NCBI RefSeq assembly: GCF_000507245.1
Contig: NC_023035.1
Location: 1,217,501 to 1,281,500 of the forward strand
Direction of reading: 5' to 3'
Length of the DNA: 64,000 nucleotides
Source of the DNA: Salinispira pacifica
GTDB taxonomy: Bacteria; Spirochaetota; Spirochaetia; DSM-27196; Salinispiraceae
Shown in pieces: positions 1-64,000 of the stretch. The notes under the pieces were generated by a model. The model was not told where the DNA came from. It saw only the letters and a program-made list of their open reading frames with translations, and did not search any database. A program made the position numbers and the translations under genes. The number at the start of each line of letters is the position of its first letter. The stretch's first letter is position 1.

Positions 1-685
<685 letters not shown>

Positions 686-856
686 TATTTTTCGGTGATT
701 ATTTAGTGCAATCAACGAAGCACGTTGAACAACAATGTTGTTCACTATCAGATCATTTTTCCCCAAGGCAGTGAAAACTGCCTTGATATGACCCTGCGCC
801 GGGCCCGGCAAGACCGGGATAGTGCAGCGGTGACTTAAAACACAAGCAATTAAATT
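686..856 (+). other. 23S-5S spacer with two processing-type hairpins
   Basis: No tRNA is seen in this spacer. It contains a near-perfect palindrome at 726-744 (TGAACAACA/TGTTGTTCA) and a tetraloop hairpin at 765-784 (AAGGCAGT-GAAA-ACTGCCTT). Such stems are typical of RNase processing sites in rRNA spacers; that role is inferred. Confidence 0.5.
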
Positions 857-958
<102 letters not shown>

Positions 959-972
<14 letters not shown>

Positions 973-1166
973 TTTTTTATATTTAAATAGCCTCAGCGAA
1001 GCTGTGGATGATTAAATATAAAAAAGGTGGAACCTGGCGACGACCGTAGCCAGGTGTTTGCAGAGCAAACACCGAAGGAAACGAGGACGTGCAACGTCCG
1101 AGTGGAGTCGTCGCCAGGCTTTTTCTTTTTAAATTCCCTTTGGGAATTTAAAAAGAAAAAGCCTGG
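959..1166. repeat. Nested palindromic array downstream of the 5S gene
   Basis: The 5S 3'-end sequence GTCGTCGCCAGGC recurs at 1107-1119. Its inverse CCTGGCGACGAC is at 1033-1044. Between these arms are two perfect hairpins: 1053-1073 (GGTGTTTGC-AGA-GCAAACACC) and 1085-1099 (GGACGT-GCA-ACGTCC). Together with the 12-bp outer stem they would make a branched, cloverleaf-like structure. A second inverted pair (TTTTTTATATTTAA and its complement) lies between the 5S end and 1026. A third palindrome, at 1114-1166, has perfect 25-bp arms and a 3-nt loop. The region may hold rRNA terminators, a small structured RNA, or a palindromic mobile element. No convincing protein is encoded. Confidence 0.75.
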
Positions 1167-1259
1167 GAACCTCGAGCGAAGTCCCGAAGGGACTTTGCGG
1201 AATCGAGCGGACTTCGACGAAGGCCGGGAGAAGGCTTTTTATCCGTCAGAGAATCAAAT
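1166..1259 (+). repeat. Direct repeat copy 1 (about 94 bp)
   Basis: This copy starts at GGAACCTCGAGCGAAG and ends near GAGAATCAAATC. It contains a hairpin (AAGTCCC-GAA-GGGACTT) and a terminator-like end (GGCCGGGAGAAGGC followed by a T run). It is nearly identical to the copy at 1313-1407, with few substitutions and one T-run indel. The copies are 147 bp apart, the same distance as between the two direct copies of the 5S 3' end. Confidence 0.8.
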
Positions 1260-1312
1260 CAAACTAATGCGCATCGAAACAACAGCAGCTGCTATTCGCC
1301 TATGCGTCCAGA

Positions 1313-1407
1313 GGAACCTCGAGCGAAGTCCCGAAGGGACTTTGCGGAATCGAGCGGACTTCGAAGAAGGCCGGGAGAAGGCTTTTTTATCCGTCAGAGA
1401 ATCATAT
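1313..1407 (+). repeat. Direct repeat copy 2 (about 95 bp)
   Basis: This is the second copy of the 1166-1259 repeat. The clearest differences are GAC to GAA in the middle and one extra T in the T run. A reading frame crosses both copies, but its composition and repeat content argue against a protein. Confidence 0.8.
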
Positions 1408-1541
1408 CAATCTAAATCAGAGTCGAAGTTTCTCAGCTTGCGGGAGAATCGAAAAATTAGAATCTGAATTCCTTTCAGTCGCAGGAACGTTTATTTCAAA
1501 GGGAGCAGGCATTTCCTACGCCAGCGTCCTTCAGGTTTTGC

Positions 1542-1683
1542 AGTGCACAGAAGCTTGTGAAAACATGCCAAGTGCAAATTAATCTTCCGAACCCCCGCTG
1601 CCCATAGTGGTGTAAAAATCTACACCACCATATGAAGAGCTGCCTTGACTGCTGGGATTTCGTTTCACAAGCTTCTGTGCACT
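1542..1683. mobile_element. MITE-like element with perfect 21-bp terminal inverted repeats
   Basis: The arms at 1542-1562 and 1663-1683 are exact reverse complements (left arm begins AGTGCACAGAAGCTTG). They enclose 100 bp with no gene. Inside is a second inverted repeat, GTGGTGTA at 1607-1614 with TACACCAC at 1621-1628. The size (142 bp) and long perfect ends fit a non-autonomous miniature transposable element. No clear target-site duplication is visible, so a large regulatory hairpin remains possible. Confidence 0.5.
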
Positions 1684-1718
1684 ATAAAAAAACAGGATGC
1701 CTGATGTATGAGGCATCC
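1684..1718 (-). terminator. Rho-independent terminator of the minus-strand lipoprotein gene
   Basis: On the minus strand the hairpin GGATGCC...GGCATCC (1695-1718) is followed by a run of seven T (A on the + strand, 1686-1692). It lies about 30 bp beyond the stop codon of the gene ending at 1747. Confidence 0.8.
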
Positions 1719-1746
1719 CGTTCTCGTGTACGCTGATATACACCAA

Positions 1747-2319
1747 TCAGTCAATACCGATCTCAATACCGGAAACACTTCCGCCGGGCTCAACTTTTGT
1801 TCCACCTACAGACCATTGCGGACTGTTGCTTTTTCCAAACTGAATCTGGAAATCAAATGTTGAAGAATATCCGGAAGACTCTTTAACTTTCAGGACACGG
1901 TGCAGTTCATTGCCGTCTATGGCATTATTATTATTGTCATCAATAAAAAACACCACGTACGCATATTCATACATCGCACTTTCGGTTTGGGATTCACTAC
2001 CGTCTACATCCAAAATAAAGTCAAAGGAGTAGCTGGCATCACTTCCCGCGCTTACTGAAGTTACCTTTTCAATGTTCGAAACCACTGTTCCATTATCATC
2101 TGAAAGATCATAATCAAGAGCGCCAGCCGAAGATGCGGCCAGCACGACTCCCAGGGAGCCCTCTACATCCCCATCACCTCCGGCAATCAGCACTTCCGCC
2201 GTCCCGGACAGAGTAAATTTCATTTCATCCGCAGGCGGATTCAGCAGGGCACATGAAGAGGTCGCAACAAGCATTGCCGCCACTAACAGAACAAATGTCA
2301 AATTGGTACGTTTTTCCAT
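1747..2319 (-). CDS. Hypothetical lipoprotein
   Basis: A 190-residue protein on the minus strand, opposite to the rest of the window. Residues 1-23 form a lipoprotein signal peptide, and the lipobox ATSSC places the lipidated cysteine at about 23, so it should be membrane anchored. The mature part is rich in Ser, Gly, Asp and Val, as in beta-sandwich domains. Around residues 128-139 there is an Asn/Asp-rich loop (DDNNNNAIDGNEL) like a calcium-binding loop. I do not recognise a family. The gene has its own terminator (1684-1718) and is divergent from the gene at 2582, with about 260 bp of shared upstream DNA. Confidence 0.75.
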   Translation of the reverse strand: MEKRTNLTFVLLVAAMLVATSSCALLNPPADEMKFTLSGTAEVLIAGGDGDVEGSLGVVLAASSAGALDYDLSDDNGTVVSNIEKVTSVSAGSDASYSFDFILDVDGSESQTESAMYEYAYVVFFIDDNNNNAIDGNELHRVLKVKESSGYSSTFDFQIQFGKSNSPQWSVGGTKVEPGGSVSGIEIGID

Positions 2320-2581
2320 TCAACGCTCCCTTTTTCCATGACTATTTGATCATAGTTTTCGTGGAAAAATTCCTTGTTTTCTTTCTTAAAACAATACCGA
2401 GTCCCCATGTGCCATGTAAGCGATTTCATCGCAGCTCCTTTCAGCACAGCGAAAATCTATCTGAAGAATTGGATGTGTACCATGCCGGTGAAAGCCAACC
2501 TTCTTCAAATAGCGGGTCATCTCTGCTTTTTCCGATTACTCGTGATATCTTTTCAGTACCTGATAAACTTGGAGGTTAATT

Positions 2582-3607
2582 GTGAAAAAGCTAATTAGCG
2601 TACTTGCGGTTTTTCTGCTTTCTTTCACCGCATTTTCCCAGACGGTAGATATTTCTGAGCTCGAGAATCAGTTTGAGGAATTCAGTGGCGATATAGCTCC
2701 TGCGCTGCCCTCGGCAGCGGTAATGGGAACCACCTGGTCCGATGCCTATATCGGTAAGGTGTTTCCGTCCATGCCGCCGCATTTGGGTGCCGGTGCCTTT
2801 GTAGGTGCTGCACTGTTTCCTCTGGATGCTTTTGAATCCCTGTTATCTGTGGTGGATTCATCCGCATCCCTGCCGTCACAGATTACGGATTTGGGTGCAG
2901 TTCCCCTGCCGGCATTCGGTGCTTCGGTGCGTATCGGCGGGGTGTTTTTACCTTTTGATGTGGGGGTGAAATATGCAGCTCTCCCTGCAGAGTATTCAGC
3001 CGTCAGCAACGCAGTGCTGGACTACAGTCTTGTGGGTGCTGATATCCGCTACGCATTATTGAAAGGCGGGGCAGTGAAGCCCAAACTTTCGGTGGGACTG
3101 GGATTCAGCCGTTTGAGCAGTTCCATATCAATACAGAATATTCTTGAAGGAGATTACGTAATACTGGAAAACCCCGGCACAAGCGAGCAGCTGGTGCTGT
3201 CAAACCCGGATTTTCAGGCCGGCTGGACATCAACGGTGCTGGACGCCACTGTCCAGGTGAGCAAGTCATTATTGATATTCACCCCCTATGCCGGGGCCGG
3301 GATTTCCTATGCCAATTCCGATATTTCCGGCGGGATCAGTACATCTGTCAAGGATGAAAACGGTACCGAACTTACCCAGGAACAGATTGACAGTTTGATC
3401 GAAGATTATGAATCCTTTACCGGTGAGAATATTCCTGCGGTGGATGTGGACGGATTTATATCCACTATTGCACAGAAGGGTGTGTCGCCCCGGGTATTTC
3501 TGGGTACAAGCATCAATATTTTTGTAATGCGTCTGGATGTGAATGCGTCATATAATTTCAGCAGCAGTAATTTCGCAGCGGAGCTGGGCCTCAGATTTCA
3601 GCTTTAG
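2582..3607 (+). CDS. Predicted outer-membrane beta-barrel protein
   Basis: A 341-residue protein starting at GTG with a GGAGG site at 2572-2576. Residues 1-19 are a signal peptide (KKLISVLAVFLLSFTAFSQ). The body has alternating hydrophobic and polar strands rich in Gly, Ser and Tyr (for example GVKYAAL, DIRYALL, LSVGLGFSRL), and the chain ends in LGLRFQL, with an aromatic residue near the C terminus as in outer-membrane barrels. An outer-membrane location is inferred from these traits; the family is not identified. It probably has its own promoter in the divergent region before it. Confidence 0.7.
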   Translation: MKKLISVLAVFLLSFTAFSQTVDISELENQFEEFSGDIAPALPSAAVMGTTWSDAYIGKVFPSMPPHLGAGAFVGAALFPLDAFESLLSVVDSSASLPSQITDLGAVPLPAFGASVRIGGVFLPFDVGVKYAALPAEYSAVSNAVLDYSLVGADIRYALLKGGAVKPKLSVGLGFSRLSSSISIQNILEGDYVILENPGTSEQLVLSNPDFQAGWTSTVLDATVQVSKSLLIFTPYAGAGISYANSDISGGISTSVKDENGTELTQEQIDSLIEDYESFTGENIPAVDVDGFISTIAQKGVSPRVFLGTSINIFVMRLDVNASYNFSSSNFAAELGLRFQL

Positions 3608-3761
3608 GTTGTTGCATTTCTCTGCTTTGTTCCCGGTTCCCCCCACTGCGGGTGCCGGGGATGAAGTATTTCTCCCTATCCCGCCGATAACTTGGTATGA
3701 AAGCGATTGAAATTTTGCCCTTTCTGGCTTATTCTTGGTAACAGTAAGTGCGGAGGTTCAG

Positions 3762-4241
3762 ATGGCAGATAACAGTTTACAACTGGTCACATTTCAACTT
3801 GGAAACGAACTCTATGGAATAGATATTATGGATGTAGAGGCTATCGTTCAGGTTGAAGAGGTGCGGGAAATACCCAATTCCCCGAATTATGTGGAAGGAA
3901 TCTTTAACCTCCGTGGTGAGATCATTCCGGTAATCAACCTTCACACCCGGTTTCATCTTGCAAAACCGGAAATGTCCGAAGAAGATGAACTTCTCAGCGG
4001 TTTTATCATTATTAATATTGATGAGATGCAGATTGCGGTAATTATCGACAAGGTGAGCAGGGTGATCACCATAGATCTGGATGAAATTCAACCTCCACCA
4101 CAAATGCTCAGCGGAATAGGTGCCGAGTACATTCAGGGTGTGGTGAACAAACAGGATGGGTATCTGATTATTCTCGATATCCGGCGGCTCTTTAATGTGC
4201 GCGAACTCCAGGCTCTCGAACAGATGGGAGTGTATAAGTAA
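3762..4241 (+). CDS. cheW: Chemotaxis coupling protein CheW
   Basis: A 159-residue single-domain CheW, which links chemoreceptors to the kinase CheA on the cytoplasmic side of the membrane. The CheW signature is clear: LVTFQLGNELYGIDI at residues 8-22, REIPNSPNYVEGIFNLRG at 35-52 and EIIPVINL at 53-60. ATG 3762 is chosen because GGAGG (3752-3756) lies five bases upstream; a longer frame from TTG 3735 has no such site. The gene stands alone, more than 27 kb from the flagellar cluster. A CheA-like protein with its own CheW-like domain sits at the other end of the window. Confidence 0.95.
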   Translation: MADNSLQLVTFQLGNELYGIDIMDVEAIVQVEEVREIPNSPNYVEGIFNLRGEIIPVINLHTRFHLAKPEMSEEDELLSGFIIINIDEMQIAVIIDKVSRVITIDLDEIQPPPQMLSGIGAEYIQGVVNKQDGYLIILDIRRLFNVRELQALEQMGVYK

Positions 4242-4457
4242 CTATTGCCAACCCGCACGGCATACTCTACATGCGGCATACTTATAGAGCGGCATGCGCT
4301 ATTCGGTTGGGCCGCATGCTGTTCCGTTGCCTCGGCAACCCGGCTGATGCTGATTTTTTCTCAGCAATATGGCTCTTTCCCGAAAAATCGTATACAATGC
4401 TCCTTCCCTGCGCCGGGTTCCCGGTGCCGGTATTTCTCATAACATTACGAGGTTTAT

Positions 4458-5504
4458 ATGGCAATCCCGGTGTTTCGGCCTTCAATAAAACGAAAAGATA
4501 TGGATGCGGTGCTTACTTGTCTTGTGTCAGATCAGTTGGGACCCGGGTCCTATGGAGAGGGTCTGGTTCATGATTTGCTTGAGCGGATCGATGCCGATGC
4601 AGGCGTACTTCTCAGGGAGCGTCTGCGGGGGATCGAATTGGGCTTCCAGGCACTGGAGCTCAAGGCGGGGGACAGGGTTGCCGTATCACCCCTGAGTGAC
4701 ATGGGGTATTACTTTGTGGCACGGCGTATGGGTCTGGAGCCGGTTTTAATTGATGTTCAGGAGTCGGCTCCGGTAATGGATTTTGAGATACTGGAAAAGC
4801 TTCATGGTGAAAACGCGTTTTCGGCTCTGGTACTGGACCATCCTCTGGGATTTTCTCCGGAGACAGAAACTGTCTCTGAACTGAATATCCCGATTTTTCA
4901 GGACGCTTCAAATATACTCAGTTATCAGTCCGATGGAGGCTGCATCGGCGACTGTATCCTGGTAAGCATGGAGCCTGAGAATTTGATTACCAGCGGAGGA
5001 GGCATCTTCCTTGCTTCCAAGACTCGAAAACGCAGCAAACTTCTTAACGCCGCGGTTGAGGCGTATCCCCAGGATATCTACCTTCCTGATATGAATGCGG
5101 CGTTGGGGGGAATGCAGGTGAAGGAGCTTAAATCCTTTATCACCTCACGGGAAGAGCTGAAGAGCGTAGTAGTCCAGCAGGCCATGCAGGGGCGGCACAG
5201 AGTTCTTTCCAGTGATGATCAGATCGTCCCCTCATATCTCGCCCTGTTTCTTCAAAGTCCAATGCAGGATGTGATTCAGTATGCGGTAAAAAAACAGGTT
5301 GAAATACGTCCGGCCTTTGAAAAATCTGTCATAACATCTCTTCTGCGGGATTTCGATTCCGGCAGCGAGGAGGGCAGTTCACCTGCAGAGCTCTATCCAC
5401 AAGCATCATCCTATTCATTGCGGTCTGTGGTGCTGCCTCTGTATCCCAGCCTTTCGCGAAAGGAGCTGGATATCATGCTGAAAGTGGTGAAAACCCTGCC
5501 GTGA
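4458..5504 (+). CDS. DegT/DnrJ/EryC1-like protein, catalytic lysine missing
   Basis: A 348-residue protein with the fold pattern of DegT/DnrJ/EryC1 aminotransferases (fold type I PLP enzymes). It starts with IPVFRPSI like family members. It keeps an Asp in IFQDAS (about D149), matching the residue that binds the PLP ring nitrogen. At the position of the Schiff-base lysine (family motif S-x-H-x-T-K followed by Gly-rich text) it reads SMEPENLITSGGG (170-182), so Asn175 replaces Lys. Activity as a normal aminotransferase is therefore doubtful; a sugar dehydratase-like, binding or regulatory role is possible. It precedes nadK and recN. A -10-like TATACAAT lies at 4391-4398. Confidence 0.65.
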   Translation: MAIPVFRPSIKRKDMDAVLTCLVSDQLGPGSYGEGLVHDLLERIDADAGVLLRERLRGIELGFQALELKAGDRVAVSPLSDMGYYFVARRMGLEPVLIDVQESAPVMDFEILEKLHGENAFSALVLDHPLGFSPETETVSELNIPIFQDASNILSYQSDGGCIGDCILVSMEPENLITSGGGIFLASKTRKRSKLLNAAVEAYPQDIYLPDMNAALGGMQVKELKSFITSREELKSVVVQQAMQGRHRVLSSDDQIVPSYLALFLQSPMQDVIQYAVKKQVEIRPAFEKSVITSLLRDFDSGSEEGSSPAELYPQASSYSLRSVVLPLYPSLSRKELDIMLKVVKTLP

Positions 5505-5600
5505 TGAAAAAAACCCGTTTAAGATGTAATTAATTGCCCTGCAGCGAAGCTTTACATTAAAAATTTGAGTAGGTATAGTGGATTCAACGTGACGGGATAT

Positions 5601-6476
5601 ATGACTGATACGAATCTGGGTAACATTGAAGAAGTTCTGATTGTCGCAAATTATCAGAAGCCTGAAGCCAAACCTCTATCTCACAGTATTCAGATCTTTC
5701 TGGAAGAGAAGGGTGTGAAGTCTGAAGTGTTCGGTTTCTCCGGAAAGGCGGATCTGGTTTGCGAACGGAATTATGATCTGGCCATTACCCTTGGGGGAGA
5801 CGGGACGGTATTGTTTGCCTCCAGGATACTTGCACCTCTGAATATACCGATTCTCCCCATAAATCTTGGTAATTTCGGGTTCATCACCGAGGTATCCAAG
5901 GATGACTGGCAGAATGATCTGGAAAGGGTCCTCAAGGGTGAGGTCAATCTGGGCAGCAGAATGATGCTTTCATTCAATCTGAAAAATGATGCTTCAAAAC
6001 GCGGCGGCGAAGAGCTGTGCGGCCGGGCCATGAATGATGTGGTGATTTCCGGTTCGGGGATTTCCAAGCTGGTGAATCTGATGGTGCATCTGGATGAATC
6101 GGAGCATATAGAGTACAAAGCAGACGGCATTATTTTCAGTACATCCACGGGCTCCACCGCCTATTCGGCTGCTGCCGGAGGACCGATACTTCATCCGGAG
6201 ATGAATGCCATTATACTTAATCCCATTTGTCCCTTCACCCTCTCCCACAGACCGCTTGTCCTGCCGTCGGAATCGGAGCTGAGAGTTGAAATAGCCGAAG
6301 ATCAGAGAACGGAGCTTACTCTCACCGTGGATGGTCAGTTGAGCTACCCGTTGAAATCCGGGGATGAGCTGTTTATTCGTAAGGCATCCAGTGCTGCCCG
6401 AATTCTCTACTCGGGCAGCAGAAGTTTTTACGAGGTGCTCCGTGCAAAACTGAGCTGGACCGGCGGTCCGGAATAA
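5601..6476 (+). CDS. nadK: NAD kinase
   Basis: This enzyme phosphorylates NAD to NADP in the cytoplasm. Counting from ATG 5601 (291 residues), the GGDGT motif is at 65-69 and NLGNFGF at 88-94. The second conserved block, DGIIFSTSTGSTAYS with AAGGPI, is near 175-195. Length and motifs are normal for the family. The start is uncertain: the SD is weak, and the frame is open from TTG 5565 and GTG 5589. It is followed 13 bp later by recN, so the two are probably cotranscribed. Confidence 0.93.
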   Translation: MTDTNLGNIEEVLIVANYQKPEAKPLSHSIQIFLEEKGVKSEVFGFSGKADLVCERNYDLAITLGGDGTVLFASRILAPLNIPILPINLGNFGFITEVSKDDWQNDLERVLKGEVNLGSRMMLSFNLKNDASKRGGEELCGRAMNDVVISGSGISKLVNLMVHLDESEHIEYKADGIIFSTSTGSTAYSAAAGGPILHPEMNAIILNPICPFTLSHRPLVLPSESELRVEIAEDQRTELTLTVDGQLSYPLKSGDELFIRKASSAARILYSGSRSFYEVLRAKLSWTGGPE

Positions 6477-6489
6477 CAGGATATTTCAC

Positions 6490-8193
6490 ATGCTGGAAAA
6501 TTTACACATTGAAAATTATGCATTGATTGAACGGCTTGAACTGGATTTTGCCCGGGGAATGAACACCCTCACAGGCGAAACGGGTGCAGGAAAGAGTATT
6601 CTCGCCGGCGCACTCAATGTACTCCTGGGCGGCAAGGCCACAACCGGGGCCATCCGCAAGGGTGCCGAACAGGCCGTGGTCAGCGGCAGTTTTTTACTTC
6701 CCTCATCCGGGGATGCAGCATCCGCCTGCCGTGACTGGCTGGACGAGCGGGGCATAGAGTTTGAGGAAGAACGGGTGATTCTCAGGCGGGTTCTGAAAAG
6801 TACCGGCAAGGGAAACTCATTCATTCAGGGCAGCATTGTTCCCCGCCAGCAGCTTGCAGAGTTCACTTCCATCCTTATTGACATGCATGGTCAGCATGAG
6901 CATCAGAGTCTTTTTAATATCCAGCATCATAGGAGATTTATCGATTCCTACAGTGCATGTGACGATCTGCGGGAAAGCGTTCAGAGGGATTTTCTGTTTC
7001 TGAATGAAAAAAAAGAAGAGCTTGAGAGTCTTCTGAATGATGAGCGGGACAGACAGGAAGAAATCGATTATCTGAACTTTTCCATCAAGGATATTCAGGA
7101 ACTTGACCCCCAACCGGATGAGGACACTGAGCTGGACAAGGAGCGTCAAAAGCTTCAGCAGTACGAACAGCTGTTTGCCAATGTTGAAAAAGCCTATGAT
7201 GCCCTCCACGACAATGAGGCATCCGCCTACGGGCTTGTATACAGCGGTATGTCCGCACTGGCTGCCGCTGCTGAAATTGATCCCCAGCTCAAGGAAAATT
7301 CCGAGCGTCTGGAATCCCTGTACTATGAGCTGGAGGATGTTGTAGCCCAGATCAGCGGATATAAGGATGATTTGAATTATGATCCCCAACGTCTGGAATT
7401 TATTGAGGAGCGGTTGGCGGAACTTTCCCGGGTAAAGCGCAAACACGGCCCCCGGCTCAGTGATGTGCGGGATTTCCTTGAACAGGCTCAGATTAAGGTT
7501 CAACAGCTGGAGAATGCCGATGACTACAGTCAGCGTCTGGAAAAGGAAATTCGGGAGCTGGAGCAGGCTCTTATTGAGAAGGCCAAACGTCTTTCCACTG
7601 CACGAAAAGAGGGCGGAAAAAAGCTTGAAGAGCAGGTACAGCAGAGTCTTCAGGCTCTCAGCATGAAAAAAGCCCGTTTCCGGGTGAGTGTAACCCAGAA
7701 AATGTCCGATCGGGGAATCCCGGTCTGCGGCGCCACCGGAATTGACCGGGTGGAATTTCTTCTTTCTGCAAATGAGGGTGAATCCCTCAAACCCCTTCGG
7801 AGCATTGCCTCCGGCGGTGAACTGAGCAGGGTGATGCTCGCAATCAAAACTGCACTGGCTGAAAGCGATGACATTCCAACCCTGGTGTTCGATGAAATTG
7901 ACAGCGGGATCGGCGGGGAAGTGGGAAGAGCCCTGGGCGAACATCTGAGAAGTCTTTCCCGCAGCAAACAGATTCTTTGCATTACCCATCTTGCCTCAAT
8001 CGCCTCACATGCCGATGCTCATATTAAGGTGATGAAGAACGAGCAGAATGGACGCACCATAACGTCTGCTGAACATATCCAGGCTGATGCACGGGTGGAG
8101 GAAGTCGCCCGAATGCTGTCAGGTGACAGCAGTACCCAGGCAAGCCTTGAGCATGCCCGGCAGTTGCTGGCAAGCGCTTCAAAAATCCGGTAA
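6490..8193 (+). CDS. recN: DNA repair protein RecN
   Basis: A 567-residue SMC-like ATPase that acts in recombinational repair of double-strand breaks. Walker A GETGAGKS is at residues 29-36. A long coiled coil rich in Glu, Lys and Gln occupies about 150-380. The ABC signature region SGGELSRVMLAIK is near 440, and Walker B LVFDEIDSGIGG near 466. Length is typical. The gene follows nadK closely, an arrangement found in many bacteria. Confidence 0.96.
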   Translation: MLENLHIENYALIERLELDFARGMNTLTGETGAGKSILAGALNVLLGGKATTGAIRKGAEQAVVSGSFLLPSSGDAASACRDWLDERGIEFEEERVILRRVLKSTGKGNSFIQGSIVPRQQLAEFTSILIDMHGQHEHQSLFNIQHHRRFIDSYSACDDLRESVQRDFLFLNEKKEELESLLNDERDRQEEIDYLNFSIKDIQELDPQPDEDTELDKERQKLQQYEQLFANVEKAYDALHDNEASAYGLVYSGMSALAAAAEIDPQLKENSERLESLYYELEDVVAQISGYKDDLNYDPQRLEFIEERLAELSRVKRKHGPRLSDVRDFLEQAQIKVQQLENADDYSQRLEKEIRELEQALIEKAKRLSTARKEGGKKLEEQVQQSLQALSMKKARFRVSVTQKMSDRGIPVCGATGIDRVEFLLSANEGESLKPLRSIASGGELSRVMLAIKTALAESDDIPTLVFDEIDSGIGGEVGRALGEHLRSLSRSKQILCITHLASIASHADAHIKVMKNEQNGRTITSAEHIQADARVEEVARMLSGDSSTQASLEHARQLLASASKIR

Positions 8194-8226
8194 AAAGCCC
8201 TATACTATGGGTATTGCGGAGGATGT

Positions 8227-9021
8227 ATGGGAAAAGTCAATGCTGAGGCGAAAAAGACCTACGCCGAAAAGGTGAAGGTATACAAACAGCAGATTGAGCA
8301 GATACTTCAGCGGGAAAAAAGCCTCCTTGCGGTAGTGGATAAAAGCGATACCACCCAGGCGTATAAACTTATTACCCTCTGCGAAGACCGTCTGAATCTT
8401 GCAGCCCACTACCTCCTGCTTAACCGTATTTCACTCTCGATGCTGGGAATTAAAAATGAAGCTTTCCTGAACGATGCGCGGAAGAGCTGCTACGAGAGCA
8501 TTATTCATCTGGAGCGGATTGTCAGCGATGCCGTGGACGCCCCATTCACCGATATGGAGGAGTACTGGGCTCTCATCGATGAACTGAGCGACCGGAAACG
8601 TTACGAGATTCTCATGAAGCTGGGATTTACCATCGAATCTGTCATTGAAGGCTTCGGTGAAAACACCAAATGGAAATGGTCGTTTGTGGATCTCAACGGG
8701 CGCTATGCCGCTGTTTTCAAGAACATGATCAATTTCAAGACCATTGTTGCAGGGCTTGATCCCCGTATGGAGGACTATCAGATCAGATACAAGCTGCTGG
8801 AACAGGCAAAGTCGCAGCTGGTTAAATCAGCAGACGAGTTTCGGCTGAAATATGAGCTTTCCACCAGCCGTATAGATGATTTTAAAACGGCGATTAAGTT
8901 TCTTTCAGCACTTCGGAGAATTCATCTCGTATTGGGGGAAAGCGAGGGTGCCGAAGATGTAAAACGGAAGATGGAGTTGTGGAAGCAGAAGATGGAAGAC
9001 GATGACCGTAAACAGGCCTGA
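8227..9021 (+). CDS. Spirochaete protein of unknown function
   Basis: A 264-residue soluble protein with no signal peptide and a mostly helical composition. Residues 5-30 are charged and coiled-coil-like (EKVKVYKQQIEQILQREKS). There are few cysteines and no catalytic motif I can name. ATG 8227 follows a GGAGG-type site (GCGGAGGATGT). It sits 33 bp after recN and before two exported proteins of unknown function. A TPR-like helical repeat is possible but cannot be shown by eye. Confidence 0.6.
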   Translation: MGKVNAEAKKTYAEKVKVYKQQIEQILQREKSLLAVVDKSDTTQAYKLITLCEDRLNLAAHYLLLNRISLSMLGIKNEAFLNDARKSCYESIIHLERIVSDAVDAPFTDMEEYWALIDELSDRKRYEILMKLGFTIESVIEGFGENTKWKWSFVDLNGRYAAVFKNMINFKTIVAGLDPRMEDYQIRYKLLEQAKSQLVKSADEFRLKYELSTSRIDDFKTAIKFLSALRRIHLVLGESEGAEDVKRKMELWKQKMEDDDRKQA

Positions 9022-9088
9022 AACGGGCCTTCGGTTCTCTCCGGCATCACCGTCAGGCAGATAAAAATCGAAGGAAGACGTATTTTTC

Positions 9089-10285
9089 ATGAACATTATT
9101 CGCATACTCCTGATCCTTGCAGTGGCGTCCGGTATTTTCCTCCCCATGTTCTTCAATCCCCCTCAGCTGACCCGGGAGCCGTTATTAACGCCTGTGTGGA
9201 TGCGGGACTTTCGCCCTGACTCCCGGGAGTCCGAAGACGGCTTTCGGATGGCCGGCAGTGGCTCCGGGGATGAACCTGGGCTGGAGGCGGAACTCAACTG
9301 GGTGCCGCTATTTCAGGATGGCAATCTTTTATATGTAAGCGCCCGGGGAGATGCCGGAAGTTATGAGGATGCCTCTTTTTATCTTGATTATAATTCACAC
9401 AGATATTTCAATACCGGTCAGTATCACAACACCCTTGTGGCGAGAACCCCCCGGGGCGGCATCGATGAGGTTCTTCAGAGCAACTGGTTCCCCGTCCTGA
9501 GTTCCCAGGGGCTGCTTCTCGTTTCACCCGACGGGTTTGGCCTGAAACGCCTGGATGAGCAGCTGAGGGAGCTGTTTACCCGGGAATGGGCGTCTCTGAT
9601 CGTTACTGCAGATACAGCTCAGGACCAGGATGAAACATATACCGTCGTGGGGCTGCTGGATGGACGTATCGTGATTCTGAATAATAACGGCGAGGAGCTG
9701 TACAGCAGGGGGCTCCGGGATAATTCCAGATACCCGGTAATATACAATGTTCAAATTATGGCAGGTTCACCTGAAGGGTTGGAATTAGTGGTTCTGGCAG
9801 GGCATACCCCCCTGCATCTGTACCGTATTTCACTGGCTAAAGATCAAGACGGCGGCCTCTATGCTGTGGATCCGGTTCGCAGGGAGCTGCCGTTCCAGAT
9901 TACTTCACCTGCGCCATTGTTTGTCCGCCGCGGTATTGAGGAAACGTTTTTTGTATCTCATGACAACCGGACTTTTTCCCTGAGTTACAATCCTGAATCC
10001 GGTACTCTGTCAGAGGCTGTAGCCCGGGACACCCCCGGGGCTTTGACTGAGTTCTGGCAGGATTATCCCTCCACCCCGGAGCGCCGTTTGGAGGGAAACC
10101 GTGCTGGAACCGAGCTGTATGTGTACCGGGGCGATACTTCCACCAGCCTTGAACTGTACGGAGGGGAGGGGTACCTATGGTTCAAAAGCGCCAGGAGCAT
10201 TCCCTACGCCATTAATTATCTGGACTCCATGTTCTTTCAACGAATCGATTCCAGGGTGTTTGCCTATGTACTGGAGGAAGGCTGA
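9089..10285 (+). CDS. Membrane-anchored protein of unknown function
   Basis: A 398-residue protein with one N-terminal hydrophobic segment (residues 3-24, IIRILLILAVASGIFLPMFF), acting as a signal or anchor. The rest should be periplasmic. Repeated beta-type stretches such as VVGLLDGRIVILNNNGEELY and LVVLAGHTPLHLYRI suggest a beta-propeller (PQQ/WD-like) fold; this is inference. Its stop overlaps the next start by one base (TGATG), so the two genes are translationally coupled and probably act together. Confidence 0.6.
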   Translation: MNIIRILLILAVASGIFLPMFFNPPQLTREPLLTPVWMRDFRPDSRESEDGFRMAGSGSGDEPGLEAELNWVPLFQDGNLLYVSARGDAGSYEDASFYLDYNSHRYFNTGQYHNTLVARTPRGGIDEVLQSNWFPVLSSQGLLLVSPDGFGLKRLDEQLRELFTREWASLIVTADTAQDQDETYTVVGLLDGRIVILNNNGEELYSRGLRDNSRYPVIYNVQIMAGSPEGLELVVLAGHTPLHLYRISLAKDQDGGLYAVDPVRRELPFQITSPAPLFVRRGIEETFFVSHDNRTFSLSYNPESGTLSEAVARDTPGALTEFWQDYPSTPERRLEGNRAGTELYVYRGDTSTSLELYGGEGYLWFKSARSIPYAINYLDSMFFQRIDSRVFAYVLEEG

Positions 10286-11178
10286 TGTTTGTACCCGCGG
10301 AGCGCAGGGATTCCCGAGCCCGGGCCCAGGCCATGATGCGCTGGATTCTTTTCCTCACTGCTCTCTTCGCCATCTTTCTCTTCAATTCATTCAGATGGCC
10401 GGAGAACGCAGAGGTGGTAACCGAATTCGCCAGCACCGGGAGCCCCCTTGCCTCAGGGCGCCCAGCACCGTTTCTGGCACTGAGTTCTCCCGGGGGGTAT
10501 TCCCGCAGCAGCGATTCACCTGTGCTGTTTCAGGGGAATCTTCCCAACGGTCTGGGTTTTATTCAGGCTTATGCGGATGCCCAGGGGTATGTGGAGGTGT
10601 TCGGGAATCTGAACGGAAAGGCCCTTCAGCCCGATTCCGGGGATCTTCCAACCATGGGTATGAACAGCTGGAGCGAACTGTCCAAGCCGCTGATATATCT
10701 GATTCTTGATCACCGGAGGCATCAGGTGGTCAACCCGGAACTGTTCATGCCAAATCCGGCGGGAAATGCCCCTCCATCGCTTCGGCGGATGATTTTCCGG
10801 ACCCCCGAATCCGTTAATGAAGAAGAACAGAATGGCATTGAATTGTGGTCCTGGTATAGAAGAGCGGATATCCCCCATGGAGAGTATATACTCAGTCTGG
10901 ATACCGCCGACGGCAGGTTCGAATGGAATGATGTGGGGCGACTTTTTTCGGTAAGGCTGTATGTAAACGGTCAGCTTCAGTATATTCAGGGGAATTCATA
11001 CTTCGTGGAGGATGAAGGCGGAATCCGTCTCTTCCCCGGGGAATCCGGAGACTTTCGCTCTATTCCGATTTCCCTCCGGCCGGGAAAGAATATTATTGAA
11101 GTGTATTTGGAAGATGCAAAGGGGTTATCACAGGCATATGAATTTACCATCGATGGCGGAGCTCCTGGGGCTCAGTAA
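10285..11178 (+). CDS. Membrane-anchored protein of unknown function, coupled to the preceding gene
   Basis: A 297-residue protein. A basic N terminus (residues 1-18) is followed by one membrane segment (about 19-36, MRWILFLTALFAIFLFNSF), giving a cytoplasmic start and a periplasmic body. The C-terminal part (SLRPGKNIIEVYLEDAKGLSQ) resembles an immunoglobulin-like beta domain ending. ATG overlaps the previous stop by one base. The next gene starts inside its 3' end, so this looks like a tight operon. Confidence 0.6.
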   Translation: MFVPAERRDSRARAQAMMRWILFLTALFAIFLFNSFRWPENAEVVTEFASTGSPLASGRPAPFLALSSPGGYSRSSDSPVLFQGNLPNGLGFIQAYADAQGYVEVFGNLNGKALQPDSGDLPTMGMNSWSELSKPLIYLILDHRRHQVVNPELFMPNPAGNAPPSLRRMIFRTPESVNEEEQNGIELWSWYRRADIPHGEYILSLDTADGRFEWNDVGRLFSVRLYVNGQLQYIQGNSYFVEDEGGIRLFPGESGDFRSIPISLRPGKNIIEVYLEDAKGLSQAYEFTIDGGAPGAQ

Positions 11179-12043
11179 GCATAGCTATAAGACGTTCAGT
11201 ACGGTTCCACCGGCTGACGAAACACACAGAAAAGTGAACTGCCCCATCTGCGGCGGCAGCGGTGTTGAGCCTCATTGGGACTGCGGAAGTCATATCTTCT
11301 CACGATGCAGGGGCTGTTCCCACATTTATCAGAATCCCATGCCCGAGTCCCATCATCTGCTGAACCGTTATGATGAGGAATATAAGGAGTATGAGATTGA
11401 AAACGGGCAGATCTTTTTTGATCTCATGCGCTACGGTCTCAGAGATGCCGGCATTTTTTCTTTGGAGAGAAAACTGCTTTCATCCGGTGAGCCATCTCCC
11501 GCCGCGTTGGATGTAGGCTGTGCCACCGGCGTGCTGGTGAAGTACCTGAACGACCGGGGATGGCGGGCAGAAGGACTGGAAGTGTGTGCTCCCGCTGCGG
11601 ACTACGGTATTCAGCATCGGGGTGTTCACATTCATACCCGGCCCCTTGAGCAGGCACAGCTCACTTCGGAGGCATATGATCTGGTGCATTTTTCCCATGT
11701 CATTGAACACCTGTTTGATATCAATACCTTTCTTGCCGAAATACGGAGAATTACCCGTCCCGGCGGTCATGTGGTAATAACCACGCCCAACACCAGAAGT
11801 TTTCAGGCCGGACTTATGGGGCCTCACTGGCGGTCGGCCATCGCCGACCACACGCATCTTTTCAACCTGACCGAACTGCGAACTCTGCTCAGGCGGCATG
11901 GCTTTCAGCCCCTGCGCTGGAAGACCTGGGGGGGAATTCCGGCAGGTATGGCTCCGCCCTGGCTGAAGAAAAAGGTGGATAGAATAGCACGTATTACCGG
12001 TTATGGAGATGTTGTGATGGTGATGGGTCGCCGGGTATCTTGA
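11138..12043 (+). CDS. SAM-dependent methyltransferase with N-terminal zinc ribbon
   Basis: A class I methyltransferase of about 301 residues. Near the N terminus two CxxC pairs (CPICGG and CRGC) form a zinc ribbon. The SAM-binding motif I is ALDVGCATGVLVKYL, followed by LVHFSHVIEHL and the post-motif GGHVVITTPN. This layout is common in methyltransferases acting on sugars or small metabolites. The substrate is unknown. The start is uncertain: ATG 11138 is used, with ATG 11153 as an alternative; both overlap the preceding gene. Confidence 0.75.
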   Translation: MNLPSMAELLGLSKHSYKTFSTVPPADETHRKVNCPICGGSGVEPHWDCGSHIFSRCRGCSHIYQNPMPESHHLLNRYDEEYKEYEIENGQIFFDLMRYGLRDAGIFSLERKLLSSGEPSPAALDVGCATGVLVKYLNDRGWRAEGLEVCAPAADYGIQHRGVHIHTRPLEQAQLTSEAYDLVHFSHVIEHLFDINTFLAEIRRITRPGGHVVITTPNTRSFQAGLMGPHWRSAIADHTHLFNLTELRTLLRRHGFQPLRWKTWGGIPAGMAPPWLKKKVDRIARITGYGDVVMVMGRRVS

Positions 12044-12101
12044 CACAATCTCCCGATTTTCCTAGGATGCCCATTAGTTTCCTAAATGGAACCAGGGGTA
12101 T

Positions 12102-12893
12102 ATGACTAGAGAACGGATATCGAATTTAAGTAATGGCGATCTTTTCAAACTTGCAGAGACCTTCTCCATGGATGTGCTGGATGATCTGCAGCTGGATGAA
12201 GAGAATCCGGATCAGCTCAGCAACGCACAGCGCAAAGAGCTGGAAGAGCAGATTTACGAAGTCCTGGAAGAAGTGCGGCAGGAACAGCGCAGGGGAGATG
12301 CTCATCCTGTTCAATATCATCAGAAACACTTTCTCAGTATAGAAGAGTTCTTCGGACGAAAGATTGAAGATGAGAGCAGTTTTTTCCAGTTTCCCGATCA
12401 GTATAATGTAACGCGCATCATGCTTATGCTCAGGGATCCCGAGTGGGCATACAGCTATTGGGATATCTCCAACCAGGACAGATCACGAATTGTACAGCGT
12501 ACAGATTTCCGCTATTTTGTAATTATCCTTGCAGAAATTCAGGATGAATATTCCGCCGGTCCCGGAGGAGATGTTCCCCTGGAGGAACCTGTTCAGATGG
12601 AAATACCCGTACAGCTTACCGACAATAACTGGTACATCAACCTTCCCAGAAAACATACCTCCTATATGGTTGAGCTTGCTGCAGAGTATGTGGAAAACCG
12701 GGAGGTATTGGCTTCCTCGGGAATTATCAGAGTGCCTGGGGGCAGCTTCAGTGCCAACCTTGAGAATATCAGCAGCCGTGAGACTGAGGTGCTGCTGGCT
12801 ATGTCCGGTATTGAAGATCTGGGTGTAAGTTCCTATGAGGGGACTCCCCGGAAAATCGTGGAAGTACTGGAAAACGGCGGAAGCAATGAATAA
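12102..12893 (+). CDS. DUF4912 domain protein
   Basis: A 263-residue cytoplasmic protein. The DUF4912 core is recognisable at about residues 100-130 (NVTRIMLMLRDPEWAYSYWDIS). An acidic, coiled-coil-prone stretch (about 28-65) precedes it. In many bacteria DUF4912 genes sit next to a GH57/DUF1957 glycan enzyme, as here (60 bp spacing), so a role in alpha-glucan metabolism or its control is plausible. No catalytic residues are evident. Confidence 0.8.
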   Translation: MTRERISNLSNGDLFKLAETFSMDVLDDLQLDEENPDQLSNAQRKELEEQIYEVLEEVRQEQRRGDAHPVQYHQKHFLSIEEFFGRKIEDESSFFQFPDQYNVTRIMLMLRDPEWAYSYWDISNQDRSRIVQRTDFRYFVIILAEIQDEYSAGPGGDVPLEEPVQMEIPVQLTDNNWYINLPRKHTSYMVELAAEYVENREVLASSGIIRVPGGSFSANLENISSRETEVLLAMSGIEDLGVSSYEGTPRKIVEVLENGGSNE

Positions 12894-12952
12894 CCTGCAA
12901 CCTTGTAGATGCAGCAGTTCTGCCGCTGCCTGCACATCAGGAGTTTAAAATC

Positions 12953-14596
12953 ATGGGAAATATACAATTACTGCTGCATGCTCATCTTCCGTTTATCAGA
13001 CATCCGGAGCATGAAAGCTTTTTAGAGGAAACCTGGCTGTTTGAAGCCATTTCCGAGTCCTATACGCCTCTCCTTCTCATGCTTGACCGCCTGGATGCAG
13101 AGGGTGTGGTACCGGGTATCACCATCAGTTTTTCACCCAGTCTTACTGCCATGCTGGATGACGAACTGCTGCAGCAGCGTTATGTGCGGTACCTGAAAAA
13201 ATTGATTGAGCTTGGAGAAAAAGAGGTGGAGCGCACCCGGGATGAAGCAGCGTTCTCCCGGCTTGCATCCATGTATCTTGATATCTACCGTCGAAATCTG
13301 GATGTGTTTGAGAATCAGCTTCACCACAATATTCTTTCGGGTTTTGATTATCACCAGAAGAAGGGGAATATCGAGATTATTACCAGTCCCGGAACCTATC
13401 CCTTTCTCCCTTTTTATGAGCAGTATCCGGCAAATATTCACGCTCATCTGGAAGCTGCCCTGGATAGTCATCAGAAGATTTTCAATAAGGCCTCCAGAGG
13501 CATCTGGCTTCCTGAATGCGGGTATTACCCCGGTCTTGAAAAACATCTGAGAGAGCATGGCGTGGAATATTTTTATCTGGCTGCCCATGGAATTCTTTTT
13601 GCGGATAATTGTCCCAAGTCGGGCACCTATGCGCCGGTTGAAACTCCCGGCGGGCTGTTCGCCTTCCCCCGGGATGTATCTTCGGTGAACCGGGTCTGGT
13701 CGGAAATAGACGGCTACCCCGGGGAATTCGCATACCGGGATTTTTACCGGGATATCGGACACGATCTTGATTTTGACTACATCAAGCCCTATATCCATCT
13801 GGAGGAAATCCGGGTGAACACGGGGTACAAATATTATGCGATTACCGGAGAAACAGATCACAAGCAACCCTATGATCCCCAGGCGGCTCAGGATAAAGTG
13901 AAGGAGCATGCAGAGAATTTCATCTTCACCCTGGAAAACCGGGTCCGGAAGGTATCCGGGCTGATGGATCAGGAACCGGTGATTACCACGCCGTTTTCAG
14001 CCGAGCTGTTCGGACACTGGTGGTTCGAAGGAGTGGCATGGCTGGAAGAGGTAATCCGGGGTATTCAGTCTCCCGCCTGCAAGGACCTTCGCATGGGTAC
14101 GCCATCCGCGTATATTGATGCGAATCCGAAGCAGCAGAAGCTGAGTCCGGTGTTTTCCAGCTGGGGTAACAAGGGCTATGCAGAGGTGTGGCTCAGCGGA
14201 CCCAATGACTGGATCTATCGCCATCTCCATTCGGCCATCGAGCATATGCAGGAACTGGTTGAGCGCTTCCCTGAAGTCACCGGCTTGAAGCGCAGGGCAT
14301 TGAATCAGGCTGCCCGGGAAGTACTCCTGGCACAGACCATTGACTGGTCGGTGATTATGCGCTCGGGAGTTTCTGAAGAGTACGCCCGGGCCCGGATTCG
14401 GGAACATATCGGGAATTTCTATTATATATACGAGGTCCTGGGGCAGGGAAATCTCGGCACCGAGTGGCTGACAACAATAGAACGGAAAAACAATATATTT
14501 CCCAACATCGACTATCTCACCTTCGCCGCGAGACTGGAGCGGGATAACGGACGCCTGGGGCATCCCTATGTTGTCACCGACCGGGTGGTGAAATAG
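12953..14596 (+). CDS. GH57/DUF1957 family protein, glucan branching enzyme-like
   Basis: A 547-residue protein of glycoside hydrolase family 57 with the DUF1957 C-terminal region typical of GH57 1,4-alpha-glucan branching enzymes. Motif 1 HAHLPF is at residues 9-14. The nucleophile region GIWLPECGY contains Glu188, and the WWFEG block is near 355. In characterised branching enzymes the second catalytic residue is the Asp of DxELFGHWW; here the text is FSAELFGHWW, with Ser349. The protein may be inactive, altered in reaction, or use another acid. A probable terminator follows at 14690-14730. Confidence 0.85.
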   Translation: MGNIQLLLHAHLPFIRHPEHESFLEETWLFEAISESYTPLLLMLDRLDAEGVVPGITISFSPSLTAMLDDELLQQRYVRYLKKLIELGEKEVERTRDEAAFSRLASMYLDIYRRNLDVFENQLHHNILSGFDYHQKKGNIEIITSPGTYPFLPFYEQYPANIHAHLEAALDSHQKIFNKASRGIWLPECGYYPGLEKHLREHGVEYFYLAAHGILFADNCPKSGTYAPVETPGGLFAFPRDVSSVNRVWSEIDGYPGEFAYRDFYRDIGHDLDFDYIKPYIHLEEIRVNTGYKYYAITGETDHKQPYDPQAAQDKVKEHAENFIFTLENRVRKVSGLMDQEPVITTPFSAELFGHWWFEGVAWLEEVIRGIQSPACKDLRMGTPSAYIDANPKQQKLSPVFSSWGNKGYAEVWLSGPNDWIYRHLHSAIEHMQELVERFPEVTGLKRRALNQAAREVLLAQTIDWSVIMRSGVSEEYARARIREHIGNFYYIYEVLGQGNLGTEWLTTIERKNNIFPNIDYLTFAARLERDNGRLGHPYVVTDRVVK

Positions 14597-14689
14597 CCTG
14601 CTGTATGTACTGAAATATCACACTGTACACAGCTGAAAAAACACCGCGTATATGTGCCGGAGAAAAAACCGGGGCGTCTGAACCATTGG

Positions 14690-14730
14690 TTCCGGCGGCC
14701 TTTGGCGTTTTAAACGCCGGAAGAACTTTT
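14690..14730 (+). terminator. Candidate terminator after the GH57 gene
   Basis: TTCCGGCG (14690-14697) pairs with CGCCGGAA (14715-14722), followed by GAACTTTT. An inner alternative hairpin (GGCGTTT/AAACGCC) overlaps it. The T run is short, so confidence is modest. Apart from this hairpin, nothing gene-like is seen between 14597 and 14889. Confidence 0.45.
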
Positions 14731-14889
14731 ATCGTAACTCCTCACCTTTTCTTTCTGTTCATTTCAACCATGCCGGACCGGCTCGCTGTTCTGCTTAAGC
14801 ATTTTAGGGTATCCAGAATCATACTCAACGGATAATGAGCAGTCTTATCTTGGATTTTTTTATGAAATGGAAATTTTCTGTCTACTTCC

Positions 14890-14920
14890 TTGACATATGA
14901 ATTTATTGTCGTAGTATAAA
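14890..14920 (+). promoter_or_regulatory. Sigma-70-type promoter of the dcw cluster
   Basis: A perfect -35 TTGACA lies at 14890-14895. A -10 candidate is TAGTAT (14912-14917, spacer 16) or TATAAA (14915-14920, spacer 19). It lies directly upstream of the MraZ-type operator repeats and about 50 bp before the mraZ start. Confidence 0.7.
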
Positions 14921-14924
14921 AGAA

Positions 14925-14960
14925 GTGGTAATTTGTGGGAGAAATAGGGAAAAAGTGGGA
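14925..14960 (+). promoter_or_regulatory. MraZ-box-like operator: four repeats at 10-bp spacing
   Basis: GTGGT (14925), GTGGG (14935), TAGGG (14945) and GTGGG (14955) follow one another with a strict 10-bp period. MraZ is known to bind TGGGN repeats separated by 5-nt spacers ahead of its own operon, the same period. The last box (GTGGGAG) also serves as the SD of mraZ (start 14968), so binding could affect transcription while the box sequence also sets translation. Confidence 0.8.
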
Positions 14961-14967
14961 GAGTTAG

Positions 14968-15408
14968 GTGCTTACAGGGGAATATCGAAACAGTCTTGAT
15001 GAAAAGGGACGGCTCCTGATTCCATCCAAACTCCGAAACGCTATCCCGGGAAACTCACTGGTTATCACCAGAGGTGTTGATCGCTGCCTTTGGCTGTTCA
15101 GCCCGGAAGAGTGGAGGAACCTGTCCGCCAGTCTGATGGAGGCGGCCAGTCCGTTTCAGAAACGGGCGCGGTTGCTCCAGCGGAGGATTATTGCCCCTGC
15201 CCAGGAAATAGAACTGGATAAGGCCGGGCGCCTGAATATTCCTCCCACCCTTGCAGAATCTGCAGGCTTGAACCGGGAGTGCATGGTGCTGGGCATTGAG
15301 AAATATCTTGAAATATGGGATATGGAGGAGTATCAGCGGTATTTTGAAGACACTGAGGAAGAATTCAGGGAGGCTGCCGAAGAACTGGGAGGGTTCGTCT
15401 CCTTCTGA
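14968..15408 (+). CDS. mraZ: Transcriptional regulator MraZ
   Basis: A 146-residue MraZ with two AbrB-like halves. The first is at about residues 1-50 (GEYRNSLDEKGRLLIPSKLR) and the second at 75-125 (ELDKAGRLNIPPTLAESAG). It forms a ring that represses the dcw operon through direct repeats like those at 14925-14960. It starts at GTG with its SD inside the last repeat. rsmH follows after 12 bp. Confidence 0.96.
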   Translation: MLTGEYRNSLDEKGRLLIPSKLRNAIPGNSLVITRGVDRCLWLFSPEEWRNLSASLMEAASPFQKRARLLQRRIIAPAQEIELDKAGRLNIPPTLAESAGLNRECMVLGIEKYLEIWDMEEYQRYFEDTEEEFREAAEELGGFVSF

Positions 15409-15420
15409 AAAGGGGTAATC

Positions 15421-16296
15421 ATGGACATTCAGCATACTTCGGTTCTGGCGGAAGAGGTGATCGAATATCTTGCGCCTGACCGGGAGAACGGAATATTTAT
15501 TGATTGCACCCTGGGAGAAGGCGGGCATTCGGAGCGTATTCTTGAATCCTTTTCCGGGATCAGACTGGTGGGTATTGATACTGATGCGGCAATTCAGGCC
15601 AAGGCCAAGCGCCGGCTTGAGCCGTACAAGGATCGTACCACATTTTACAACGGTTTTTTCGATGAGTTTTTCAGGGATTATCCCCTGGAGGAACCTGCGC
15701 ACCGGATTCTCTTCGATCTCGGAATCTCCATATTCCACTATAACGAAAGCGGCCGGGGCTTCTCCTTTTACCGGGACGAGCCTCTGGACATGCGGCTTAA
15801 TCCCCACAGGGGAAGGCCGGTTCAGGATATTCTCGCGGGAATTTCAGAGGCTGAACTGCGTCAGCTGCTGTTCGATTACGGTGAGGAACGCTACGGCCGG
15901 AGGATCGCAGCGGCGATTATCCGAGCCCGGGATGAGTCGGCCATAACCTCATCGCTTCAATTGGCGGGAATTATTGAAAACGCCGTCCCTGCGGCATACC
16001 GCTACGGCAAGATCCACGCAGCCACCAGAAGTTTTCAGGCGCTGCGAATTCTTGCAAATGCAGAGCTGGAACGGATAGAACCGGCCATGGAAGATGCATT
16101 CCGGCATCTGGAGACCGGCGGACGCATGGGAATAATCAGTTTTCACAGTCTGGAGGACCGGATTGTAAAACATCGCATGAAAGAGTGGGCAAAGTCCTGT
16201 ATTTGTCCTCCGGAAGTGCCGATGTGTGAATGTGGGGGAAACCTCTTGTTCGTCTGCCTGTCCGAAAGGGCGTCACCGCAGGGGAGGAAGAGGTAA
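15421..16296 (+). CDS. rsmH: 16S rRNA (cytosine1402-N4)-methyltransferase RsmH, frame broken near the end
   Basis: RsmH (MraW) methylates the N4 of C1402 in 16S rRNA. The frame starts HTSVLAEEVIEYL, has the SAM motif DCTLGEGGHSERIL near residues 22-35, and contains RSFQALRILANAELERI and GGRMGIISFHSLEDRIVK. After CECGG the frame turns into non-family text and stops at 16296 (291 residues). The normal RsmH tail is present in the -1 frame from GGGGGAAA (16234-16241) to a stop at 16370. One extra G in the G5 run would restore a protein of about 316 residues ending on the ftsL start codon. Confidence 0.93.
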   Translation: MDIQHTSVLAEEVIEYLAPDRENGIFIDCTLGEGGHSERILESFSGIRLVGIDTDAAIQAKAKRRLEPYKDRTTFYNGFFDEFFRDYPLEEPAHRILFDLGISIFHYNESGRGFSFYRDEPLDMRLNPHRGRPVQDILAGISEAELRQLLFDYGEERYGRRIAAAIIRARDESAITSSLQLAGIIENAVPAAYRYGKIHAATRSFQALRILANAELERIEPAMEDAFRHLETGGRMGIISFHSLEDRIVKHRMKEWAKSCICPPEVPMCECGGNLLFVCLSERASPQGRKR

Positions 16297-16370
16297 AACA
16301 GAATCCCCCATCCCGGAGCGCCCGTTTACGGGTTCTTGAGAAACTCCGGGATTCAAGGCATGATGCATGA
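16239..16370 (+). other. rsmH: Out-of-frame C-terminal tail of RsmH
   Basis: Read in the -1 frame relative to the rsmH frame, this DNA gives KPLVRLPVRK and then EEEVKQNPPSRSARLRVLEK, the conserved end of RsmH. Its TGA (16368-16370) overlaps the ATG of the next gene (ATGA at 16367), the coupling expected in a dcw operon. The rsmH break is therefore a one-base deficit in the G run or, less likely, a site of ribosomal frameshifting. Confidence 0.85.
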
Positions 16371-16645
16371 GTTCACGGCTGTTGAAACTTTTTATAGGGC
16401 TGCTTGTTGTTGCGGTGCCTCTGCTGATGTTTGCCAATGTATGGCGTTCCCATCAGTATTTTGATCTGGAAAACCGGGTTGAGGCATTGAGAAATGATCA
16501 ACAGGAAGCCGTAGAACGAAACAAACGGCTGATTACCGGTATTTCCATTCTCCGTTCCCCCGGGCGCATTATTACCGAGGCCCGGAAGCTGGGTATGGAG
16601 ATGTCCGGAAGCGATCAGCTTACGGTAATAGATGAAGATCCCTGA
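16367..16645 (+). CDS. ftsL: FtsL-like cell division protein
   Basis: A 92-residue bitopic protein. A membrane segment at residues 5-26 (LLKLFIGLLVVAVPLLMFANVW) is followed by a short coiled coil (about 32-60, DLENRVEALRNDQQEAVERNK) and a SPGRIITEARKLGMEM end like other FtsL proteins. Its size and its position right after rsmH support FtsL, which works with FtsQ in the divisome. Sequence identity in this family is low, so the call rests mainly on architecture and synteny. No ftsI or murE follows; murF is next. Confidence 0.8.
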   Translation: MSSRLLKLFIGLLVVAVPLLMFANVWRSHQYFDLENRVEALRNDQQEAVERNKRLITGISILRSPGRIITEARKLGMEMSGSDQLTVIDEDP

Positions 16646-16699
16646 TGAATCCGCACCCAGCCGGTGCCGGTCGTTCAGGGTGTTCCTTGGGAGGGGAGT

Positions 16700-18184
16700 A
16701 TGGCCGGGTACCCGGTGGCGTTATCACAGGATGAATTTATCCGAAGGGTGAAAAAGGATTCCGCATGGAGAGCCTTTATCCTGGACAGCCGTCAGGTATC
16801 CCGGGGAGATGTGTTCTTTGCTCTGCAGGGTGAACGGGTGAACGGACACTCATATATCCCCCAGGCAATTGAAGCGGGTGCCCGTGCTGTGGTTCTACAG
16901 CGCCATTATTTCGAAAACCATCAACAGAGTCTTCTGGAAGCTGCCGGTCTGGGTGAGCACTGCGATGAAAGTCCGCTGGTTCTTGCTTCGGAGTTGTCCG
17001 AAGAGCACGATACCGTGGTGTTTGTAAGTGTGGAAAGCCCCCTGGAATGTCTGCAGGCCGCCGGCGCAGCCGTTCTGGCAATGAGCGGCGGGTTTCGGAT
17101 CGGTATTACCGGAAGCAACGGGAAAACGGGCACCAAGGATCTGCTTGCATCGGTGCTGTCCCGGAAGGGAGACTGCTTCAGCCGAAAAGGCAATTTCAAC
17201 TCGGTTATCGGTCTTCCGGTGCTTATGGCCCAGGTCCCTGTCAATACTGATTATACTGTCATGGAAATGGCAATGAGCGAGAAGGGGGAAATGGAGACCC
17301 TGTCCCGCCTTGTTCGTCCAAACGCCGCATTAATCACAAACATCGGGACTGCCCATATCGGAAACATCGGCAGCCGGGAGGGAATAGCTGAAGAAAAATT
17401 TCAAATTTTTTCTTCCATGACCGAAGACGGGGTGGCCGTACTCCCCGACGACGATCCCTGGGCCATGAAATATCTTGAAGAGCATCCTCTGCAACAGAGA
17501 ATTCTTTATTACGGCCTTGGCTCCCGACATGGCTTCAGCATTCTTGCTGAAGACGTTGGGGAAACCGTCATCGCCTACCAGGGAGGAGAGTTCAGGCTTC
17601 CATTCAGCGGAAGGCACATGCTGCATAATACTGCGGGGGTTATCACTCTGGCACGGCAACTTGGGCTCAGCGATTCAGAAATTCAGGAAGGTCTGAATGG
17701 GTTTCAGCTCCCCCAAGGCAGGGGCAATATTATCCGGGGTCATTCGCTCCTCATTGATGACAGCTACAATGCCAACGCCGATTCAATGGCTGCGGCAATT
17801 GAACAAGCCGCCCAGGTTGCGGTGGAGCGGCAATTGGTGCTGATATTGGGCGATATGCTTGAGCTGGGTGATTACAGTGATGAGCATCACCGGGATGTGC
17901 TGTCCCGCGCCATGGATGCCGAACCTTCCGCCATACTGCTGCTGGGGGAGTATTTTTCCCGGGCTGCGGATCACTTGGGGGGTGCCGGTTTAGATCCCGC
18001 GGATAGCTCTGGAGTGCATGCCGCCGCCGATATTGAAGAGCTGAAAGGGCTCTGCAAATCTATCATACAATCCGGAAGCGCCATACTGCTGAAGGGCTCC
18101 AGGGGAATGGAATTGGAACGGATTATTCCATTTTTGCCGGGTCTGGAACAGGAACGGGAATCAGGAGGAAAACCCGGTGTTTAA
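16700..18184 (+). CDS. murF: UDP-N-acetylmuramoyl-tripeptide--D-alanyl-D-alanine ligase
   Basis: MurF adds D-Ala-D-Ala to the UDP-MurNAc-tripeptide, the last cytoplasmic step of precursor assembly. The N-terminal domain holds DSRQVSRGDVFFALQGE. The ATP loop GITGSNGKTGTKDLL is near residue 137, and the central-domain motif is NIGTAHIGNIGS. A later block reads DDSYNANADSM. ATG 16700 is chosen because GGGAGGGGAG lies directly upstream; an upstream GTG at 16664 lacks a site. At 494 residues it is slightly long. It overlaps mraY by 8 bp. Confidence 0.95.
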   Translation: MAGYPVALSQDEFIRRVKKDSAWRAFILDSRQVSRGDVFFALQGERVNGHSYIPQAIEAGARAVVLQRHYFENHQQSLLEAAGLGEHCDESPLVLASELSEEHDTVVFVSVESPLECLQAAGAAVLAMSGGFRIGITGSNGKTGTKDLLASVLSRKGDCFSRKGNFNSVIGLPVLMAQVPVNTDYTVMEMAMSEKGEMETLSRLVRPNAALITNIGTAHIGNIGSREGIAEEKFQIFSSMTEDGVAVLPDDDPWAMKYLEEHPLQQRILYYGLGSRHGFSILAEDVGETVIAYQGGEFRLPFSGRHMLHNTAGVITLARQLGLSDSEIQEGLNGFQLPQGRGNIIRGHSLLIDDSYNANADSMAAAIEQAAQVAVERQLVLILGDMLELGDYSDEHHRDVLSRAMDAEPSAILLLGEYFSRAADHLGGAGLDPADSSGVHAAADIEELKGLCKSIIQSGSAILLKGSRGMELERIIPFLPGLEQERESGGKPGV

Positions 18185-19256
18185 AGAGTTTTTGTATCCT
18201 TTGGTGGAGTACTTCACTCCGTTTAATATTTTTCAGTACATCACGTTCCGCTCCGCATATGCGGCGGTCACCAGTTTGCTGATCACCTTCTTATTCGGGC
18301 ACCAGATAATCGATCTGCTGAAGAGGCGCCACATCGGTGAGGAGATCAGGGGTGACGGACCCAAATCCCATGTGAGCAAGACCGGAACTCCCACCATGGG
18401 AGGAGTGATGATTATTTTTTCAACCTCCTTTTCGGTGCTTTTGTGGATGGACCCCCGCAACCTCTATACCTGGGTCAGTCAGCTGGCCATTCTGGGATTC
18501 GGGGCAGTGGGTTTTATTGATGATTACATTAAAGTGTACATGGGCAAAAAGAGCGGGCTTCCCTCCCATGTGAAGATGGCCGGACAGTTGCTGGTAAGTA
18601 CCGCCATCATGTTATTGCTCTATTTCAACAGGCATGAGTTCACCACTCTGCTGTATGTGCCCATGGTGAAAAATGCGGTGCTGGATCTGGGCGTGCTTTT
18701 TATTCCCTTCGGGGTTTTCTGGCTTGTGGGTTTCACCAATGCGGTGAACCTTACCGACGGACTGGACGGTCTGGCAACCGGATTGAGCATCATGGTGGGG
18801 CTGACCTTCGGTGCAATTGCGTATCTCACCGGACGGGTGGACTTCTCCCAGTATCTTTCAATTCCGTATCTGGCCGGAGCAGAAGAGATCACCATTCTTG
18901 CCTTTGCCATGGTGGGGGCTTCAGTGGGATTCCTCTGGTACAACAGCAACCCCGCGGAGGTGTTCATGGGAGACACCGGCAGTCTCATGCTCGGCGGTAC
19001 CCTGGGGGTGATGGCCATCATGATTAAAAAAGAGCTGCTGCTGGTGATCGTGGGAGGAGTATTTGTCCTTGAAACCCTCACGGTAATAATTCAGGTGGTC
19101 AGTTATAAGATGCGAAAGAAACGGGTTTTTCTCATGGCTCCCCTGCATCACCATTTTGAATTGAAGGGATGGGCGGAGACCAAGGTTGTACAACGGTTCT
19201 GGATACTGGGAGGCTTGTTTGCCATTCTGGGATTATCCACGTTGAAAATTCAATAG
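18177..19256 (+). CDS. mraY: Phospho-N-acetylmuramoyl-pentapeptide-transferase
   Basis: MraY transfers phospho-MurNAc-pentapeptide from UDP to undecaprenyl phosphate, making lipid I at the inner membrane. It has 359 residues and about ten membrane segments. Signature blocks are GPKSHVSKTGTPTMGG (about 62-77), FIDDYIKV (about 116-123) and NLTDGLDGLATG (about 192-203). The C-terminal text APLHHHFELKGW carries the conserved His cluster. GTG 18177 has AGGAGG at 18163-18168. Confidence 0.97.
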   Translation: MFKEFLYPLVEYFTPFNIFQYITFRSAYAAVTSLLITFLFGHQIIDLLKRRHIGEEIRGDGPKSHVSKTGTPTMGGVMIIFSTSFSVLLWMDPRNLYTWVSQLAILGFGAVGFIDDYIKVYMGKKSGLPSHVKMAGQLLVSTAIMLLLYFNRHEFTTLLYVPMVKNAVLDLGVLFIPFGVFWLVGFTNAVNLTDGLDGLATGLSIMVGLTFGAIAYLTGRVDFSQYLSIPYLAGAEEITILAFAMVGASVGFLWYNSNPAEVFMGDTGSLMLGGTLGVMAIMIKKELLLVIVGGVFVLETLTVIIQVVSYKMRKKRVFLMAPLHHHFELKGWAETKVVQRFWILGGLFAILGLSTLKIQ

Positions 19257-19273
19257 GGGCAGTGAAGGATAGT

Positions 19274-20443
19274 ATGGCACAGGGATTTCAGGCGGAAAAA
19301 ATACCCAAGCAGTCCAATGGAGTGGATGTGATTCTCCTTGCATCGATCCTGTTACTCCTGGGGACAGGTCTGTCCATGCTCTTTTCCGCCTCGTATTACC
19401 GGGCGGATTTCCTGTTCAACGATCCCTATCATTTTATCCGCAGTCAGAGCATGTATGCTGCATTGGGAGTTCTTGCAGGTCTTGCGGTGCTGGCAATTCC
19501 CATGAATCTGCTCACCAGACTGATTCCCCCCATGATTTTTCTGTCAATTGCTCTCATGCTTCTCACCTTCATTCCCGGAGTGGGGGTGGAATATCTGGGG
19601 GCGCGGCGCTGGATTCAGCTGGCGGGCTATACATTCCAGCCTGCAGAACTGGTGAAGCTCACTCTGATTGTGTATCTGGCCTATATTCTGGGGAAAAAGC
19701 AGGACAGGCTGGAAGATGTGGTGAACAGCCTTCTTCCTCCATTTATTATTGTGCTGCTCTTTGTGGCGCTGATCTACCTTCAGAATGATTTCTCATCGGC
19801 CATGTTTCTGGGCTTCATCGGCTTGACTATGTTCTATATCGCCGGAGTGAGGATGCGTCATTTTATCGCCCTGGGTTTTATTGTGGTTCCCCTGGGAGTA
19901 ATTCTTCTGCTCAGCCGGGAGCATCGGGTGATCCGCCTCATATCGTTCCTGGAACCGGAGAAGGATCCCAGCGGAGCGGGGTATCAGGTGCTGGCATCCC
20001 TTTCAGCCCTGCGCAACGGCGGATTTTGGGGCATGGGAATCGGTCAGGGAATCCGCAAGCTCGGCGGTCTGCCGGAGGCCCAGTCGGATTTTGTGTTTGC
20101 GGTTCTTGGTGAGGAACTGGGTTTTCTGGGAGTAAGCGGTGTAATTGTGCTGTTTGGTCTTCTTGCATGGCGGGGATACCGTATTGCCGTGGCTCAGGAG
20201 AATCCCATGTATGCTCTGCTGGCGTACGGAATCACTTCGGCGCTGGTACTCCAGGCGGGAGTGAATATGGCGGTGGTTTCCGGCATGATCCCCGCAACGG
20301 GAATACCCATGCCGTTTTTCGCATCCGGAGGATCCTACCTTCTGATTACCATGATCCTTTCAGGGCTGTTGCTCAAACTCTCCATGCAGAGAAGCTCAAC
20401 CGAAGAGGATGGGGCTGAACCCCGGGAGCAGGCCTATGGCTGA
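19274..20443 (+). CDS. ftsW: Septal peptidoglycan glycosyltransferase FtsW
   Basis: A SEDS-family polytopic protein of 389 residues from ATG 19274 (site AAGGA just upstream). It polymerises glycan strands at the septum with a partner class B PBP, which is not encoded nearby. Family text includes LFSASYYRA near the first membrane segment, the block GVGVEYLGARRWIQLAGYTFQPAELVKL (split by short gaps), and GEELGFLGV. The first membrane helix begins about residue 17. The upstream frame extension from 19169 overlaps mraY and is not likely used. Confidence 0.94.
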   Translation: MAQGFQAEKIPKQSNGVDVILLASILLLLGTGLSMLFSASYYRADFLFNDPYHFIRSQSMYAALGVLAGLAVLAIPMNLLTRLIPPMIFLSIALMLLTFIPGVGVEYLGARRWIQLAGYTFQPAELVKLTLIVYLAYILGKKQDRLEDVVNSLLPPFIIVLLFVALIYLQNDFSSAMFLGFIGLTMFYIAGVRMRHFIALGFIVVPLGVILLLSREHRVIRLISFLEPEKDPSGAGYQVLASLSALRNGGFWGMGIGQGIRKLGGLPEAQSDFVFAVLGEELGFLGVSGVIVLFGLLAWRGYRIAVAQENPMYALLAYGITSALVLQAGVNMAVVSGMIPATGIPMPFFASGGSYLLITMILSGLLLKLSMQRSSTEEDGAEPREQAYG

Positions 20444-21467
20444 CTTTCTTTCAGATCACAGTCTGTGGGAGCATAAACATCCGGGGTACGGCAATGCGGA
20501 GTACGCCAAGCCCGGTGAATCCCCGCATCCCGATTACCGCTATGAAAAGTTCGGATCACGGGGGTTTTCTACATCGGGGTTCACTGACGAATCGGTTCAT
20601 CAAACACACCTGCACAACGATGGCCGGAAAAATGGAAGAGGCAGAACAGACAGCGGAAGAAAGGACCCGGGTAAAAAGCGCCCTGCGAACCCGGCGTCAC
20701 TTATCCGGAAAACGCTCAATGTTCTCATCATCCTGCTGGTGACCATCCTGGTGCTGGAGCTGGTGTTCCATTTTGTTATTGCCCCCGGTCTTGAGCTGAA
20801 GCATGTGCAGCTGGACAGCGATATGGATATCACCATGCAGGAAGTTGAGCAGGCCGGAGGCTTCTCAACGGGAGATCTGTTCTACCGTTTGGATGAGTCG
20901 GGAATCCAATCCCGGCTAGAAGCCCTCCCCGAGGTGCTGGAGGCTGAGGTAAAGCGGATCTTTCCCGATTCCCTGGGAGTGAAACTCCGCCAAAGGGAAG
21001 AGCTGGCTATCGTCATGCTCCAGGGGGATCAGGGCTATGTTCCCGCAGCGGTGGATTCCCAGGGGGTGATTTTCCGGACCGGCAGAGAAATCCGCAATTG
21101 GGAACTGCCGGTGATTCACGGAGTGGAACTGGAAAACAGCAGTCCCGGGGCTCAGTTGAACACCCCGCAGCAGCGAATGCTTCAGGATGTTCAGAATATC
21201 ATGAAGGAGTCGCCTCAGCTGCTCCGGGCCTTCAGCGAATTGCGAATGGATGAGGTATATCCGGGAATTTATGAATGGGTATTGATTCCCGTTCATATGC
21301 AGGTAAGACTTCGGGCCGCAGCCGGCCTGGACGGGGATACCGCGTTGTTTATGCTCAAGACCCTGGATATGATGAAGGATCGGGGGCTCGAGGAAATTGA
21401 CGAGATTGATTTCAGGACCGGTGACGTGATATACAGCAATGAGAGGGGAGAGTATGGCCTGGAGTGA
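20436..21467 (+). CDS. ftsQ: Cell division protein FtsQ/DivIB with long cytoplasmic N terminus
   Basis: A 343-residue bitopic protein. Residues 1-95 are hydrophilic, rich in His, Gly, Lys and Arg, and cytoplasmic. The membrane helix is at about 97-122 (LIRKTLNVLIILLVTILVLELV). A POTRA domain follows (LKHVQLDSDMDITMQEVEQA), then the FtsQ domain with VKRIFPDSLGVKLRQRE. The N-terminal extension is longer than usual for FtsQ. ATG 20436 overlaps ftsW by 8 bp, with GGGAG upstream. Confidence 0.88.
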   Translation: MADFLSDHSLWEHKHPGYGNAEYAKPGESPHPDYRYEKFGSRGFSTSGFTDESVHQTHLHNDGRKNGRGRTDSGRKDPGKKRPANPASLIRKTLNVLIILLVTILVLELVFHFVIAPGLELKHVQLDSDMDITMQEVEQAGGFSTGDLFYRLDESGIQSRLEALPEVLEAEVKRIFPDSLGVKLRQREELAIVMLQGDQGYVPAAVDSQGVIFRTGREIRNWELPVIHGVELENSSPGAQLNTPQQRMLQDVQNIMKESPQLLRAFSELRMDEVYPGIYEWVLIPVHMQVRLRAAAGLDGDTALFMLKTLDMMKDRGLEEIDEIDFRTGDVIYSNERGEYGLE

Positions 21468-22692
21468 TCCAATTGTGGGCCTGGATATCGGCACCACACG
21501 GGTGTGCGCGATAATCGGGGAGTACAACGAAAACGAGGAACTGGAAATTCTCGGAGTAGGTGTGAGTCCCTCCAACGGTTTGCGCAAGGGTGTGGTTATC
21601 AATATTGAGGCAACCCAGAAATCGGTGCTGGAAGCCGTGGAACAGGCCGAGCAGATGGCCGGCCGTGAAGTGGAAACGGTTGTGGCCAGCATTGCCGGTC
21701 CCCATATTGAGGGCATCAACTCCCGGGGCGTGGTTGCGGTCAACAGCAAGGGCCGGGAGATCACCCAGAACGACGTGGACCGGGTAATGGAAGCCGCCCG
21801 GGCGGTGGTTCTGCCCATGGACCGGGAGATCATCCACCTGCTGCCCCAGGAATATCTGGTGGACGAACAACGGGGCGTAAAAGATCCCAGAGATATGATC
21901 GGAGTCCGTCTTGAGGCGGAGGTTCACCTGATAACCGCATCCATTACCGCAGCACAGAATCTGATTAAATGCATTAACCGAGCCGGATTGAAAGTAAGCG
22001 AAATGATGTACGAATCCCTGGCGGCATCCAGGGCATCTCTTACTCCCGAGGAGAAGGAGATCGGTACGCTGTTTATCAATATCGGGGGAGGAACCACCGA
22101 TATCATGCTCTATTTGAACGGAGCGCCCCACTATACCTCGGTCCTGCCTCTGGGCGGGAAGGAGGTGAGCTCGGACATCGCCATCATTCTGAAAATACCT
22201 TTTGAGGAAGCGGAAAAGATCAAGATCCGTGACGGATTCTGTCTTGCTTCCATGGTTGAGGAAGGGGGCGAACCGGTGATCATTCCGGGAGTGGGAGGGC
22301 GTCCGCCTCTTTCAACTGACAGAAACACCATTTGCTCATACATACAGCCCAGAATGACCGAGATCTTCGAGATGATTAAGAAACGGGTGGAGAGCGAAGC
22401 GGGGTTCACCGCCTGGCAGAGTCTGGGCGGCGTTGTGCTCAGCGGCGGCGGAGCCATGCTTCCGGGAACCGTGGAGCTTGCTCAGAGCATATTTCCCACC
22501 GCAGTCCGGATGGCAGAACCCTTCGGGGTGAACGGTCTCAGCCGGGAAGTGTGCCGCCCGGACCGGAGTACCGCCTACGGCCTGGTGCTTCAGGGAGCCC
22601 AGCAGGCCCTTCTTCAGGGACCGGTCATCCGGGATACCCGAAGCCGCAAAGGTGGCGGGCTGAAACAGTGGTTGAGAAACTTCTTTGAGTAG
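21454..22692 (+). CDS. ftsA: Cell division protein FtsA
   Basis: An actin-like ATPase of 412 residues that anchors FtsZ to the membrane. The phosphate-1 motif GLDIGTTRVCAIIG is at about 9-22. The SHS2 (1C) domain region contains EGINSRGVVAV. The phosphate-2 motif INIGGGTTDIMLY is at about 207-219. The C-terminal KQWLRNFFE is an amphipathic membrane-targeting helix. The start overlaps ftsQ by 14 bp, with GAGGGGAGAG before ATG 21454. Confidence 0.96.
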   Translation: MAWSDPIVGLDIGTTRVCAIIGEYNENEELEILGVGVSPSNGLRKGVVINIEATQKSVLEAVEQAEQMAGREVETVVASIAGPHIEGINSRGVVAVNSKGREITQNDVDRVMEAARAVVLPMDREIIHLLPQEYLVDEQRGVKDPRDMIGVRLEAEVHLITASITAAQNLIKCINRAGLKVSEMMYESLAASRASLTPEEKEIGTLFINIGGGTTDIMLYLNGAPHYTSVLPLGGKEVSSDIAIILKIPFEEAEKIKIRDGFCLASMVEEGGEPVIIPGVGGRPPLSTDRNTICSYIQPRMTEIFEMIKKRVESEAGFTAWQSLGGVVLSGGGAMLPGTVELAQSIFPTAVRMAEPFGVNGLSREVCRPDRSTAYGLVLQGAQQALLQGPVIRDTRSRKGGGLKQWLRNFFE

Positions 22693-22812
22693 CACAGGGG
22701 GAGCCGGAGGCGCACCGGGCCGGGACAGCCGCCTGGGCGGGAAGAAGAAATATCAGCAGGAGCATTGCTGAGAACTAGATATTGAATGCAAAAAACGATA
22801 GAATAGAACAAA

Positions 22813-22839
22813 CGGCGAAACAGAATCTCTGTTTCGCCG
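22813..22839 (+). promoter_or_regulatory. Perfect hairpin ahead of ftsZ
   Basis: CGGCGAAACAG (22813-22823) and CTGTTTCGCCG (22829-22839) form an 11-bp stem with a 5-nt loop AATCT. No T run follows, so it is not a standard terminator. It lies 49 bp before the ftsZ ATG in the only sizeable gap (195 bp) between ftsA and ftsZ and may stabilise or attenuate the ftsZ message. Confidence 0.5.
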
Positions 22840-22887
22840 GTGGGGATTCGGACTGCAGCCGGATCCAGCATATTTCGGGAGGGGAAT

Positions 22888-24153
22888 ATGAAGTTACACA
22901 TACTTGAGGACAATGCCGCAACAGGGGACCCCGCGGCAGAGCCTCACACCACGGGCGACGCCCACATTCGCAGCGGAACCAGTCCCACGGTAATTACCGT
23001 TGTAGGGGTTGGAGGCGGCGGAAGCAATGCCGTCAACCGCATGATTGAAACCGGACTGCTGGATGTAAATTTTATCGCCATGAACACCGATCAGCAGGCG
23101 CTCCACGGCAGTATGTCGAAAATCCAGGTGGCTCTGGGGCAGAAACTCACCGGAGGTCTGGGTGCCGGCGGCAATCCCGAAGTGGGTGAACACGCCGCAC
23201 AGGAAGACACCGAGAGAATACGCGAGCTTCTGGGCGGATCGGATATGGTATTTATTACCGCCGGAATGGGCGGGGGTACCGGAACCGGTGCCGCCCCGGT
23301 GATTGCCCAGGTAGCCAAGGAACTGGGCATTCTCACCGTGGCAGTGGTGACCAAACCCTTTCACTTTGAAGGAATCCGAAAGCAGAAAATCGCACAGGGC
23401 GGAATTGATAAACTGAGGGAGCATGTGGACACCCTCATTACCATTCCAAACCAGCATCTGCTGAGCATCGTGGAGAAAAACACTCCCATCCGTCAGGCCT
23501 TTCTGGTGGCAGATGATGTTCTTCGCCAGGGCGTACAGGGCATTTCCGACCTTATCACCCAGGAAGGGGATATCAACATCGACTTCGCCGACGTGCGCAC
23601 CATCATGATGGGCAAAGGCGATGCGATTATGGGCATCGGCATCGGTACCGGAGCGAACCGGGCCGTGGACGCCGCCACCAACGCCATAAACAATCCTCTT
23701 CTTGAGGACGCAAACATCGAAGGCGCCAAAGGACTGCTGGTGAATGTATCCGGCGGAAGCAACTTTGCCCTGAACGAGTACCAGGAGGTGATGGACATTA
23801 TCACCGCCAATGCCGATGACGATGCACTGATCATTGCGGGTACCGGTGTGGATGAACGTCTCGGGGAAGAACTGAAGGTTACGGTGATTGCCACCGGGTT
23901 TTATCAGAGCAGCAGCCGCAGTGCGGGAATCCGTTCCACGGCCCCCGAACAGACGGTTGAAGAGGAAGCCTCCGATGAGTCCCAGAGCGGCAGCTCGGCG
24001 TACATCAGCCTGAATGACTGGAATAAAATGACCGGGAAAAGCGATGCCCGTCCGGCTCCGGAAGCGGGAGGCCACACATCCCGCCATTACAACGATGATG
24101 AACTGGATATTCCGGCGTACATCAGGCATCAGCGGAATAAAAACCGGGATTGA
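22888..24153 (+). CDS. ftsZ: Cell division protein FtsZ
   Basis: A tubulin-like GTPase of 421 residues that forms the division ring. The N-terminal extension of about 30 residues precedes [18 protein letters not shown]. The tubulin signature [14 protein letters not shown] is near 127-140, and the T7 loop [11 protein letters not shown] near 230. The C-terminal tail ends in [11 protein letters not shown], the conserved peptide that binds FtsA. ATG 22888 has GGGAGGGG upstream. Length is a little above average because of the two tails. Confidence 0.98.
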
Positions 24154-24191
24154 TCCGGGAGCCTCCCCCGGCGGGAGGCGGAGAAAGGCAC

Positions 24192-25097
24192 ATGGACCCG
24201 GGAAAGTTTTTTATTGATCATCTCAAATTCGAGCTTCAGCTTGCGGACCGTACGGTGGAAACCTACGGCCGGGAGATTCGAAGCTTCATCAAATTTCTGG
24301 GAGCCAGGGGCAAAATGCTCAATGACTGCGACGAGGCGGTGATTCAGGAATATCTGGTGCTCCGGCGGAAGGCCGGTGTGGATGACCGGACGGTGGCGAA
24401 AATCATCTCCGCCCTTCGGCAGTTTTTCTTCTACCTGATGAAGGAGAAGGAGGTATCAACCAATCCCTGCCTGAGTCTGGAAATGCCCCGTATTCCCAGA
24501 ACTCTTCCCGGTGTGCTCAGCGTTGAAGAAGTGGAATTGATCCTGGAACAGATAGATACCGACTCCCCTCTGGGGCTCAGGGACCGCTGTCTCTTTGAGC
24601 TTATCTATTCCTGCGGTCTGCGCATATCGGAAGCGGTGGATTTGACTTTGGAACGGGTCCATATGGATGAATCCCTCATACGGGTGAGAGGAAAAGGGGA
24701 TAAGGAGCGGATTGTTCCCATGGGTGAAGAGGCCGCCCACTGGATCGGCCGATACATTCATGAAGGGCGCAGCAGGCTGTATAATCCTCAAAGAAGCGAG
24801 CGCTATGTATTCCTGAATCACTTCGGGGGGAAGCTCTCCAGAAAAGGAATGTGGAAGAAATTCAAGGAGATAAGTCAGCGGGCGGGAATTTCCGCCAAGG
24901 TTCACACCCTCCGCCACAGTTTCGCCACCCATCTGCTGGAGGGCGGTGCGGATCTCCGTTCCGTCCAGGCTCTGCTGGGGCATGCGGATATCAGCACCAC
25001 CCAGATATACACCCATGTGGACAGGGACGACTTGCAGGATTATCATACAAAATATCACCCTCTGGAAGAACAGGTGCCGGGGAAAAGCGGCGGCTGA
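24192..25097 (+). CDS. xerD: Tyrosine recombinase XerD-like
   Basis: A 301-residue tyrosine recombinase that would resolve chromosome dimers at dif. All catalytic residues are present: Arg in [12 protein letters not shown], Lys in [11 protein letters not shown], His-x-x-Arg in [12 protein letters not shown], His in [14 protein letters not shown] and the Tyr just after. The N-terminal SAM-like domain (residues 5-85) is intact. It lies directly after ftsZ, so division and dimer resolution genes are adjacent. The XerD assignment rather than XerC is based on text similarity and on the second recombinase at 27785. Confidence 0.88.
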
Positions 25098-25189
25098 AGT
25101 TCCGGAGCATCTCTGTCCGGGTACCTGCGCAGCAGGGAAGGGTTGGAGGCCCGTCGGGGCGGGGCGAGAGCCTACAAAAAGGAGAAGTC

Positions 25190-25963
25190 ATGAATATTCA
25201 AAAAATCGAAGAACAACTACGAAGCTATTTTGCCTCCAGGGGAGTGTCTCTTCCCGATGCATTTCCCTGTCCTGAACCACAGCATAGCGGTGAGAAACGG
25301 GAATTGAAAAGCTATTTTGATCACACCCAGCTGAAACAGGCTGCGGGTGACGGGGAATATGAGAAGCTTTTCGATGAAGCCCTGGAGTATGAACCCTTCT
25401 CTGTGTGCATACCCTCCAGCAGACTTCCTCAGGCAGCCCGCCGGCTGAAGGACAGCCCGGTGAAGCTTTGCACCGTTGTGGGATTCCCCTGGGGATACGA
25501 TGCTACGGAAGCCAAGGTTGCCGAGACCATACAGGCCATTAATGAAGGCGCCCATGAGATCGATATGGTGATCGCTCTCGGATTTCTGAAGGACGGGGAT
25601 TATCTGTACGTCTATGAGGATATCCGCAAGGTGGTTCAGGCTGCAGGGGGCAAACTGGTAAAGGTTATTCTTGAAACCTCAGAACTGAGCGATGAAGAAA
25701 TCGTACAGGCTTCGTTTATCGCCGGCTGGGCGGGGTCGTGGTTTATTAAAACATCAACCGGTTTCGCCTCCGGCGGAGCCAGCGTGGATGCGGTAAAGCT
25801 GATGCGCCAGGTTGGCGGAAGCATTCTTGGTGTGAAGGCCAGCGGGGGGATCCGGAACCGGGAGTTCACCCTGGAGCTGATCGAAGCCGGAGCCGACCGA
25901 ATCGGCGCCAGCGCCACTCCTGCCATTCTCACCGGCGCAGATGCCGGAGGTTCGGGATACTGA
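25190..25963 (+). CDS. deoC: Deoxyribose-phosphate aldolase
   Basis: DeoC splits 2-deoxyribose 5-phosphate into acetaldehyde and glyceraldehyde 3-phosphate in the cytoplasm. This protein has 257 residues. The conserved DHTQLK is near residue 45. The active-site lysines are in FIKTSTGF (about 185) and VKASGGIR (about 216), and VIALGFLKDGD lies in the middle. ATG 25190 has AAAAAGGAGA upstream; the frame extending from 24851 overlaps xerD and is rejected. The first 40 residues before DHTQLK are longer than in short DeoC forms. Confidence 0.95.
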   Translation: MNIQKIEEQLRSYFASRGVSLPDAFPCPEPQHSGEKRELKSYFDHTQLKQAAGDGEYEKLFDEALEYEPFSVCIPSSRLPQAARRLKDSPVKLCTVVGFPWGYDATEAKVAETIQAINEGAHEIDMVIALGFLKDGDYLYVYEDIRKVVQAAGGKLVKVILETSELSDEEIVQASFIAGWAGSWFIKTSTGFASGGASVDAVKLMRQVGGSILGVKASGGIRNREFTLELIEAGADRIGASATPAILTGADAGGSGY

Positions 25964-25981
25964 TCCCTCGGGGTGCCTAAG

Positions 25982-26027
25982 CCGGAATACTGAGTCCGGA
26001 ATACTGAGTCCGGAATACTGAGTCCGG
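25982..26027 (+). repeat. Short tandem repeat, 14 bp x 3.3
   Basis: The unit CCGGAATACTGAGT is repeated three times without change, followed by a partial CCGG. It lies between deoC and the next gene. Copy number could vary by slippage. A looser version (TCGGGATACTGATC) overlaps the end of deoC. Confidence 0.9.
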
Positions 26028-26067
26028 GGATTCCGGTCCCCGGCAGGGATTTTCCTCAGGAGGGGAG

Positions 26068-26829
26068 ATGAAGTATATGATCAAATTGATTGCAGTGAAG
26101 GGCCCGGGAATACGCAGAATGGTCGCGGTCTGTGGAATCATACTGATTATTCTGCTTGGAGCCTCCTGTTCATCCGGAGAAAATTCCGGATTCATCGACA
26201 GTCTGATCAGACTCAGTCCCAACCGCTACAGCGATGAGCCTCCAACGGAAGCCCAGATGGAGGAGTGGAGGGAAGAGATCCGCCGCTACGAATCGATAAT
26301 CCGGGAAAAAATCGAAGCGGCGGGGTCGGCGGTGAATTATTACAAGCTTTTGGCCGAGGAATACTCCCGGCTTGGCATGCATAAACTGGCCCTGGAAAAC
26401 TACCAGTCAATTCTTGAGATCGAACCCTCCAACCATGTGGTTCTCCATTCTGCGGGGGTTTCTGCGGGACAGTACGCCCTCTCCCGGCCGGACGAGGGGG
26501 CCAAAACAGAATATCTGAGGATGGCTGAAGGATACTACCGACGGGCAATTGAGGTGAACCCCGGCTACAAAGACCCCTACGTGGGCCTGGCGGTGCTTCA
26601 TGTTTTCGAATTTGATGAGCTCGATGAAGGCAAACGGGTGGTGAACCAGGGGTTGGAAATCTTTCCCGACAATTCCCGGCTGCTGTTTGTGCTGGCCCGG
26701 ATTGCCCTGATGGAGAACCGCAGCGAGGATGCCGTGGCCATCTACAACCGGATTGCTGAAACCGCCCGGCGGCCTGACGAAAAAGATGCGGCCATCCGCA
26801 ATCGGGAGGCGCTTTTATCCGGTGAATAG
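26068..26829 (+). CDS. TPR-repeat lipoprotein
   Basis: A 253-residue protein. A hydrophobic segment and lipobox (LLGASC) put the lipidated Cys at about residue 32; the 20 residues before the hydrophobic core are longer than usual. Tetratricopeptide repeats follow, for example KLLAEEYSRLGMHKLALENY and AEGYYRRAIEVNPGYKDPYV, so it probably holds a protein complex at the periplasmic face. ATG 26068 has AGGAGGGG upstream. It ends 5 bp before dprA, implying cotranscription, though no functional link is known. Confidence 0.75.
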   Translation: MKYMIKLIAVKGPGIRRMVAVCGIILIILLGASCSSGENSGFIDSLIRLSPNRYSDEPPTEAQMEEWREEIRRYESIIREKIEAAGSAVNYYKLLAEEYSRLGMHKLALENYQSILEIEPSNHVVLHSAGVSAGQYALSRPDEGAKTEYLRMAEGYYRRAIEVNPGYKDPYVGLAVLHVFEFDELDEGKRVVNQGLEIFPDNSRLLFVLARIALMENRSEDAVAIYNRIAETARRPDEKDAAIRNREALLSGE

Positions 26830-26834
26830 GGTGA

Positions 26835-27725
26835 ATGGTTCACCCCATGGATTTGGCAATTCACAGAATATCATTTCTCAGTACCGGAGAAAAACTGATT
26901 CTCCAGGGGCTAAACCTGGGCAGGGAGGAGTTCTGCAGCCTGACCCGCTACCGCCTCTATGAAATTGGGTTGAGCGCTCCCCGGAGAGGGAAAAACTTTC
27001 ACCCCCGGGAACTCTATAACTACACTCAACTGGATCTGCAGTGGCTTGAGCGTCCGGGCTGTCACGCCATTGGAATCTGGGAGCCGGCGTATCCCTGGCT
27101 GCTGAAACAGATCTATAACCCTCCGTTTCTTTTATTCATCCGCAGCAGAAAAGCTCCTGTGCCGGGATGGTCGGGAGATACCAGCATAGCAATGGTGGGT
27201 ACCCGCACCCCCAGCGTGGCGGGCTACGAGGGCGCCCACAGGCTGGCCGGAGAACTTGCCCGGAGAGGAATCAGCATCGTCTCGGGCCTGGCCCGGGGGA
27301 TCGATACGGCCTGTCATAATGCGGTTCTCAGTACGCCGGGGATCACCCACGGCGTATTGGGGCACGGCCCGGATATGCTCTACCCCGCCTCCAACCGGGG
27401 GCTGGCTGCCAGAATTCTTGCCTCAGGCGGTGCGCTCGTTTCAGAATATCCCCCGGGCACAGAACCCCGTCCATACCGGTTTCCCGAACGAAACCGGATT
27501 ATTTCCGGGCTTACTCATTCGGTGATTGTACTGGAAGCGCCTGAAGGATCCGGAGCGCTGATCACCGTAGACTATGCCCTGGAACAGGGCCGTGACGTCT
27601 GCGTTCTCGGCGGAGTAGATACCCGGAGAAACGGCGGAGGGCTGCAGCTGCTGGGACAGGGTGCCTGCCGGGTGTATTCTGCCGAAGATGTGCTGAATCA
27701 CGTCTTTCCACTGGTGGGCTTGTAA
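26835..27725 (+). CDS. dprA: DNA processing protein DprA/Smf
   Basis: A 296-residue DprA, which loads RecA on incoming single-stranded DNA and is widespread even in non-competent bacteria. The Rossmann-like domain contains IAMVGTRTPSVAGYE (about 117-131), IVSGLARGIDTACH (about 152-165) and RFPERNRIISGL. The usual VLGCGLD is VLGHGPD here. A DML1-type winged helix at the C terminus seems absent. ATG 26835 comes 5 bp after the preceding stop; the SD is poor, so coupling is likely. Confidence 0.92.
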   Translation: MVHPMDLAIHRISFLSTGEKLILQGLNLGREEFCSLTRYRLYEIGLSAPRRGKNFHPRELYNYTQLDLQWLERPGCHAIGIWEPAYPWLLKQIYNPPFLLFIRSRKAPVPGWSGDTSIAMVGTRTPSVAGYEGAHRLAGELARRGISIVSGLARGIDTACHNAVLSTPGITHGVLGHGPDMLYPASNRGLAARILASGGALVSEYPPGTEPRPYRFPERNRIISGLTHSVIVLEAPEGSGALITVDYALEQGRDVCVLGGVDTRRNGGGLQLLGQGACRVYSAEDVLNHVFPLVGL

Positions 27726-27784
27726 TATCGGCCTCCAATTATAGGCCTGAGAAGCTCATTGATCATGCCTGCCGTGACGATGAT

Positions 27785-28852
27785 ATGAATATGCAGGATG
27801 ATCATCAGAAATTGGTGGACGAGTATATCGAATACCTTGAAGCCGTCCGGGGGCTCTCGTTCCACAGTGTCACCGCCTATCGCCGGGATATTACCCAATA
27901 TATTCTCTGGCTTGAATCCCAGGGAGATGCTCCGTTTCCCGTGGATGACCGCACCCTTCGTGCCTACATGGGGCAGCTGGGCAGAAAAGAATCGGCTGCA
28001 AGGACGGTGAACCGGAAACTGTCGGCCCTACGGGGGTTCTACCGCTTTCATGCCCGCAGGAAAGCTTCCCGGGGCGGGGGGACCGCTCCCTCTACCCACG
28101 GAGCGTCTGCGGCACCCGCCGGCCCTGACGCAACCGATGCATCCCCCGGCTCCGCCGCTCCTTCGGGCCCCGATGCGTCTATCGACGCCGGAGCCGCCGT
28201 CCCCGGAGTAAAGGGTGTAAAAGCCCCCAGGGACCTTCCTGAATTTCTGTACGAAGACGAGATGAACTCACTGCTGATAGAGCTCGAAGAGAAGGCTTGC
28301 GACTATTTCGGCTGGCGGGACCTTTTGATCGCCCACCTGTTCTACAGCACCGGCTGCCGTTTAGCTGAACTCAGCGGTATATCCAGGGAACAGGTTGAGC
28401 GGAACCCTGCCAGGATCCGTATCCGCGGAAAGGGCGGAAAGGAGCGGATTGTTTTTCTCTCCTCCCAAACCCGCCGGATCATCCCTGACTACCTTGCCCG
28501 CAGAAAGGAATTTCTGGAGCAAGGGGAAGATCCGGGAGCTCTTTTTCTCAACCGGAACCGTCGGGCTTTGAGCCCCAGGGGAATTCAGTATATACTTGGG
28601 AAAATCAGTACCACCCGGAATTTACCGGGATCCCTTCATCCGCATATGTTCCGGCACAGCTTTGCCACGCATCTTATGAACAACGGAGCGGATATCAGGA
28701 TGGTTCAGGAGATGCTGGGGCATGAGAATCTCAGCACAACTCAGGTGTACACCCACACCAGTCTGGGGGCTCTGCGGGATTTATACCGGAATGCCCATCC
28801 TCACAGCCGCCGCAGGAATATTTCCGGTGACCGGAACGGGGAGCAGGGATAA
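27785..28852 (+). CDS. xerC: Tyrosine recombinase XerC-like with long Ala/Pro/Gly linker
   Basis: A 355-residue tyrosine recombinase. The N-terminal domain covers residues 8-92. Residues about 95-147 are a low-complexity linker of Ala, Pro, Gly, Ser and Asp that normal Xer proteins lack. The catalytic domain has Arg in STGCRLAELSGI, Lys in [36 protein letters not shown] and the Tyr. It lies between dprA and hslVU, the position of codV (xerC) in Bacillus. With the protein at 24192 it likely forms the XerCD pair. Confidence 0.87.
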   Translation: MNMQDDHQKLVDEYIEYLEAVRGLSFHSVTAYRRDITQYILWLESQGDAPFPVDDRTLRAYMGQLGRKESAARTVNRKLSALRGFYRFHARRKASRGGGTAPSTHGASAAPAGPDATDASPGSAAPSGPDASIDAGAAVPGVKGVKAPRDLPEFLYEDEMNSLLIELEEKACDYFGWRDLLIAHLFYSTGCRLAELSGISREQVERNPARIRIRGKGGKERIVFLSSQTRRIIPDYLARRKEFLEQGEDPGALFLNRNRRALSPRGIQYILGKISTTRNLPGSLHPHMFRHSFATHLMNNGADIRMVQEMLGHENLSTTQVYTHTSLGALRDLYRNAHPHSRRRNISGDRNGEQG

Positions 28853-29016
28853 GTCGGCTTCCGTCAAGTTCGGCAGTTTTTCCTGTTCTCCATACGCTTC
28901 CTGATGTATATTTTCCCTTTGAACCGGAAGGGCAGTGAGCCGTCCGGCGATAATCCCGGCCGCAGGATGCGGCGGGACCACTGATACAATTATTTTTATT
29001 CACAGAAGGAGGGTGG

Positions 29017-29556
29017 ATGGCTGAGAAGATACGCAGCACCACCGTGATTGCTGTAAAAAAAGACGACAGTATTGCAATGGCAGGTGACGGACAGGTCACC
29101 ATGGGAAATGCGGTAATGAAGGGCAACGCCAAAAAGGTGCGCCGGATTTACGACGGAAAGGTGCTTGTGGGTTTTGCCGGGGCAACCGCCGATGCGTTCA
29201 CGCTTTTTGACAAGTTTGAGGCCAGTCTGAAAGAATTCAACGGAGATATTACCCGTGCTGCGGTTGAGCTTGCCAAGTTGTGGCGAACAGACCGGATGCT
29301 GCGGAAGCTGGAGGCTCTTTTACTGGTTGCCGACAAGGATCAGATCCTTCTTATCTCCGGAACCGGCGATGTAATCGAACCGGAAACCGGCGCAATCGCC
29401 ATCGGCAGCGGAGGAAACTACGCTTATTCCGCAGCTCTGGCCTATATGGACGGCAGTGAACTCAGTGCCGGAGATATCGCCAGGAGAAGTCTTCAAATTG
29501 CCGGAGACATCTGTATTTACACCAACCAGAACATCGTAGTTGAGGAGTTGAATTGA
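29017..29556 (+). CDS. hslV: ATP-dependent protease subunit HslV
   Basis: The proteolytic chamber of HslUV, a threonine protease of 179 residues. The catalytic Thr is the first of the TTVIAV motif (residue 8), so seven residues (MAEKIRS) would be removed on maturation; many HslV remove only Met. GDGQVTMG and the later [14 protein letters not shown] are conserved. GGAGGG precedes ATG 29017. It overlaps hslU at TGATG. Confidence 0.96.
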
Positions 29557-31022
29557 TGCTGAAACTTGAGGAATTAACTCCCCGTCAGATCGTAAAAGAA
29601 CTGGACCGCTATATTATCGGGCAGGAGAAGGCCAAGAAGGCGGTGGCCATTGCTCTGAGAAACCGGGTCCGCCGGCAGAAACTTCCCGAGGATCTTGTTG
29701 ATGAAGTGGCTCCGAAAAATATCATCATGATGGGGCCTACCGGTGTGGGAAAAACCGAGATCGCCAGGAGGCTTTCAAAACTCACCGGTGCACCCTTTGT
29801 GAAAGTAGAGGCCACAAAATACACTGAAGTGGGGTATGTGGGCCGGGATGTGGAATCCATGGTCCGGGACCTGATGATGGTATCGGTGAACATGGTGAAA
29901 AGCGAGCTCCAGGAAGAGGTTCGGGAGGAAGCCGAGGAACGGGTGGAAGAACAGCTTCTTGATCTTCTTTTACCCGGAAGCCGAAAGTCCCCCAAAAATG
30001 GCGGAGGAATGGCCGGGCTCTTTTCCAAGCGAAGCGGCACAGCGTCAGGGTCCGCATCAGGAGCCCCATCAGGTGAAGAAAGCGGGAATGTGAAAGAGCT
30101 TCCCCCAGCGGATTCAGAAAGTGAAGAAACAGCTGCACAGGTATCCGATTCCACCAGGGAAAAATTCCGCCAGAAGCTGAGAGACGGCAAGCTTGAAGAG
30201 AAAGAGGTGGAAATTTCCGTCTCCAAGAGCAATATGCCGGCAATTGAAATATTTTCCGGCCAGAACCTTGAAGAGATCGACCTGAATCTTGGCAGCCTGG
30301 GAAATATATTCGGCGGAAAGAAAAAGAAAAAACAGACCACCATTGCCCGGGCCAGGGAAATTCTGCTGGCCGAGGAAATGGAGCGAATGGTTGATACAGA
30401 CCGGGTTGCGGATATCGCCCGCCAGCGTGTGGAAGGCCTGGGAATTATTTTTATTGACGAAATAGATAAGATCGCCGTGAAAGAGGGGCGGAACAGCGGA
30501 GATGTGAGCCGTGAAGGCGTACAGCGGGACATTCTGCCCATTGTTGAAGGCAGCAAGGTGAACACCAAATTCGGGGTGGTGGATACATCCCATATTCTGT
30601 TCATCGCCGCGGGAGCCTTCCATATGAGCAAACCCAGCGATCTGATCCCCGAGCTTCAGGGCCGGTTTCCCATCCGGGTGGAGCTTGAAGCCCTCACCAC
30701 CGAAGATTTCTATAACATTCTCACCCAGCCGCAGAATGCCCTCACTCTGCAGTACGTTGAGCTGATGAAGACCGAGGGCGTGACCATCGATTTCAGCGAT
30801 GAGGCGATCCGTGAGTTGAGCCGCCTTGCTGCCGATGTGAACAGCCGCACCGAAAACATCGGTGCCCGGAGGCTTCACACCATCATGGAACTGCTTCTGG
30901 AAGAGCTCTCATTTACTGCGCCGGAACTGAGCGGTCAGTCCGTACCCATCACCCCGGAATATGTCCGGGAACGTCTCAGCGATATTGTCCAGGATCAGGA
31001 TCTGAGCCGCTACATTTTGTAA
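29556..31022 (+). CDS. hslU: HslUV ATPase subunit HslU
   Basis: The AAA+ unfoldase partner of HslV, 488 residues from ATG 29556 (GAGGAG just upstream). Walker A is [11 protein letters not shown] (about 62-72) and Walker B is IIFIDEIDK (about 296-304). The pore motif is GYVGRDVES (about 91). The inserted I domain contains a Gly/Ser/Ala-rich stretch (about residues 145-185). Sensor and box regions ([20 protein letters not shown]) are present. The C terminus ends in SRYIL, which docks in HslV. Confidence 0.97.
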
Positions 31023-31057
31023 GCCGGATTTTTACGAAAAAGCGGGTCGAAAACCCT

Positions 31058-31063
31058 TATAAT
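31058..31063 (+). promoter_or_regulatory. Candidate -10 element ahead of flgB
   Basis: A perfect TATAAT lies in the 90-bp hslU-flgB gap. No good -35 is seen at 16-18 bp upstream. Borrelia burgdorferi drives its flgB operon from a sigma-70 promoter, so a housekeeping promoter here is plausible. The start of transcription has not been determined. Confidence 0.35.
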
Positions 31064-31112
31064 TTTCTATTCCCTTCCGATGATGAAAGCAGAGTAATCT
31101 TCGGGAGGGATT

Positions 31113-31529
31113 ATGTACACCAATAACAACTGGGGTAAAAGCCTGGACATTCTCCAGCGCAATATGAGTGTGAATCTCTATCGGCAGGAGGTGATAGCCA
31201 ATAATATTGCCAATGCCGACACCCCCAATTTCAAGCGCCAGGAAGTGAACTACGAAACCAGCCTGAAAAAGGCCCTGGAGAGCGAAAATCGTCCGGTTTT
31301 TGATGCATACCTCACCAACGATAAGCATGTTGCCTTTGACCGTGAAATAGACTACCGCACCGTTGTGCCCAGACGGGTCACCGATTTTCTTACAACTGCC
31401 AAAAACAACGGCAATAACGTGGACATAGAAGTTGAATCCACAAATTTCATTAATGCCCAGCTGTCCTATAATCTCATGGTCAGTTCGGTGAATCACAATT
31501 TCAACAATCTGAATATAGTATTGCAGTAA
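31113..31529 (+). CDS. flgB: Flagellar basal-body rod protein FlgB
   Basis: A 138-residue proximal rod protein. The rod signature is IANNIANADTPNFKRQEVNYE near residues 28-48 (in two parts). It has the family's helical ends. It is exported by the flagellar type III system and assembles in the periplasm. GGGAGGG precedes ATG 31113. First gene of the flgB-flgC-fliE group. Confidence 0.97.
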   Translation: MYTNNNWGKSLDILQRNMSVNLYRQEVIANNIANADTPNFKRQEVNYETSLKKALESENRPVFDAYLTNDKHVAFDREIDYRTVVPRRVTDFLTTAKNNGNNVDIEVESTNFINAQLSYNLMVSSVNHNFNNLNIVLQ

Positions 31530-31540
31530 GGAGGCTCTGA

Positions 31541-31999
31541 ATGGGAATGTTTTCCACTCTTAATATCGCATCCAGCGGACTGACAGCCCAGCGGCTCCGT
31601 CAGGATGTTATTGCCAACAATATCGCCAATGTGGAGACCACCCGGACCCCCGAAGGCGGACCCTACCGGCGCAGCCGGGTGATTGTTGCTCCCAGCACCG
31701 AAGGAACCACCTGGAAGAGCCAGTACTTTCCCAAAGCCCTGGACTCGGGAGTGGGGAGCGGCGTGCAGGTGGTGGAGATCGATAAAGACATGGATGATCC
31801 TCTCCGGCTGGTGTACGACCCCACCCATCCCGATGCAATTAAAGCCGGCCCCCAGGCGGGATACGTGGAGTATCCCAATGTGAATGTGGTGGAAGAGATG
31901 ACCGACCTCATCTCCGCATCCAGAAGCTACGATGCCAACATCGCTGTTGTGGACGGTGCCAAGAACATGTTCATGAAAGCGCTGGAAATCGGCCGATAG
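31541..31999 (+). CDS. flgC: Flagellar basal-body rod protein FlgC
   Basis: A 152-residue rod protein. It begins MGMFSTLNIASSGLTAQRLR and has the rod motif VIANNIANVETTRTPEGGPY. The C-terminal helix has YDANIAVVDGAKNMFMKALEI. AAGGAGG precedes the ATG, 11 bp after flgB. It stacks with FlgB, FlgF and FlgG in the rod; flgF and flgG are not in this window. Confidence 0.97.
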   Translation: MGMFSTLNIASSGLTAQRLRQDVIANNIANVETTRTPEGGPYRRSRVIVAPSTEGTTWKSQYFPKALDSGVGSGVQVVEIDKDMDDPLRLVYDPTHPDAIKAGPQAGYVEYPNVNVVEEMTDLISASRSYDANIAVVDGAKNMFMKALEIGR

Positions 32000-32118
32000 C
32001 ATGAATACCCCGGAATCCACGGAGAATTCACTGAGAATCGGGGTTATCCGGCCGATGGAGTGAACTTTCCCTTAAGTTCCCCGGCTGACGGTCGAGGATT
32101 AAAAGCGGGAGGAGAACT

Positions 32119-32460
32119 ATGAGTATACAGTTCAACGCGAATTTTCTGAATCCGGCGCAGGTAAGCGGCGATCAGTTTGCTTTGTACAAGACCCACCGTT
32201 CCCATGTGGGGGATGAGGGGCTGACCGTTCCGGAAGGACAGAAGAGCTTCGGCCAGATGCTTTTCGACTCCCTGGAAGGGGTGAATCAGGAACAGCAGTA
32301 TGCTCATGATATCTCCGTTCAGGCTGTGGCGGATCCCGATTCCGTGGATCCCCATGACGTGACCATCGCGATGGCCAAGGCAAACCTGAGCCTGAGCATT
32401 ACCAAGAATGTTGTGGATCGCGTGGTACAGGCGTACCAGGATATTACCACCCTGCGCTGA
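32119..32460 (+). CDS. fliE: Flagellar hook-basal body complex protein FliE
   Basis: A 113-residue adaptor between the MS ring and the rod. The C-terminal part carries the family text HDVTIAMAKANLSLSITKNV and VVQAYQDITTLR. The N-terminal 40 residues are longer than in enteric FliE. GGAGGAGA precedes the ATG. It lies 119 bp after flgC and is followed by a strong terminator. Confidence 0.95.
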   Translation: MSIQFNANFLNPAQVSGDQFALYKTHRSHVGDEGLTVPEGQKSFGQMLFDSLEGVNQEQQYAHDISVQAVADPDSVDPHDVTIAMAKANLSLSITKNVVDRVVQAYQDITTLR

Positions 32461-32529
32461 TAGCAGCGTCCGGGGATGAGTGATTCTTCCCCGAAAAACC
32501 ATCTAAAAAACCTCTCACACAGTGTGTGC

Positions 32530-32574
32530 GCGCCCGGCTGAACCCCTTGTTGAGCATCCGAGGCGCTTTTTTTT
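32530..32574 (+). terminator. Strong terminator between fliE and fliF
   Basis: GCGCCCGG pairs with CCGAGGCGC (one bulge). Inside it GCTGAAC pairs with GTTGAGC (one mismatch). Eight T follow (32567-32574). This divides flgB-flgC-fliE from the long fliF operon. The 210 bp after it hold no gene; an AT-rich stretch (32575-32650) may contain the fliF promoter, but no clear -35/-10 pair is visible. Confidence 0.8.
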
Positions 32575-32785
32575 GTGTTTTATCTCAATTATCACTGGAA
32601 GTTTATGTTTTTTCCATGTAGAATTCCATTTGTGTAGGTTTATGTTTGCACATTCTGTTCTTTGATAGGCACCGCTGGGGGTGAACTCGGGTTTCTGAGA
32701 CCGCCGGTCCATGTGCCGCACCAGAATTTTGCCTGACTCTTGCAGGTGGTGTGCAGCTTTTCCGTTCAGTTCTTTGGGAGGGGAT

Positions 32786-34492
32786 ATGAACGAATGGTTT
32801 AAGAAGCTGTTTGACCAGATAAAGACCATATGGTCCAAATGGTCAGCTCTACAGCGGATAATCTTCATCGGCGTCGGCCTTGCAGCCATTGCCGGTGTTA
32901 CTGCGCTGATACTCTTCAGTGCGTCTCCAAGCATGGAACCCATTCTCACTCAACCGGTTACCGACGAAACACTGCGCCAGCAGATCGGCGCCCGTCTGGA
33001 TACCGAGGGAATTGAGTATGAGGTGACTGCCGACAATATTCTCATGGTGAAAGACCGCCCCACTGCGCTCCGCGCCAGGGCAATTCTTTCCACCCAGGGG
33101 CTTTTGCCCGGGGATACCGACCCATGGGCCCTTTTTGATATGGACCGTTGGACCATCACCGATTACGAACGGGATGTGAACCTTCGCCGATCCATCACCA
33201 ATCAGCTCATACAGCATATTGAAGCTCTTGATGACGTGGACGATGCCAGCGTATCCATAGTGATGCCGGAGAAAACCCTGTTTTCAGAGGATCAGGATCC
33301 GGTTACCGCATCAATAATCATCACGCCCAAGCCCGGAAGCGATATTGCAGAAAACCGCACCGAGCTGGAAGGAATCCAGGAGCTGGTGCAGTTCGCCGTT
33401 CCCGGACTCACCGCCGACTATATCACCATTTCAGATACATCCGGACGGAAGCTCAATGATTTTGAGGGGATGGCGGATTTTGACCGGCTTGCCCTGAATA
33501 AGCGGGAGCTGGAGCTGAAACGTGACCTGGAGCAGCAGTATATACGTCAGATAAAAAACTCTCTTTCCGGGATTTTCACCAAGGACAGAATCGAAATACT
33601 CAATATCGAGGTGGACCTGGATTACGGGAACCGCCAGACCGAAAAGGAAGAGTATTTCCCCATAGTAGTTACCCCTGACAATCCCGCCACTCCGTTCAGC
33701 GAACGGGAAACCACCCTGAATGTTCTCCGTTCCAGGGAAAACTTCGACGAGGACTACCAGGGAAGCGGGTTTAACCCCGAAGGACCTCCTGGAGTCGAGG
33801 GTCAGACTCCTCCCAGCTATCAGGATCTTGAGGGGCTGGTGGGTGAATACAGCCGCAGCCAGGATAAGGAAAACTTCGAAATTAACCGCCAGGTAACCAC
33901 CGAGACCGGTTCGCCCAGCATTGAACGGATTTCCGTGGGTGTGGCCATCGACGGCGTGTGGCAGTGGCAGTATCTTGATAACGGACAGGTGGATATAAAC
34001 CCCGACGGAAGCATCAACAGGAGCTATACTCCGGTGAGCCAGGAACAGCTGGACAGAGCGACTGAACTGATCCAGGGCGCCGTTGGCTTCAGTCAGAACC
34101 GGGGCGATGTTGTGACGGTCCGCACCATACCCTTCGACCGAAGCGAGCAGCACCGGGCCGAGGATGATGAATTCCGCAAGCGGCAGCAGACCCAGCAGAT
34201 TATTCTCTTTTCACTGCTGGGAATTGTGGTGCTGCTTATCATATTCATCGTATTCCGCCTCATAACCCGTGAAATCGAGCGCCGGCGGCGTCTCCGGGAA
34301 GAAGAACTTGCCCGGCAGCATCAGGCCATGCGGGAAGCCGCTCTCAGAAGCGCCGAAGAAGAGAGCGCCGAAGTGGAAATGTCCGTGGAAGAGCGGGCGC
34401 GGCTTGAGATGCAGGAAAATGCCATCAATATGGCCAGAGAACATCCCGAGGATGTTGCACAGCTGATCCGAACCTGGCTGATGGAGGAGTAG
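32786..34492 (+). CDS. fliF: Flagellar MS-ring protein FliF
   Basis: A 568-residue inner-membrane protein that forms the MS ring. The two membrane helices are at about 24-46 and 470-492. The ring-building motifs lie between (ILSTQGLLPGDTDPWALFD, VSIVMPEKTLFSEDQDPVTAS split in two). The C-terminal tail binds FliG. ATG 32786 is chosen because TTTGGGAGGGGAT lies directly upstream; the frame from 32711 lacks a site. Length matches the family. Confidence 0.97.
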   Translation: MNEWFKKLFDQIKTIWSKWSALQRIIFIGVGLAAIAGVTALILFSASPSMEPILTQPVTDETLRQQIGARLDTEGIEYEVTADNILMVKDRPTALRARAILSTQGLLPGDTDPWALFDMDRWTITDYERDVNLRRSITNQLIQHIEALDDVDDASVSIVMPEKTLFSEDQDPVTASIIITPKPGSDIAENRTELEGIQELVQFAVPGLTADYITISDTSGRKLNDFEGMADFDRLALNKRELELKRDLEQQYIRQIKNSLSGIFTKDRIEILNIEVDLDYGNRQTEKEEYFPIVVTPDNPATPFSERETTLNVLRSRENFDEDYQGSGFNPEGPPGVEGQTPPSYQDLEGLVGEYSRSQDKENFEINRQVTTETGSPSIERISVGVAIDGVWQWQYLDNGQVDINPDGSINRSYTPVSQEQLDRATELIQGAVGFSQNRGDVVTVRTIPFDRSEQHRAEDDEFRKRQQTQQIILFSLLGIVVLLIIFIVFRLITREIERRRRLREEELARQHQAMREAALRSAEEESAEVEMSVEERARLEMQENAINMAREHPEDVAQLIRTWLMEE

Positions 34493-34495
34493 TAT

Positions 34496-35539
34496 ATGGC
34501 TAAGCAGGCACAGGCCGGGGGAAAGCGGGGCGGTCAGAAACGCGAAATGAACGGCCGCCAGAAAGCCGCCATTTTCCTGGTCACTCTGGGAAGCGAAATA
34601 TCTTCAGAGATATTCAAACATCTCAGAGAGGATGAAATAGAAACTCTCACATTCGAAATTGCCAGACTGGAAAGCATTGAGGCGGAAGAACGGGACATGG
34701 TTCTTACCGAATTCCAGGAACTGATGATGGCCCAGGACTTCATCACCACCGGCGGGATCGACTATGCCCGGGAGCTGCTGGAAAAAAGCCTGGGAAGTCA
34801 AAAGGCGGTGGATATTATCAACCGCCTCACATCCAGCCTTCAGGTGCGGCCCTTTGATTTTATCCGGCGAACCGACCCTACCCATCTGCTGAACTTTATT
34901 CAGCAGGAGCATCCCCAGACGATTGCTCTCATTCTGGCCTATCTGGAACCCAACAAAGCGTCTGTGATTCTGGGCAGTCTGCCCCACGATATTCAGTCGG
35001 ATGTTGCCAAGCGTATCGCAACCATGGACCGGACTCTGCCTGAGGTTCTCAGGGAGGTTGAACGGGTGCTGGAAAAGAAACTTTCAACCCTCAGTTCCGA
35101 AGATTATACCTCGGCAGGGGGCGTTGAGAGCATCGTTGAGATCCTCAACCTTGTTGACCGCTCCACCGAAAAAATTATTATAGAGAGTCTGGAAGAGGAA
35201 GATCCTGAACTGGCGGAAGAAATCAAGAAGCGGATGTTCGTATTCGAAGATATCGTTATGCTTGATGACAGAGCAATCCAGAAGGTTATGCGGGAAGTTG
35301 ATACCGCAGAGCTGGCAAAGGCACTGAAATCTGTGGATACGGAAGTGCAGGATAAAATCTTCCGCAATATGTCCAAGCGTGCCAGCCAGCTGCTGAAAGA
35401 GGATATGGAATATATGGGACCCATCCGGATGAAGGATGTAGAAGAAGCCCAGCAGAAAATTGTATCCATCATCAGGAAGCTTGAAGAACAGGGCGAAATT
35501 GTTGTTGCACGGGCCGGTGAAGATGAGCTTGTGGTATAA
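34496..35539 (+). CDS. fliG: Flagellar motor switch protein FliG
   Basis: A 347-residue rotor protein that transmits torque from MotA and binds FliF and FliM. Family text includes NGRQKAAIFLVTLG, the EHPQTIALILAYL motif near the middle (about 139-151) and the C-terminal charged helix (FVFEDIVMLDDRAIQKVMRE) that contacts MotA. The start lies 4 bp after the fliF stop. Some spirochaetes have two FliG copies; only one is seen here. Confidence 0.97.
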   Translation: MAKQAQAGGKRGGQKREMNGRQKAAIFLVTLGSEISSEIFKHLREDEIETLTFEIARLESIEAEERDMVLTEFQELMMAQDFITTGGIDYARELLEKSLGSQKAVDIINRLTSSLQVRPFDFIRRTDPTHLLNFIQQEHPQTIALILAYLEPNKASVILGSLPHDIQSDVAKRIATMDRTLPEVLREVERVLEKKLSTLSSEDYTSAGGVESIVEILNLVDRSTEKIIIESLEEEDPELAEEIKKRMFVFEDIVMLDDRAIQKVMREVDTAELAKALKSVDTEVQDKIFRNMSKRASQLLKEDMEYMGPIRMKDVEEAQQKIVSIIRKLEEQGEIVVARAGEDELVV

Positions 35540-35651
35540 TTTCTCTGTGGTTGTCTCCGGTGTTATCCCCGGCGCTGTCTCCGAAATTGAGTACGGCCAG
35601 GAATTCCGGAGAACCGCAGCTTCCCTGATGGCCGCAAAGGAGTAGGCATAT

Positions 35652-36623
35652 ATGGCCAAAAATGTATTCCGAAACGGGGAATTCAACCTGTCCCGGGAAA
35701 AAGTGCATATATCTCCGCCTGAAGCCGCCTTTCCCCAGCTATCACAGGGAAACCAGGGGGCGGGAGCCGCAGTGCAGGAGCTGAGTCCGGTGGATGAGGT
35801 TGAGGAATATACCGGACCCACAGCCGATGAACTGCGCCGTGAGGCTGAAGCGTTTAAGGCCCAATGGGAAGAGGAAAAAGCCCGGATGGAAAGTGAGGCC
35901 AGGGCAAAAGCCGAGCAGATCATTCAGGAGGCCGAAACCACCGCCTTTGAGGAAGTCCGGAAAAAGACGGAAAACGCACAGGAAGAAAAGGAAAAGGCTG
36001 AAGAAGAGGCCCGGAAGATCGTGGAAGATGCCCGGGCCGAATCGGAAAAAATACTCAATGAATCCCGTGATAAGGCTGAAGGCATTGAAAAGGATGCCTT
36101 TCAGAAAGGCTATGACGAAGGCCGGGAAAGCGGGTACGATTCCGGGCGCTCTGAAGTGGAGCGGGTGATTGACCGGCTTCATATGATTATCAGCAAAACC
36201 ATCGAACGCAGAAACGAAGTAATTGAAGAAAGCGAAGCCCAGCTGGTTCAACTGGTTCTCCAGATTGCCAAGAAGGTGATCAAGGTGATCAGTGAAAATC
36301 AGCGAAATGTGGTGATAAACAATGTGGTTCAGGCACTGAGAAAGCTGAAAACCAAAGCCGATGTAAATATCCGCGTGAATATTGACGACCTGAAAACCAC
36401 CACAGAACACACGAAAGAACTGATGAGCCGTATTGAACGGGTGAAAAATGTCACCGTAATGGAGGATTCCTCTGTGGATCCCGGCGGTGCGGTGATCGAG
36501 ACCGACTTCGGTCAGATCGATGCCAGGATTTCATCCCAGCTGCGGGAAATTGAAGAGGCCATCATTGAGCTGATGCCCATTGCCTCTTCAAAGCGGAGCA
36601 GAGAGCCTGACAGTCTCCTGTAA
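35652..36623 (+). CDS. fliH: Flagellar assembly protein FliH
   Basis: A 323-residue negative regulator of the export ATPase FliI. Residues 55-170 are a long highly charged coiled coil (Glu/Lys/Ala), followed by the Gly-repeat-like segment KGYDEGRESGYDSGRSEV. The C-terminal domain has LVQLVLQIAKKVIKV and SVDPGGAVIETDFGQIDARI, the FliH/HrpE end. It lies 112 bp after fliG and before fliI. Confidence 0.93.
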   Translation: MAKNVFRNGEFNLSREKVHISPPEAAFPQLSQGNQGAGAAVQELSPVDEVEEYTGPTADELRREAEAFKAQWEEEKARMESEARAKAEQIIQEAETTAFEEVRKKTENAQEEKEKAEEEARKIVEDARAESEKILNESRDKAEGIEKDAFQKGYDEGRESGYDSGRSEVERVIDRLHMIISKTIERRNEVIEESEAQLVQLVLQIAKKVIKVISENQRNVVINNVVQALRKLKTKADVNIRVNIDDLKTTTEHTKELMSRIERVKNVTVMEDSSVDPGGAVIETDFGQIDARISSQLREIEEAIIELMPIASSKRSREPDSLL

Positions 36624-36682
36624 TAGTTGGGAGCCGGGCTGCTTCCGGATATTACCGCCGGCATATTCCTTGGGAGGGGAGA

Positions 36683-38110
36683 ATGAGGCGTTTTGCCAAA
36701 TATGTTGAGACAGTACAAAGCATAGAAACCATCCTCTTCATGGGTACCGTACAGAAAGTACGGGGACTTCTCATAGAAAGTCACGGCCCCCAGGCAGTGG
36801 TCGGCGAACTCTGCGAAATATATCCTGCGGCGGGACACGAACCCATTTATGCGGAGGTTGTGGGTCTTCACGGAAATATTGTGCAGCTCATGCCCTTCAG
36901 CGAACCCCAGGGAATTGAAGTGGGGTCCTCGGTTGTAGCCAGCGGCCGCCGCCTTGAGGTGCAGGTTTCGGATAAACTTCTGGGAAGGGTATTGAACTCC
37001 ATGGGGAAACCCATCGACGGCAAGGGTGATATTCATTCAGGGGTCAATTATCCGGCCATGGCTTCTCCGCCGGATGTCCTTAACAGGAAAAGCATTACAG
37101 AACAGGTGAGCACAGGAATCAGGGCCATCGACGGACTTCTCCCGGTTGGGAAGGGGCAGAGGATGGGAATTTTTTCCGGATCGGGGGTTGGTAAATCCAC
37201 TCTGTTGGGAATGATTGCCCGAAATACTTCTGCCGATATTAATGTGATTGCCCTCATCGGCGAGCGTGGCAGGGAAGTCCGGGAATTTATTGAACAGGAT
37301 CTTGGCGAGGAGGGGTTGAAGCGTTCGGTACTCATTGTATCCACCAGCGATAAGCCCCCTGTGGCCCGGTTGAAAGCCGCATATATTGCCACGGCTGTAG
37401 CCGAATATTTCCGGGATCAGGGAAACGATGTCATGCTCATGTTCGATTCAGTCACCCGGTTTGCCAGGGCCCAGCGGGAGATCGGGCTGGCTATCGGCGA
37501 AGCTCCTGCCACCAGAGGGTTCCCCCCTTCGGTGTTTTCCACCCTGCCCAGACTCCTTGAGCGTTGCGGAACCGGAGAAAACGGCACCATTACCGGGTTT
37601 TATACCATCCTTGTGGACGGAGATGACATGGATGAACCGGTGGCTGATAATGTGAGGGGAATTCTGGACGGACATATGGTATTAAGCCGCCGTCTTGCCC
37701 AGGCATATCATTATCCTTCAATAGACATTCTCGATTCCGTCTCAAGACTGGCTCCCAGAATATCTCTTCCGGAAGCCCAGAAGGCAGCCGGAGCTGTTCG
37801 GCGGCTCATGGCTCTGTACCGGGAAAATGAGGATCTGATCAATATCGGAGCCTATGCTTCCGGGAGCAATCCTGAGCTTGATGAGGCAATCAAGCGCAAT
37901 CCATCTTTTTTACGCTTTCTCCAGCAGAGCATTACTGAAAAGTCTTCCCTGAGGGAAACCTTCCAGGGACTTTCGGATATTTCGGGATTACAGATTCCTC
38001 TCCCGGAACAGGAGGCGGAAGAGAATACGGAAGCGGTTGCAGAACCCGGAAGCGGGGCAGGCCCGGACGGGGATACCGAATCTGCTGATGTCCAGGCGGC
38101 CCGGGAATGA
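36683..38110 (+). CDS. fliI: Flagellum-specific ATPase FliI
   Basis: A 475-residue F1-like ATPase energising flagellar export. Walker A GSGVGKSTLLGM is near residue 165 and Walker B VMLMFDSVTRFARAQ near 250. The signature DEPVADNVRGILDGH is near 315. The C-terminal 40 residues are an acidic Glu/Ala/Gly extension not usual for FliI. TTGGGAGGGGAGA precedes the ATG. Overlaps fliJ by 4 bp (ATGA). Confidence 0.97.
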   Translation: MRRFAKYVETVQSIETILFMGTVQKVRGLLIESHGPQAVVGELCEIYPAAGHEPIYAEVVGLHGNIVQLMPFSEPQGIEVGSSVVASGRRLEVQVSDKLLGRVLNSMGKPIDGKGDIHSGVNYPAMASPPDVLNRKSITEQVSTGIRAIDGLLPVGKGQRMGIFSGSGVGKSTLLGMIARNTSADINVIALIGERGREVREFIEQDLGEEGLKRSVLIVSTSDKPPVARLKAAYIATAVAEYFRDQGNDVMLMFDSVTRFARAQREIGLAIGEAPATRGFPPSVFSTLPRLLERCGTGENGTITGFYTILVDGDDMDEPVADNVRGILDGHMVLSRRLAQAYHYPSIDILDSVSRLAPRISLPEAQKAAGAVRRLMALYRENEDLINIGAYASGSNPELDEAIKRNPSFLRFLQQSITEKSSLRETFQGLSDISGLQIPLPEQEAEENTEAVAEPGSGAGPDGDTESADVQAARE

Positions 38111-38547
38111 AACGATTTCGCTTTCGACTGGAACCCCTTCTCCGCCTTCGGGCCCACAAGGAGGAGGAATGGCGGCTCAAGCTGGGGCAGGCCCAGGCCG
38201 AATGTTCCAGGATTGAAAACCAGATCCAGATGCTTCACAGGGAGCGGAGTGCGGTATTTGCCTCTGATGCAGGCAATGATATGGATTATCACCTTTCCCG
38301 GGCCCTGTACCTGGGAAGAATTGAAGATAAAACCCGTGAACTCCAGCAAGATTTGACCCAGGCATATGCCAGAAAGGAAGAGGTTTTGAAGACGTATACT
38401 GAAGCACGCCGGGAGTACGAAGCTATTAATAAAATTAAGGAAAAGCGGGTTGCAGAATACCGGAAAGAATGGTTCCGGGAAGAGGCGAAGGAGATCGACG
38501 ATATCGCCAACTCCCGGATAGCAGGAGGTTACCGTGGCACGTTATAA
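38107..38547 (+). CDS. fliJ: Flagellar export protein FliJ
   Basis: A 146-residue coiled-coil protein, the stalk of the FliI ATPase. It opens with FRFRLEPLLRLRAHKEEEW, typical of FliJ, and is helical throughout (KTRELQQDLTQAYARKEEVL). It overlaps fliI (ATGA) and the next gene (14 bp), so the three are translated together. Confidence 0.92.
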   Translation: MKRFRFRLEPLLRLRAHKEEEWRLKLGQAQAECSRIENQIQMLHRERSAVFASDAGNDMDYHLSRALYLGRIEDKTRELQQDLTQAYARKEEVLKTYTEARREYEAINKIKEKRVAEYRKEWFREEAKEIDDIANSRIAGGYRGTL

Positions 38548-39178
38548 CAGGGTGAATGTCGCCCCCCGGATATTTCTCTTATTTGTCCTGGTGGCGGTGT
38601 TACTGCTGGGGGGCACAATCTGGTTTGATATTCTCGGTCTGGTGGATGCACGCCCTCTCATCGGTCCTGTACTGAATCTTCTCAACCTCAGCCCCCAGGA
38701 AACGGTGGCGGTCGATTATTCCGATGTGGAGCTGCTTGACAGTATGGAACTGGAAAAGCGGGAGCTTGCCATAGATATGCACCTTGAAACGCTGGAAAAC
38801 AGCCGTGAACAGCTCAGTCAGGAGGTGGAAGCGTATCAGGAACGGCTTGCACAGCTGGAAGAACGGGAAAAGATCCAGTCCGACAGGGAAAATTCATTTA
38901 ATGAAAAACTCAATCGGTACGATGATAGAAGAGCAGGCCTGGTACAGAATGCACGTGATCTTACCAGCATGCGCCCTGAGGATGCCGTGGCTATTCTCAA
39001 CGAGTACGATGATCAGCTTCTCATCGACACGCTGAGAATGGTGCAGGAGCTTGCAGATGAAGCAGGCACCTTCTCCCTGGTATCCACCTATCTGTCATTG
39101 CTGCCCGAAGACCGGGCCGCGGCAATTCAGCGGAAGATGACTCAGAAACCTTCCCTGAGTTCCCCCAATGACTCATAG
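38534..39178 (+). CDS. flbB: Periplasmic flagellar collar protein FlbB (MotE-like)
   Basis: A 214-residue bitopic protein. A membrane helix at about residues 12-35 (IFLLFVLVAVLLLGGTIWFDIL) is followed by a coiled coil (75-130) and a C-terminal MgtE-N/MotE-like domain with MRPEDAVAILNEYDDQLLIDTL. In Borrelia, FlbB lies between fliJ and fliK and builds the spirochaete collar that positions stators; the location here is the same. GTG 38534 has AGGAGG upstream. Confidence 0.88.
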   Translation: MARYNRVNVAPRIFLLFVLVAVLLLGGTIWFDILGLVDARPLIGPVLNLLNLSPQETVAVDYSDVELLDSMELEKRELAIDMHLETLENSREQLSQEVEAYQERLAQLEEREKIQSDRENSFNEKLNRYDDRRAGLVQNARDLTSMRPEDAVAILNEYDDQLLIDTLRMVQELADEAGTFSLVSTYLSLLPEDRAAAIQRKMTQKPSLSSPNDS

Positions 39179-39211
39179 ATAAGCGCTGCGCCAGGCTCTG
39201 CAGGAGGAAGC

Positions 39212-39886
39212 ATGCAGAATCTGAGCGTAGCGGACATATTTCCCTCTTCCATTCCCGAGCACCCCAGAGTGCAGAGCCCAATGAACCGGGACCACGGGGG
39301 AAAACAGTTCTCAGATTATTTTACCCCGCCGGCTGAACCGGCGTACCGGCCGCTGATCAGGGAGCCGGGAATGGTTCCCGGATTCACCTCAGGCAGCGGC
39401 GCCGGAATGTATCCGGCATCCGATCAGCTCTACAACAGTATCTCCTCGACACATGATCTCCTGAAATCCCCGCAGCAGCTGAGCAGACATCGCAAGCCGG
39501 GGACCCATACTCCACGGAGCTTTATCAGTCTGAACAGCGAATCCGGGAACAGGGCGAAAAACTCCGGGAAGATGCACGCTGGGCTGAAGCAGCGGCCGAA
39601 TCCGCCTCGGCCCGGGATGCCGCCGCAAAAGAAAAGGCAGAAAACGCTGCAGAACATGCGGCCTCCGCCGGAAAAAATCGCCAAAAGCAATCAGAAAACC
39701 AGAAAGAATCGGCAGCGGCACCGGACAAGCACGCCGCGAAACAGGCGAAGGTTCAGGGAAGCGTCCGGGACGGGAATGACCAGAGTGTCAGTGGTCAAAA
39801 TGAAAATGCCGTTGCCGGCAAGGCCGGGGAGAAATTCCTGGATTCCTCTGATGCAGCCAGGAACGCAAAAGCCGGCTCAGAGATAA
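39212..39886 (+). CDS. fliK: Flagellar hook-length control protein FliK, N-terminal frame (gene broken)
   Basis: ATG 39212 with AGGAGG starts a frame whose first 85 or so residues look real (SVADIFPSSIPEH, GKQFSDYF, YPASDQLYNSI). After about 39470 its product becomes Arg/Pro/Lys-rich text typical of a wrong frame and it stops at 39886. The true continuation is the -1 frame, open from 39457 to 41253. A missing base in C4 (39468-39471) or G4 (39499-39502) would join the two into about 680 residues. FliK measures hook length and switches export specificity. Confidence 0.75.
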   Translation: MQNLSVADIFPSSIPEHPRVQSPMNRDHGGKQFSDYFTPPAEPAYRPLIREPGMVPGFTSGSGAGMYPASDQLYNSISSTHDLLKSPQQLSRHRKPGTHTPRSFISLNSESGNRAKNSGKMHAGLKQRPNPPRPGMPPQKKRQKTLQNMRPPPEKIAKSNQKTRKNRQRHRTSTPRNRRRFREASGTGMTRVSVVKMKMPLPARPGRNSWIPLMQPGTQKPAQR

Positions 39887-41253
39887 AAGCAGAGAAAAAT
39901 GCAGAGATAAAAGCCGCCGCATCTGGAAAAGGCAACGTATCTGGAAAAGCCAACGGAATACACGCTGAAGCAGCGGAAAACGAAGCAGCCAAAGCCTCAC
40001 AAGCAGAGAAATCGGCGAATGCAGGTTCCGGCAGCGGAAAAACCGGCGGCACCGATTCCGGCAACGGGGCCGAGGCTGCCGCCCCGCCACAGGAAGCTTC
40101 CGGCCTGAAGAATCAGCGGGGCGGTGAATCCCGTGGAGCACACGGCGAAGCCGGGGGAGCTGAAGACGGAAAATACCGGAAATTCGCTTCGTCTGAGACG
40201 TCAAAATCCGGAGAATCCCTCCAGGGCAAATCTGCCGCCGAAAATGCAGGATCGGATAAAGCCTCTGCAAACGCCGCCGCCAAGGGTGCCGGAGAGAACG
40301 GTGATCCCGCAGTGGCCGCAAGCAGAAATTCGGACAAACATACCGAAGGTCAAACCAGGCTGAAAAACCCATCTGGAGCCGGGACCGGTGAAGCAGGAAA
40401 AACCCAGACGGTACAGTCCTCCATTCTCAGCCAAAGCATGGATCGGATATCCGGCAGAGGCGGTCAAAACGGCTCATCGGGTACACTTTCCCAGGGGGCG
40501 GACGCCGGGGATTCCAAAGTTCTCTCTTCCATGGTTCAGCAGGCCCGTGATACTGCGGGCGGGACGTTTCAGGGAAACACGGGAGACGGCGGAGCCGGTG
40601 ACGGTGCCAAACAGGGCGGAACATTTTCCAACAGCATGTTCGCTCAGTCCTCGGTTCAGCCCGGGACATCTGTGAGCAGCAGCTCCGATTTTCAGGTTTT
40701 TCTCGGACCCGAGGCGCTGGCCAGGGGCGCAGAAGGCCTGCAGCAGGGGCAGGGCGGCCGGAATTCGGCGGCAGGAGCCGGAGGTCGTCAGACCATGAGC
40801 TCTTCGGAAATGATGAACCAGTTCAAGGAACAGTTCCGGGGCCAGCTGGGCAGCGATGTGGTGCGTCAGGCCCGGTACATCTTCAAGGGGCAGAACTCCG
40901 GCGAGATCAGCATGGTGCTCAAACCCGAAAAACTCGGAAGAGTACGGATTAAGGTGAATCTCCAAGATAACTCTGTAGCCGGAAAAATATTTGTCGAAAA
41001 TAAGGATGTGGAAGCGGCCTTCAATGAAATGCTTGATGATTTGAAGGAAATGTTCCAGGAACAGGGGTTTGATGACCTGAGTGTAGATGTTCAGCTGGAA
41101 AACGGCAGCGGGGAAGATACCGCCCAGCCGTTCCGGATGGCCGATGACAACGGTCTGTCGGGGACGGGTGAACAGGCCGGCAGCTTTGAAAACCAGATAG
41201 CACAGGCCCGGAGCTATCTCCGGGAGTATGAATCGCTTGATATATTGGCCTGA
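39457..41253 (+). CDS. fliK: Flagellar hook-length control protein FliK, main and C-terminal frame
   Basis: This frame is open from 39457, but its first start codon is GTG 40312. The 285 codons before that are coherent Ala/Glu/Lys/Gly/Ser-rich text, as in the long disordered part of FliK, so translation must enter from the frame beginning at 39212. The C-terminal FliK (Flg_hook) domain is clear near 40860-41100: GEISMVLKPEKLGRVRIKVN, then FVENKDVEAAF and FDDLSVDVQL. flgD follows. Confidence 0.85.
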   Translation, partial: SPEIPAAAEQTSQAGDPYSTELYQSEQRIREQGEKLREDARWAEAAAESASARDAAAKEKAENAAEHAASAGKNRQKQSENQKESAAAPDKHAAKQAKVQGSVRDGNDQSVSGQNENAVAGKAGEKFLDSSDAARNAKAGSEIKAEKNAEIKAAASGKGNVSGKANGIHAEAAENEAAKASQAEKSANAGSGSGKTGGTDSGNGAEAAAPPQEASGLKNQRGGESRGAHGEAGGAEDGKYRKFASSETSKSGESLQGKSAAENAGSDKASANAAAKGAGENGDPAVAASRNSDKHTEGQTRLKNPSGAGTGEAGKTQTVQSSILSQSMDRISGRGGQNGSSGTLSQGADAGDSKVLSSMVQQARDTAGGTFQGNTGDGGAGDGAKQGGTFSNSMFAQSSVQPGTSVSSSSDFQVFLGPEALARGAEGLQQGQGGRNSAAGAGGRQTMSSSEMMNQFKEQFRGQLGSDVVRQARYIFKGQNSGEISMVLKPEKLGRVRIKVNLQDNSVAGKIFVENKDVEAAFNEMLDDLKEMFQEQGFDDLSVDVQLENGSGEDTAQPFRMADDNGLSGTGEQAGSFENQIAQARSYLREYESLDILA

Positions 41254-41330
41254 CCCCAGACAGCCGGCAGATGTCCGGCATACCAGGGGATCAGAGAAAG
41301 GAACCTGTCAGGGGTTCCGGGGAGAAAATG

Positions 41331-41924
41331 ATGGAAGGTATCAGTTCAACAGCAGTGGACACCGCCAGCCTGCGCAGCCTGAACGGGATTGACAGATCCA
41401 GAGTACAGCTGGGCAGTGAGGCAGACGGAAATCAGCTGAGCTTTGAAAACCTTTTAAGCAGCGGAGAGCAGGCGCGGGTTGAAGAACAGGTGCTGAACGT
41501 GAACCGGGGTATCCAGATCGACGGACGGCAGATTAAACAGTCCATGGACAAGGATGATTATCTGACTCTGTTAATTGCCCAGCTGAAGAACCAGGATCCC
41601 ACCAAACCCATGGAAGACCGGGAATTTATCGCCCAGATGGCGCAGTTTTCCAGTCTGGAACAGATGACCAATATGAGTAAGGGCTTTGAAACCCTTGCAT
41701 CCCAGCTTTCGGCAGGTCAGGCGTCTTCCATGCTGGGTAAGGAAGTGGATGTGGTGCTGGACGGCAATGTTATTTCCGGAAAGGTTCAGGAGATAACCCG
41801 AGGTGAGTATCCCCAGGTGCGTGTGGACGGAACCTATTACGATCTTTCCGATGTCAGCCGGATACGGGAAGGAAGCGCAGCAGCTGCGGCATCGGCTTAC
41901 GCCGCACAGAGCAAACAGGACTAA
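41331..41924 (+). CDS. flgD: Flagellar hook cap/assembly protein FlgD
   Basis: A 197-residue scaffold for hook assembly. The N-terminal export and capping block is DDYLTLLIAQLKNQDPTKPM followed by EFIAQMAQFSSLEQM. The C-terminal part is short, as in many spirochaete FlgD, and ends in an Ala-rich tail. ATG 41331 is favoured over ATG 41328 because GGAG (41321-41324) is six bases away. Confidence 0.93.
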   Translation: MEGISSTAVDTASLRSLNGIDRSRVQLGSEADGNQLSFENLLSSGEQARVEEQVLNVNRGIQIDGRQIKQSMDKDDYLTLLIAQLKNQDPTKPMEDREFIAQMAQFSSLEQMTNMSKGFETLASQLSAGQASSMLGKEVDVVLDGNVISGKVQEITRGEYPQVRVDGTYYDLSDVSRIREGSAAAAASAYAAQSKQD

Positions 41925-41936
41925 GGAGGCAGCCCT

Positions 41937-43373
41937 ATGATGCGATCACTATATGCAGGAGTTTCAGGACTTCAGAATCACCAGATCCGGATGGACGTAA
42001 TCGGAAATAATGTATCCAACGTGAACACCACGGGATTTAAGAAGGGACGGGTGAACTTCCAGGACCTTCTTTCCCAGAACCAGCAGGGTGCGGCACGGCC
42101 TAATGAACGGGTGGGGGGAGTGAACCCCAAACAGGTTGGACTGGGTGTGAATGTGGCATCCATCGATACCATCTTCACCCAGGGATCTCTCCAGACCACC
42201 GGGGTGAAGACCGATGTGGCAGTTCAGGGAGAAGGGTTTTTTGTTCTCCGGGAAGGAGATCAGGATTTTTACAGCCGGGCAGGTGCATTTTCCCTGGATG
42301 CAGAGGGAATGCTGGTGAATCCGTCGAACGGTATGCGGGTTCAGGGCTGGACCGCGGAGACGGTGAACGGAGTTACATTCATCGATTCATCCGCTTCAAC
42401 AGACGATCTGCGGATTCCCATCGGCGGCAAGGACCCCGCGCGGGCCACAACCCTGGTGGAGCTTGCTTCAAACCTGAACCGGGACACCCCGGAAATACCT
42501 GCGGGTGCAGGTCCTGAAGAGATCCGGGAGGGTACATGGGCCACCAGCAAGGATGTGTACGACCCCTACGGCCGGAAGCTTACCCTCGAAGTGAACTACA
42601 CCAAGGTTGTGGACGGAACCAATGAATGGAATGCTGAAGTTCAGCTCATTGATCCCCAGGGAAATGTGGTAATACCGGATATCGCGGTAAACGGTGCCGC
42701 CAACCCCGAAGGGGACAACACCTATCAGCTGCAGTTCGATAACTTCGGAATTCTGGAAAGTGTCACCAGCCCCGGGGGCGGAGTGGACGATACCGGCGAT
42801 TTGAATGTGGATATCAGCTTTCTGGTGCCCGATTCTGAATTGCCCGAAGATGTGGAAAACATCGACCCTGCATTTGTGGGCGAAGGTGTGGCGGGAGATC
42901 CCATTACACAAACCTTCAGCATAGATCTGGGAGAAGTGGGGAGCACGGAAAACTCATCCACCCAGTTTGCGGCGGCAAGTTCCAACAAGATATTCCGCCA
43001 GGACGGATACGGGATGGGATATCTTCAGGATTTCCGGATCGACCAGAGCGGAACCATTACCGGTATTTACGATAACGGTACCAACCGGCCCATCGGTCAG
43101 ATTGCCCTTGCCACCTTCGTGAACCCCGGCGGGCTTGAAAAGGCCGGAGAGAACAATTACCGGGTGAGCATCAACTCAGGCGATGCGGATGTGGGGCCCG
43201 TGGGTACTTCAGGCCGGGGCAAGATCATTGCCGGGGCCCTTGAAATGAGTAATGTTGACCTGGCGGAGCAGTTCACAGATATGATCGTTACCCAGAGGGG
43301 ATTTCAGGCGAACAGCCGGACCATTACCACCTCCGACCAGATGCTGCAGGAACTCCTTTCACTGAAGCGGTAA
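41937..43373 (+). CDS. flgE: Flagellar hook protein FlgE, cross-link Cys replaced by Ser
   Basis: A 478-residue hook subunit. The N-terminal rod/hook motif GNNVSNVNTTGFKKGRVNF is at 23-41, and the C-terminal LAEQFTDMIVTQRGFQANSR helix ends the protein. In Treponema denticola Lys165 and Cys178 of neighbouring subunits form a lysinoalanine link. Here Lys165 is kept and residue 178 is Ser (codon TCA 42468-42470), followed by Asn179. The whole protein has no cysteine. AAGGAGG precedes the start. A 15-bp tandem repeat begins at the last base of its stop codon. Confidence 0.97.
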   Translation: MMRSLYAGVSGLQNHQIRMDVIGNNVSNVNTTGFKKGRVNFQDLLSQNQQGAARPNERVGGVNPKQVGLGVNVASIDTIFTQGSLQTTGVKTDVAVQGEGFFVLREGDQDFYSRAGAFSLDAEGMLVNPSNGMRVQGWTAETVNGVTFIDSSASTDDLRIPIGGKDPARATTLVELASNLNRDTPEIPAGAGPEEIREGTWATSKDVYDPYGRKLTLEVNYTKVVDGTNEWNAEVQLIDPQGNVVIPDIAVNGAANPEGDNTYQLQFDNFGILESVTSPGGGVDDTGDLNVDISFLVPDSELPEDVENIDPAFVGEGVAGDPITQTFSIDLGEVGSTENSSTQFAAASSNKIFRQDGYGMGYLQDFRIDQSGTITGIYDNGTNRPIGQIALATFVNPGGLEKAGENNYRVSINSGDADVGPVGTSGRGKIIAGALEMSNVDLAEQFTDMIVTQRGFQANSRTITTSDQMLQELLSLKR

Positions 43374-43407
43374 TTGATGTAGTATAGATTGATGTAGCAT
43401 AGATTGA
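43373..43407 (+). repeat. Short tandem repeat after flgE
   Basis: The unit ATTGATGTAGTATAG (15 bp) occurs twice with one change (GTA to GCA), followed by ATTGA. It begins at the last base of the flgE stop codon and lies before flbD. Confidence 0.85.
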
Positions 43408-43462
43408 ATTATTCCCGGAGCGGGCCGGTTTCTCTCCGGGGTAATTGTCAGAAGTGGGGACC

Positions 43463-43660
43463 ATGATTGAAGTGACCCGTCTGGATGGGAAGGTGTACTA
43501 TGTTAACCCCCATCATATAGAGTATATTGAGTGCAACCCCGATTCGACGCTTACCATGTTATCCGGTAAGCGTTTAGTGGTGAAGGAGAGCTATGAGCTT
43601 CTCCTGGAGCGGATTATTGAGTACCGCTCCCGAATCGGGGCGTTCAAGAACGAGGAGTAG
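43463..43660 (+). CDS. flbD: FlbD family protein
   Basis: A 65-residue cytoplasmic protein, MIEVTRLDGKVYYVNPHHIEYIE at its start, matching the small FlbD family found between flgE and motA in spirochaetes and Firmicutes. Its role is not settled; proximity suggests motility. ATG 43463 has GGGGA upstream. Fully conserved length. Confidence 0.92.
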   Translation: MIEVTRLDGKVYYVNPHHIEYIECNPDSTLTMLSGKRLVVKESYELLLERIIEYRSRIGAFKNEE

Positions 43661-43666
43661 CATCCT

Positions 43667-44446
43667 ATGGATTTAGGTACCCTGATCGGACTCGGCATCT
43701 CCGCAGGCATGGTAGTTTTCGGAATTATCGGCGGCGGTGTGGGGTTTCAGTATTATGTTGATTTACCCTCGGTTCTCATTGTTATCGGAGGTTCGCTGGG
43801 GGCGGTAATGGTTTCAAGCCCCATGAACCGGATAATGGGTATCGGGAAATATATCAGTATTCTCCTGAATGTACCCGATCTGAGGGAAGGTAAACTGATT
43901 ACCGATCTGGTGGCCTTTGCAGAGCGGGCGCGGAGAGAAGGGCTTCTGGCTCTGGAAGATAATCTTGACGAAGTTGAAAACGAGTTTATGCGCAAGGGAA
44001 TCCAGCTGGTGGTGGACGGTACCGACCCGGAAATCATCAAAAGCATTCTCTACACGGAACTGAACCAGATCCAGGGAAGGCACGAAGACGGAATCAATCT
44101 TTTCGGGCAATGGGGCTCTCTGGCTCCGGCCTTCGGTATGATCGGTACCCTCATCGGACTGATTGCCATGCTTGCGAACCTTGAGGATCAGTCGGGAATT
44201 GCTTCTGGTATGGCCACAGCCTTGATCACCACCATGTACGGATCCATGCTCGCCAATATTGTGCTTATCCCGTTTAAGTCCAAACTTGAAGACAGAGATA
44301 AATACGAAACACGTTCCAAGGAAATAGTAATAGAAGGAATTTTGTCCATCCAGTCAGGGGATAACCCCCGAATTCTGCTGGAGAAGCTTCTCAGCTTCCT
44401 TCCCCCGCCGGAGAGGGAGCCCATCAGAGCGGAATCGAATCAGTAA
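43667..44446 (+). CDS. motA: Motor stator protein MotA
   Basis: A 259-residue polytopic inner-membrane protein with four membrane segments (about 5-22, 28-50, 147-170, 180-203). It forms the proton or sodium channel with MotB. The text PSVLIVIGGSLGAVMVS and GSLAPAFGMIGTLIGLIAML is typical, and the cytoplasmic loop between segments 2 and 3 carries the charged residues that act on FliG. Confidence 0.97.
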   Translation: MDLGTLIGLGISAGMVVFGIIGGGVGFQYYVDLPSVLIVIGGSLGAVMVSSPMNRIMGIGKYISILLNVPDLREGKLITDLVAFAERARREGLLALEDNLDEVENEFMRKGIQLVVDGTDPEIIKSILYTELNQIQGRHEDGINLFGQWGSLAPAFGMIGTLIGLIAMLANLEDQSGIASGMATALITTMYGSMLANIVLIPFKSKLEDRDKYETRSKEIVIEGILSIQSGDNPRILLEKLLSFLPPPEREPIRAESNQ

Positions 44447-44551
44447 TAATCGGCGGCAGGTTATGATCCGGCTCTCCGGATATGCGATCTGCACCCGGAG
44501 GCTTCAGACCGTCCAGGTGACGGGATTGAGGCGGGAATGAAAGGTTGAACT

Positions 44552-45280
44552 ATGGCCCAGGAAAAGAAATGTAAAAAATGTGAAGAAGGGGTGCCTGAAT
44601 ACATGCTCACCTATGGTGACATGGTAACCCTTCTGCTTACGTTTTTCGTTCTCATGTTCACCACCGCAGAGGTGGACGGCTATGAATTTCAGCTGATTCT
44701 GGCAGCCTTTCAGGGACTTGGAAATTTCGAGGGGGGCAACACTCTTGAAGCCGGTCGGCTGGCCGAGCTGGGAAACACCATCGAGTCTCTTCCGTCCCTT
44801 CAATCGGGACGTGCTCTGGCAAAAGCCAGGCGCGCTGCGGTGAGTCTTTTTGAACCGGAAATTCGAACCGAACAGATTCGGGTGACGGAGGATGAGCGGG
44901 GGCTGGTTATTTCCCTTGCCTCCGACGCCTTTTTCGATGTTGCCAGCGCAGAAATCCGTCTTGAAGACACCAGGGATATTCTCATCCGCCTGGCCAGTCT
45001 CCTCTCCGAAGATTATCTGGAAGAACGCTATTTCCGGGTGGAGGGGCATACCGACAGCCAGCCCACTGATCCCGACGGCCGATGGCCTTCCAACTGGCAT
45101 CTGGGCGCGGCCAGAGCCCTGAATACCATGCTGATACTCTCGGAATTCGGAGCGGATGAAACCCAGTTTCAGGTGATGAGTCTGGGCGAACACCGCCCTC
45201 TTGTGGAAAACGATACTCCCGAGGGGCGGGCGTACAACCGCCGGGTGGATGTTATCATTCTCTCGGAGGGCAATCTCTAA
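44552..45280 (+). CDS. motB: Motor stator protein MotB
   Basis: A 242-residue bitopic protein. The membrane helix YGDMVTLLLTFFVLMFTT (about 22-40) carries the ion-binding Asp. The C-terminal OmpA-like domain binds peptidoglycan (FRVEGHTDSQPTDP and the later NRRVDVIIL). Two Cys near the start (KCKKCEEG) are unusual but seen in some spirochaete MotB. It lies 105 bp after motA. Confidence 0.96.
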   Translation: MAQEKKCKKCEEGVPEYMLTYGDMVTLLLTFFVLMFTTAEVDGYEFQLILAAFQGLGNFEGGNTLEAGRLAELGNTIESLPSLQSGRALAKARRAAVSLFEPEIRTEQIRVTEDERGLVISLASDAFFDVASAEIRLEDTRDILIRLASLLSEDYLEERYFRVEGHTDSQPTDPDGRWPSNWHLGAARALNTMLILSEFGADETQFQVMSLGEHRPLVENDTPEGRAYNRRVDVIILSEGNL

Positions 45281-45441
45281 TCTTCCGGGGCATTCCCAGC
45301 CCTCCATCCCCGCCGGAGCATTTCCCCACCGGGAAAAAACACTACACTCACACATTTATATTCCGATATGTTAGTATAACCCCGCCGGCTTTCCGGCGGA
45401 TCAGGGGTTGCCGTGCAGCCCCAATGTTTCAGGAGGATTCC

Positions 45442-46002
45442 ATGGGCGATGATTTTCTCGATGGCGATGATGATGTAGTTGCTGCCGATGACGGCGGTTC
45501 CGAAGGAGGGGGAGGGCAAAAAGTCGGCTTTCTTCCCGCCATTGTTATTCAAATACTGAAATGGGCGGCCATCATTGTGGGTGCCATTATCTTCATTGTC
45601 ACGGTTGTGGTGGTCACCCTGAATATCATGGGCGCAAATCAGCCGGGTCAGGACCGGGTGGAACGCTCGGAGTCTTATGAAGGGCCGCCTCCGGTCTATT
45701 CCTGGTTCGCGGAAATTCCCGAGCTCCGGGGCGTAACCAGCGATCAGGTTTCCAGGACCTTTGTGGTGGAAATCCGTCTTGGCTACGAGAAGGACAATGC
45801 GGCCATATCCAACTCGATAATCAACCAGCAGATTCCCCTGACGGATATGCTGAATACCTGGTTTGCGTCCCGTTCGGCATCGTATCTCATAGATATTGAT
45901 AACAGGGACGAGATCAGAAGTCAGCTGCTGGCGGAAATCCAGAAGATAGTTCCGGAAGTTGAACGGGTGGCCTTCACCAAATATCAGATTCTGGACTTCT
46001 AG
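45442..46002 (+). CDS. fliL: Flagellar basal body-associated protein FliL
   Basis: A 186-residue bitopic protein that surrounds the stator. An acidic N terminus precedes one membrane helix (about 38-62, IIVGAIIFIVTVVVVTL). The periplasmic FliL domain ends with EIQKIVPEVERVAFTKYQIL. ATG 45442 has AGGAGG at 45431-45436; the longer frame from 45424 lacks this. It lies 143-190 bp from its neighbours on each side. Confidence 0.93.
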   Translation: MGDDFLDGDDDVVAADDGGSEGGGGQKVGFLPAIVIQILKWAAIIVGAIIFIVTVVVVTLNIMGANQPGQDRVERSESYEGPPPVYSWFAEIPELRGVTSDQVSRTFVVEIRLGYEKDNAAISNSIINQQIPLTDMLNTWFASRSASYLIDIDNRDEIRSQLLAEIQKIVPEVERVAFTKYQILDF

Positions 46003-46190
46003 CACCGGAACATGCCTGCAGGATCTGAATTTGGGCTGTGAGGTGAAATACTAGACGTTTGTTGTGCCCGGGTGATATACTTAGCGATGGCGGCGGATAT
46101 TATGCCATATATGGTACTTGCAATATTCCGGGTGTTGTGAGAAAATTTATGAGCGGAACTGTCTGAAACGGCAGCAGGAGAGGGGAAAAC

Positions 46191-47228
46191 ATGACTGAAG
46201 TATTATCTCAGGACGAGATTGACCAGCTATTGACGGCAATTTCTTCCGGGGATATTGATGCTGCGGACGATACCACCAGTACTCAGCAGGACACCCGGAA
46301 GATCAAAATATATGACTTCAAACGTCCTGATAAGTTCTCCAAGGAACAGATCCGTACCGTCTCAATCATGCATGAGACCTTTGCCCGTCTCACCACCACC
46401 TCTTTGTCCGCCAATCTCCGGAGTCTGGTGCAGGTTCATGTGGCAAGTGTTGACCAGCTCACCTACGAAGAGTTCGTGCGTTCAATTCCCAACCCCACAA
46501 CCCTTGCGGTTATTAACATGGATCCCCTGAAGGGTTCCGCAATTCTGGAAATAGATCCGGCCATCACCTTCTCGATAATTGACCGGCTTTTCGGAGGCCA
46601 GGGTGAGGGTACCAAGGTTACCCGGGATCTCACCGACATTGAAACCACGGTTATGGAAGGGATTATTGTGCGTATTCTGGGGAATATGCGTGAAGCCTGG
46701 AGTCAGGTTATCGACCTTCGCCCCCGTCTGGGGCAGATTGAAACCAATCCCCAGTTTGCACAGATTGTTCCACCCACCGAAATGGTTGTACTGGTAACCC
46801 TGGAAACCAAGGTGGGTGAGGTCGAGGGGATGATGAACTTCTGTATTCCCTATTTGACCATCGAGCCGATTATCTCCAAGCTTTCGGCTCAATATTGGTA
46901 TTCCTCGGTACGCCGGGGTACCACCACCGAAAACCTGCAGATTCTCCGTGAGCGGCTGTCAGCCATTGAGGTGGATGTTGTTGCGGAAATCGGGAATATG
47001 CAGCTCACCGTACGGGATGTTCTCTCTTTACGCTCAGGTGATGTGGTGAGATTGCCGAATGTTAGAATAAGCGATCCCATGGCTTTAAAAATCGGGAACA
47101 AGCCCAAGTTTATGTGTAAACCCGGGCGCAACGGCAATAAGCTTGCCGTACAGATTACGAAAAAACTGGAAGATATTGATCAAGAGGAATTCGAGGAGCT
47201 GGCTGCTGAAGCCGAAGAAGTTGAATAG
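46191..47228 (+). CDS. fliM: Flagellar motor switch protein FliM
   Basis: A 345-residue switch protein. The N-terminal CheY-binding peptide LSQDEIDQLLTAI is at 5-17. The middle CheC-like domain includes MDPLKGSAILEIDPAI and LTDIETTVMEGIIVRIL. The SpoA (FliN-like) C terminus has VRDVLSLRSGDVVRLPN. AGGGGAAAAC precedes ATG 46191. Its presence with FliG and FliY gives a complete switch. Confidence 0.97.
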   Translation: MTEVLSQDEIDQLLTAISSGDIDAADDTTSTQQDTRKIKIYDFKRPDKFSKEQIRTVSIMHETFARLTTTSLSANLRSLVQVHVASVDQLTYEEFVRSIPNPTTLAVINMDPLKGSAILEIDPAITFSIIDRLFGGQGEGTKVTRDLTDIETTVMEGIIVRILGNMREAWSQVIDLRPRLGQIETNPQFAQIVPPTEMVVLVTLETKVGEVEGMMNFCIPYLTIEPIISKLSAQYWYSSVRRGTTTENLQILRERLSAIEVDVVAEIGNMQLTVRDVLSLRSGDVVRLPNVRISDPMALKIGNKPKFMCKPGRNGNKLAVQITKKLEDIDQEEFEELAAEAEEVE

Positions 47229-47276
47229 TTTGGCTGATTGGCGCCGAGCCTGGCAACGACCTTTGAAGGAGTTAGT

Positions 47277-47795
47277 ATGAGTGATGGATCACTCTCCCAA
47301 GACGAAATTGATGCTCTGTTGCAGGGTGCCGGAGGTATGGATTTTGACGAACCCGCTCCTGCGGGTGCGGAGGGTCTGAAAGACAGCCAGTTGAGCGATT
47401 TTTCAAACGTGGTGAACGAAGCGACCGACACCATGGGCTCGAACCTCGCCATGCTGCTTACCAAGTCCGTAAGTCTGGGACAGCCCCAGGTTGATCAGGT
47501 GAACGGCGAGATGGTCACCACCAGCCTGAATGACGAAGTGGTTACCGTAAGCATGAACCTTACCGACGGGGTGCAGGGGGATCATGGCTTTGTCATGAAT
47601 GTAGATACTGCATTGCAGATCGCCGGACCCATGCAGGGAATGGAGGGGGTGGAACTGGATGACGCCTCTATTAATGCCCTGCAGGAAGCATTCCAGAATG
47701 TGACCGGACCTCTTCTCACTTCACTTTCCGATAAAAGCGGTCTTTCGGTGATGACCGACCCTCCTGTGGGGGCAGCGGATCCAAGGAAGAGGTGA
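47277..47795 (+). CDS. fliY: Flagellar switch protein FliY, N-terminal part (frame broken)
   Basis: It starts with [20 protein letters not shown], the EIDALL peptide of FliY, and continues into a CheC-like domain ([19 protein letters not shown]). It ends after 172 residues at TGA 47793-47795. The -1 frame from the G5 run at 47768-47772 continues the same domain. With one extra G the protein would be joined to the next frame, giving a FliY of about 380 residues. AAGGAG precedes the ATG. Confidence 0.85.
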
Positions 47796-48424
47796 GTCTC
47801 AGCGGAAAGTATGTTCGCCTGAATTACCCCATGACCATAGACGGTCAGGCGGTGGGTACCATTATTGAATATTTCAGTGCACCGGCGGTTGCAGCCATGA
47901 TGCCCGATGCCTCAGCCCAGCAGAACCAGGGCGGTATGAATATGGGCGCCCAGGGACAGCAAGGGATGGGCCAGGATATGTCCTCCATGGGCGGTATGCA
48001 GATGGGCGGCAATCAGATGGGCGGCAATCAGATGGGCGGCCAGATGCCCAACCAGATGGGCGGAAACGCCATGATGGGCATGCAGAACCAGATGGGCGGC
48101 GGTCCGGCTGTTCAGGGTGTACAGTTCCCCAGTTTCGGCGGCCCCGGAGCGGGATCAGGCGAGCAGGGCAACATCGGTCTTCTCATGGACGTATACATGG
48201 AAATGACCGTTGAGCTGGGCCGAACCAGAAAGCTGATCAAAGATATTCTGGGAATGGGAGAAGGAACCATTATCGAACTGGACAAGCTTGCGGGTGAACC
48301 GGTGGACATTCTGGTGAACCACAAGCTGATTGCCAAGGGAGAAGTGGTGGTAATTGACGAAAATTTCGGTGTTCGTGTCACAGAGATCGTTTCACCTATG
48401 GAAAGAATGAACACAATATCGTAG
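47792..48424 (+). CDS. fliY: Flagellar switch protein FliY/FliN, C-terminal part
   Basis: The frame from GTG 47792 overlaps the preceding stop (GTGA), so re-initiation is possible. But its first residues ([20 protein letters not shown]) are the end of the CheC-like domain, which argues for one interrupted gene. A Met/Gly/Gln/Asn-rich linker (about residues 45-100) precedes the SpoA/FliN domain: [20 protein letters not shown] and [20 protein letters not shown]. That domain forms the C-ring base. Confidence 0.85.
48002..48073 (+). repeat. Codon-level repeat in the FliY linker
   Basis: The 15-bp unit ATGGGCGGCAATCAG is repeated twice exactly (48002-48031) and then decays. It encodes the MGGNQ pattern. 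Slippage could change linker length in whole codons. Confidence 0.85.
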
Positions 48425-48513
48425 AATACATACAGAGACATGGCAGTCAATGGGTTTGAGCGCCCCTGAGGGCACTCAACTCATTGTATTTCAGTTTCTT
48501 TGGGAGGGGAAAA

Positions 48514-49350
48514 CTGAGACGCGCAATACTAGTTGCGCTGCTGCTGATGTGTACGGCTGCTGCGGGATTCGCTCAGCAGGACACCGGTAACGAGGGAACC
48601 GGTGCTGCAGTTGAGGTCCCCGGCCGGGTTGACGGAAGAAATTCATCTTCGTCGGACAACCGGGCCTCCGCAGGCGAACAGGCGAACACCAATGCCGGAA
48701 ATCAGGCAGGGGAGTCCGCTGGTGCAGAGAGCCGGAGTACACAGCAGAACAGCGCCGAACAAACCGACGCAGAAATATCAAATCAAAACTCCAGCAACTC
48801 GGCTGAGCGCAGTGTGGACGAACGCAGTCTGACCTTCGATTTCGATGATGTCAGTCCGGAAGAAGAAGCGGGCAGCGAAGATCTTGCCGTCTTCGGATTC
48901 TGGGATCTGCTGCGCATGGTCCTTGTTCTTGCTCTGGTGGTAGGCCTTATTTACGGTCTGTACTTCATTCTGCGGAAAAGCAAATCATCCCAGGAAGAAA
49001 ACAGCAGCTTTATTCAGGTGTTGTCCAATCAGCATCTCCCCGGAGGAAAAACCCTCCATGTCATAGATGTGGGGGGGAAAGTGTATCTTCTGGGAGCCGG
49101 AGACGGCGGCGTGAACCTGATCACCGAGATCAACGACAAGGAAACTGTGGACGAAATGAGACTGCAGGCTTCCCGGCAGCAGCTGCATAAGGGCAACTTT
49201 TCACAACTTCTTGGAAGTTTTTTCAATACCTCAGCTTCTGCTCAAGGGGTATCAACGGCGTCCCCTGCAACGCAGCCTTCGAATGACGGCGGTGGAGGCG
49301 ACGGCTTTGACTTTGTCCGCAGACAGCGGGAAAGGCTGAAGAAGCTATGA
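48514..49350 (+). CDS. fliO: Flagellar biosynthesis protein FliO/FliZ
   Basis: About 278 residues. A signal-like hydrophobic start (RRAILVALLLMCTAAAGFAQ) precedes a Ser/Asn/Gln/Ala-rich periplasmic region (about 20-115), a membrane helix (about 128-150, LLRMVLVLALVVGLIYGLYFIL) and a FliO domain (HLPGGKTLHVIDVGGKVYLLG). The start codon is odd: after TTTGGGAGGGGA the first possible initiator in frame is CTG 48514; TTG 48484 upstream has no ribosome site and would put the site inside the gene. FliO supports FliP ring assembly. Confidence 0.8.
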   Translation: MRRAILVALLLMCTAAAGFAQQDTGNEGTGAAVEVPGRVDGRNSSSSDNRASAGEQANTNAGNQAGESAGAESRSTQQNSAEQTDAEISNQNSSNSAERSVDERSLTFDFDDVSPEEEAGSEDLAVFGFWDLLRMVLVLALVVGLIYGLYFILRKSKSSQEENSSFIQVLSNQHLPGGKTLHVIDVGGKVYLLGAGDGGVNLITEINDKETVDEMRLQASRQQLHKGNFSQLLGSFFNTSASAQGVSTASPATQPSNDGGGGDGFDFVRRQRERLKKL

Positions 49351-50198
49351 GTGTACGGAGTCTCTGCCGGCCGGCCGGATTGATCAGGCTGCTGTTTGTC
49401 CTGATTCTGCTCATGGGCGTTACTCCGGCCGGATTGAGTGCACAGCAAACCGCTCCCTCACCAGAGCCACCATCGGTGGGCAACAATCTGATCGGTGATA
49501 TTCAGGGAGGACAGGAGCTGCTGCCCTTTGTGAATCTGTCGGTTCAGCAGGCGGAATCCGGGGAGGAAGTTGCACTTTCTCTCCAGCTGCTCATGCTCCT
49601 CACCGTGCTCTCACTGGCACCCTCTATTGTGGTGATGATGACCAGTTTTCTCAGGCTGGCCATCGTCTTCGACTTTGTGAAACGTGCCCTGAGTCTCCAG
49701 CAGGTCCCTCCCACACAGATTCTCATGGGAATTGCGTTGTTTCTCACCCTCTTTATCATGTGGCCCAGCATTAATCTGATATATGAAGATGCTTTTGTTC
49801 CCCTCTCCGAGGGAGAGATCAATCTTGAGCAGGCCTACGGGGTGTTTGAAGACGAGATGCGCTATTTCATGTATCGCCAGATGCAGGGGAGCCCGGATAA
49901 TATCCGGCTCTTTATGCGGATGAGCGGCCTGGACAGACCAAACAATCTTGCGGATGTGCCCACCTATGTGCTCATACCCGCATACATACTTAATGAATTG
50001 ACCGTTGCATTTCAGATCGGAATTCTGCTGTTCATTCCGTTTATTATCATCGATATGGTTGTGGCATCCACCCTCATGTCAATGGGGATGATCATGCTTC
50101 CGCCGGTGATGATATCGCTGCCGTTCAAGCTGATACTTTTTGTACTTGTGGACGGCTGGGGGCTGCTTACCCAGCAGCTTGTGGCAAGTTTCAATTAA
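49347..50198 (+). CDS. fliP: Flagellar export protein FliP
   Basis: A 283-residue core subunit of the export gate. A cleavable signal peptide (residues 1-32, ending GLSAQQ) is followed by four membrane segments. The signature LAPSIVVMMTSFLRLAIV is near residues 90-107. The FliP end PVMISLPFKLILFVLVDGW is present. It overlaps fliO by 4 bp (ATGA). Confidence 0.97.
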   Translation: MSVRSLCRPAGLIRLLFVLILLMGVTPAGLSAQQTAPSPEPPSVGNNLIGDIQGGQELLPFVNLSVQQAESGEEVALSLQLLMLLTVLSLAPSIVVMMTSFLRLAIVFDFVKRALSLQQVPPTQILMGIALFLTLFIMWPSINLIYEDAFVPLSEGEINLEQAYGVFEDEMRYFMYRQMQGSPDNIRLFMRMSGLDRPNNLADVPTYVLIPAYILNELTVAFQIGILLFIPFIIIDMVVASTLMSMGMIMLPPVMISLPFKLILFVLVDGWGLLTQQLVASFN

Positions 50199-50308
50199 CC
50201 GGTCCCGGTGAGGTAATCCGGGGCGGATGCAACAACTGCTTGTGCCGGATGCGGAGGATTTCCGTTGGATGCATTCGCGGATGAAGAAAATACGAAGGGA
50301 GGAAATAT

Positions 50309-50578
50309 ATGGACATGGGAACCGCCATGGGACTGATGCGCTCGGCTATCTTCCAGATACTGGTACTCAGTGCGCCGCTGCTGCTGGTGGGACTGGTTGT
50401 GGGTCTGATTATATCAATATTTCAGGCAACCACATCCATACAGGAACAGACCCTCACCTTCGTGCCCAAAATTGCGGCGATTCTCATAACCCTGATGTTT
50501 CTCGGTCCCTGGATGATGGCCATGCTTGTGAATTTTACCACCGGCATTTTTAATCAGATTTCCGTAATTGGAGGGTAG
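50309..50578 (+). CDS. fliQ: Flagellar export protein FliQ
   Basis: An 89-residue protein of two membrane helices (about 14-37 and 52-73) that closes the export gate with FliP and FliR. The signature VVGLIISIFQATTSIQEQTL lies between them. GGGAGGAAAT precedes the ATG. It lies 110 bp after fliP and 7 bp before fliR. Confidence 0.97.
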   Translation: MDMGTAMGLMRSAIFQILVLSAPLLLVGLVVGLIISIFQATTSIQEQTLTFVPKIAAILITLMFLGPWMMAMLVNFTTGIFNQISVIGG

Positions 50579-50585
50579 GTGAACA

Positions 50586-51440
50586 GTGTTCTGGAATGAG
50601 CTCGGGCCCCAGGCAGCAGTATTTTTCCTCATTTTTGCACGGGTGTTTGCACTTCTGTCTGTTGCGCCTCTGTTCTCATCCTCAAGCCTTCCGGGGATGG
50701 CCCGGGTGGGGCTGACCCTTCTCACCTCTGTTTTGATCCTGCCGTGGATCAATGTTGCGGAGATTACCAGTCTTCAGCAGGAAGTTGTTGATTTTTCCGC
50801 CATGGGACTTCCCGCTGCGGATGCCGCAGTGGCGGATTTTGGGTTGAAGTACGTGTTTCTGCTTATAGGTGAAGCGTTTATCGGAATTCTTCAGGGATTC
50901 ATTCTGAATCTCATTACCATGGCATTTCAGAGTGCAGGGCAGTTTTTCACCATGCAGATGGGTTTCGGGGCTTCGGCGGTGTTTGACCCCATGGCCCAGG
51001 AGCAGATCCCCCTTATGGGACAGTTTTTCAATCTGGTGGCCATGCTGGTGTTTCTGATTATCAACGGCTTTCAGAAGCTGTTTTTTACCGGAATTCTGGT
51101 GAGCTTTCAGGCGGTCCGGGCTGCCGATTTGATCCGCGCCCAGGGCGTATTCATGGAAGTGTTTATCGGCAGCATGGCGGTATTGTTCCGCCAGGCCATG
51201 TCTATGGCATTCCCCATATTCGGTACGCTGTTCCTGGTTCAGGTTACCATGGGGCTGCTTGCAAAAGCCGCACCTCAGATGAACCTTCTCATGCTGGGCT
51301 TTCCCCTGGCAATACTGGTTACGTTTACCATTCTGCTTTTTGTAATTCCCGTGCTCATGAATACCTTCGGTGCCGTGTTTGATAACGGGTTCAATGTGAT
51401 AGAGAGTCTGCTCATGCAGCTGCGGGGGAGTCCGATATGA
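50586..51440 (+). CDS. fliR: Flagellar export protein FliR
   Basis: A 284-residue polytopic protein (six or more membrane segments) of the export gate. Text such as FARVFALLSVAPLFSSSSLP and GFGASAVFDPMAQEQIPLMG matches the family. It starts at GTG 50586 and overlaps flhB by 4 bp (ATGA). Confidence 0.95.
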   Translation: MFWNELGPQAAVFFLIFARVFALLSVAPLFSSSSLPGMARVGLTLLTSVLILPWINVAEITSLQQEVVDFSAMGLPAADAAVADFGLKYVFLLIGEAFIGILQGFILNLITMAFQSAGQFFTMQMGFGASAVFDPMAQEQIPLMGQFFNLVAMLVFLIINGFQKLFFTGILVSFQAVRAADLIRAQGVFMEVFIGSMAVLFRQAMSMAFPIFGTLFLVQVTMGLLAKAAPQMNLLMLGFPLAILVTFTILLFVIPVLMNTFGAVFDNGFNVIESLLMQLRGSPI

Positions 51441-52603
51441 TTGATCATCAGCGTGTTGATATGATCCGGTTCACCAACCTCCCCGATTTTCAGAACCGGC
51501 CGGTGTTTGAGCGTATGACCCTCCAGTGGTTCGCCGCTGAGGATGAGGGCCGTACCGAAGAGCCGACTGAACAGAAGATCCGTAAAGCCCGGGAAGACGG
51601 GAAGGTCGCCAAAAGTCAGGATGTAAGCTCCACCATTGTTCTCCTTGGGAGCATTGCGGTTTTGGCATTCTTCGGACGGGGAATGTTCAATACCATGCAG
51701 GATATGGTGAAATACTATCTCGGCTTTGTGGCAAATCCTCCGGTGGAGGGGAGCGGGGTTTTATTCCGTGCGTTTTTCTCCTTTTTTCTTCGGCTGACTC
51801 TTCCGGTGGCCATTACGGCTTTTGTCATGGCCATTCTGGGTAACCTTATTCAGGTGGGTTTTCTGTTTACCACCAAACCTCTCAAGCCGGACTTTAAAAA
51901 GATCGCTCCCAACTTTCCCAAATATTTCAAACGTACGCTGTTGTCAACAGAGGCTCTGTTTAATCTCAGCAAGAGCATTGTGAAAGTTGTAATCGTGGTG
52001 AGCATATCCTTTTTCAATGTGTTCATCCGTCTTGAAGAGATTACCGGATTGGTTCGCCGCCCGTTCATGGAAGGTGTGTTCCTGGTGGCGGACATAGCTT
52101 TTCTGATTATCCTTGAAGCGGCCATTGTAATGCTCATCTTCAGCCTTATTGATTACTGGTTTCAGAGGAAGCAGCATCGGGAATCCTTGAAAATGACCAA
52201 GCAGGAAGTGAAGGAAGAACGGAAAAATTTCGAAGGGGATCCTCAAGTGAAAGCCCGATTGAAGGAGCGAATGAGGGAAATTCTCCAGTCCAATATGATG
52301 CGGAAAGTCCCCGAGGCTGACGTGGTGGTCACCAACCCGACCCACTTTGCCGTGGCGCTGGAATATCAAAAAGAAAGCATGAATGCCCCCATGGTTACCG
52401 CCAAAGGGCAGGATCATATCGCACAGAGGATGAAGGCCATAGCCGCTGAACACCAGGTGCCTGTGATGGAAAACAAACCCCTTGCCAGGGCACTGTATGC
52501 TGATGTGGAGATTGGAGACCAGATCCCCGCCCAGCATTATCAGGCCGTGGCGGAGCTGTTGAAAATGGTATACCGGATGAATAATCAGAAGGAGGCAGGC
52601 TGA
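51437..52603 (+). CDS. flhB: Flagellar export switch protein FlhB
   Basis: A 388-residue protein with four membrane segments and a cytoplasmic tail. The self-cleaving NPTH motif is near residue 296 (VVVTNPTHFAVAL). The cytoplasmic start DEGRTEEPTEQKIRKAREDG is typical. An extra N-terminal 30 residues precede that text. FlhB works with FliK to switch from hook to filament export. Its stop overlaps the flhA start (TGATG). Confidence 0.97.
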   Translation: MIDHQRVDMIRFTNLPDFQNRPVFERMTLQWFAAEDEGRTEEPTEQKIRKAREDGKVAKSQDVSSTIVLLGSIAVLAFFGRGMFNTMQDMVKYYLGFVANPPVEGSGVLFRAFFSFFLRLTLPVAITAFVMAILGNLIQVGFLFTTKPLKPDFKKIAPNFPKYFKRTLLSTEALFNLSKSIVKVVIVVSISFFNVFIRLEEITGLVRRPFMEGVFLVADIAFLIILEAAIVMLIFSLIDYWFQRKQHRESLKMTKQEVKEERKNFEGDPQVKARLKERMREILQSNMMRKVPEADVVVTNPTHFAVALEYQKESMNAPMVTAKGQDHIAQRMKAIAAEHQVPVMENKPLARALYADVEIGDQIPAQHYQAVAELLKMVYRMNNQKEAG

Positions 52604-54714
52604 TGGCTGATATTCAATCCCAGCTGAGTACCGCCTTTCTCAAAGAGCGCAGCGATGCCCTGGTGGCTATCGGTGTAATTATCGTGGTGATGATGCTGAT
52701 CATCCCCCTGCCGTCCATTATTCTGGACACATTTCAGGCGTCCAATCTTGTGCTATCCCTGCTCATATTGCTGATCGTGCTCTACACCGTGAGGGCTCTG
52801 GATTTTTCCATCTTTCCCACCATTCTTCTGGTGAGTACGGTATTTTCCCTGGCTCTGAATGTGAGTTCAACACGTCTCATTCTCAGCAACGGAAGCGAAT
52901 TCGGCGGGCAGATTGTACGGGCCTTCGGTAGCTTTGTTACCGGCGCAGAGGGTGCCGAGGGGCTGGTGATCGGTGCCATTATTTACATCATCATTATCGC
53001 AGTGCAGTTCCTGGTAATCACCAAGGGTGCCACCAGGGTTGCAGAAGTTGCAGCCCGGTTTACCCTGGACGCTCTTCCCGGAAAACAGATGGCAATTGAT
53101 GCCGAGTACAGTAACGGCTCCATTTCAGAGCAGGAAGCTCAGAGACGGAAGCAGGATCTCCAGAAGGAAGTGGATTTTTACGGGGCAATGGATGGTGCCA
53201 GTAAGTTCATTCAGGGCAACGTAACCGTGGGAATACTCATAACCGTGGTGAATATTGTGGGAGGCCTGATCGTGGGTCTCACCATCCACGGCGAGGATCT
53301 GAATACCGCAGTAAATACCTATGTGAGCCTTACAATCGGTGACGGTCTTGTAAGTCAGTTTCCCAGTCTTCTGGTTTCCACCGCAACAGGTCTGATTGTG
53401 ACCCGGGCGGTGAGCGACGGCAGCTTTGGCCGGGACCTCACCCAACAATTCGGACGTCAGGATCGGGTGTACTGGATTGCAGCCATATTCCTCTTTGTGC
53501 TTGCCTTTCTCCCCGGATTCCCGTGGTATGTGCTCCTGCCCCTGGCAGCCATGAGTGCGGTCATGGCCTACCGTCTCGGTCAGCGTCGCGAAGAGCGTGA
53601 AACCAAAGAGAAGGATCAGGCGGCCCAGAAAGCCGCAGCCCCCGCAGAACAGCCTCAGGAATTTCCAAAAGTGGCGCCCCTGGATCCCATCAGCCTGGAA
53701 CTGGGATACGGCTTGGTTCCCCTGGTGGATAAAGAGCAGGGTGCCGAGCTTCTGGAACGGATCACGAAAATACGCCGGGAGACCGCCCTTGATTTGGGCC
53801 TGATCGTACCGAGAATCAGGATTATCGATAACATGCGCCTGGATCCCTCGGAGTATTGCCTGAAAATACGGGGAGTTGAAGTGGGCCGGGGAATTCTCAG
53901 AATGGGAAGCTTTCTCTGCATCAATCCCGGCGGGGTGAGCGATGAAATAGACGGGGAAAAAACCACAGATCCTGCATTCGGGCTGCCGGCCATGTGGATC
54001 AGTGAGAACGACCGGGACCGGGCCGAACGGGCAGGGTACACGGTGGTGGATCCCCCTTCGATTATCGCGACACATCTCACCGAATTGATTAAACGGAATG
54101 CGGAAAGCATTCTGGGCAGACAGGAAGTGAAGAGTCTTCTTGACGGACTGCGTGAGGATTATTCAGCTGTGGTGGAAGAAGTGCAGAATATTCTGGGAAT
54201 CGGAGAGATTCAGAAAGTTCTTCAGGGACTTCTCCGGGAGCAGGTTTCCATACGAAATATGGTGAGCATTCTTGAGAGCCTTGCGGATTATGCGAAAATT
54301 GCCAAGGATGATATTCCGTATCTTATTGAGAAGGTCCGCCAGGGTCTGGCCCGGCAGATCTGTCTCCAGTATGCGGACGATGACAAGATTATTCATGTAA
54401 TTACCCTGGATCCCGAGCTTGAGCAGCAGCTGATAGAGAGCCGCCAGCAAACCGCAGCAGGGGTTATGCCTGCACTTCCGCCGGATCAGCACCGCCGATG
54501 GATCAATGCCAGCATGAATACGGTGAAACATGTGCAGGAAATGGGATACCTGCCTGTGGTGCTTACACAGGAGGTGACCCGGCCACTGGTCAAGGCGGGA
54601 ACCCGCCGGGATATAGCGGATCTGGTGGTGCTTTCGGTGCCTGAGATTATTCCGGAAGTGAATATCGAATCAATTGGTGTAATTTCTACACGTGAGAACG
54701 AGAATGAACGGTGA
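52603..54714 (+). CDS. flhA: Flagellar export protein FlhA
   Basis: A 703-residue export-gate protein. Eight membrane segments lie in residues 18-330, with the FHIPEP-type motif region GNVTVGILITVVNIVGGLIV. A soluble C-terminal ring (about 345-700) starts after a charged linker and includes LGLIVPRIRIIDNMRLDP. GGAGGCAGG precedes the ATG. Confidence 0.98.
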   Translation: MADIQSQLSTAFLKERSDALVAIGVIIVVMMLIIPLPSIILDTFQASNLVLSLLILLIVLYTVRALDFSIFPTILLVSTVFSLALNVSSTRLILSNGSEFGGQIVRAFGSFVTGAEGAEGLVIGAIIYIIIIAVQFLVITKGATRVAEVAARFTLDALPGKQMAIDAEYSNGSISEQEAQRRKQDLQKEVDFYGAMDGASKFIQGNVTVGILITVVNIVGGLIVGLTIHGEDLNTAVNTYVSLTIGDGLVSQFPSLLVSTATGLIVTRAVSDGSFGRDLTQQFGRQDRVYWIAAIFLFVLAFLPGFPWYVLLPLAAMSAVMAYRLGQRREERETKEKDQAAQKAAAPAEQPQEFPKVAPLDPISLELGYGLVPLVDKEQGAELLERITKIRRETALDLGLIVPRIRIIDNMRLDPSEYCLKIRGVEVGRGILRMGSFLCINPGGVSDEIDGEKTTDPAFGLPAMWISENDRDRAERAGYTVVDPPSIIATHLTELIKRNAESILGRQEVKSLLDGLREDYSAVVEEVQNILGIGEIQKVLQGLLREQVSIRNMVSILESLADYAKIAKDDIPYLIEKVRQGLARQICLQYADDDKIIHVITLDPELEQQLIESRQQTAAGVMPALPPDQHRRWINASMNTVKHVQEMGYLPVVLTQEVTRPLVKAGTRRDIADLVVLSVPEIIPEVNIESIGVISTRENENER

Positions 54715-54746
54715 AAATATGATACAAAAGGAATTGGGTGGGGAAC

Positions 54747-56084
54747 ATGAGTTACGAATATTTTACTGAAGTCGCTTCCTCATACAGGGAAGCGGAAAAC
54801 CTTGTTACCCGGAAGTACGGGGGCAAGGCCACGATCACACAACGCAGACAGAGGCAAATCGGCGGCTTTCTCGGGCTGTTCCGAAAGGATGCCGTGGAGG
54901 TCAGCGGGTTTGTAGCCCTGGAACCCCTGGGCGTATCCCGCCGTACTTCGCCGTCCAGAAATGCCGCAGCTCAGGGATACCCCTACGGGGCCTCCCCATC
55001 GGGTGCAACAGAGAGCAAACTCAACGAAACCGCATTACGCAGCCGGGCGGCATCTGCCAACGGTCCCAACGGCGGGAAAGGTGCAGGGCTGGATGCAGCC
55101 AAGCAGCAGCTGCTGAAGGCCGCCGGAATGAACGATTCGGTGACCATGACCCGAATTCTCGCTGAACTGAAAAACCTCCGTGATGATGTCACCTCAGTGA
55201 CAAAACAGCAGGGCGAACAGCAAAACGGCGGGAGCGAATCGGAACATCAGTCAATCGCCGCTGTGAGGGAACTCCTTGATGAAAATGAATTCAGTGCCAA
55301 GTACATAGAATATATACTGAAAAGATGCCGGAGCCTCTCCATAGAAGATCTGGATGACCCTGACCTGGTTCAGGAGCGGGTGCTGGAGTGGATCGGCGAA
55401 AGCATCGGGATTCATGAAGACAGCCCGAAAACCCGACCAAGGGTGGTGGTGCTGGTGGGGCCAACCGGAGTGGGAAAAACCACCACCATTGCCAAGCTTG
55501 CAGCACAGTATCATCTTGGGAAAATCGGCGGGGCAAAGCAGACGGTGCGGATTCTCACTATAGATAACTACCGGATCGGAGCAAAAAAGCAGATCGAAAC
55601 CTACGGTGAAATCATGAATATTCCCGTGGAGGCCGCAGAATCGCCGGATGATCTGAAAAAGTGGCTGGATATATATCATGACGTGGACATGATATTTATC
55701 GACACCATCGGCCGCAGCCCCAACGAGTTTGAAACCCTCGGGAAAATGAACACTCTTCTTCAGGCCTGCGGTGCACAGGCTGAAGTTCATCTGGCCCTCA
55801 GTGCCTGCACCAGGAGTTCGGACATCAAGCGAATCATGCAGCAGTTCGAACCATTCAATTATCAATCAGTGGTGGTTACAAAAACCGATGAAACCACAAG
55901 TCTTGGAACGGTTATCAGCAGCCTGTGGGAGAAAAACAAGGAAGTGAGTTTTATCACTTACGGCCAGTCAGTCCCCCATGATTTAAAGACAGCCGATACG
56001 AAACAGTTCCTCCTCAGACTTGCCGGTTTTCGAATTGACCGGCAGCGGCTGGATGAAGAATACAGAAAGGTTAAGGTGGAGTAG
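54747..56084 (+). CDS. flhF: Flagellar GTPase FlhF
   Basis: A 445-residue SRP-type GTPase that determines the site and number of flagella. The basic, Gly/Ser/Ala-rich B domain covers about 50-180. The NG domain has G1 [15 protein letters not shown] (about 235-249), DTIGRSPNE in place of the common DTAGRS, and TKTDET. ATG 54747 is preferred to GTG 54738 because GGTGGGG lies before it. In spirochaetes FlhF places periplasmic flagella at subpolar sites. Confidence 0.95.
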   Translation: MSYEYFTEVASSYREAENLVTRKYGGKATITQRRQRQIGGFLGLFRKDAVEVSGFVALEPLGVSRRTSPSRNAAAQGYPYGASPSGATESKLNETALRSRAASANGPNGGKGAGLDAAKQQLLKAAGMNDSVTMTRILAELKNLRDDVTSVTKQQGEQQNGGSESEHQSIAAVRELLDENEFSAKYIEYILKRCRSLSIEDLDDPDLVQERVLEWIGESIGIHEDSPKTRPRVVVLVGPTGVGKTTTIAKLAAQYHLGKIGGAKQTVRILTIDNYRIGAKKQIETYGEIMNIPVEAAESPDDLKKWLDIYHDVDMIFIDTIGRSPNEFETLGKMNTLLQACGAQAEVHLALSACTRSSDIKRIMQQFEPFNYQSVVVTKTDETTSLGTVISSLWEKNKEVSFITYGQSVPHDLKTADTKQFLLRLAGFRIDRQRLDEEYRKVKVE

Positions 56085-56087
56085 AAT

Positions 56088-56945
56088 ATGGCTGATCAGG
56101 CAGAAGCATTACGGGAGATTATGCAGGGGAATTCTCAGCTGGCGAATTCCAAAACACGGATTATCACCGTCGCCAGCGGCAAAGGCGGGGTGGGGAAAAC
56201 GAACATATCCACTAACCTGGCCATTGCCTACGGCAAGCTGGGGAAACGGGTGGTGCTTATGGACGCCGACCTCGGTCTGGCCAACGTAAATGTTGTTCTG
56301 GGGATCATTCCCAAGTACAACCTGTATCACCTTATCCGGAAACAGAAAACCATGAAGGATATCCTCATGGATACCCAGTACGGCATCCAGCTGGTCGCCG
56401 GGGCCAGCGGGTTCAGCAAACTGGCGAATCTTTCAGAGGAAGAGCGGAACAACTTCATTAAGGAGCTCACCGAGCTCAGCTCTGCAGATGTGATCATTAT
56501 CGATGCAAGTGCCGGTGTAAACAATAACGTTCTTTCGTTTATTGCTGCAGCGGATGATGCAATTATTGTTACCACTCCCGAACCTACGGCTATTACCGAC
56601 GCATACGGCATCATCAAAATTATCGCCACTGAGATCGATAATCTGGGGCTCAGCCTGAAACTGATTGTGAACCGGGTGTCCAGCGTTACTGAAGGAAAAA
56701 AAGTAGCCGAGAGGGTCACCAATATCGCCTCACAGTTTTTAAATCTCAAGGTGGATTATCTGGGATACGTTTTTGAAGACACGGCGGTACGGGATGCGGT
56801 GAAGAAACAGAAACCCTTCTCAATTCTGGAACCACGTTCCAAGGCAAGTGCATGTGTTCAGCAGCTGGTGAGCCGGCTGGAAAAGATTGAATATCGGGAA
56901 GGCGGCGGTCTGGGCAACTTCCTGAAGAAATTGTTCAGCAGATAA
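56088..56945 (+). CDS. flhG: Flagellar number regulator FlhG (MinD-like ATPase)
   Basis: A 285-residue MinD/ParA-type ATPase that limits flagellar number with FlhF. The deviant Walker A SGKGGVGKTNIS is at about 30-41, MDADLGLANV at about 58-67, and the usual DTGAG block reads IDASAGVNNNVLSF. The C terminus GGGLGNFLKKLFSR is an amphipathic membrane-targeting helix. It starts 4 bp after flhF. Confidence 0.96.
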   Translation: MADQAEALREIMQGNSQLANSKTRIITVASGKGGVGKTNISTNLAIAYGKLGKRVVLMDADLGLANVNVVLGIIPKYNLYHLIRKQKTMKDILMDTQYGIQLVAGASGFSKLANLSEEERNNFIKELTELSSADVIIIDASAGVNNNVLSFIAAADDAIIVTTPEPTAITDAYGIIKIIATEIDNLGLSLKLIVNRVSSVTEGKKVAERVTNIASQFLNLKVDYLGYVFEDTAVRDAVKKQKPFSILEPRSKASACVQQLVSRLEKIEYREGGGLGNFLKKLFSR

Positions 56946-56980
56946 CCACTGTTGACCAGTTGGTAAATTGTGGCTTAAGG

Positions 56981-56986
56981 TATAAT
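56981..56986 (+). promoter_or_regulatory. Candidate -10 element ahead of the 57009 gene
   Basis: A perfect TATAAT lies 22 bp before ATG 57009. A -35 match (TTGACC at 56952) is 23 bp away, too far for a standard promoter; TTGGTA at 56960 has a 15-bp spacer. If used it would give fliA a separate start from the main operon. Confidence 0.3.
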
Positions 56987-57008
56987 ATTAGGGATAGATG
57001 GTGCTGTT

Positions 57009-57836
57009 ATGGATAAAGCCCTGGGAATTGCTCTGAGAACGGCCATTGCAGGCGTAATATTAGGTCTCATCGGTGGTGTGATCGGGGGAATTGATCTGTC
57101 CACAATTGTTTTACGCATGATTTTCTCGGGGGTTTTTGCAGGCATTCTGGGTGCCGGCGGATATGTTGTTGTAAAAAAATACCTTCCCGAGTTACTCAGT
57201 GAACTGTCCATGGGAAGCGATGACGGTATGGACTCCGGGCTCGGAGGTGATCTGAGCGTGGAAACCGGCGGAAACGTGAATATTGTGGTGGATGATGAAG
57301 GCGGAAGCCATGAAACCGGCCGTTCAGGCCAGGTGAGCGGTGACCAGGCAGATCCGCTTCGCCAGGCGGTGGACCGGGTCAACGGAGAAGGTTCCGGGGC
57401 AGGAAAAAATGATGCCGCGGATGACCTGGATGTGAATACCCTTGAGCATGAGTTCCGGCAGGAAGCTTCATCTCCGGCAAAAGGCGGCAAAAGGTCTGAA
57501 GAAGGCAATATCTTTACAGATGATGAAGATTCCATGGTTGAAGAAGTGCATGAGGACGGCAGCGGTTATTCCGCAGCATCCTCGGATATAGATGAAGAAG
57601 AGTTCGCCGGTGCCGTTGACAGTCTGCCGGACATCGGTCAAATGAACGATGCGTTTAATCACGGGTCCTTCAGTGATGAAGAGGAAACTCCTCCGGGGGA
57701 GGAGATCTCTGACAGCGAATTCGGAGCCCCGCTGTCAGGACATTCGGGAACAGGCGGCTCTCAGGCTGCAGGTGAAGATGGGAATGATCCGAAGTTGATT
57801 GCCCAGGCTATCAGCACAATGTTGAAGAAAGAGTAA
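57009..57836 (+). CDS. Spirochaete membrane protein between flhG and fliA
   Basis: A 275-residue protein. Two adjacent hydrophobic segments with Gly-rich text (about 7-27, ALRTAIAGVILGLIGGVIGG, and 34-56) form a hairpin in the membrane. The rest is acidic and disordered (Asp, Glu, Ser, Gly). The last 14 residues, DPKLIAQAISTMLKK, form a helix that may bind a partner. A gene of this type sits at the same place in Treponema, but the function is unknown. Confidence 0.7.
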   Translation: MDKALGIALRTAIAGVILGLIGGVIGGIDLSTIVLRMIFSGVFAGILGAGGYVVVKKYLPELLSELSMGSDDGMDSGLGGDLSVETGGNVNIVVDDEGGSHETGRSGQVSGDQADPLRQAVDRVNGEGSGAGKNDAADDLDVNTLEHEFRQEASSPAKGGKRSEEGNIFTDDEDSMVEEVHEDGSGYSAASSDIDEEEFAGAVDSLPDIGQMNDAFNHGSFSDEEETPPGEEISDSEFGAPLSGHSGTGGSQAAGEDGNDPKLIAQAISTMLKKE

Positions 57837-57854
57837 GCCTGAGCGAGGGGAATT

Positions 57855-58643
57855 ATGGCTGAGAAAACCTATACGGAACAGGATGAGTTGCGCCTCTGGA
57901 AAGAGTATAAGGAAACCGGAAACCCCGATATTCGGGACAGAATGGTGAAGCAATATGCGCCCCTTGTAAAATATGTTGCCGGCAAGGTTGCCGTGGGAAT
58001 GCCCCAGAATGTGGAGTTCGACGATCTGGTGGGATACGGCGTGTTCGGACTCTTTGACGCCATTGAAAAATTCGATCCGGACAAGCACGTAAAATTCAAA
58101 ACATATGCGGTTACCCGTATCCGGGGTGCAATATTCGATGAACTTCGGGCGATAGACTGGGTACCCCGCTCGGTACGCCAGAAATCCCGGGAAATAGAGG
58201 ATACCATCCGCCGACTGGAAGCCAGTCTCGGCAGGTCAGCCAGTGATGCGGAAATTGCCAAGGAAATGGGCATGAGCGACAAGGAGTATGAGAAAACCAT
58301 GCTCCGGGTCAGCGGAACCAGCATTTTGAGCCTCAACGACGTGTGGTATACCGGCGAAGATAACGACAAAGTATCAATCGCTGACAGTATCGAAAGCCCC
58401 GATAACTTCAACCCCGATAATATCGTGGAAAAGGAAGAAGTGAAGCGGGTTATCATCCAATCCATACAGGAACTTCCTGAAAAGGAAAAAACCGTGCTGG
58501 TTCTCTACTACTATGAAGATCTTACGTTGAAAGAAATCGGGAAGGTGCTTGAAGTCACCGAATCAAGAATCAGTCAGCTCCATACCAAAGCGATTATGCG
58601 GCTGAGAGCCAAACTCACAAATATTAAGAAAGGGATATTCTAA
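57855..58643 (+). CDS. fliA: Flagellar sigma factor FliA/WhiG (sigma-28)
   Basis: A 262-residue alternative sigma factor for late flagellar and chemotaxis genes. Region 2 includes [20 protein letters not shown] and [19 protein letters not shown]. Region 3 is at about 105-150. Region 4 holds [20 protein letters not shown] and the recognition helix [23 protein letters not shown] precedes the ATG. No anti-sigma FlgM is seen in the window. Confidence 0.97.
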
Positions 58644-58645
58644 CC

Positions 58646-60589
58646 ATGCCTGACCTGAAACAGATACAGGATTATATGCGGCAGCAGCTTGAAGCTGGCA
58701 AACGGGCCCGCTATGTGAATGTTTCAGGTAACAGTCTGGAGGAAGCTCTTCACCAGGCATCCATTGAGCTGGGTATCCCTGTAAAAAAAATAGAATATGA
58801 AATTCTTGACCAGGGCTCCAAAGGAATGCTCGGAGTGGGAAAAAAGCCCTGTCTTATATTGGCCTATCCGGCCAGCAGCCCCGAAACAAGCGGGGAAGAC
58901 CAGACCTTCCCCAGCAATTTTGATATCAGTTTCGAAATAAGCGCCAACAAAGACGGTAAAGTTTTTGTCCGCCGGAATGAAGACGGCGTATACATGAAAG
59001 TGAGCGCTCCCGAGGGCGACGGAGTACGTGTCACCGAAAAATCAGCCATGGATATTCTGGTGCATAAACAGGTGGCCGGCGTAGACAAAAGCATGGTCAG
59101 CAAGGTTGTGAAAAAGGCTGATAACATTTTCGTGAAAATTGCAGATCTCCGGCATGATCCCACACAGGATGCAATTCTCACCTTCGAACTCCAGGAAATG
59201 GAGATGCAGGCGTACATCAATATCCGCCCCCCCGGTGAACAGGGGGTAGATCCCGATAGAGACTCAATCCTCGGCTTTCTCCAATCCAATGGGGTGGTAT
59301 ACGGCTATCTGGATGATAGCATCAAAGAACTGGCTGATAATCCCGTATACGGTCAACCGGTACTTGTAGCGCAGGGTGATAAACCCAAAAATGGTGAAGA
59401 CGGAAAAGTAGTTTATAATTTTGAGACAGACACCAACAGTATCCGCCTCAAGGAAATTGATGGAAAAGTTGATTATAAAGAGCTGAATAAAATCAACAAC
59501 GTGGTGGCAGGCCAGGTTCTTGCAAAACTGAAAAAACCCACCAAAGGTGAAGCAGGGCAAACCGTCACCGGTAAACTGCTTCCCGCCCGTTCCGGGAAAC
59601 CTGTTGAAATGGAAGTGGGCAATAACGTTCGCCTCAGCGATGACGGCACAACCGCACTTGCCGAAAAGAACGGTCAGGTAATCCTCATAAACGGCAAGGT
59701 AAGTGTGGAACCCATTTACGTTGTAAACAACGGTGTTGATTTGAAGACCGGAAACATTCTGTTTCTCGGCACCGTACTGGTAAATGGAAATGTGGAAGAC
59801 GGGTTTTCTGTGAAAGCAGCCGGCAATATTGAGATTACCGGTTCCGTAGGAAAATGTGAGCTGGATGCCGAAGGTGATATTATTATCCGACAGGGCATGA
59901 ACGGCAGGGAAAGCGGTTCGATTCAGGCCGGTGGAAACATCTATGCCAAATTCATTCAGAATACCAATGTTGAGGCTTCCGGAATGGTGGTGGTCAGCGA
60001 CGGGATTATCAACAGCCACGTTTCAAGCGACAAGAAAATTCTCTGTAAAGGTAAACGTGCAAGCATAGTCGGAGGAACTCTCACCGCCGCTGAAGAAATC
60101 AATGCCAAAAGCATGGGCTCCGTGGCCAATGTGGAGACCCAGCTGGAAGTCGGGTTTGATCCCAAAAGCAAAGAAAAACTGGATGCTCTGGTCCACGAGC
60201 AGAAAGATGTTGAGAACAGACTTGAAGAATTGTCCAAGGATCTGAATATCCTGGAAAAAAATATCAAAACAAAGAAAAATCTGCCAGAGGATCGGAAAGA
60301 AAAGTATAAGCTGTTCAAGCAGGAGCAGATGGATCTTCAGACCCGGCTTGCAGAAATTGAAGATGAGCGAAATGACGTTAACTCCTATCTGGCGGAGTTG
60401 AAAGCCAATGGAAAAATATCGGCCTCAGGTACGGTTTTTGCTGGTGTTAAAGTGAATATTAAGGATGCTTACCTGGATGTCCGGAACGAATTCAAGTCTG
60501 TTACATTTGTAAATGAAAACGGAATGGTCAAAGTCACCAAGTACGAAGAAATTGAGGAGGACTTGACCATTAAACCCAAGGGAGGCTGA
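58646..60589 (+). CDS. fapA: FapA family protein (DUF342) with Jag-N-like domain
   Basis: A 647-residue protein. The N-terminal about 60 residues contain NVSGNSLEEALHQASIELGI, a Jag-N-type domain also seen in KhpB/Jag. DUF342 (FapA) follows at about 90-600. It contains a beta-helix-like run (GVDLKTGNILFLGTVLVNGN and GKCELDAEGDIIIRQGMNG) and a coiled coil (about 510-585). FapA proteins are linked to polar flagellar assembly with FlhF in Vibrio. It starts 3 bp after fliA. Confidence 0.88.
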   Translation: MPDLKQIQDYMRQQLEAGKRARYVNVSGNSLEEALHQASIELGIPVKKIEYEILDQGSKGMLGVGKKPCLILAYPASSPETSGEDQTFPSNFDISFEISANKDGKVFVRRNEDGVYMKVSAPEGDGVRVTEKSAMDILVHKQVAGVDKSMVSKVVKKADNIFVKIADLRHDPTQDAILTFELQEMEMQAYINIRPPGEQGVDPDRDSILGFLQSNGVVYGYLDDSIKELADNPVYGQPVLVAQGDKPKNGEDGKVVYNFETDTNSIRLKEIDGKVDYKELNKINNVVAGQVLAKLKKPTKGEAGQTVTGKLLPARSGKPVEMEVGNNVRLSDDGTTALAEKNGQVILINGKVSVEPIYVVNNGVDLKTGNILFLGTVLVNGNVEDGFSVKAAGNIEITGSVGKCELDAEGDIIIRQGMNGRESGSIQAGGNIYAKFIQNTNVEASGMVVVSDGIINSHVSSDKKILCKGKRASIVGGTLTAAEEINAKSMGSVANVETQLEVGFDPKSKEKLDALVHEQKDVENRLEELSKDLNILEKNIKTKKNLPEDRKEKYKLFKQEQMDLQTRLAEIEDERNDVNSYLAELKANGKISASGTVFAGVKVNIKDAYLDVRNEFKSVTFVNENGMVKVTKYEEIEEDLTIKPKGG

Positions 60590-60683
60590 TCTCCCGTATA
60601 TTTTCTCCGGGAGAACCGGCCTTTACATGATCCGGTAAACCATGAAAACAGGGGCCGGGCGCTGAGCAGAGGAGCAGGATCAT

Positions 60684-61013
60684 ATGTCATTAAAACCCAT
60701 TGATCTTCAGAATCTCTTTCTCCGTCTTAATATGATCAGCAAACAGCAGGCTGCCCAGCAGGAAGCCCCTGTACACGCCCAACAGGTTGCAGCCCAGGAA
60801 ATTGAACAGAAAACCAGACAGATGGGAGAGAAAGTTCAACCCACTGAGGAAAGCTCCGACGGCCCTGAAAAAATACACGATGACCAGGCAAAAAGCCGCA
60901 GCAAATCCCACCAGTCTCCTGAAGGTGAACAGGGTGAGCAGGAAGAAGGTTCAGAAAAAGATGATCCATTCCGGGATCCGGATCTGGGCAACCGAATAGA
61001 TATAAGTGGATAA
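60684..61013 (+). CDS. Short acidic spirochaete protein
   Basis: A 109-residue hydrophilic protein with no signal peptide. Residues 1-24 (PIDLQNLFLRLNMISKQQ) form an amphipathic helix; the rest is Gln/Glu/Lys-rich and probably disordered, ending in DPDLGNRIDISG. I do not know the family. It lies in the same direction after fapA and before the SwrB-like gene, so a motility link is inferred from context only. Confidence 0.6.
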   Translation: MSLKPIDLQNLFLRLNMISKQQAAQQEAPVHAQQVAAQEIEQKTRQMGEKVQPTEESSDGPEKIHDDQAKSRSKSHQSPEGEQGEQEEGSEKDDPFRDPDLGNRIDISG

Positions 61014-61107
61014 TAGATATCAGTGGATATTAGAGACCGGCATACAAACCGGCTCAGAACTCTCAAACGGCTGAATCATCAGCACATATAACATCCGGCA
61101 GGAATTT

Positions 61108-61779
61108 ATGGACTTCGTTTTACTACTATTAATAAATCTGGCTATTCTGGCACTCATGTATCTGGCCCTGCGGCATCAGATTACACGGAATTATAACAGT
61201 GAAAACTTTATTGACCGTCTCCAGAAAGAAGTCAACGGCGTAATTACTGATCTGAACCAGACAACAGAAATGAACGTCCAGATAATCAGTCACGAATCAG
61301 AAAAACTGAAAAAACTCGAAAAGAAGGTTGAGGAGCGCATCGCTGAAATGCAGCAGATCTACACGCTTCTTGACAGCAGAGACAGCAGGTATCAGGAAAT
61401 CCTTGATAACGCCAGGCGCATACAAAAAACACCGGGTCATCCGGCAGATCCATCCAAGGCCTACCGAAAAGCATCCGCCCCTCGCCAGCACGGTGATCCC
61501 GGGGCAACCTCCATTCAGTCCCGGCTGACGTCCCCGGGTATTCATGAAACAGATATTCATGAAACACAGGTGAACATGACCGAACCTTCTCCCGAAACTC
61601 AGGCTGATGCCCCTGTTCAGATACCTGAGCACACGGAAGGTGATTCAGATAACGATAATCTTACTCCCCGTGAAAAAGTGATGGGCTACTATCATCAGGG
61701 CAGAGAACTGGATGATATTGCTGCGCGAACCGGCCTTCCCCTTGGCGAAGTTGAGCTGATTATTGAACTTCACAAATAG
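61108..61779 (+). CDS. SwrB/DUF6115-like bitopic protein
   Basis: A 223-residue protein. A membrane helix (residues 3-21, FVLLLLINLAILALMYLAL) is followed by a coiled coil (about 45-90) and a His/Pro/Thr-rich linker. The C-terminal helix-turn-helix-like DUF6115 segment has EKVMGYYHQGRELDDIAART and LPLGEVELIIEL. Bacillus SwrB, which activates the FliP export gate, has this layout and sits just after the sigma-28 gene. The same order here supports a similar role; that role is inferred. Confidence 0.7.
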   Translation: MDFVLLLLINLAILALMYLALRHQITRNYNSENFIDRLQKEVNGVITDLNQTTEMNVQIISHESEKLKKLEKKVEERIAEMQQIYTLLDSRDSRYQEILDNARRIQKTPGHPADPSKAYRKASAPRQHGDPGATSIQSRLTSPGIHETDIHETQVNMTEPSPETQADAPVQIPEHTEGDSDNDNLTPREKVMGYYHQGRELDDIAARTGLPLGEVELIIELHK

Positions 61780-61818
61780 CCTGTATACATATGTCCCATA
61801 CATGAGAGAACATATTAC

Positions 61819-62229
61819 ATGAACAATCCCCAACAATCACATATCAGATATATTCACCAATCAGCGCAGAAATTTTTTCGCAAATCTGAGGCCTGGCAAA
61901 GCGATGAGGGTGCCGAAATGGTGCTCCAGGAGGCTCGAAGACGGGGCGGTGAAATGGGCCTGCGTGAGCTGCACTCCCTGCGCTCCTTGCTAATGTACGG
62001 CTCCTATCAATCCCTGATTCGGGCTGCAGATCAGCTGCACATGTTTCTCTATGACAGTTCACATGATATTGAACACAATTATCTCCAAGGCAACGATTCG
62101 GAACATGCCCCCCTGAAAACTCTGAAAAATCCGGGAGCGCTGGCAAAGAACTTCGGCGCCTCCTGCAGGAATTCAAAACAACCTGGAAAACCCAGTCCGG
62201 AAAAATGGAAGACAGCGAAAACCGTATGA
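61819..62229 (+). CDS. CheA-like protein, N-terminal HPt part (frame broken)
   Basis: The first about 97 residues form a helical bundle. LHSLRSLLMYGSYQSLIRAA, near residues 54-73, aligns with the HPt site of CheA (HSIKGGAGTFGF), keeping the phospho-accepting His. After 62113 the frame gives poor text and stops at 62229. The -1 frame, open from 62073, carries on with KELRRLLQEFKTTWKTQSGK into the next frame. One more C in the C6 run at 62108-62113 would join the two into about 632 residues. Confidence 0.7.
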   Translation: MNNPQQSHIRYIHQSAQKFFRKSEAWQSDEGAEMVLQEARRRGGEMGLRELHSLRSLLMYGSYQSLIRAADQLHMFLYDSSHDIEHNYLQGNDSEHAPLKTLKNPGALAKNFGASCRNSKQPGKPSPEKWKTAKTV

Positions 62230-63716
62230 TGCCGGAAAAACAATCCAAGCCGTCAGTACTCCATCCGGTTTCAACCGATAATCCTGTATCAATCCATAAT
62301 CCTGTGTCAGCCGATATTTCAGTGTCAGCCGAAAATCCTGTGTCCGTCAACAGCCAGACGGTGCGTATGCCGGATTACACACTGTTTGAAAAACCATTTG
62401 AACCAGGCCCCGCAAATGGATCCCGCTCTTTTCTACTTGGCATAGAATTCCAGAGCCGTGAAACACTCCCCAGCGCAAGAATATTCGTTGCCCTGAATGC
62501 TTTGAAACATCATGGAACTGTTGAAGCTCTACAACCTGATTTGCAGAAAATCAGAGAACTGGAAGCTGCCGGGCAATCTCCCCAAGTGGTTTTCCTGCTC
62601 TGTAAAAGTCCTAAGCCCGGCTTTGATCCCGAAGCGGCTATTAAAGATGCAGGGCTTAAGGTGTTTTTAATACTGCGGGTAGACTCAACATCCGGAGTCA
62701 GTCCTTCAGGCCATGAATGTGAATTGGACGAATACAACTCCGAGTCTTTCGGCATCAAGCTAGAGAAACAGGACATTCTATCAGTTTTCCGCTTCGCGTA
62801 TAGCCGTCATGGGGAAGAAGAGCTGCCCCATCTTCTAAACCATTTGGATTCCGGTCAGCAATCTCCCGCAGCTCTTTTTCACTTCATAACTGTACACACA
62901 CTCACTCAGCTAACACGATTCCCGGACAGAATGCTGAAGCTGAATCTTCAATGCAGGGTATCCTGTATTCACCCTCAAATCCAAATGCGGCTTAAGGAAA
63001 TCTGCGCATTGGCGCTGAATAACAGTATCCGCCATGGAGAAAAGAACCTGGACATACACATTTCCCTTCTCCCCGATCAGGAAAAAACAATGGTTTTCCA
63101 GTATCGAGAGAATACCCCCCTCAGTACCGCACAAACTGAAGCTCACAACAGGGAACCCCGGCAAGCCTCTTCCCGAGAAACAAATCCGGCAGCCGGGATG
63201 GATGTAACGGATTCAATATCCGGCGCAGGACTTGGAATGGATGGAATCCGGCGCCTGGCCTTGAGCATCAGTCCAAAATCCAGCATGCCGGCAAAGGGCT
63301 CTTCAACAATAAACATCACCTTTTCCCGGGAGCTGAGCTATCAACCGTTGATCTACATAGAAGATTTGGGAGGAGAAATACGGGCTGTCCCCCTATACAG
63401 AGTTGCCGCAAGAGAACCGTTCGCCAAGGCCCGTCTAATCTACTCGGGAGAAAACTCCTGCCATTACAACACCAGAATGATGGGCCCCCAACCCCTTCAC
63501 TTCGGGTACGAACTTTTGGAACAGTACAGTCTGGAAACTGAGGGCACGGGAGAGAAATCAAGGAATGAACCGCAAATCCTGCTGCTATATTGTCCCGGCG
63601 GCGGCTACGGTACATTTCTTATAAAGCGGGTAGTGGGGGCTGGAAGGGAGTTTGTATCTGTGGATGCTGATACTGTCTGGAGTGATCAGAAAGGATGCAG
63701 AGTTATCCTTTTATAA
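62205..63716 (+). CDS. CheA-like protein, linker, ATPase-like and CheW-like parts
   Basis: The frame is open from 62073; ATG 62205 has only GGAAA upstream, so it is probably the continuation of the 61819 frame. A linker with NPVS repeats (about 25-45) leads to a domain of unknown type (to about 190). An HATPase-like part follows, with an N-box-like LNNSIRHGEKNLDIHISL near 270 and a G-box-like GAGLGMDGIRRLALSI near 345. The last 125 residues (YIEDLGGEIRAVPLYRVAAR) resemble the CheW-like P5 domain of CheA. The motifs are degenerate, so kinase activity is uncertain. Confidence 0.65.
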   Translation: MEDSENRMMPEKQSKPSVLHPVSTDNPVSIHNPVSADISVSAENPVSVNSQTVRMPDYTLFEKPFEPGPANGSRSFLLGIEFQSRETLPSARIFVALNALKHHGTVEALQPDLQKIRELEAAGQSPQVVFLLCKSPKPGFDPEAAIKDAGLKVFLILRVDSTSGVSPSGHECELDEYNSESFGIKLEKQDILSVFRFAYSRHGEEELPHLLNHLDSGQQSPAALFHFITVHTLTQLTRFPDRMLKLNLQCRVSCIHPQIQMRLKEICALALNNSIRHGEKNLDIHISLLPDQEKTMVFQYRENTPLSTAQTEAHNREPRQASSRETNPAAGMDVTDSISGAGLGMDGIRRLALSISPKSSMPAKGSSTINITFSRELSYQPLIYIEDLGGEIRAVPLYRVAAREPFAKARLIYSGENSCHYNTRMMGPQPLHFGYELLEQYSLETEGTGEKSRNEPQILLLYCPGGGYGTFLIKRVVGAGREFVSVDADTVWSDQKGCRVILL

Positions 63717-63755
63717 CGCCCCAAACAATGTGGAAGTCAATCAAAATGCTGAATT

Positions 63756-63789
63756 CTCCGGTTAGCTAGGAAACACCACCTAACCGGAG
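63756..63789 (+). promoter_or_regulatory. Hairpin covering the SD of the transposase-like gene
   Basis: CTCCGGTTAG (63756-63765) pairs with CTAACCGGAG (63780-63789) over a 14-nt loop. The second arm contains most of the GGAGG site (63786-63790) for ATG 63796. It would limit translation when the message folds. It could also be part of an IS end. Confidence 0.6.
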
Positions 63790-63795
63790 GACTCA

Positions 63796-64000
63796 ATGAA
63801 TCCACTTCTTCCCCATTGCCCCAATCCCAGCTGCATCTACTTTGATGAAAGCGAGCTGATCCCCAACTGGTATTACATCCATGGCCGCTACTCCAGCAAA
63901 ATCAATTATGGTATGCCCCGTTTCCGCTGCCGGGAATGCGGAAAAACCTTCGGTCACACCACCTTCTCCATCGATTACTACGTGAAAAAGCGGGTCGATT
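63796..64000 (+). CDS. Transposase-like zinc-ribbon protein, cut by the window edge
   Basis: At least 68 residues, open at the right edge. Two cysteine pairs (HCPNPSC near residues 7-13 and CRECGKTF near 44-51) form a zinc ribbon, followed by HTTFSIDYYVKKR. This layout is usual at the N terminus of insertion-sequence transposases and related DNA-binding proteins. GGAGG lies before the ATG, inside a hairpin. The catalytic domain, if any, lies beyond the window. Confidence 0.65.
   Translation, partial: MNPLLPHCPNPSCIYFDESELIPNWYYIHGRYSSKINYGMPRFRCRECGKTFGHTTFSIDYYVKKRVD

Follow-up and report, generated by a model that had tools for sequence, protein, structure and literature searches.

The nearest relative with a solved structure to the protein considered here is AmyC of Thermotoga maritima, initially described as an alpha-amylase and subsequently shown to be a branching enzyme that also hydrolyzes strongly; its catalytic pair is E185 and D349, with H10 polarizing the acid (PMC6616209). 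Proteins of the AmyC type make up about 92% of the GH57 "branching enzymes," and yet they are weak branchers even when they are intact (10.5 vs. 480 mU/mg; PMC10346327), so a function other than branching is plausible for the type. It is also on record that some relatives lack catalytic residues: 60 such bacterial GH57 "GBE-like" proteins were listed in 2018, with no biochemistry given (Martinovicova and Janecek, PMC6037648).

We have concerned ourselves with one AmyC-type protein, from Salinispira pacifica, and with its relatives among the Spirochaetia. What is left for a branching enzyme to do when its acid is gone, and why would so many genomes go on keeping one?

An AmyC-type protein with serine at the acid position

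The window (the whole stretch of S. pacifica DNA that was analyzed, 64,000 nucleotides long) contains a plus-strand open reading frame, 12953-14596, whose translation includes ...VITTPFSAELFGHWWFEG... The features of its product that matter for the argument are the following.

12953..14596 (+): GH57 branching-enzyme-like protein, 547 aa, AmyC type (Pfam, PDB match, AlphaFold2 model)
12977..12979 (+): His9, "polarizer" of the acid/base, kept here and Asn in many related lineages (role: PMC6616209)
13397..13399 (+): Tyr149, in place of a His that is invariant in intact relatives (column comparison)
13514..13516 (+): Glu188 (GAA), catalytic nucleophile, kept; aligns to AmyC E185 (residue role: PMC6616209)
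13994..14020 (+): conserved region IV, F348-W356, FSAELFGHW (direct reading)
13997..13999 (+): Ser349 (TCA), where the catalytic acid/base Asp stands (alignment to AmyC D349)
14222..14524 (+): BE_C domain (PF09210) of the GH57 protein (Pfam)
14339..14341 (+): Ile463, in place of Ser (AmyC S462, near the active site; column comparison)

Both Pfam models are over their cut-offs in this protein (PF03065 with 97 bits at residues 6-296 and PF09210 BE_C with 123 bits at residues 424-524), and the fold is a (beta/alpha)7 barrel. Its top PDB match is AmyC itself (2b5d; E 1.4e-144, residues 2-525), on which the AlphaFold2 model (mean pLDDT 93) superposes with a VIA-align Z of 50.0 (rmsd 1.7, 512 residues aligned). 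The two GBE fingerprints quoted in PMC11206854, HxHLP and ELFGHW, are both present, as HAHLP and ELFGHW, which we take as a warning to annotators. The long flexible loop with a Tyr at its tip that belongs to the "true" GBE group is absent; the loop is of AmyC length, about 10 residues shorter than in 5wu7. Two NCBIfam equivalogs, NF041566 and NF041133, which are narrow models (Thermus, Thermococcales), are not reached (275 and 273 bits against cut-offs of 920 and 1000, respectively).

The first-pass annotation of this DNA had read Ser349 at the Asp of the DxELFGHWW motif and had called the nucleophile Glu188 intact, and both readings are borne out. The nucleophile Glu of CSR-3 is present, and the acid/base Asp of CSR-4 is absent, as is seen in the translation, in the alignment to AmyC, and in the Ser of every carrier in the family. 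The alignment runs without a gap through the motif and the 42 residues N-terminal of the site (S349 against D349, E188 against E185), and so, the register is safe. To go from GAY to a Ser codon takes at least two base changes. No substitute acid was seen at the site, nor does alignment place there the other Asp that the annotation had thought conceivable; the neighboring E351 is invariant in intact enzymes as well (117/117). The polarizing and groove residues H9, H11, W28, R240, W356, W404, W413, and D464 are all intact. The annotation's picture of a single altered catalytic residue in a conserved fold survives as far as D349S and the fold are concerned and is too simple for the rest of the active-site region, where H149Y and S463I/L are further changes in this family. 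An artefact of sequencing, assembly, or alignment can be dismissed as next to impossible: the genome is finished (one contig, 3,782,798 bp), Ser recurs with different codons in two other genera, and the register is gap free.

How old is the serine? Three of the four genomes in the family carry the gene (the fourth, which does not, is 57% complete), and all three carriers have Ser in the motif (FSAELFGHWW, FSAELFGHWW, and YSAELFGHRW), encoded by TCA, TCT, and TCT. Asp stands at 349 in every other sequence of the order that could be read, and in the tree, the three Ser-bearing sequences form a single clade (SH-aLRT 100). D349S is a single substitution, old and fixed, in a fold that has otherwise been kept, and the question of whether Ser is a lineage feature is answered at the level of the family.

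The rest of the protein was compared at the 73 columns that are at least 97% conserved in intact relatives. Intact members of the order differ at 0 or 1 of these; in the S. pacifica family, D349S and H149Y are found in all three sequences, Q165H in two, M432L in two, and R16K and W356R in one. Position 463, just outside the 73-column list, is I, L, and I in the family, and Ser stands there in 112/113 of the intact rows that have no gap at this column. H149 is changed in none of 116 intact rows vs. 7 of 15 mildly diverged rows that lack E188 or D349, and H149, H17, and H212, all histidines of the active-site region, change mainly in rows without E188/D349 or H9. When the H149 change was set against catalytic loss on independent pairs, the direction was right and significance was not reached, with too few pairs. 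As an aside, W356R accompanies Ser349 in one family member (G001), and the same ELFGHRW occurs with its Asp kept in G302, G312, G376, and G402 (family f17, genus g38).

Catalytic losses and the DUF4912 neighbor across Spirochaetia

A GH57 homologue is present in 338 of 395 Spirochaetia genomes, and E188 or D349 is changed in nine of the sampled families (f1, f10, f11, f13, f14, f16, f17, f21, and f22). The Asp gives way to Ser, Asn, Ala, Pro, or Arg and the Glu to Gln, Tyr, Asp, Ser, or His; replacement of H9, usually with Asn, is seen in many more lineages. On a quick tree of 156 rows, the minimum number of changes between the intact and lost states is 10. Sister lineages differ in what has gone (some have lost the nucleophile, others the acid, and some treponemes both), and this variety looks more like a relaxed constraint on catalysis than like a single new chemistry. 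The suggestion made for the S. pacifica protein at the outset, a glycan-binding or transferase variant, divides accordingly: a glycan-binding role fits, and a specific transferase variant is not supported as it was put, since sister lineages lose different catalytic residues.

In a census of 393 genomes of the phylum, which left the Asp codon free and in which more diverged copies without the motif go uncounted, the motif was found in 104, with three Ser, one Asn, one Ala, and Asp in the rest. All 59 rows sampled from other phyla keep H9, H11, E188, and D349; because these 59 loci were picked for their resemblance to the window protein, in part through the motif, and are biased towards intact copies, "spirochaete-specific" is a provisional term.

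The GH57 gene is not alone. Its flanks in the window are as follows.

12102..12893 (+): DUF4912 protein, 263 aa, directly upstream of the GH57 gene (PF16258, 86.9 bits against a gathering cut-off of 29.4)
14968..19256 (+): mraZ, mraW, a short DivIC-like ORF, murF, and mraY, the start of the wall/division cluster (Pfam)

All but one of the 50 Spirochaetia genomes examined have DUF4912 (49/50), and where both genes could be placed, it stands directly upstream of GH57 on the same strand. This arrangement recurs in 111/125 of the spirochaete loci retrieved, a set in which some genomes are represented twice. It occurs in 331 of the 395 genomes in which GH57 was counted, and most of the listed genomes that are without one are also without the other, including the Borrelia-like family (f12), from which both are absent. 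DUF4912 adjoins intact GH57 in Bacillota, Omnitrophota, Planctomycetota, and others. The model of the DUF4912 protein has helices at its N terminus and, at 104-214, a beta sandwich resembling FN3, and its best structural matches are FN3 domains (Z 8.7-9.8; the top match has a VIA-align Z of 9.8 and an rmsd of 2.8 over 93 aligned residues). To judge from the model, these matches would reflect the common sandwich only and say nothing about function. Carbohydrate-binding folds are absent among the listed structural matches, and a DUF4912 profile search against PDB sequences gave chance-level matches only.

The pair stands in the window directly upstream of mraZ-mraW-DivIC-like ORF-murF-mraY, and GH57, mraZ, mraW, and murF follow one another in this order at 20 further Spirochaetia loci from several families. 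In f10, f14, f21, and the E188Q lineages, as well as in other phyla, the pair is not beside the mraZ cluster. A link between the pair and wall synthesis or division is possible, on the basis of gene order only. On the other side of DUF4912 lie genes for an NAD kinase, a RecN/SMC-like ATPase, a 264-aa protein with no Pfam match, and a methyltransferase (window 5565-9021 and 11012-12043, +), and these are upstream of DUF4912 and in the same direction in several Spirochaetia loci.

Are the lost copies maintained? A close pair with E188Q has a dN/dS of 0.025, and intact pairs have 0.013-0.059 (among the pairs listed); purifying selection persists in the E188Q lineage, the one lost lineage where it is measurable. 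Synonymous sites are saturated in the family of S. pacifica (pS 0.76-0.86 vs. pN 0.24-0.29). Frames are open and full length in the sampled lost families, and no sign of decay was visible in the lost copies. The strongest single case for retention without glycogen genes is a genome of 1,139,633 bp (G096), which has kept GH57 with H9D, H11N, and D349P, together with its DUF4912 neighbor, and in which no GlgA, GlgP, or GlgB was found.

6477-8075 (-) of locus L190 (G096:C1:375000-391000): full-length degraded-site GH57 of G096, next to DUF4912

The genome of S. pacifica is different in this respect, having GlgA (499 bits) and GlgP (1208 bits) and no GH13 GlgB over the cut-off; both of its family members likewise have GlgA and GlgP over the cut-off and no GH13 GlgB. 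A GH13 GlgB that would make the GH57 gene redundant was over the cut-off in 0 of 50 Spirochaetia genomes, many of which (e.g., G000, G059, G126, and G239) have GlgA and, where tested, GlgP; several of the GlgA-bearing, GlgB-less genomes also carry a GH57 without catalytic residues, with no evident branching enzyme. S. pacifica has a second GH57 gene (681 aa; L001 1441-3486, G000:C1 near 880397), which belongs to the 4-alpha-glucanotransferase type (1k1w, E 1e-62) and retains its two catalytic residues. Given this type and the lack of GlgB, the sole branching-enzyme candidate of the genome would be, by its sequence, a protein without its acid. Two genomes only, G334 and G409 (L157 and L158), have GH13 proteins that score 216 bits with the GlgB model, which is below the cut-off and well above other spirochaetes; these are possibly eukaryote-type enzymes or members of another branching-enzyme subfamily.

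What the protein may do

That the catalytic residues have been lost repeatedly while the gene and its DUF4912 neighbor were kept suggests that the real job of this protein is not, or not only, branching. A fold and groove that are kept, an acid that is lost, sister lineages that have lost one residue or the other, and retention without glycogen genes together make a non-catalytic role the most likely one, and we favor, with reasonable though far from complete confidence, a pseudoenzyme that binds glucan or acts as a scaffold together with DUF4912. We infer that the GH57 protein has lost its activity, binds glucan, touches DUF4912 physically, and serves as a scaffold. In this scheme, the AmyC-type protein of S. 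pacifica would be catalytically dead or nearly dead. Its kept fold and open glucan groove would probably still bind alpha-glucan chains; with no acid/base Asp, there would be no efficient protonation of the leaving group or activation of the acceptor, and chains would not be cut and re-joined. The protein would instead do a non-catalytic job with the adjacent DUF4912 protein (a helical N terminus and an FN3-like domain), the task of the pair being most likely glucan binding or scaffolding/regulation.

The main rival, which we regard as unlikely and nonetheless take seriously, is that the protein is still active, whether at a slow rate, by means of a different proton donor, or on donors for which acid catalysis is unnecessary (e.g., glucosyl phosphates), and that the cell has no other branching or transferase enzyme. 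Residual activity is best argued from gene content: GlgA and GlgP without a GH13 GlgB, in all three family members, make the GH57 protein the obvious branching enzyme; that this sole candidate lacks its acid is the main reason that our confidence in a pseudoenzyme is not higher. Glu188, H9, H11, W404, and W413 are kept, and a dead enzyme would not need both its nucleophile and most of its groove residues; H149Y and S463I/L may compensate for the missing acid. However, no new acidic residue has appeared at the site, one alternative chemistry leaves the sister losses of the nucleophile or of both residues unexplained, and proteins of the AmyC type, as noted above, are weak branchers even when intact (PMC10346327).

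Might the intact spirochaete relatives be ordinary branching enzymes and the lost ones merely functionless genes in decay? The Treponema-like lineages f10, f14, and f21 are highly diverged at conserved columns, as decay would have it, but frame-shifted copies and losses would then be expected, and what is found is full-length open frames in the sampled lost families, a low dN/dS in one lost lineage, a GH57 gene retained in a 1.14-Mb genome, and a DUF4912 partner gene that is kept; we give this idea very little credence. Marginally less credible still is a spirochaete-specific neofunctionalization toward a different glycan (e.g., a glycan connected with the envelope or with division), some lineages having given up catalysis. 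For it one can cite the position directly upstream of mraZ-mraW-murF-mraY in 20 loci and the window and the keeping of this GH57 type where glycogen genes are gone; against it stand a pair that is away from the cluster in f10, f14, f21, and the E188Q lineages and in other phyla and the fact that gene order alone does not show function.

A wider proposal can also be made, which we offer tentatively as a possibility well short of probable: DUF4912-GH57 may be an ancient two-gene module with a selected function that does without GH57 catalysis, the catalytic residues having been lost many times in spirochaetes and the module kept even without glycogen metabolism, and many AmyC-type proteins now annotated as "branching enzymes" may mainly be regulators that bind glucans or envelope glycans. 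A class in which the catalytic residues are lost repeatedly and the gene and its partner are kept is a natural experiment that separates catalysis from selected function, and the question is testable with a few orthologues. Many GlgA-bearing spirochaetes, meanwhile, are left without an evident branching enzyme.

Comparison with known systems

Among known proteins, AmyC of T. maritima (2b5d) is the best match in sequence and fold over the whole length, with the same short catalytic loop, and its nucleophile, histidines, and gatekeeper Trp are the same in the window protein; the two differ in that AmyC has Asp349 and Ser462 and the window protein has Ser349, Ile463, and Tyr149 (His in intact relatives). 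TK1436 (3n8t) and TT1467 (3p0b) share with it the fold (Z 44-46), the nucleophile, and the BE_C domain, but both have the Asp and a long flexible Tyr loop, and the window protein has neither. A different comparison is offered by the D352N forms of the Aquifex aeolicus amylopullulanase (8zyi and 9jlt), GH57 barrels with the Asp replaced that, according to their PDB titles, were crystallized with glucans. These are engineered single mutants of another specificity and 17% identity; their titles, Asp-to-Asn mutants with bound glucans, suggest that a GH57 protein without the Asp can bind its substrate.

The nearest precedent is the "GBE-like" group, to which the window protein belongs by definition, being close to branching enzymes and without a catalytic residue; the main text that describes the group differs from the present account in giving no taxa, partner gene, or count of independent losses (PMC6037648). 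Nothing relevant was found in the literature on DUF4912, TP0358, or spirochaete GH57 pseudoenzymes, and the literature searched yielded no mention of the recurrent loss in Spirochaetia, of the pairing with DUF4912, or of the synteny. GH57 relatives of branching enzymes that lack catalytic residues were already known; as far as that main text goes, it is their recurrence, their DUF4912 partner, and their synteny that appear to be new.
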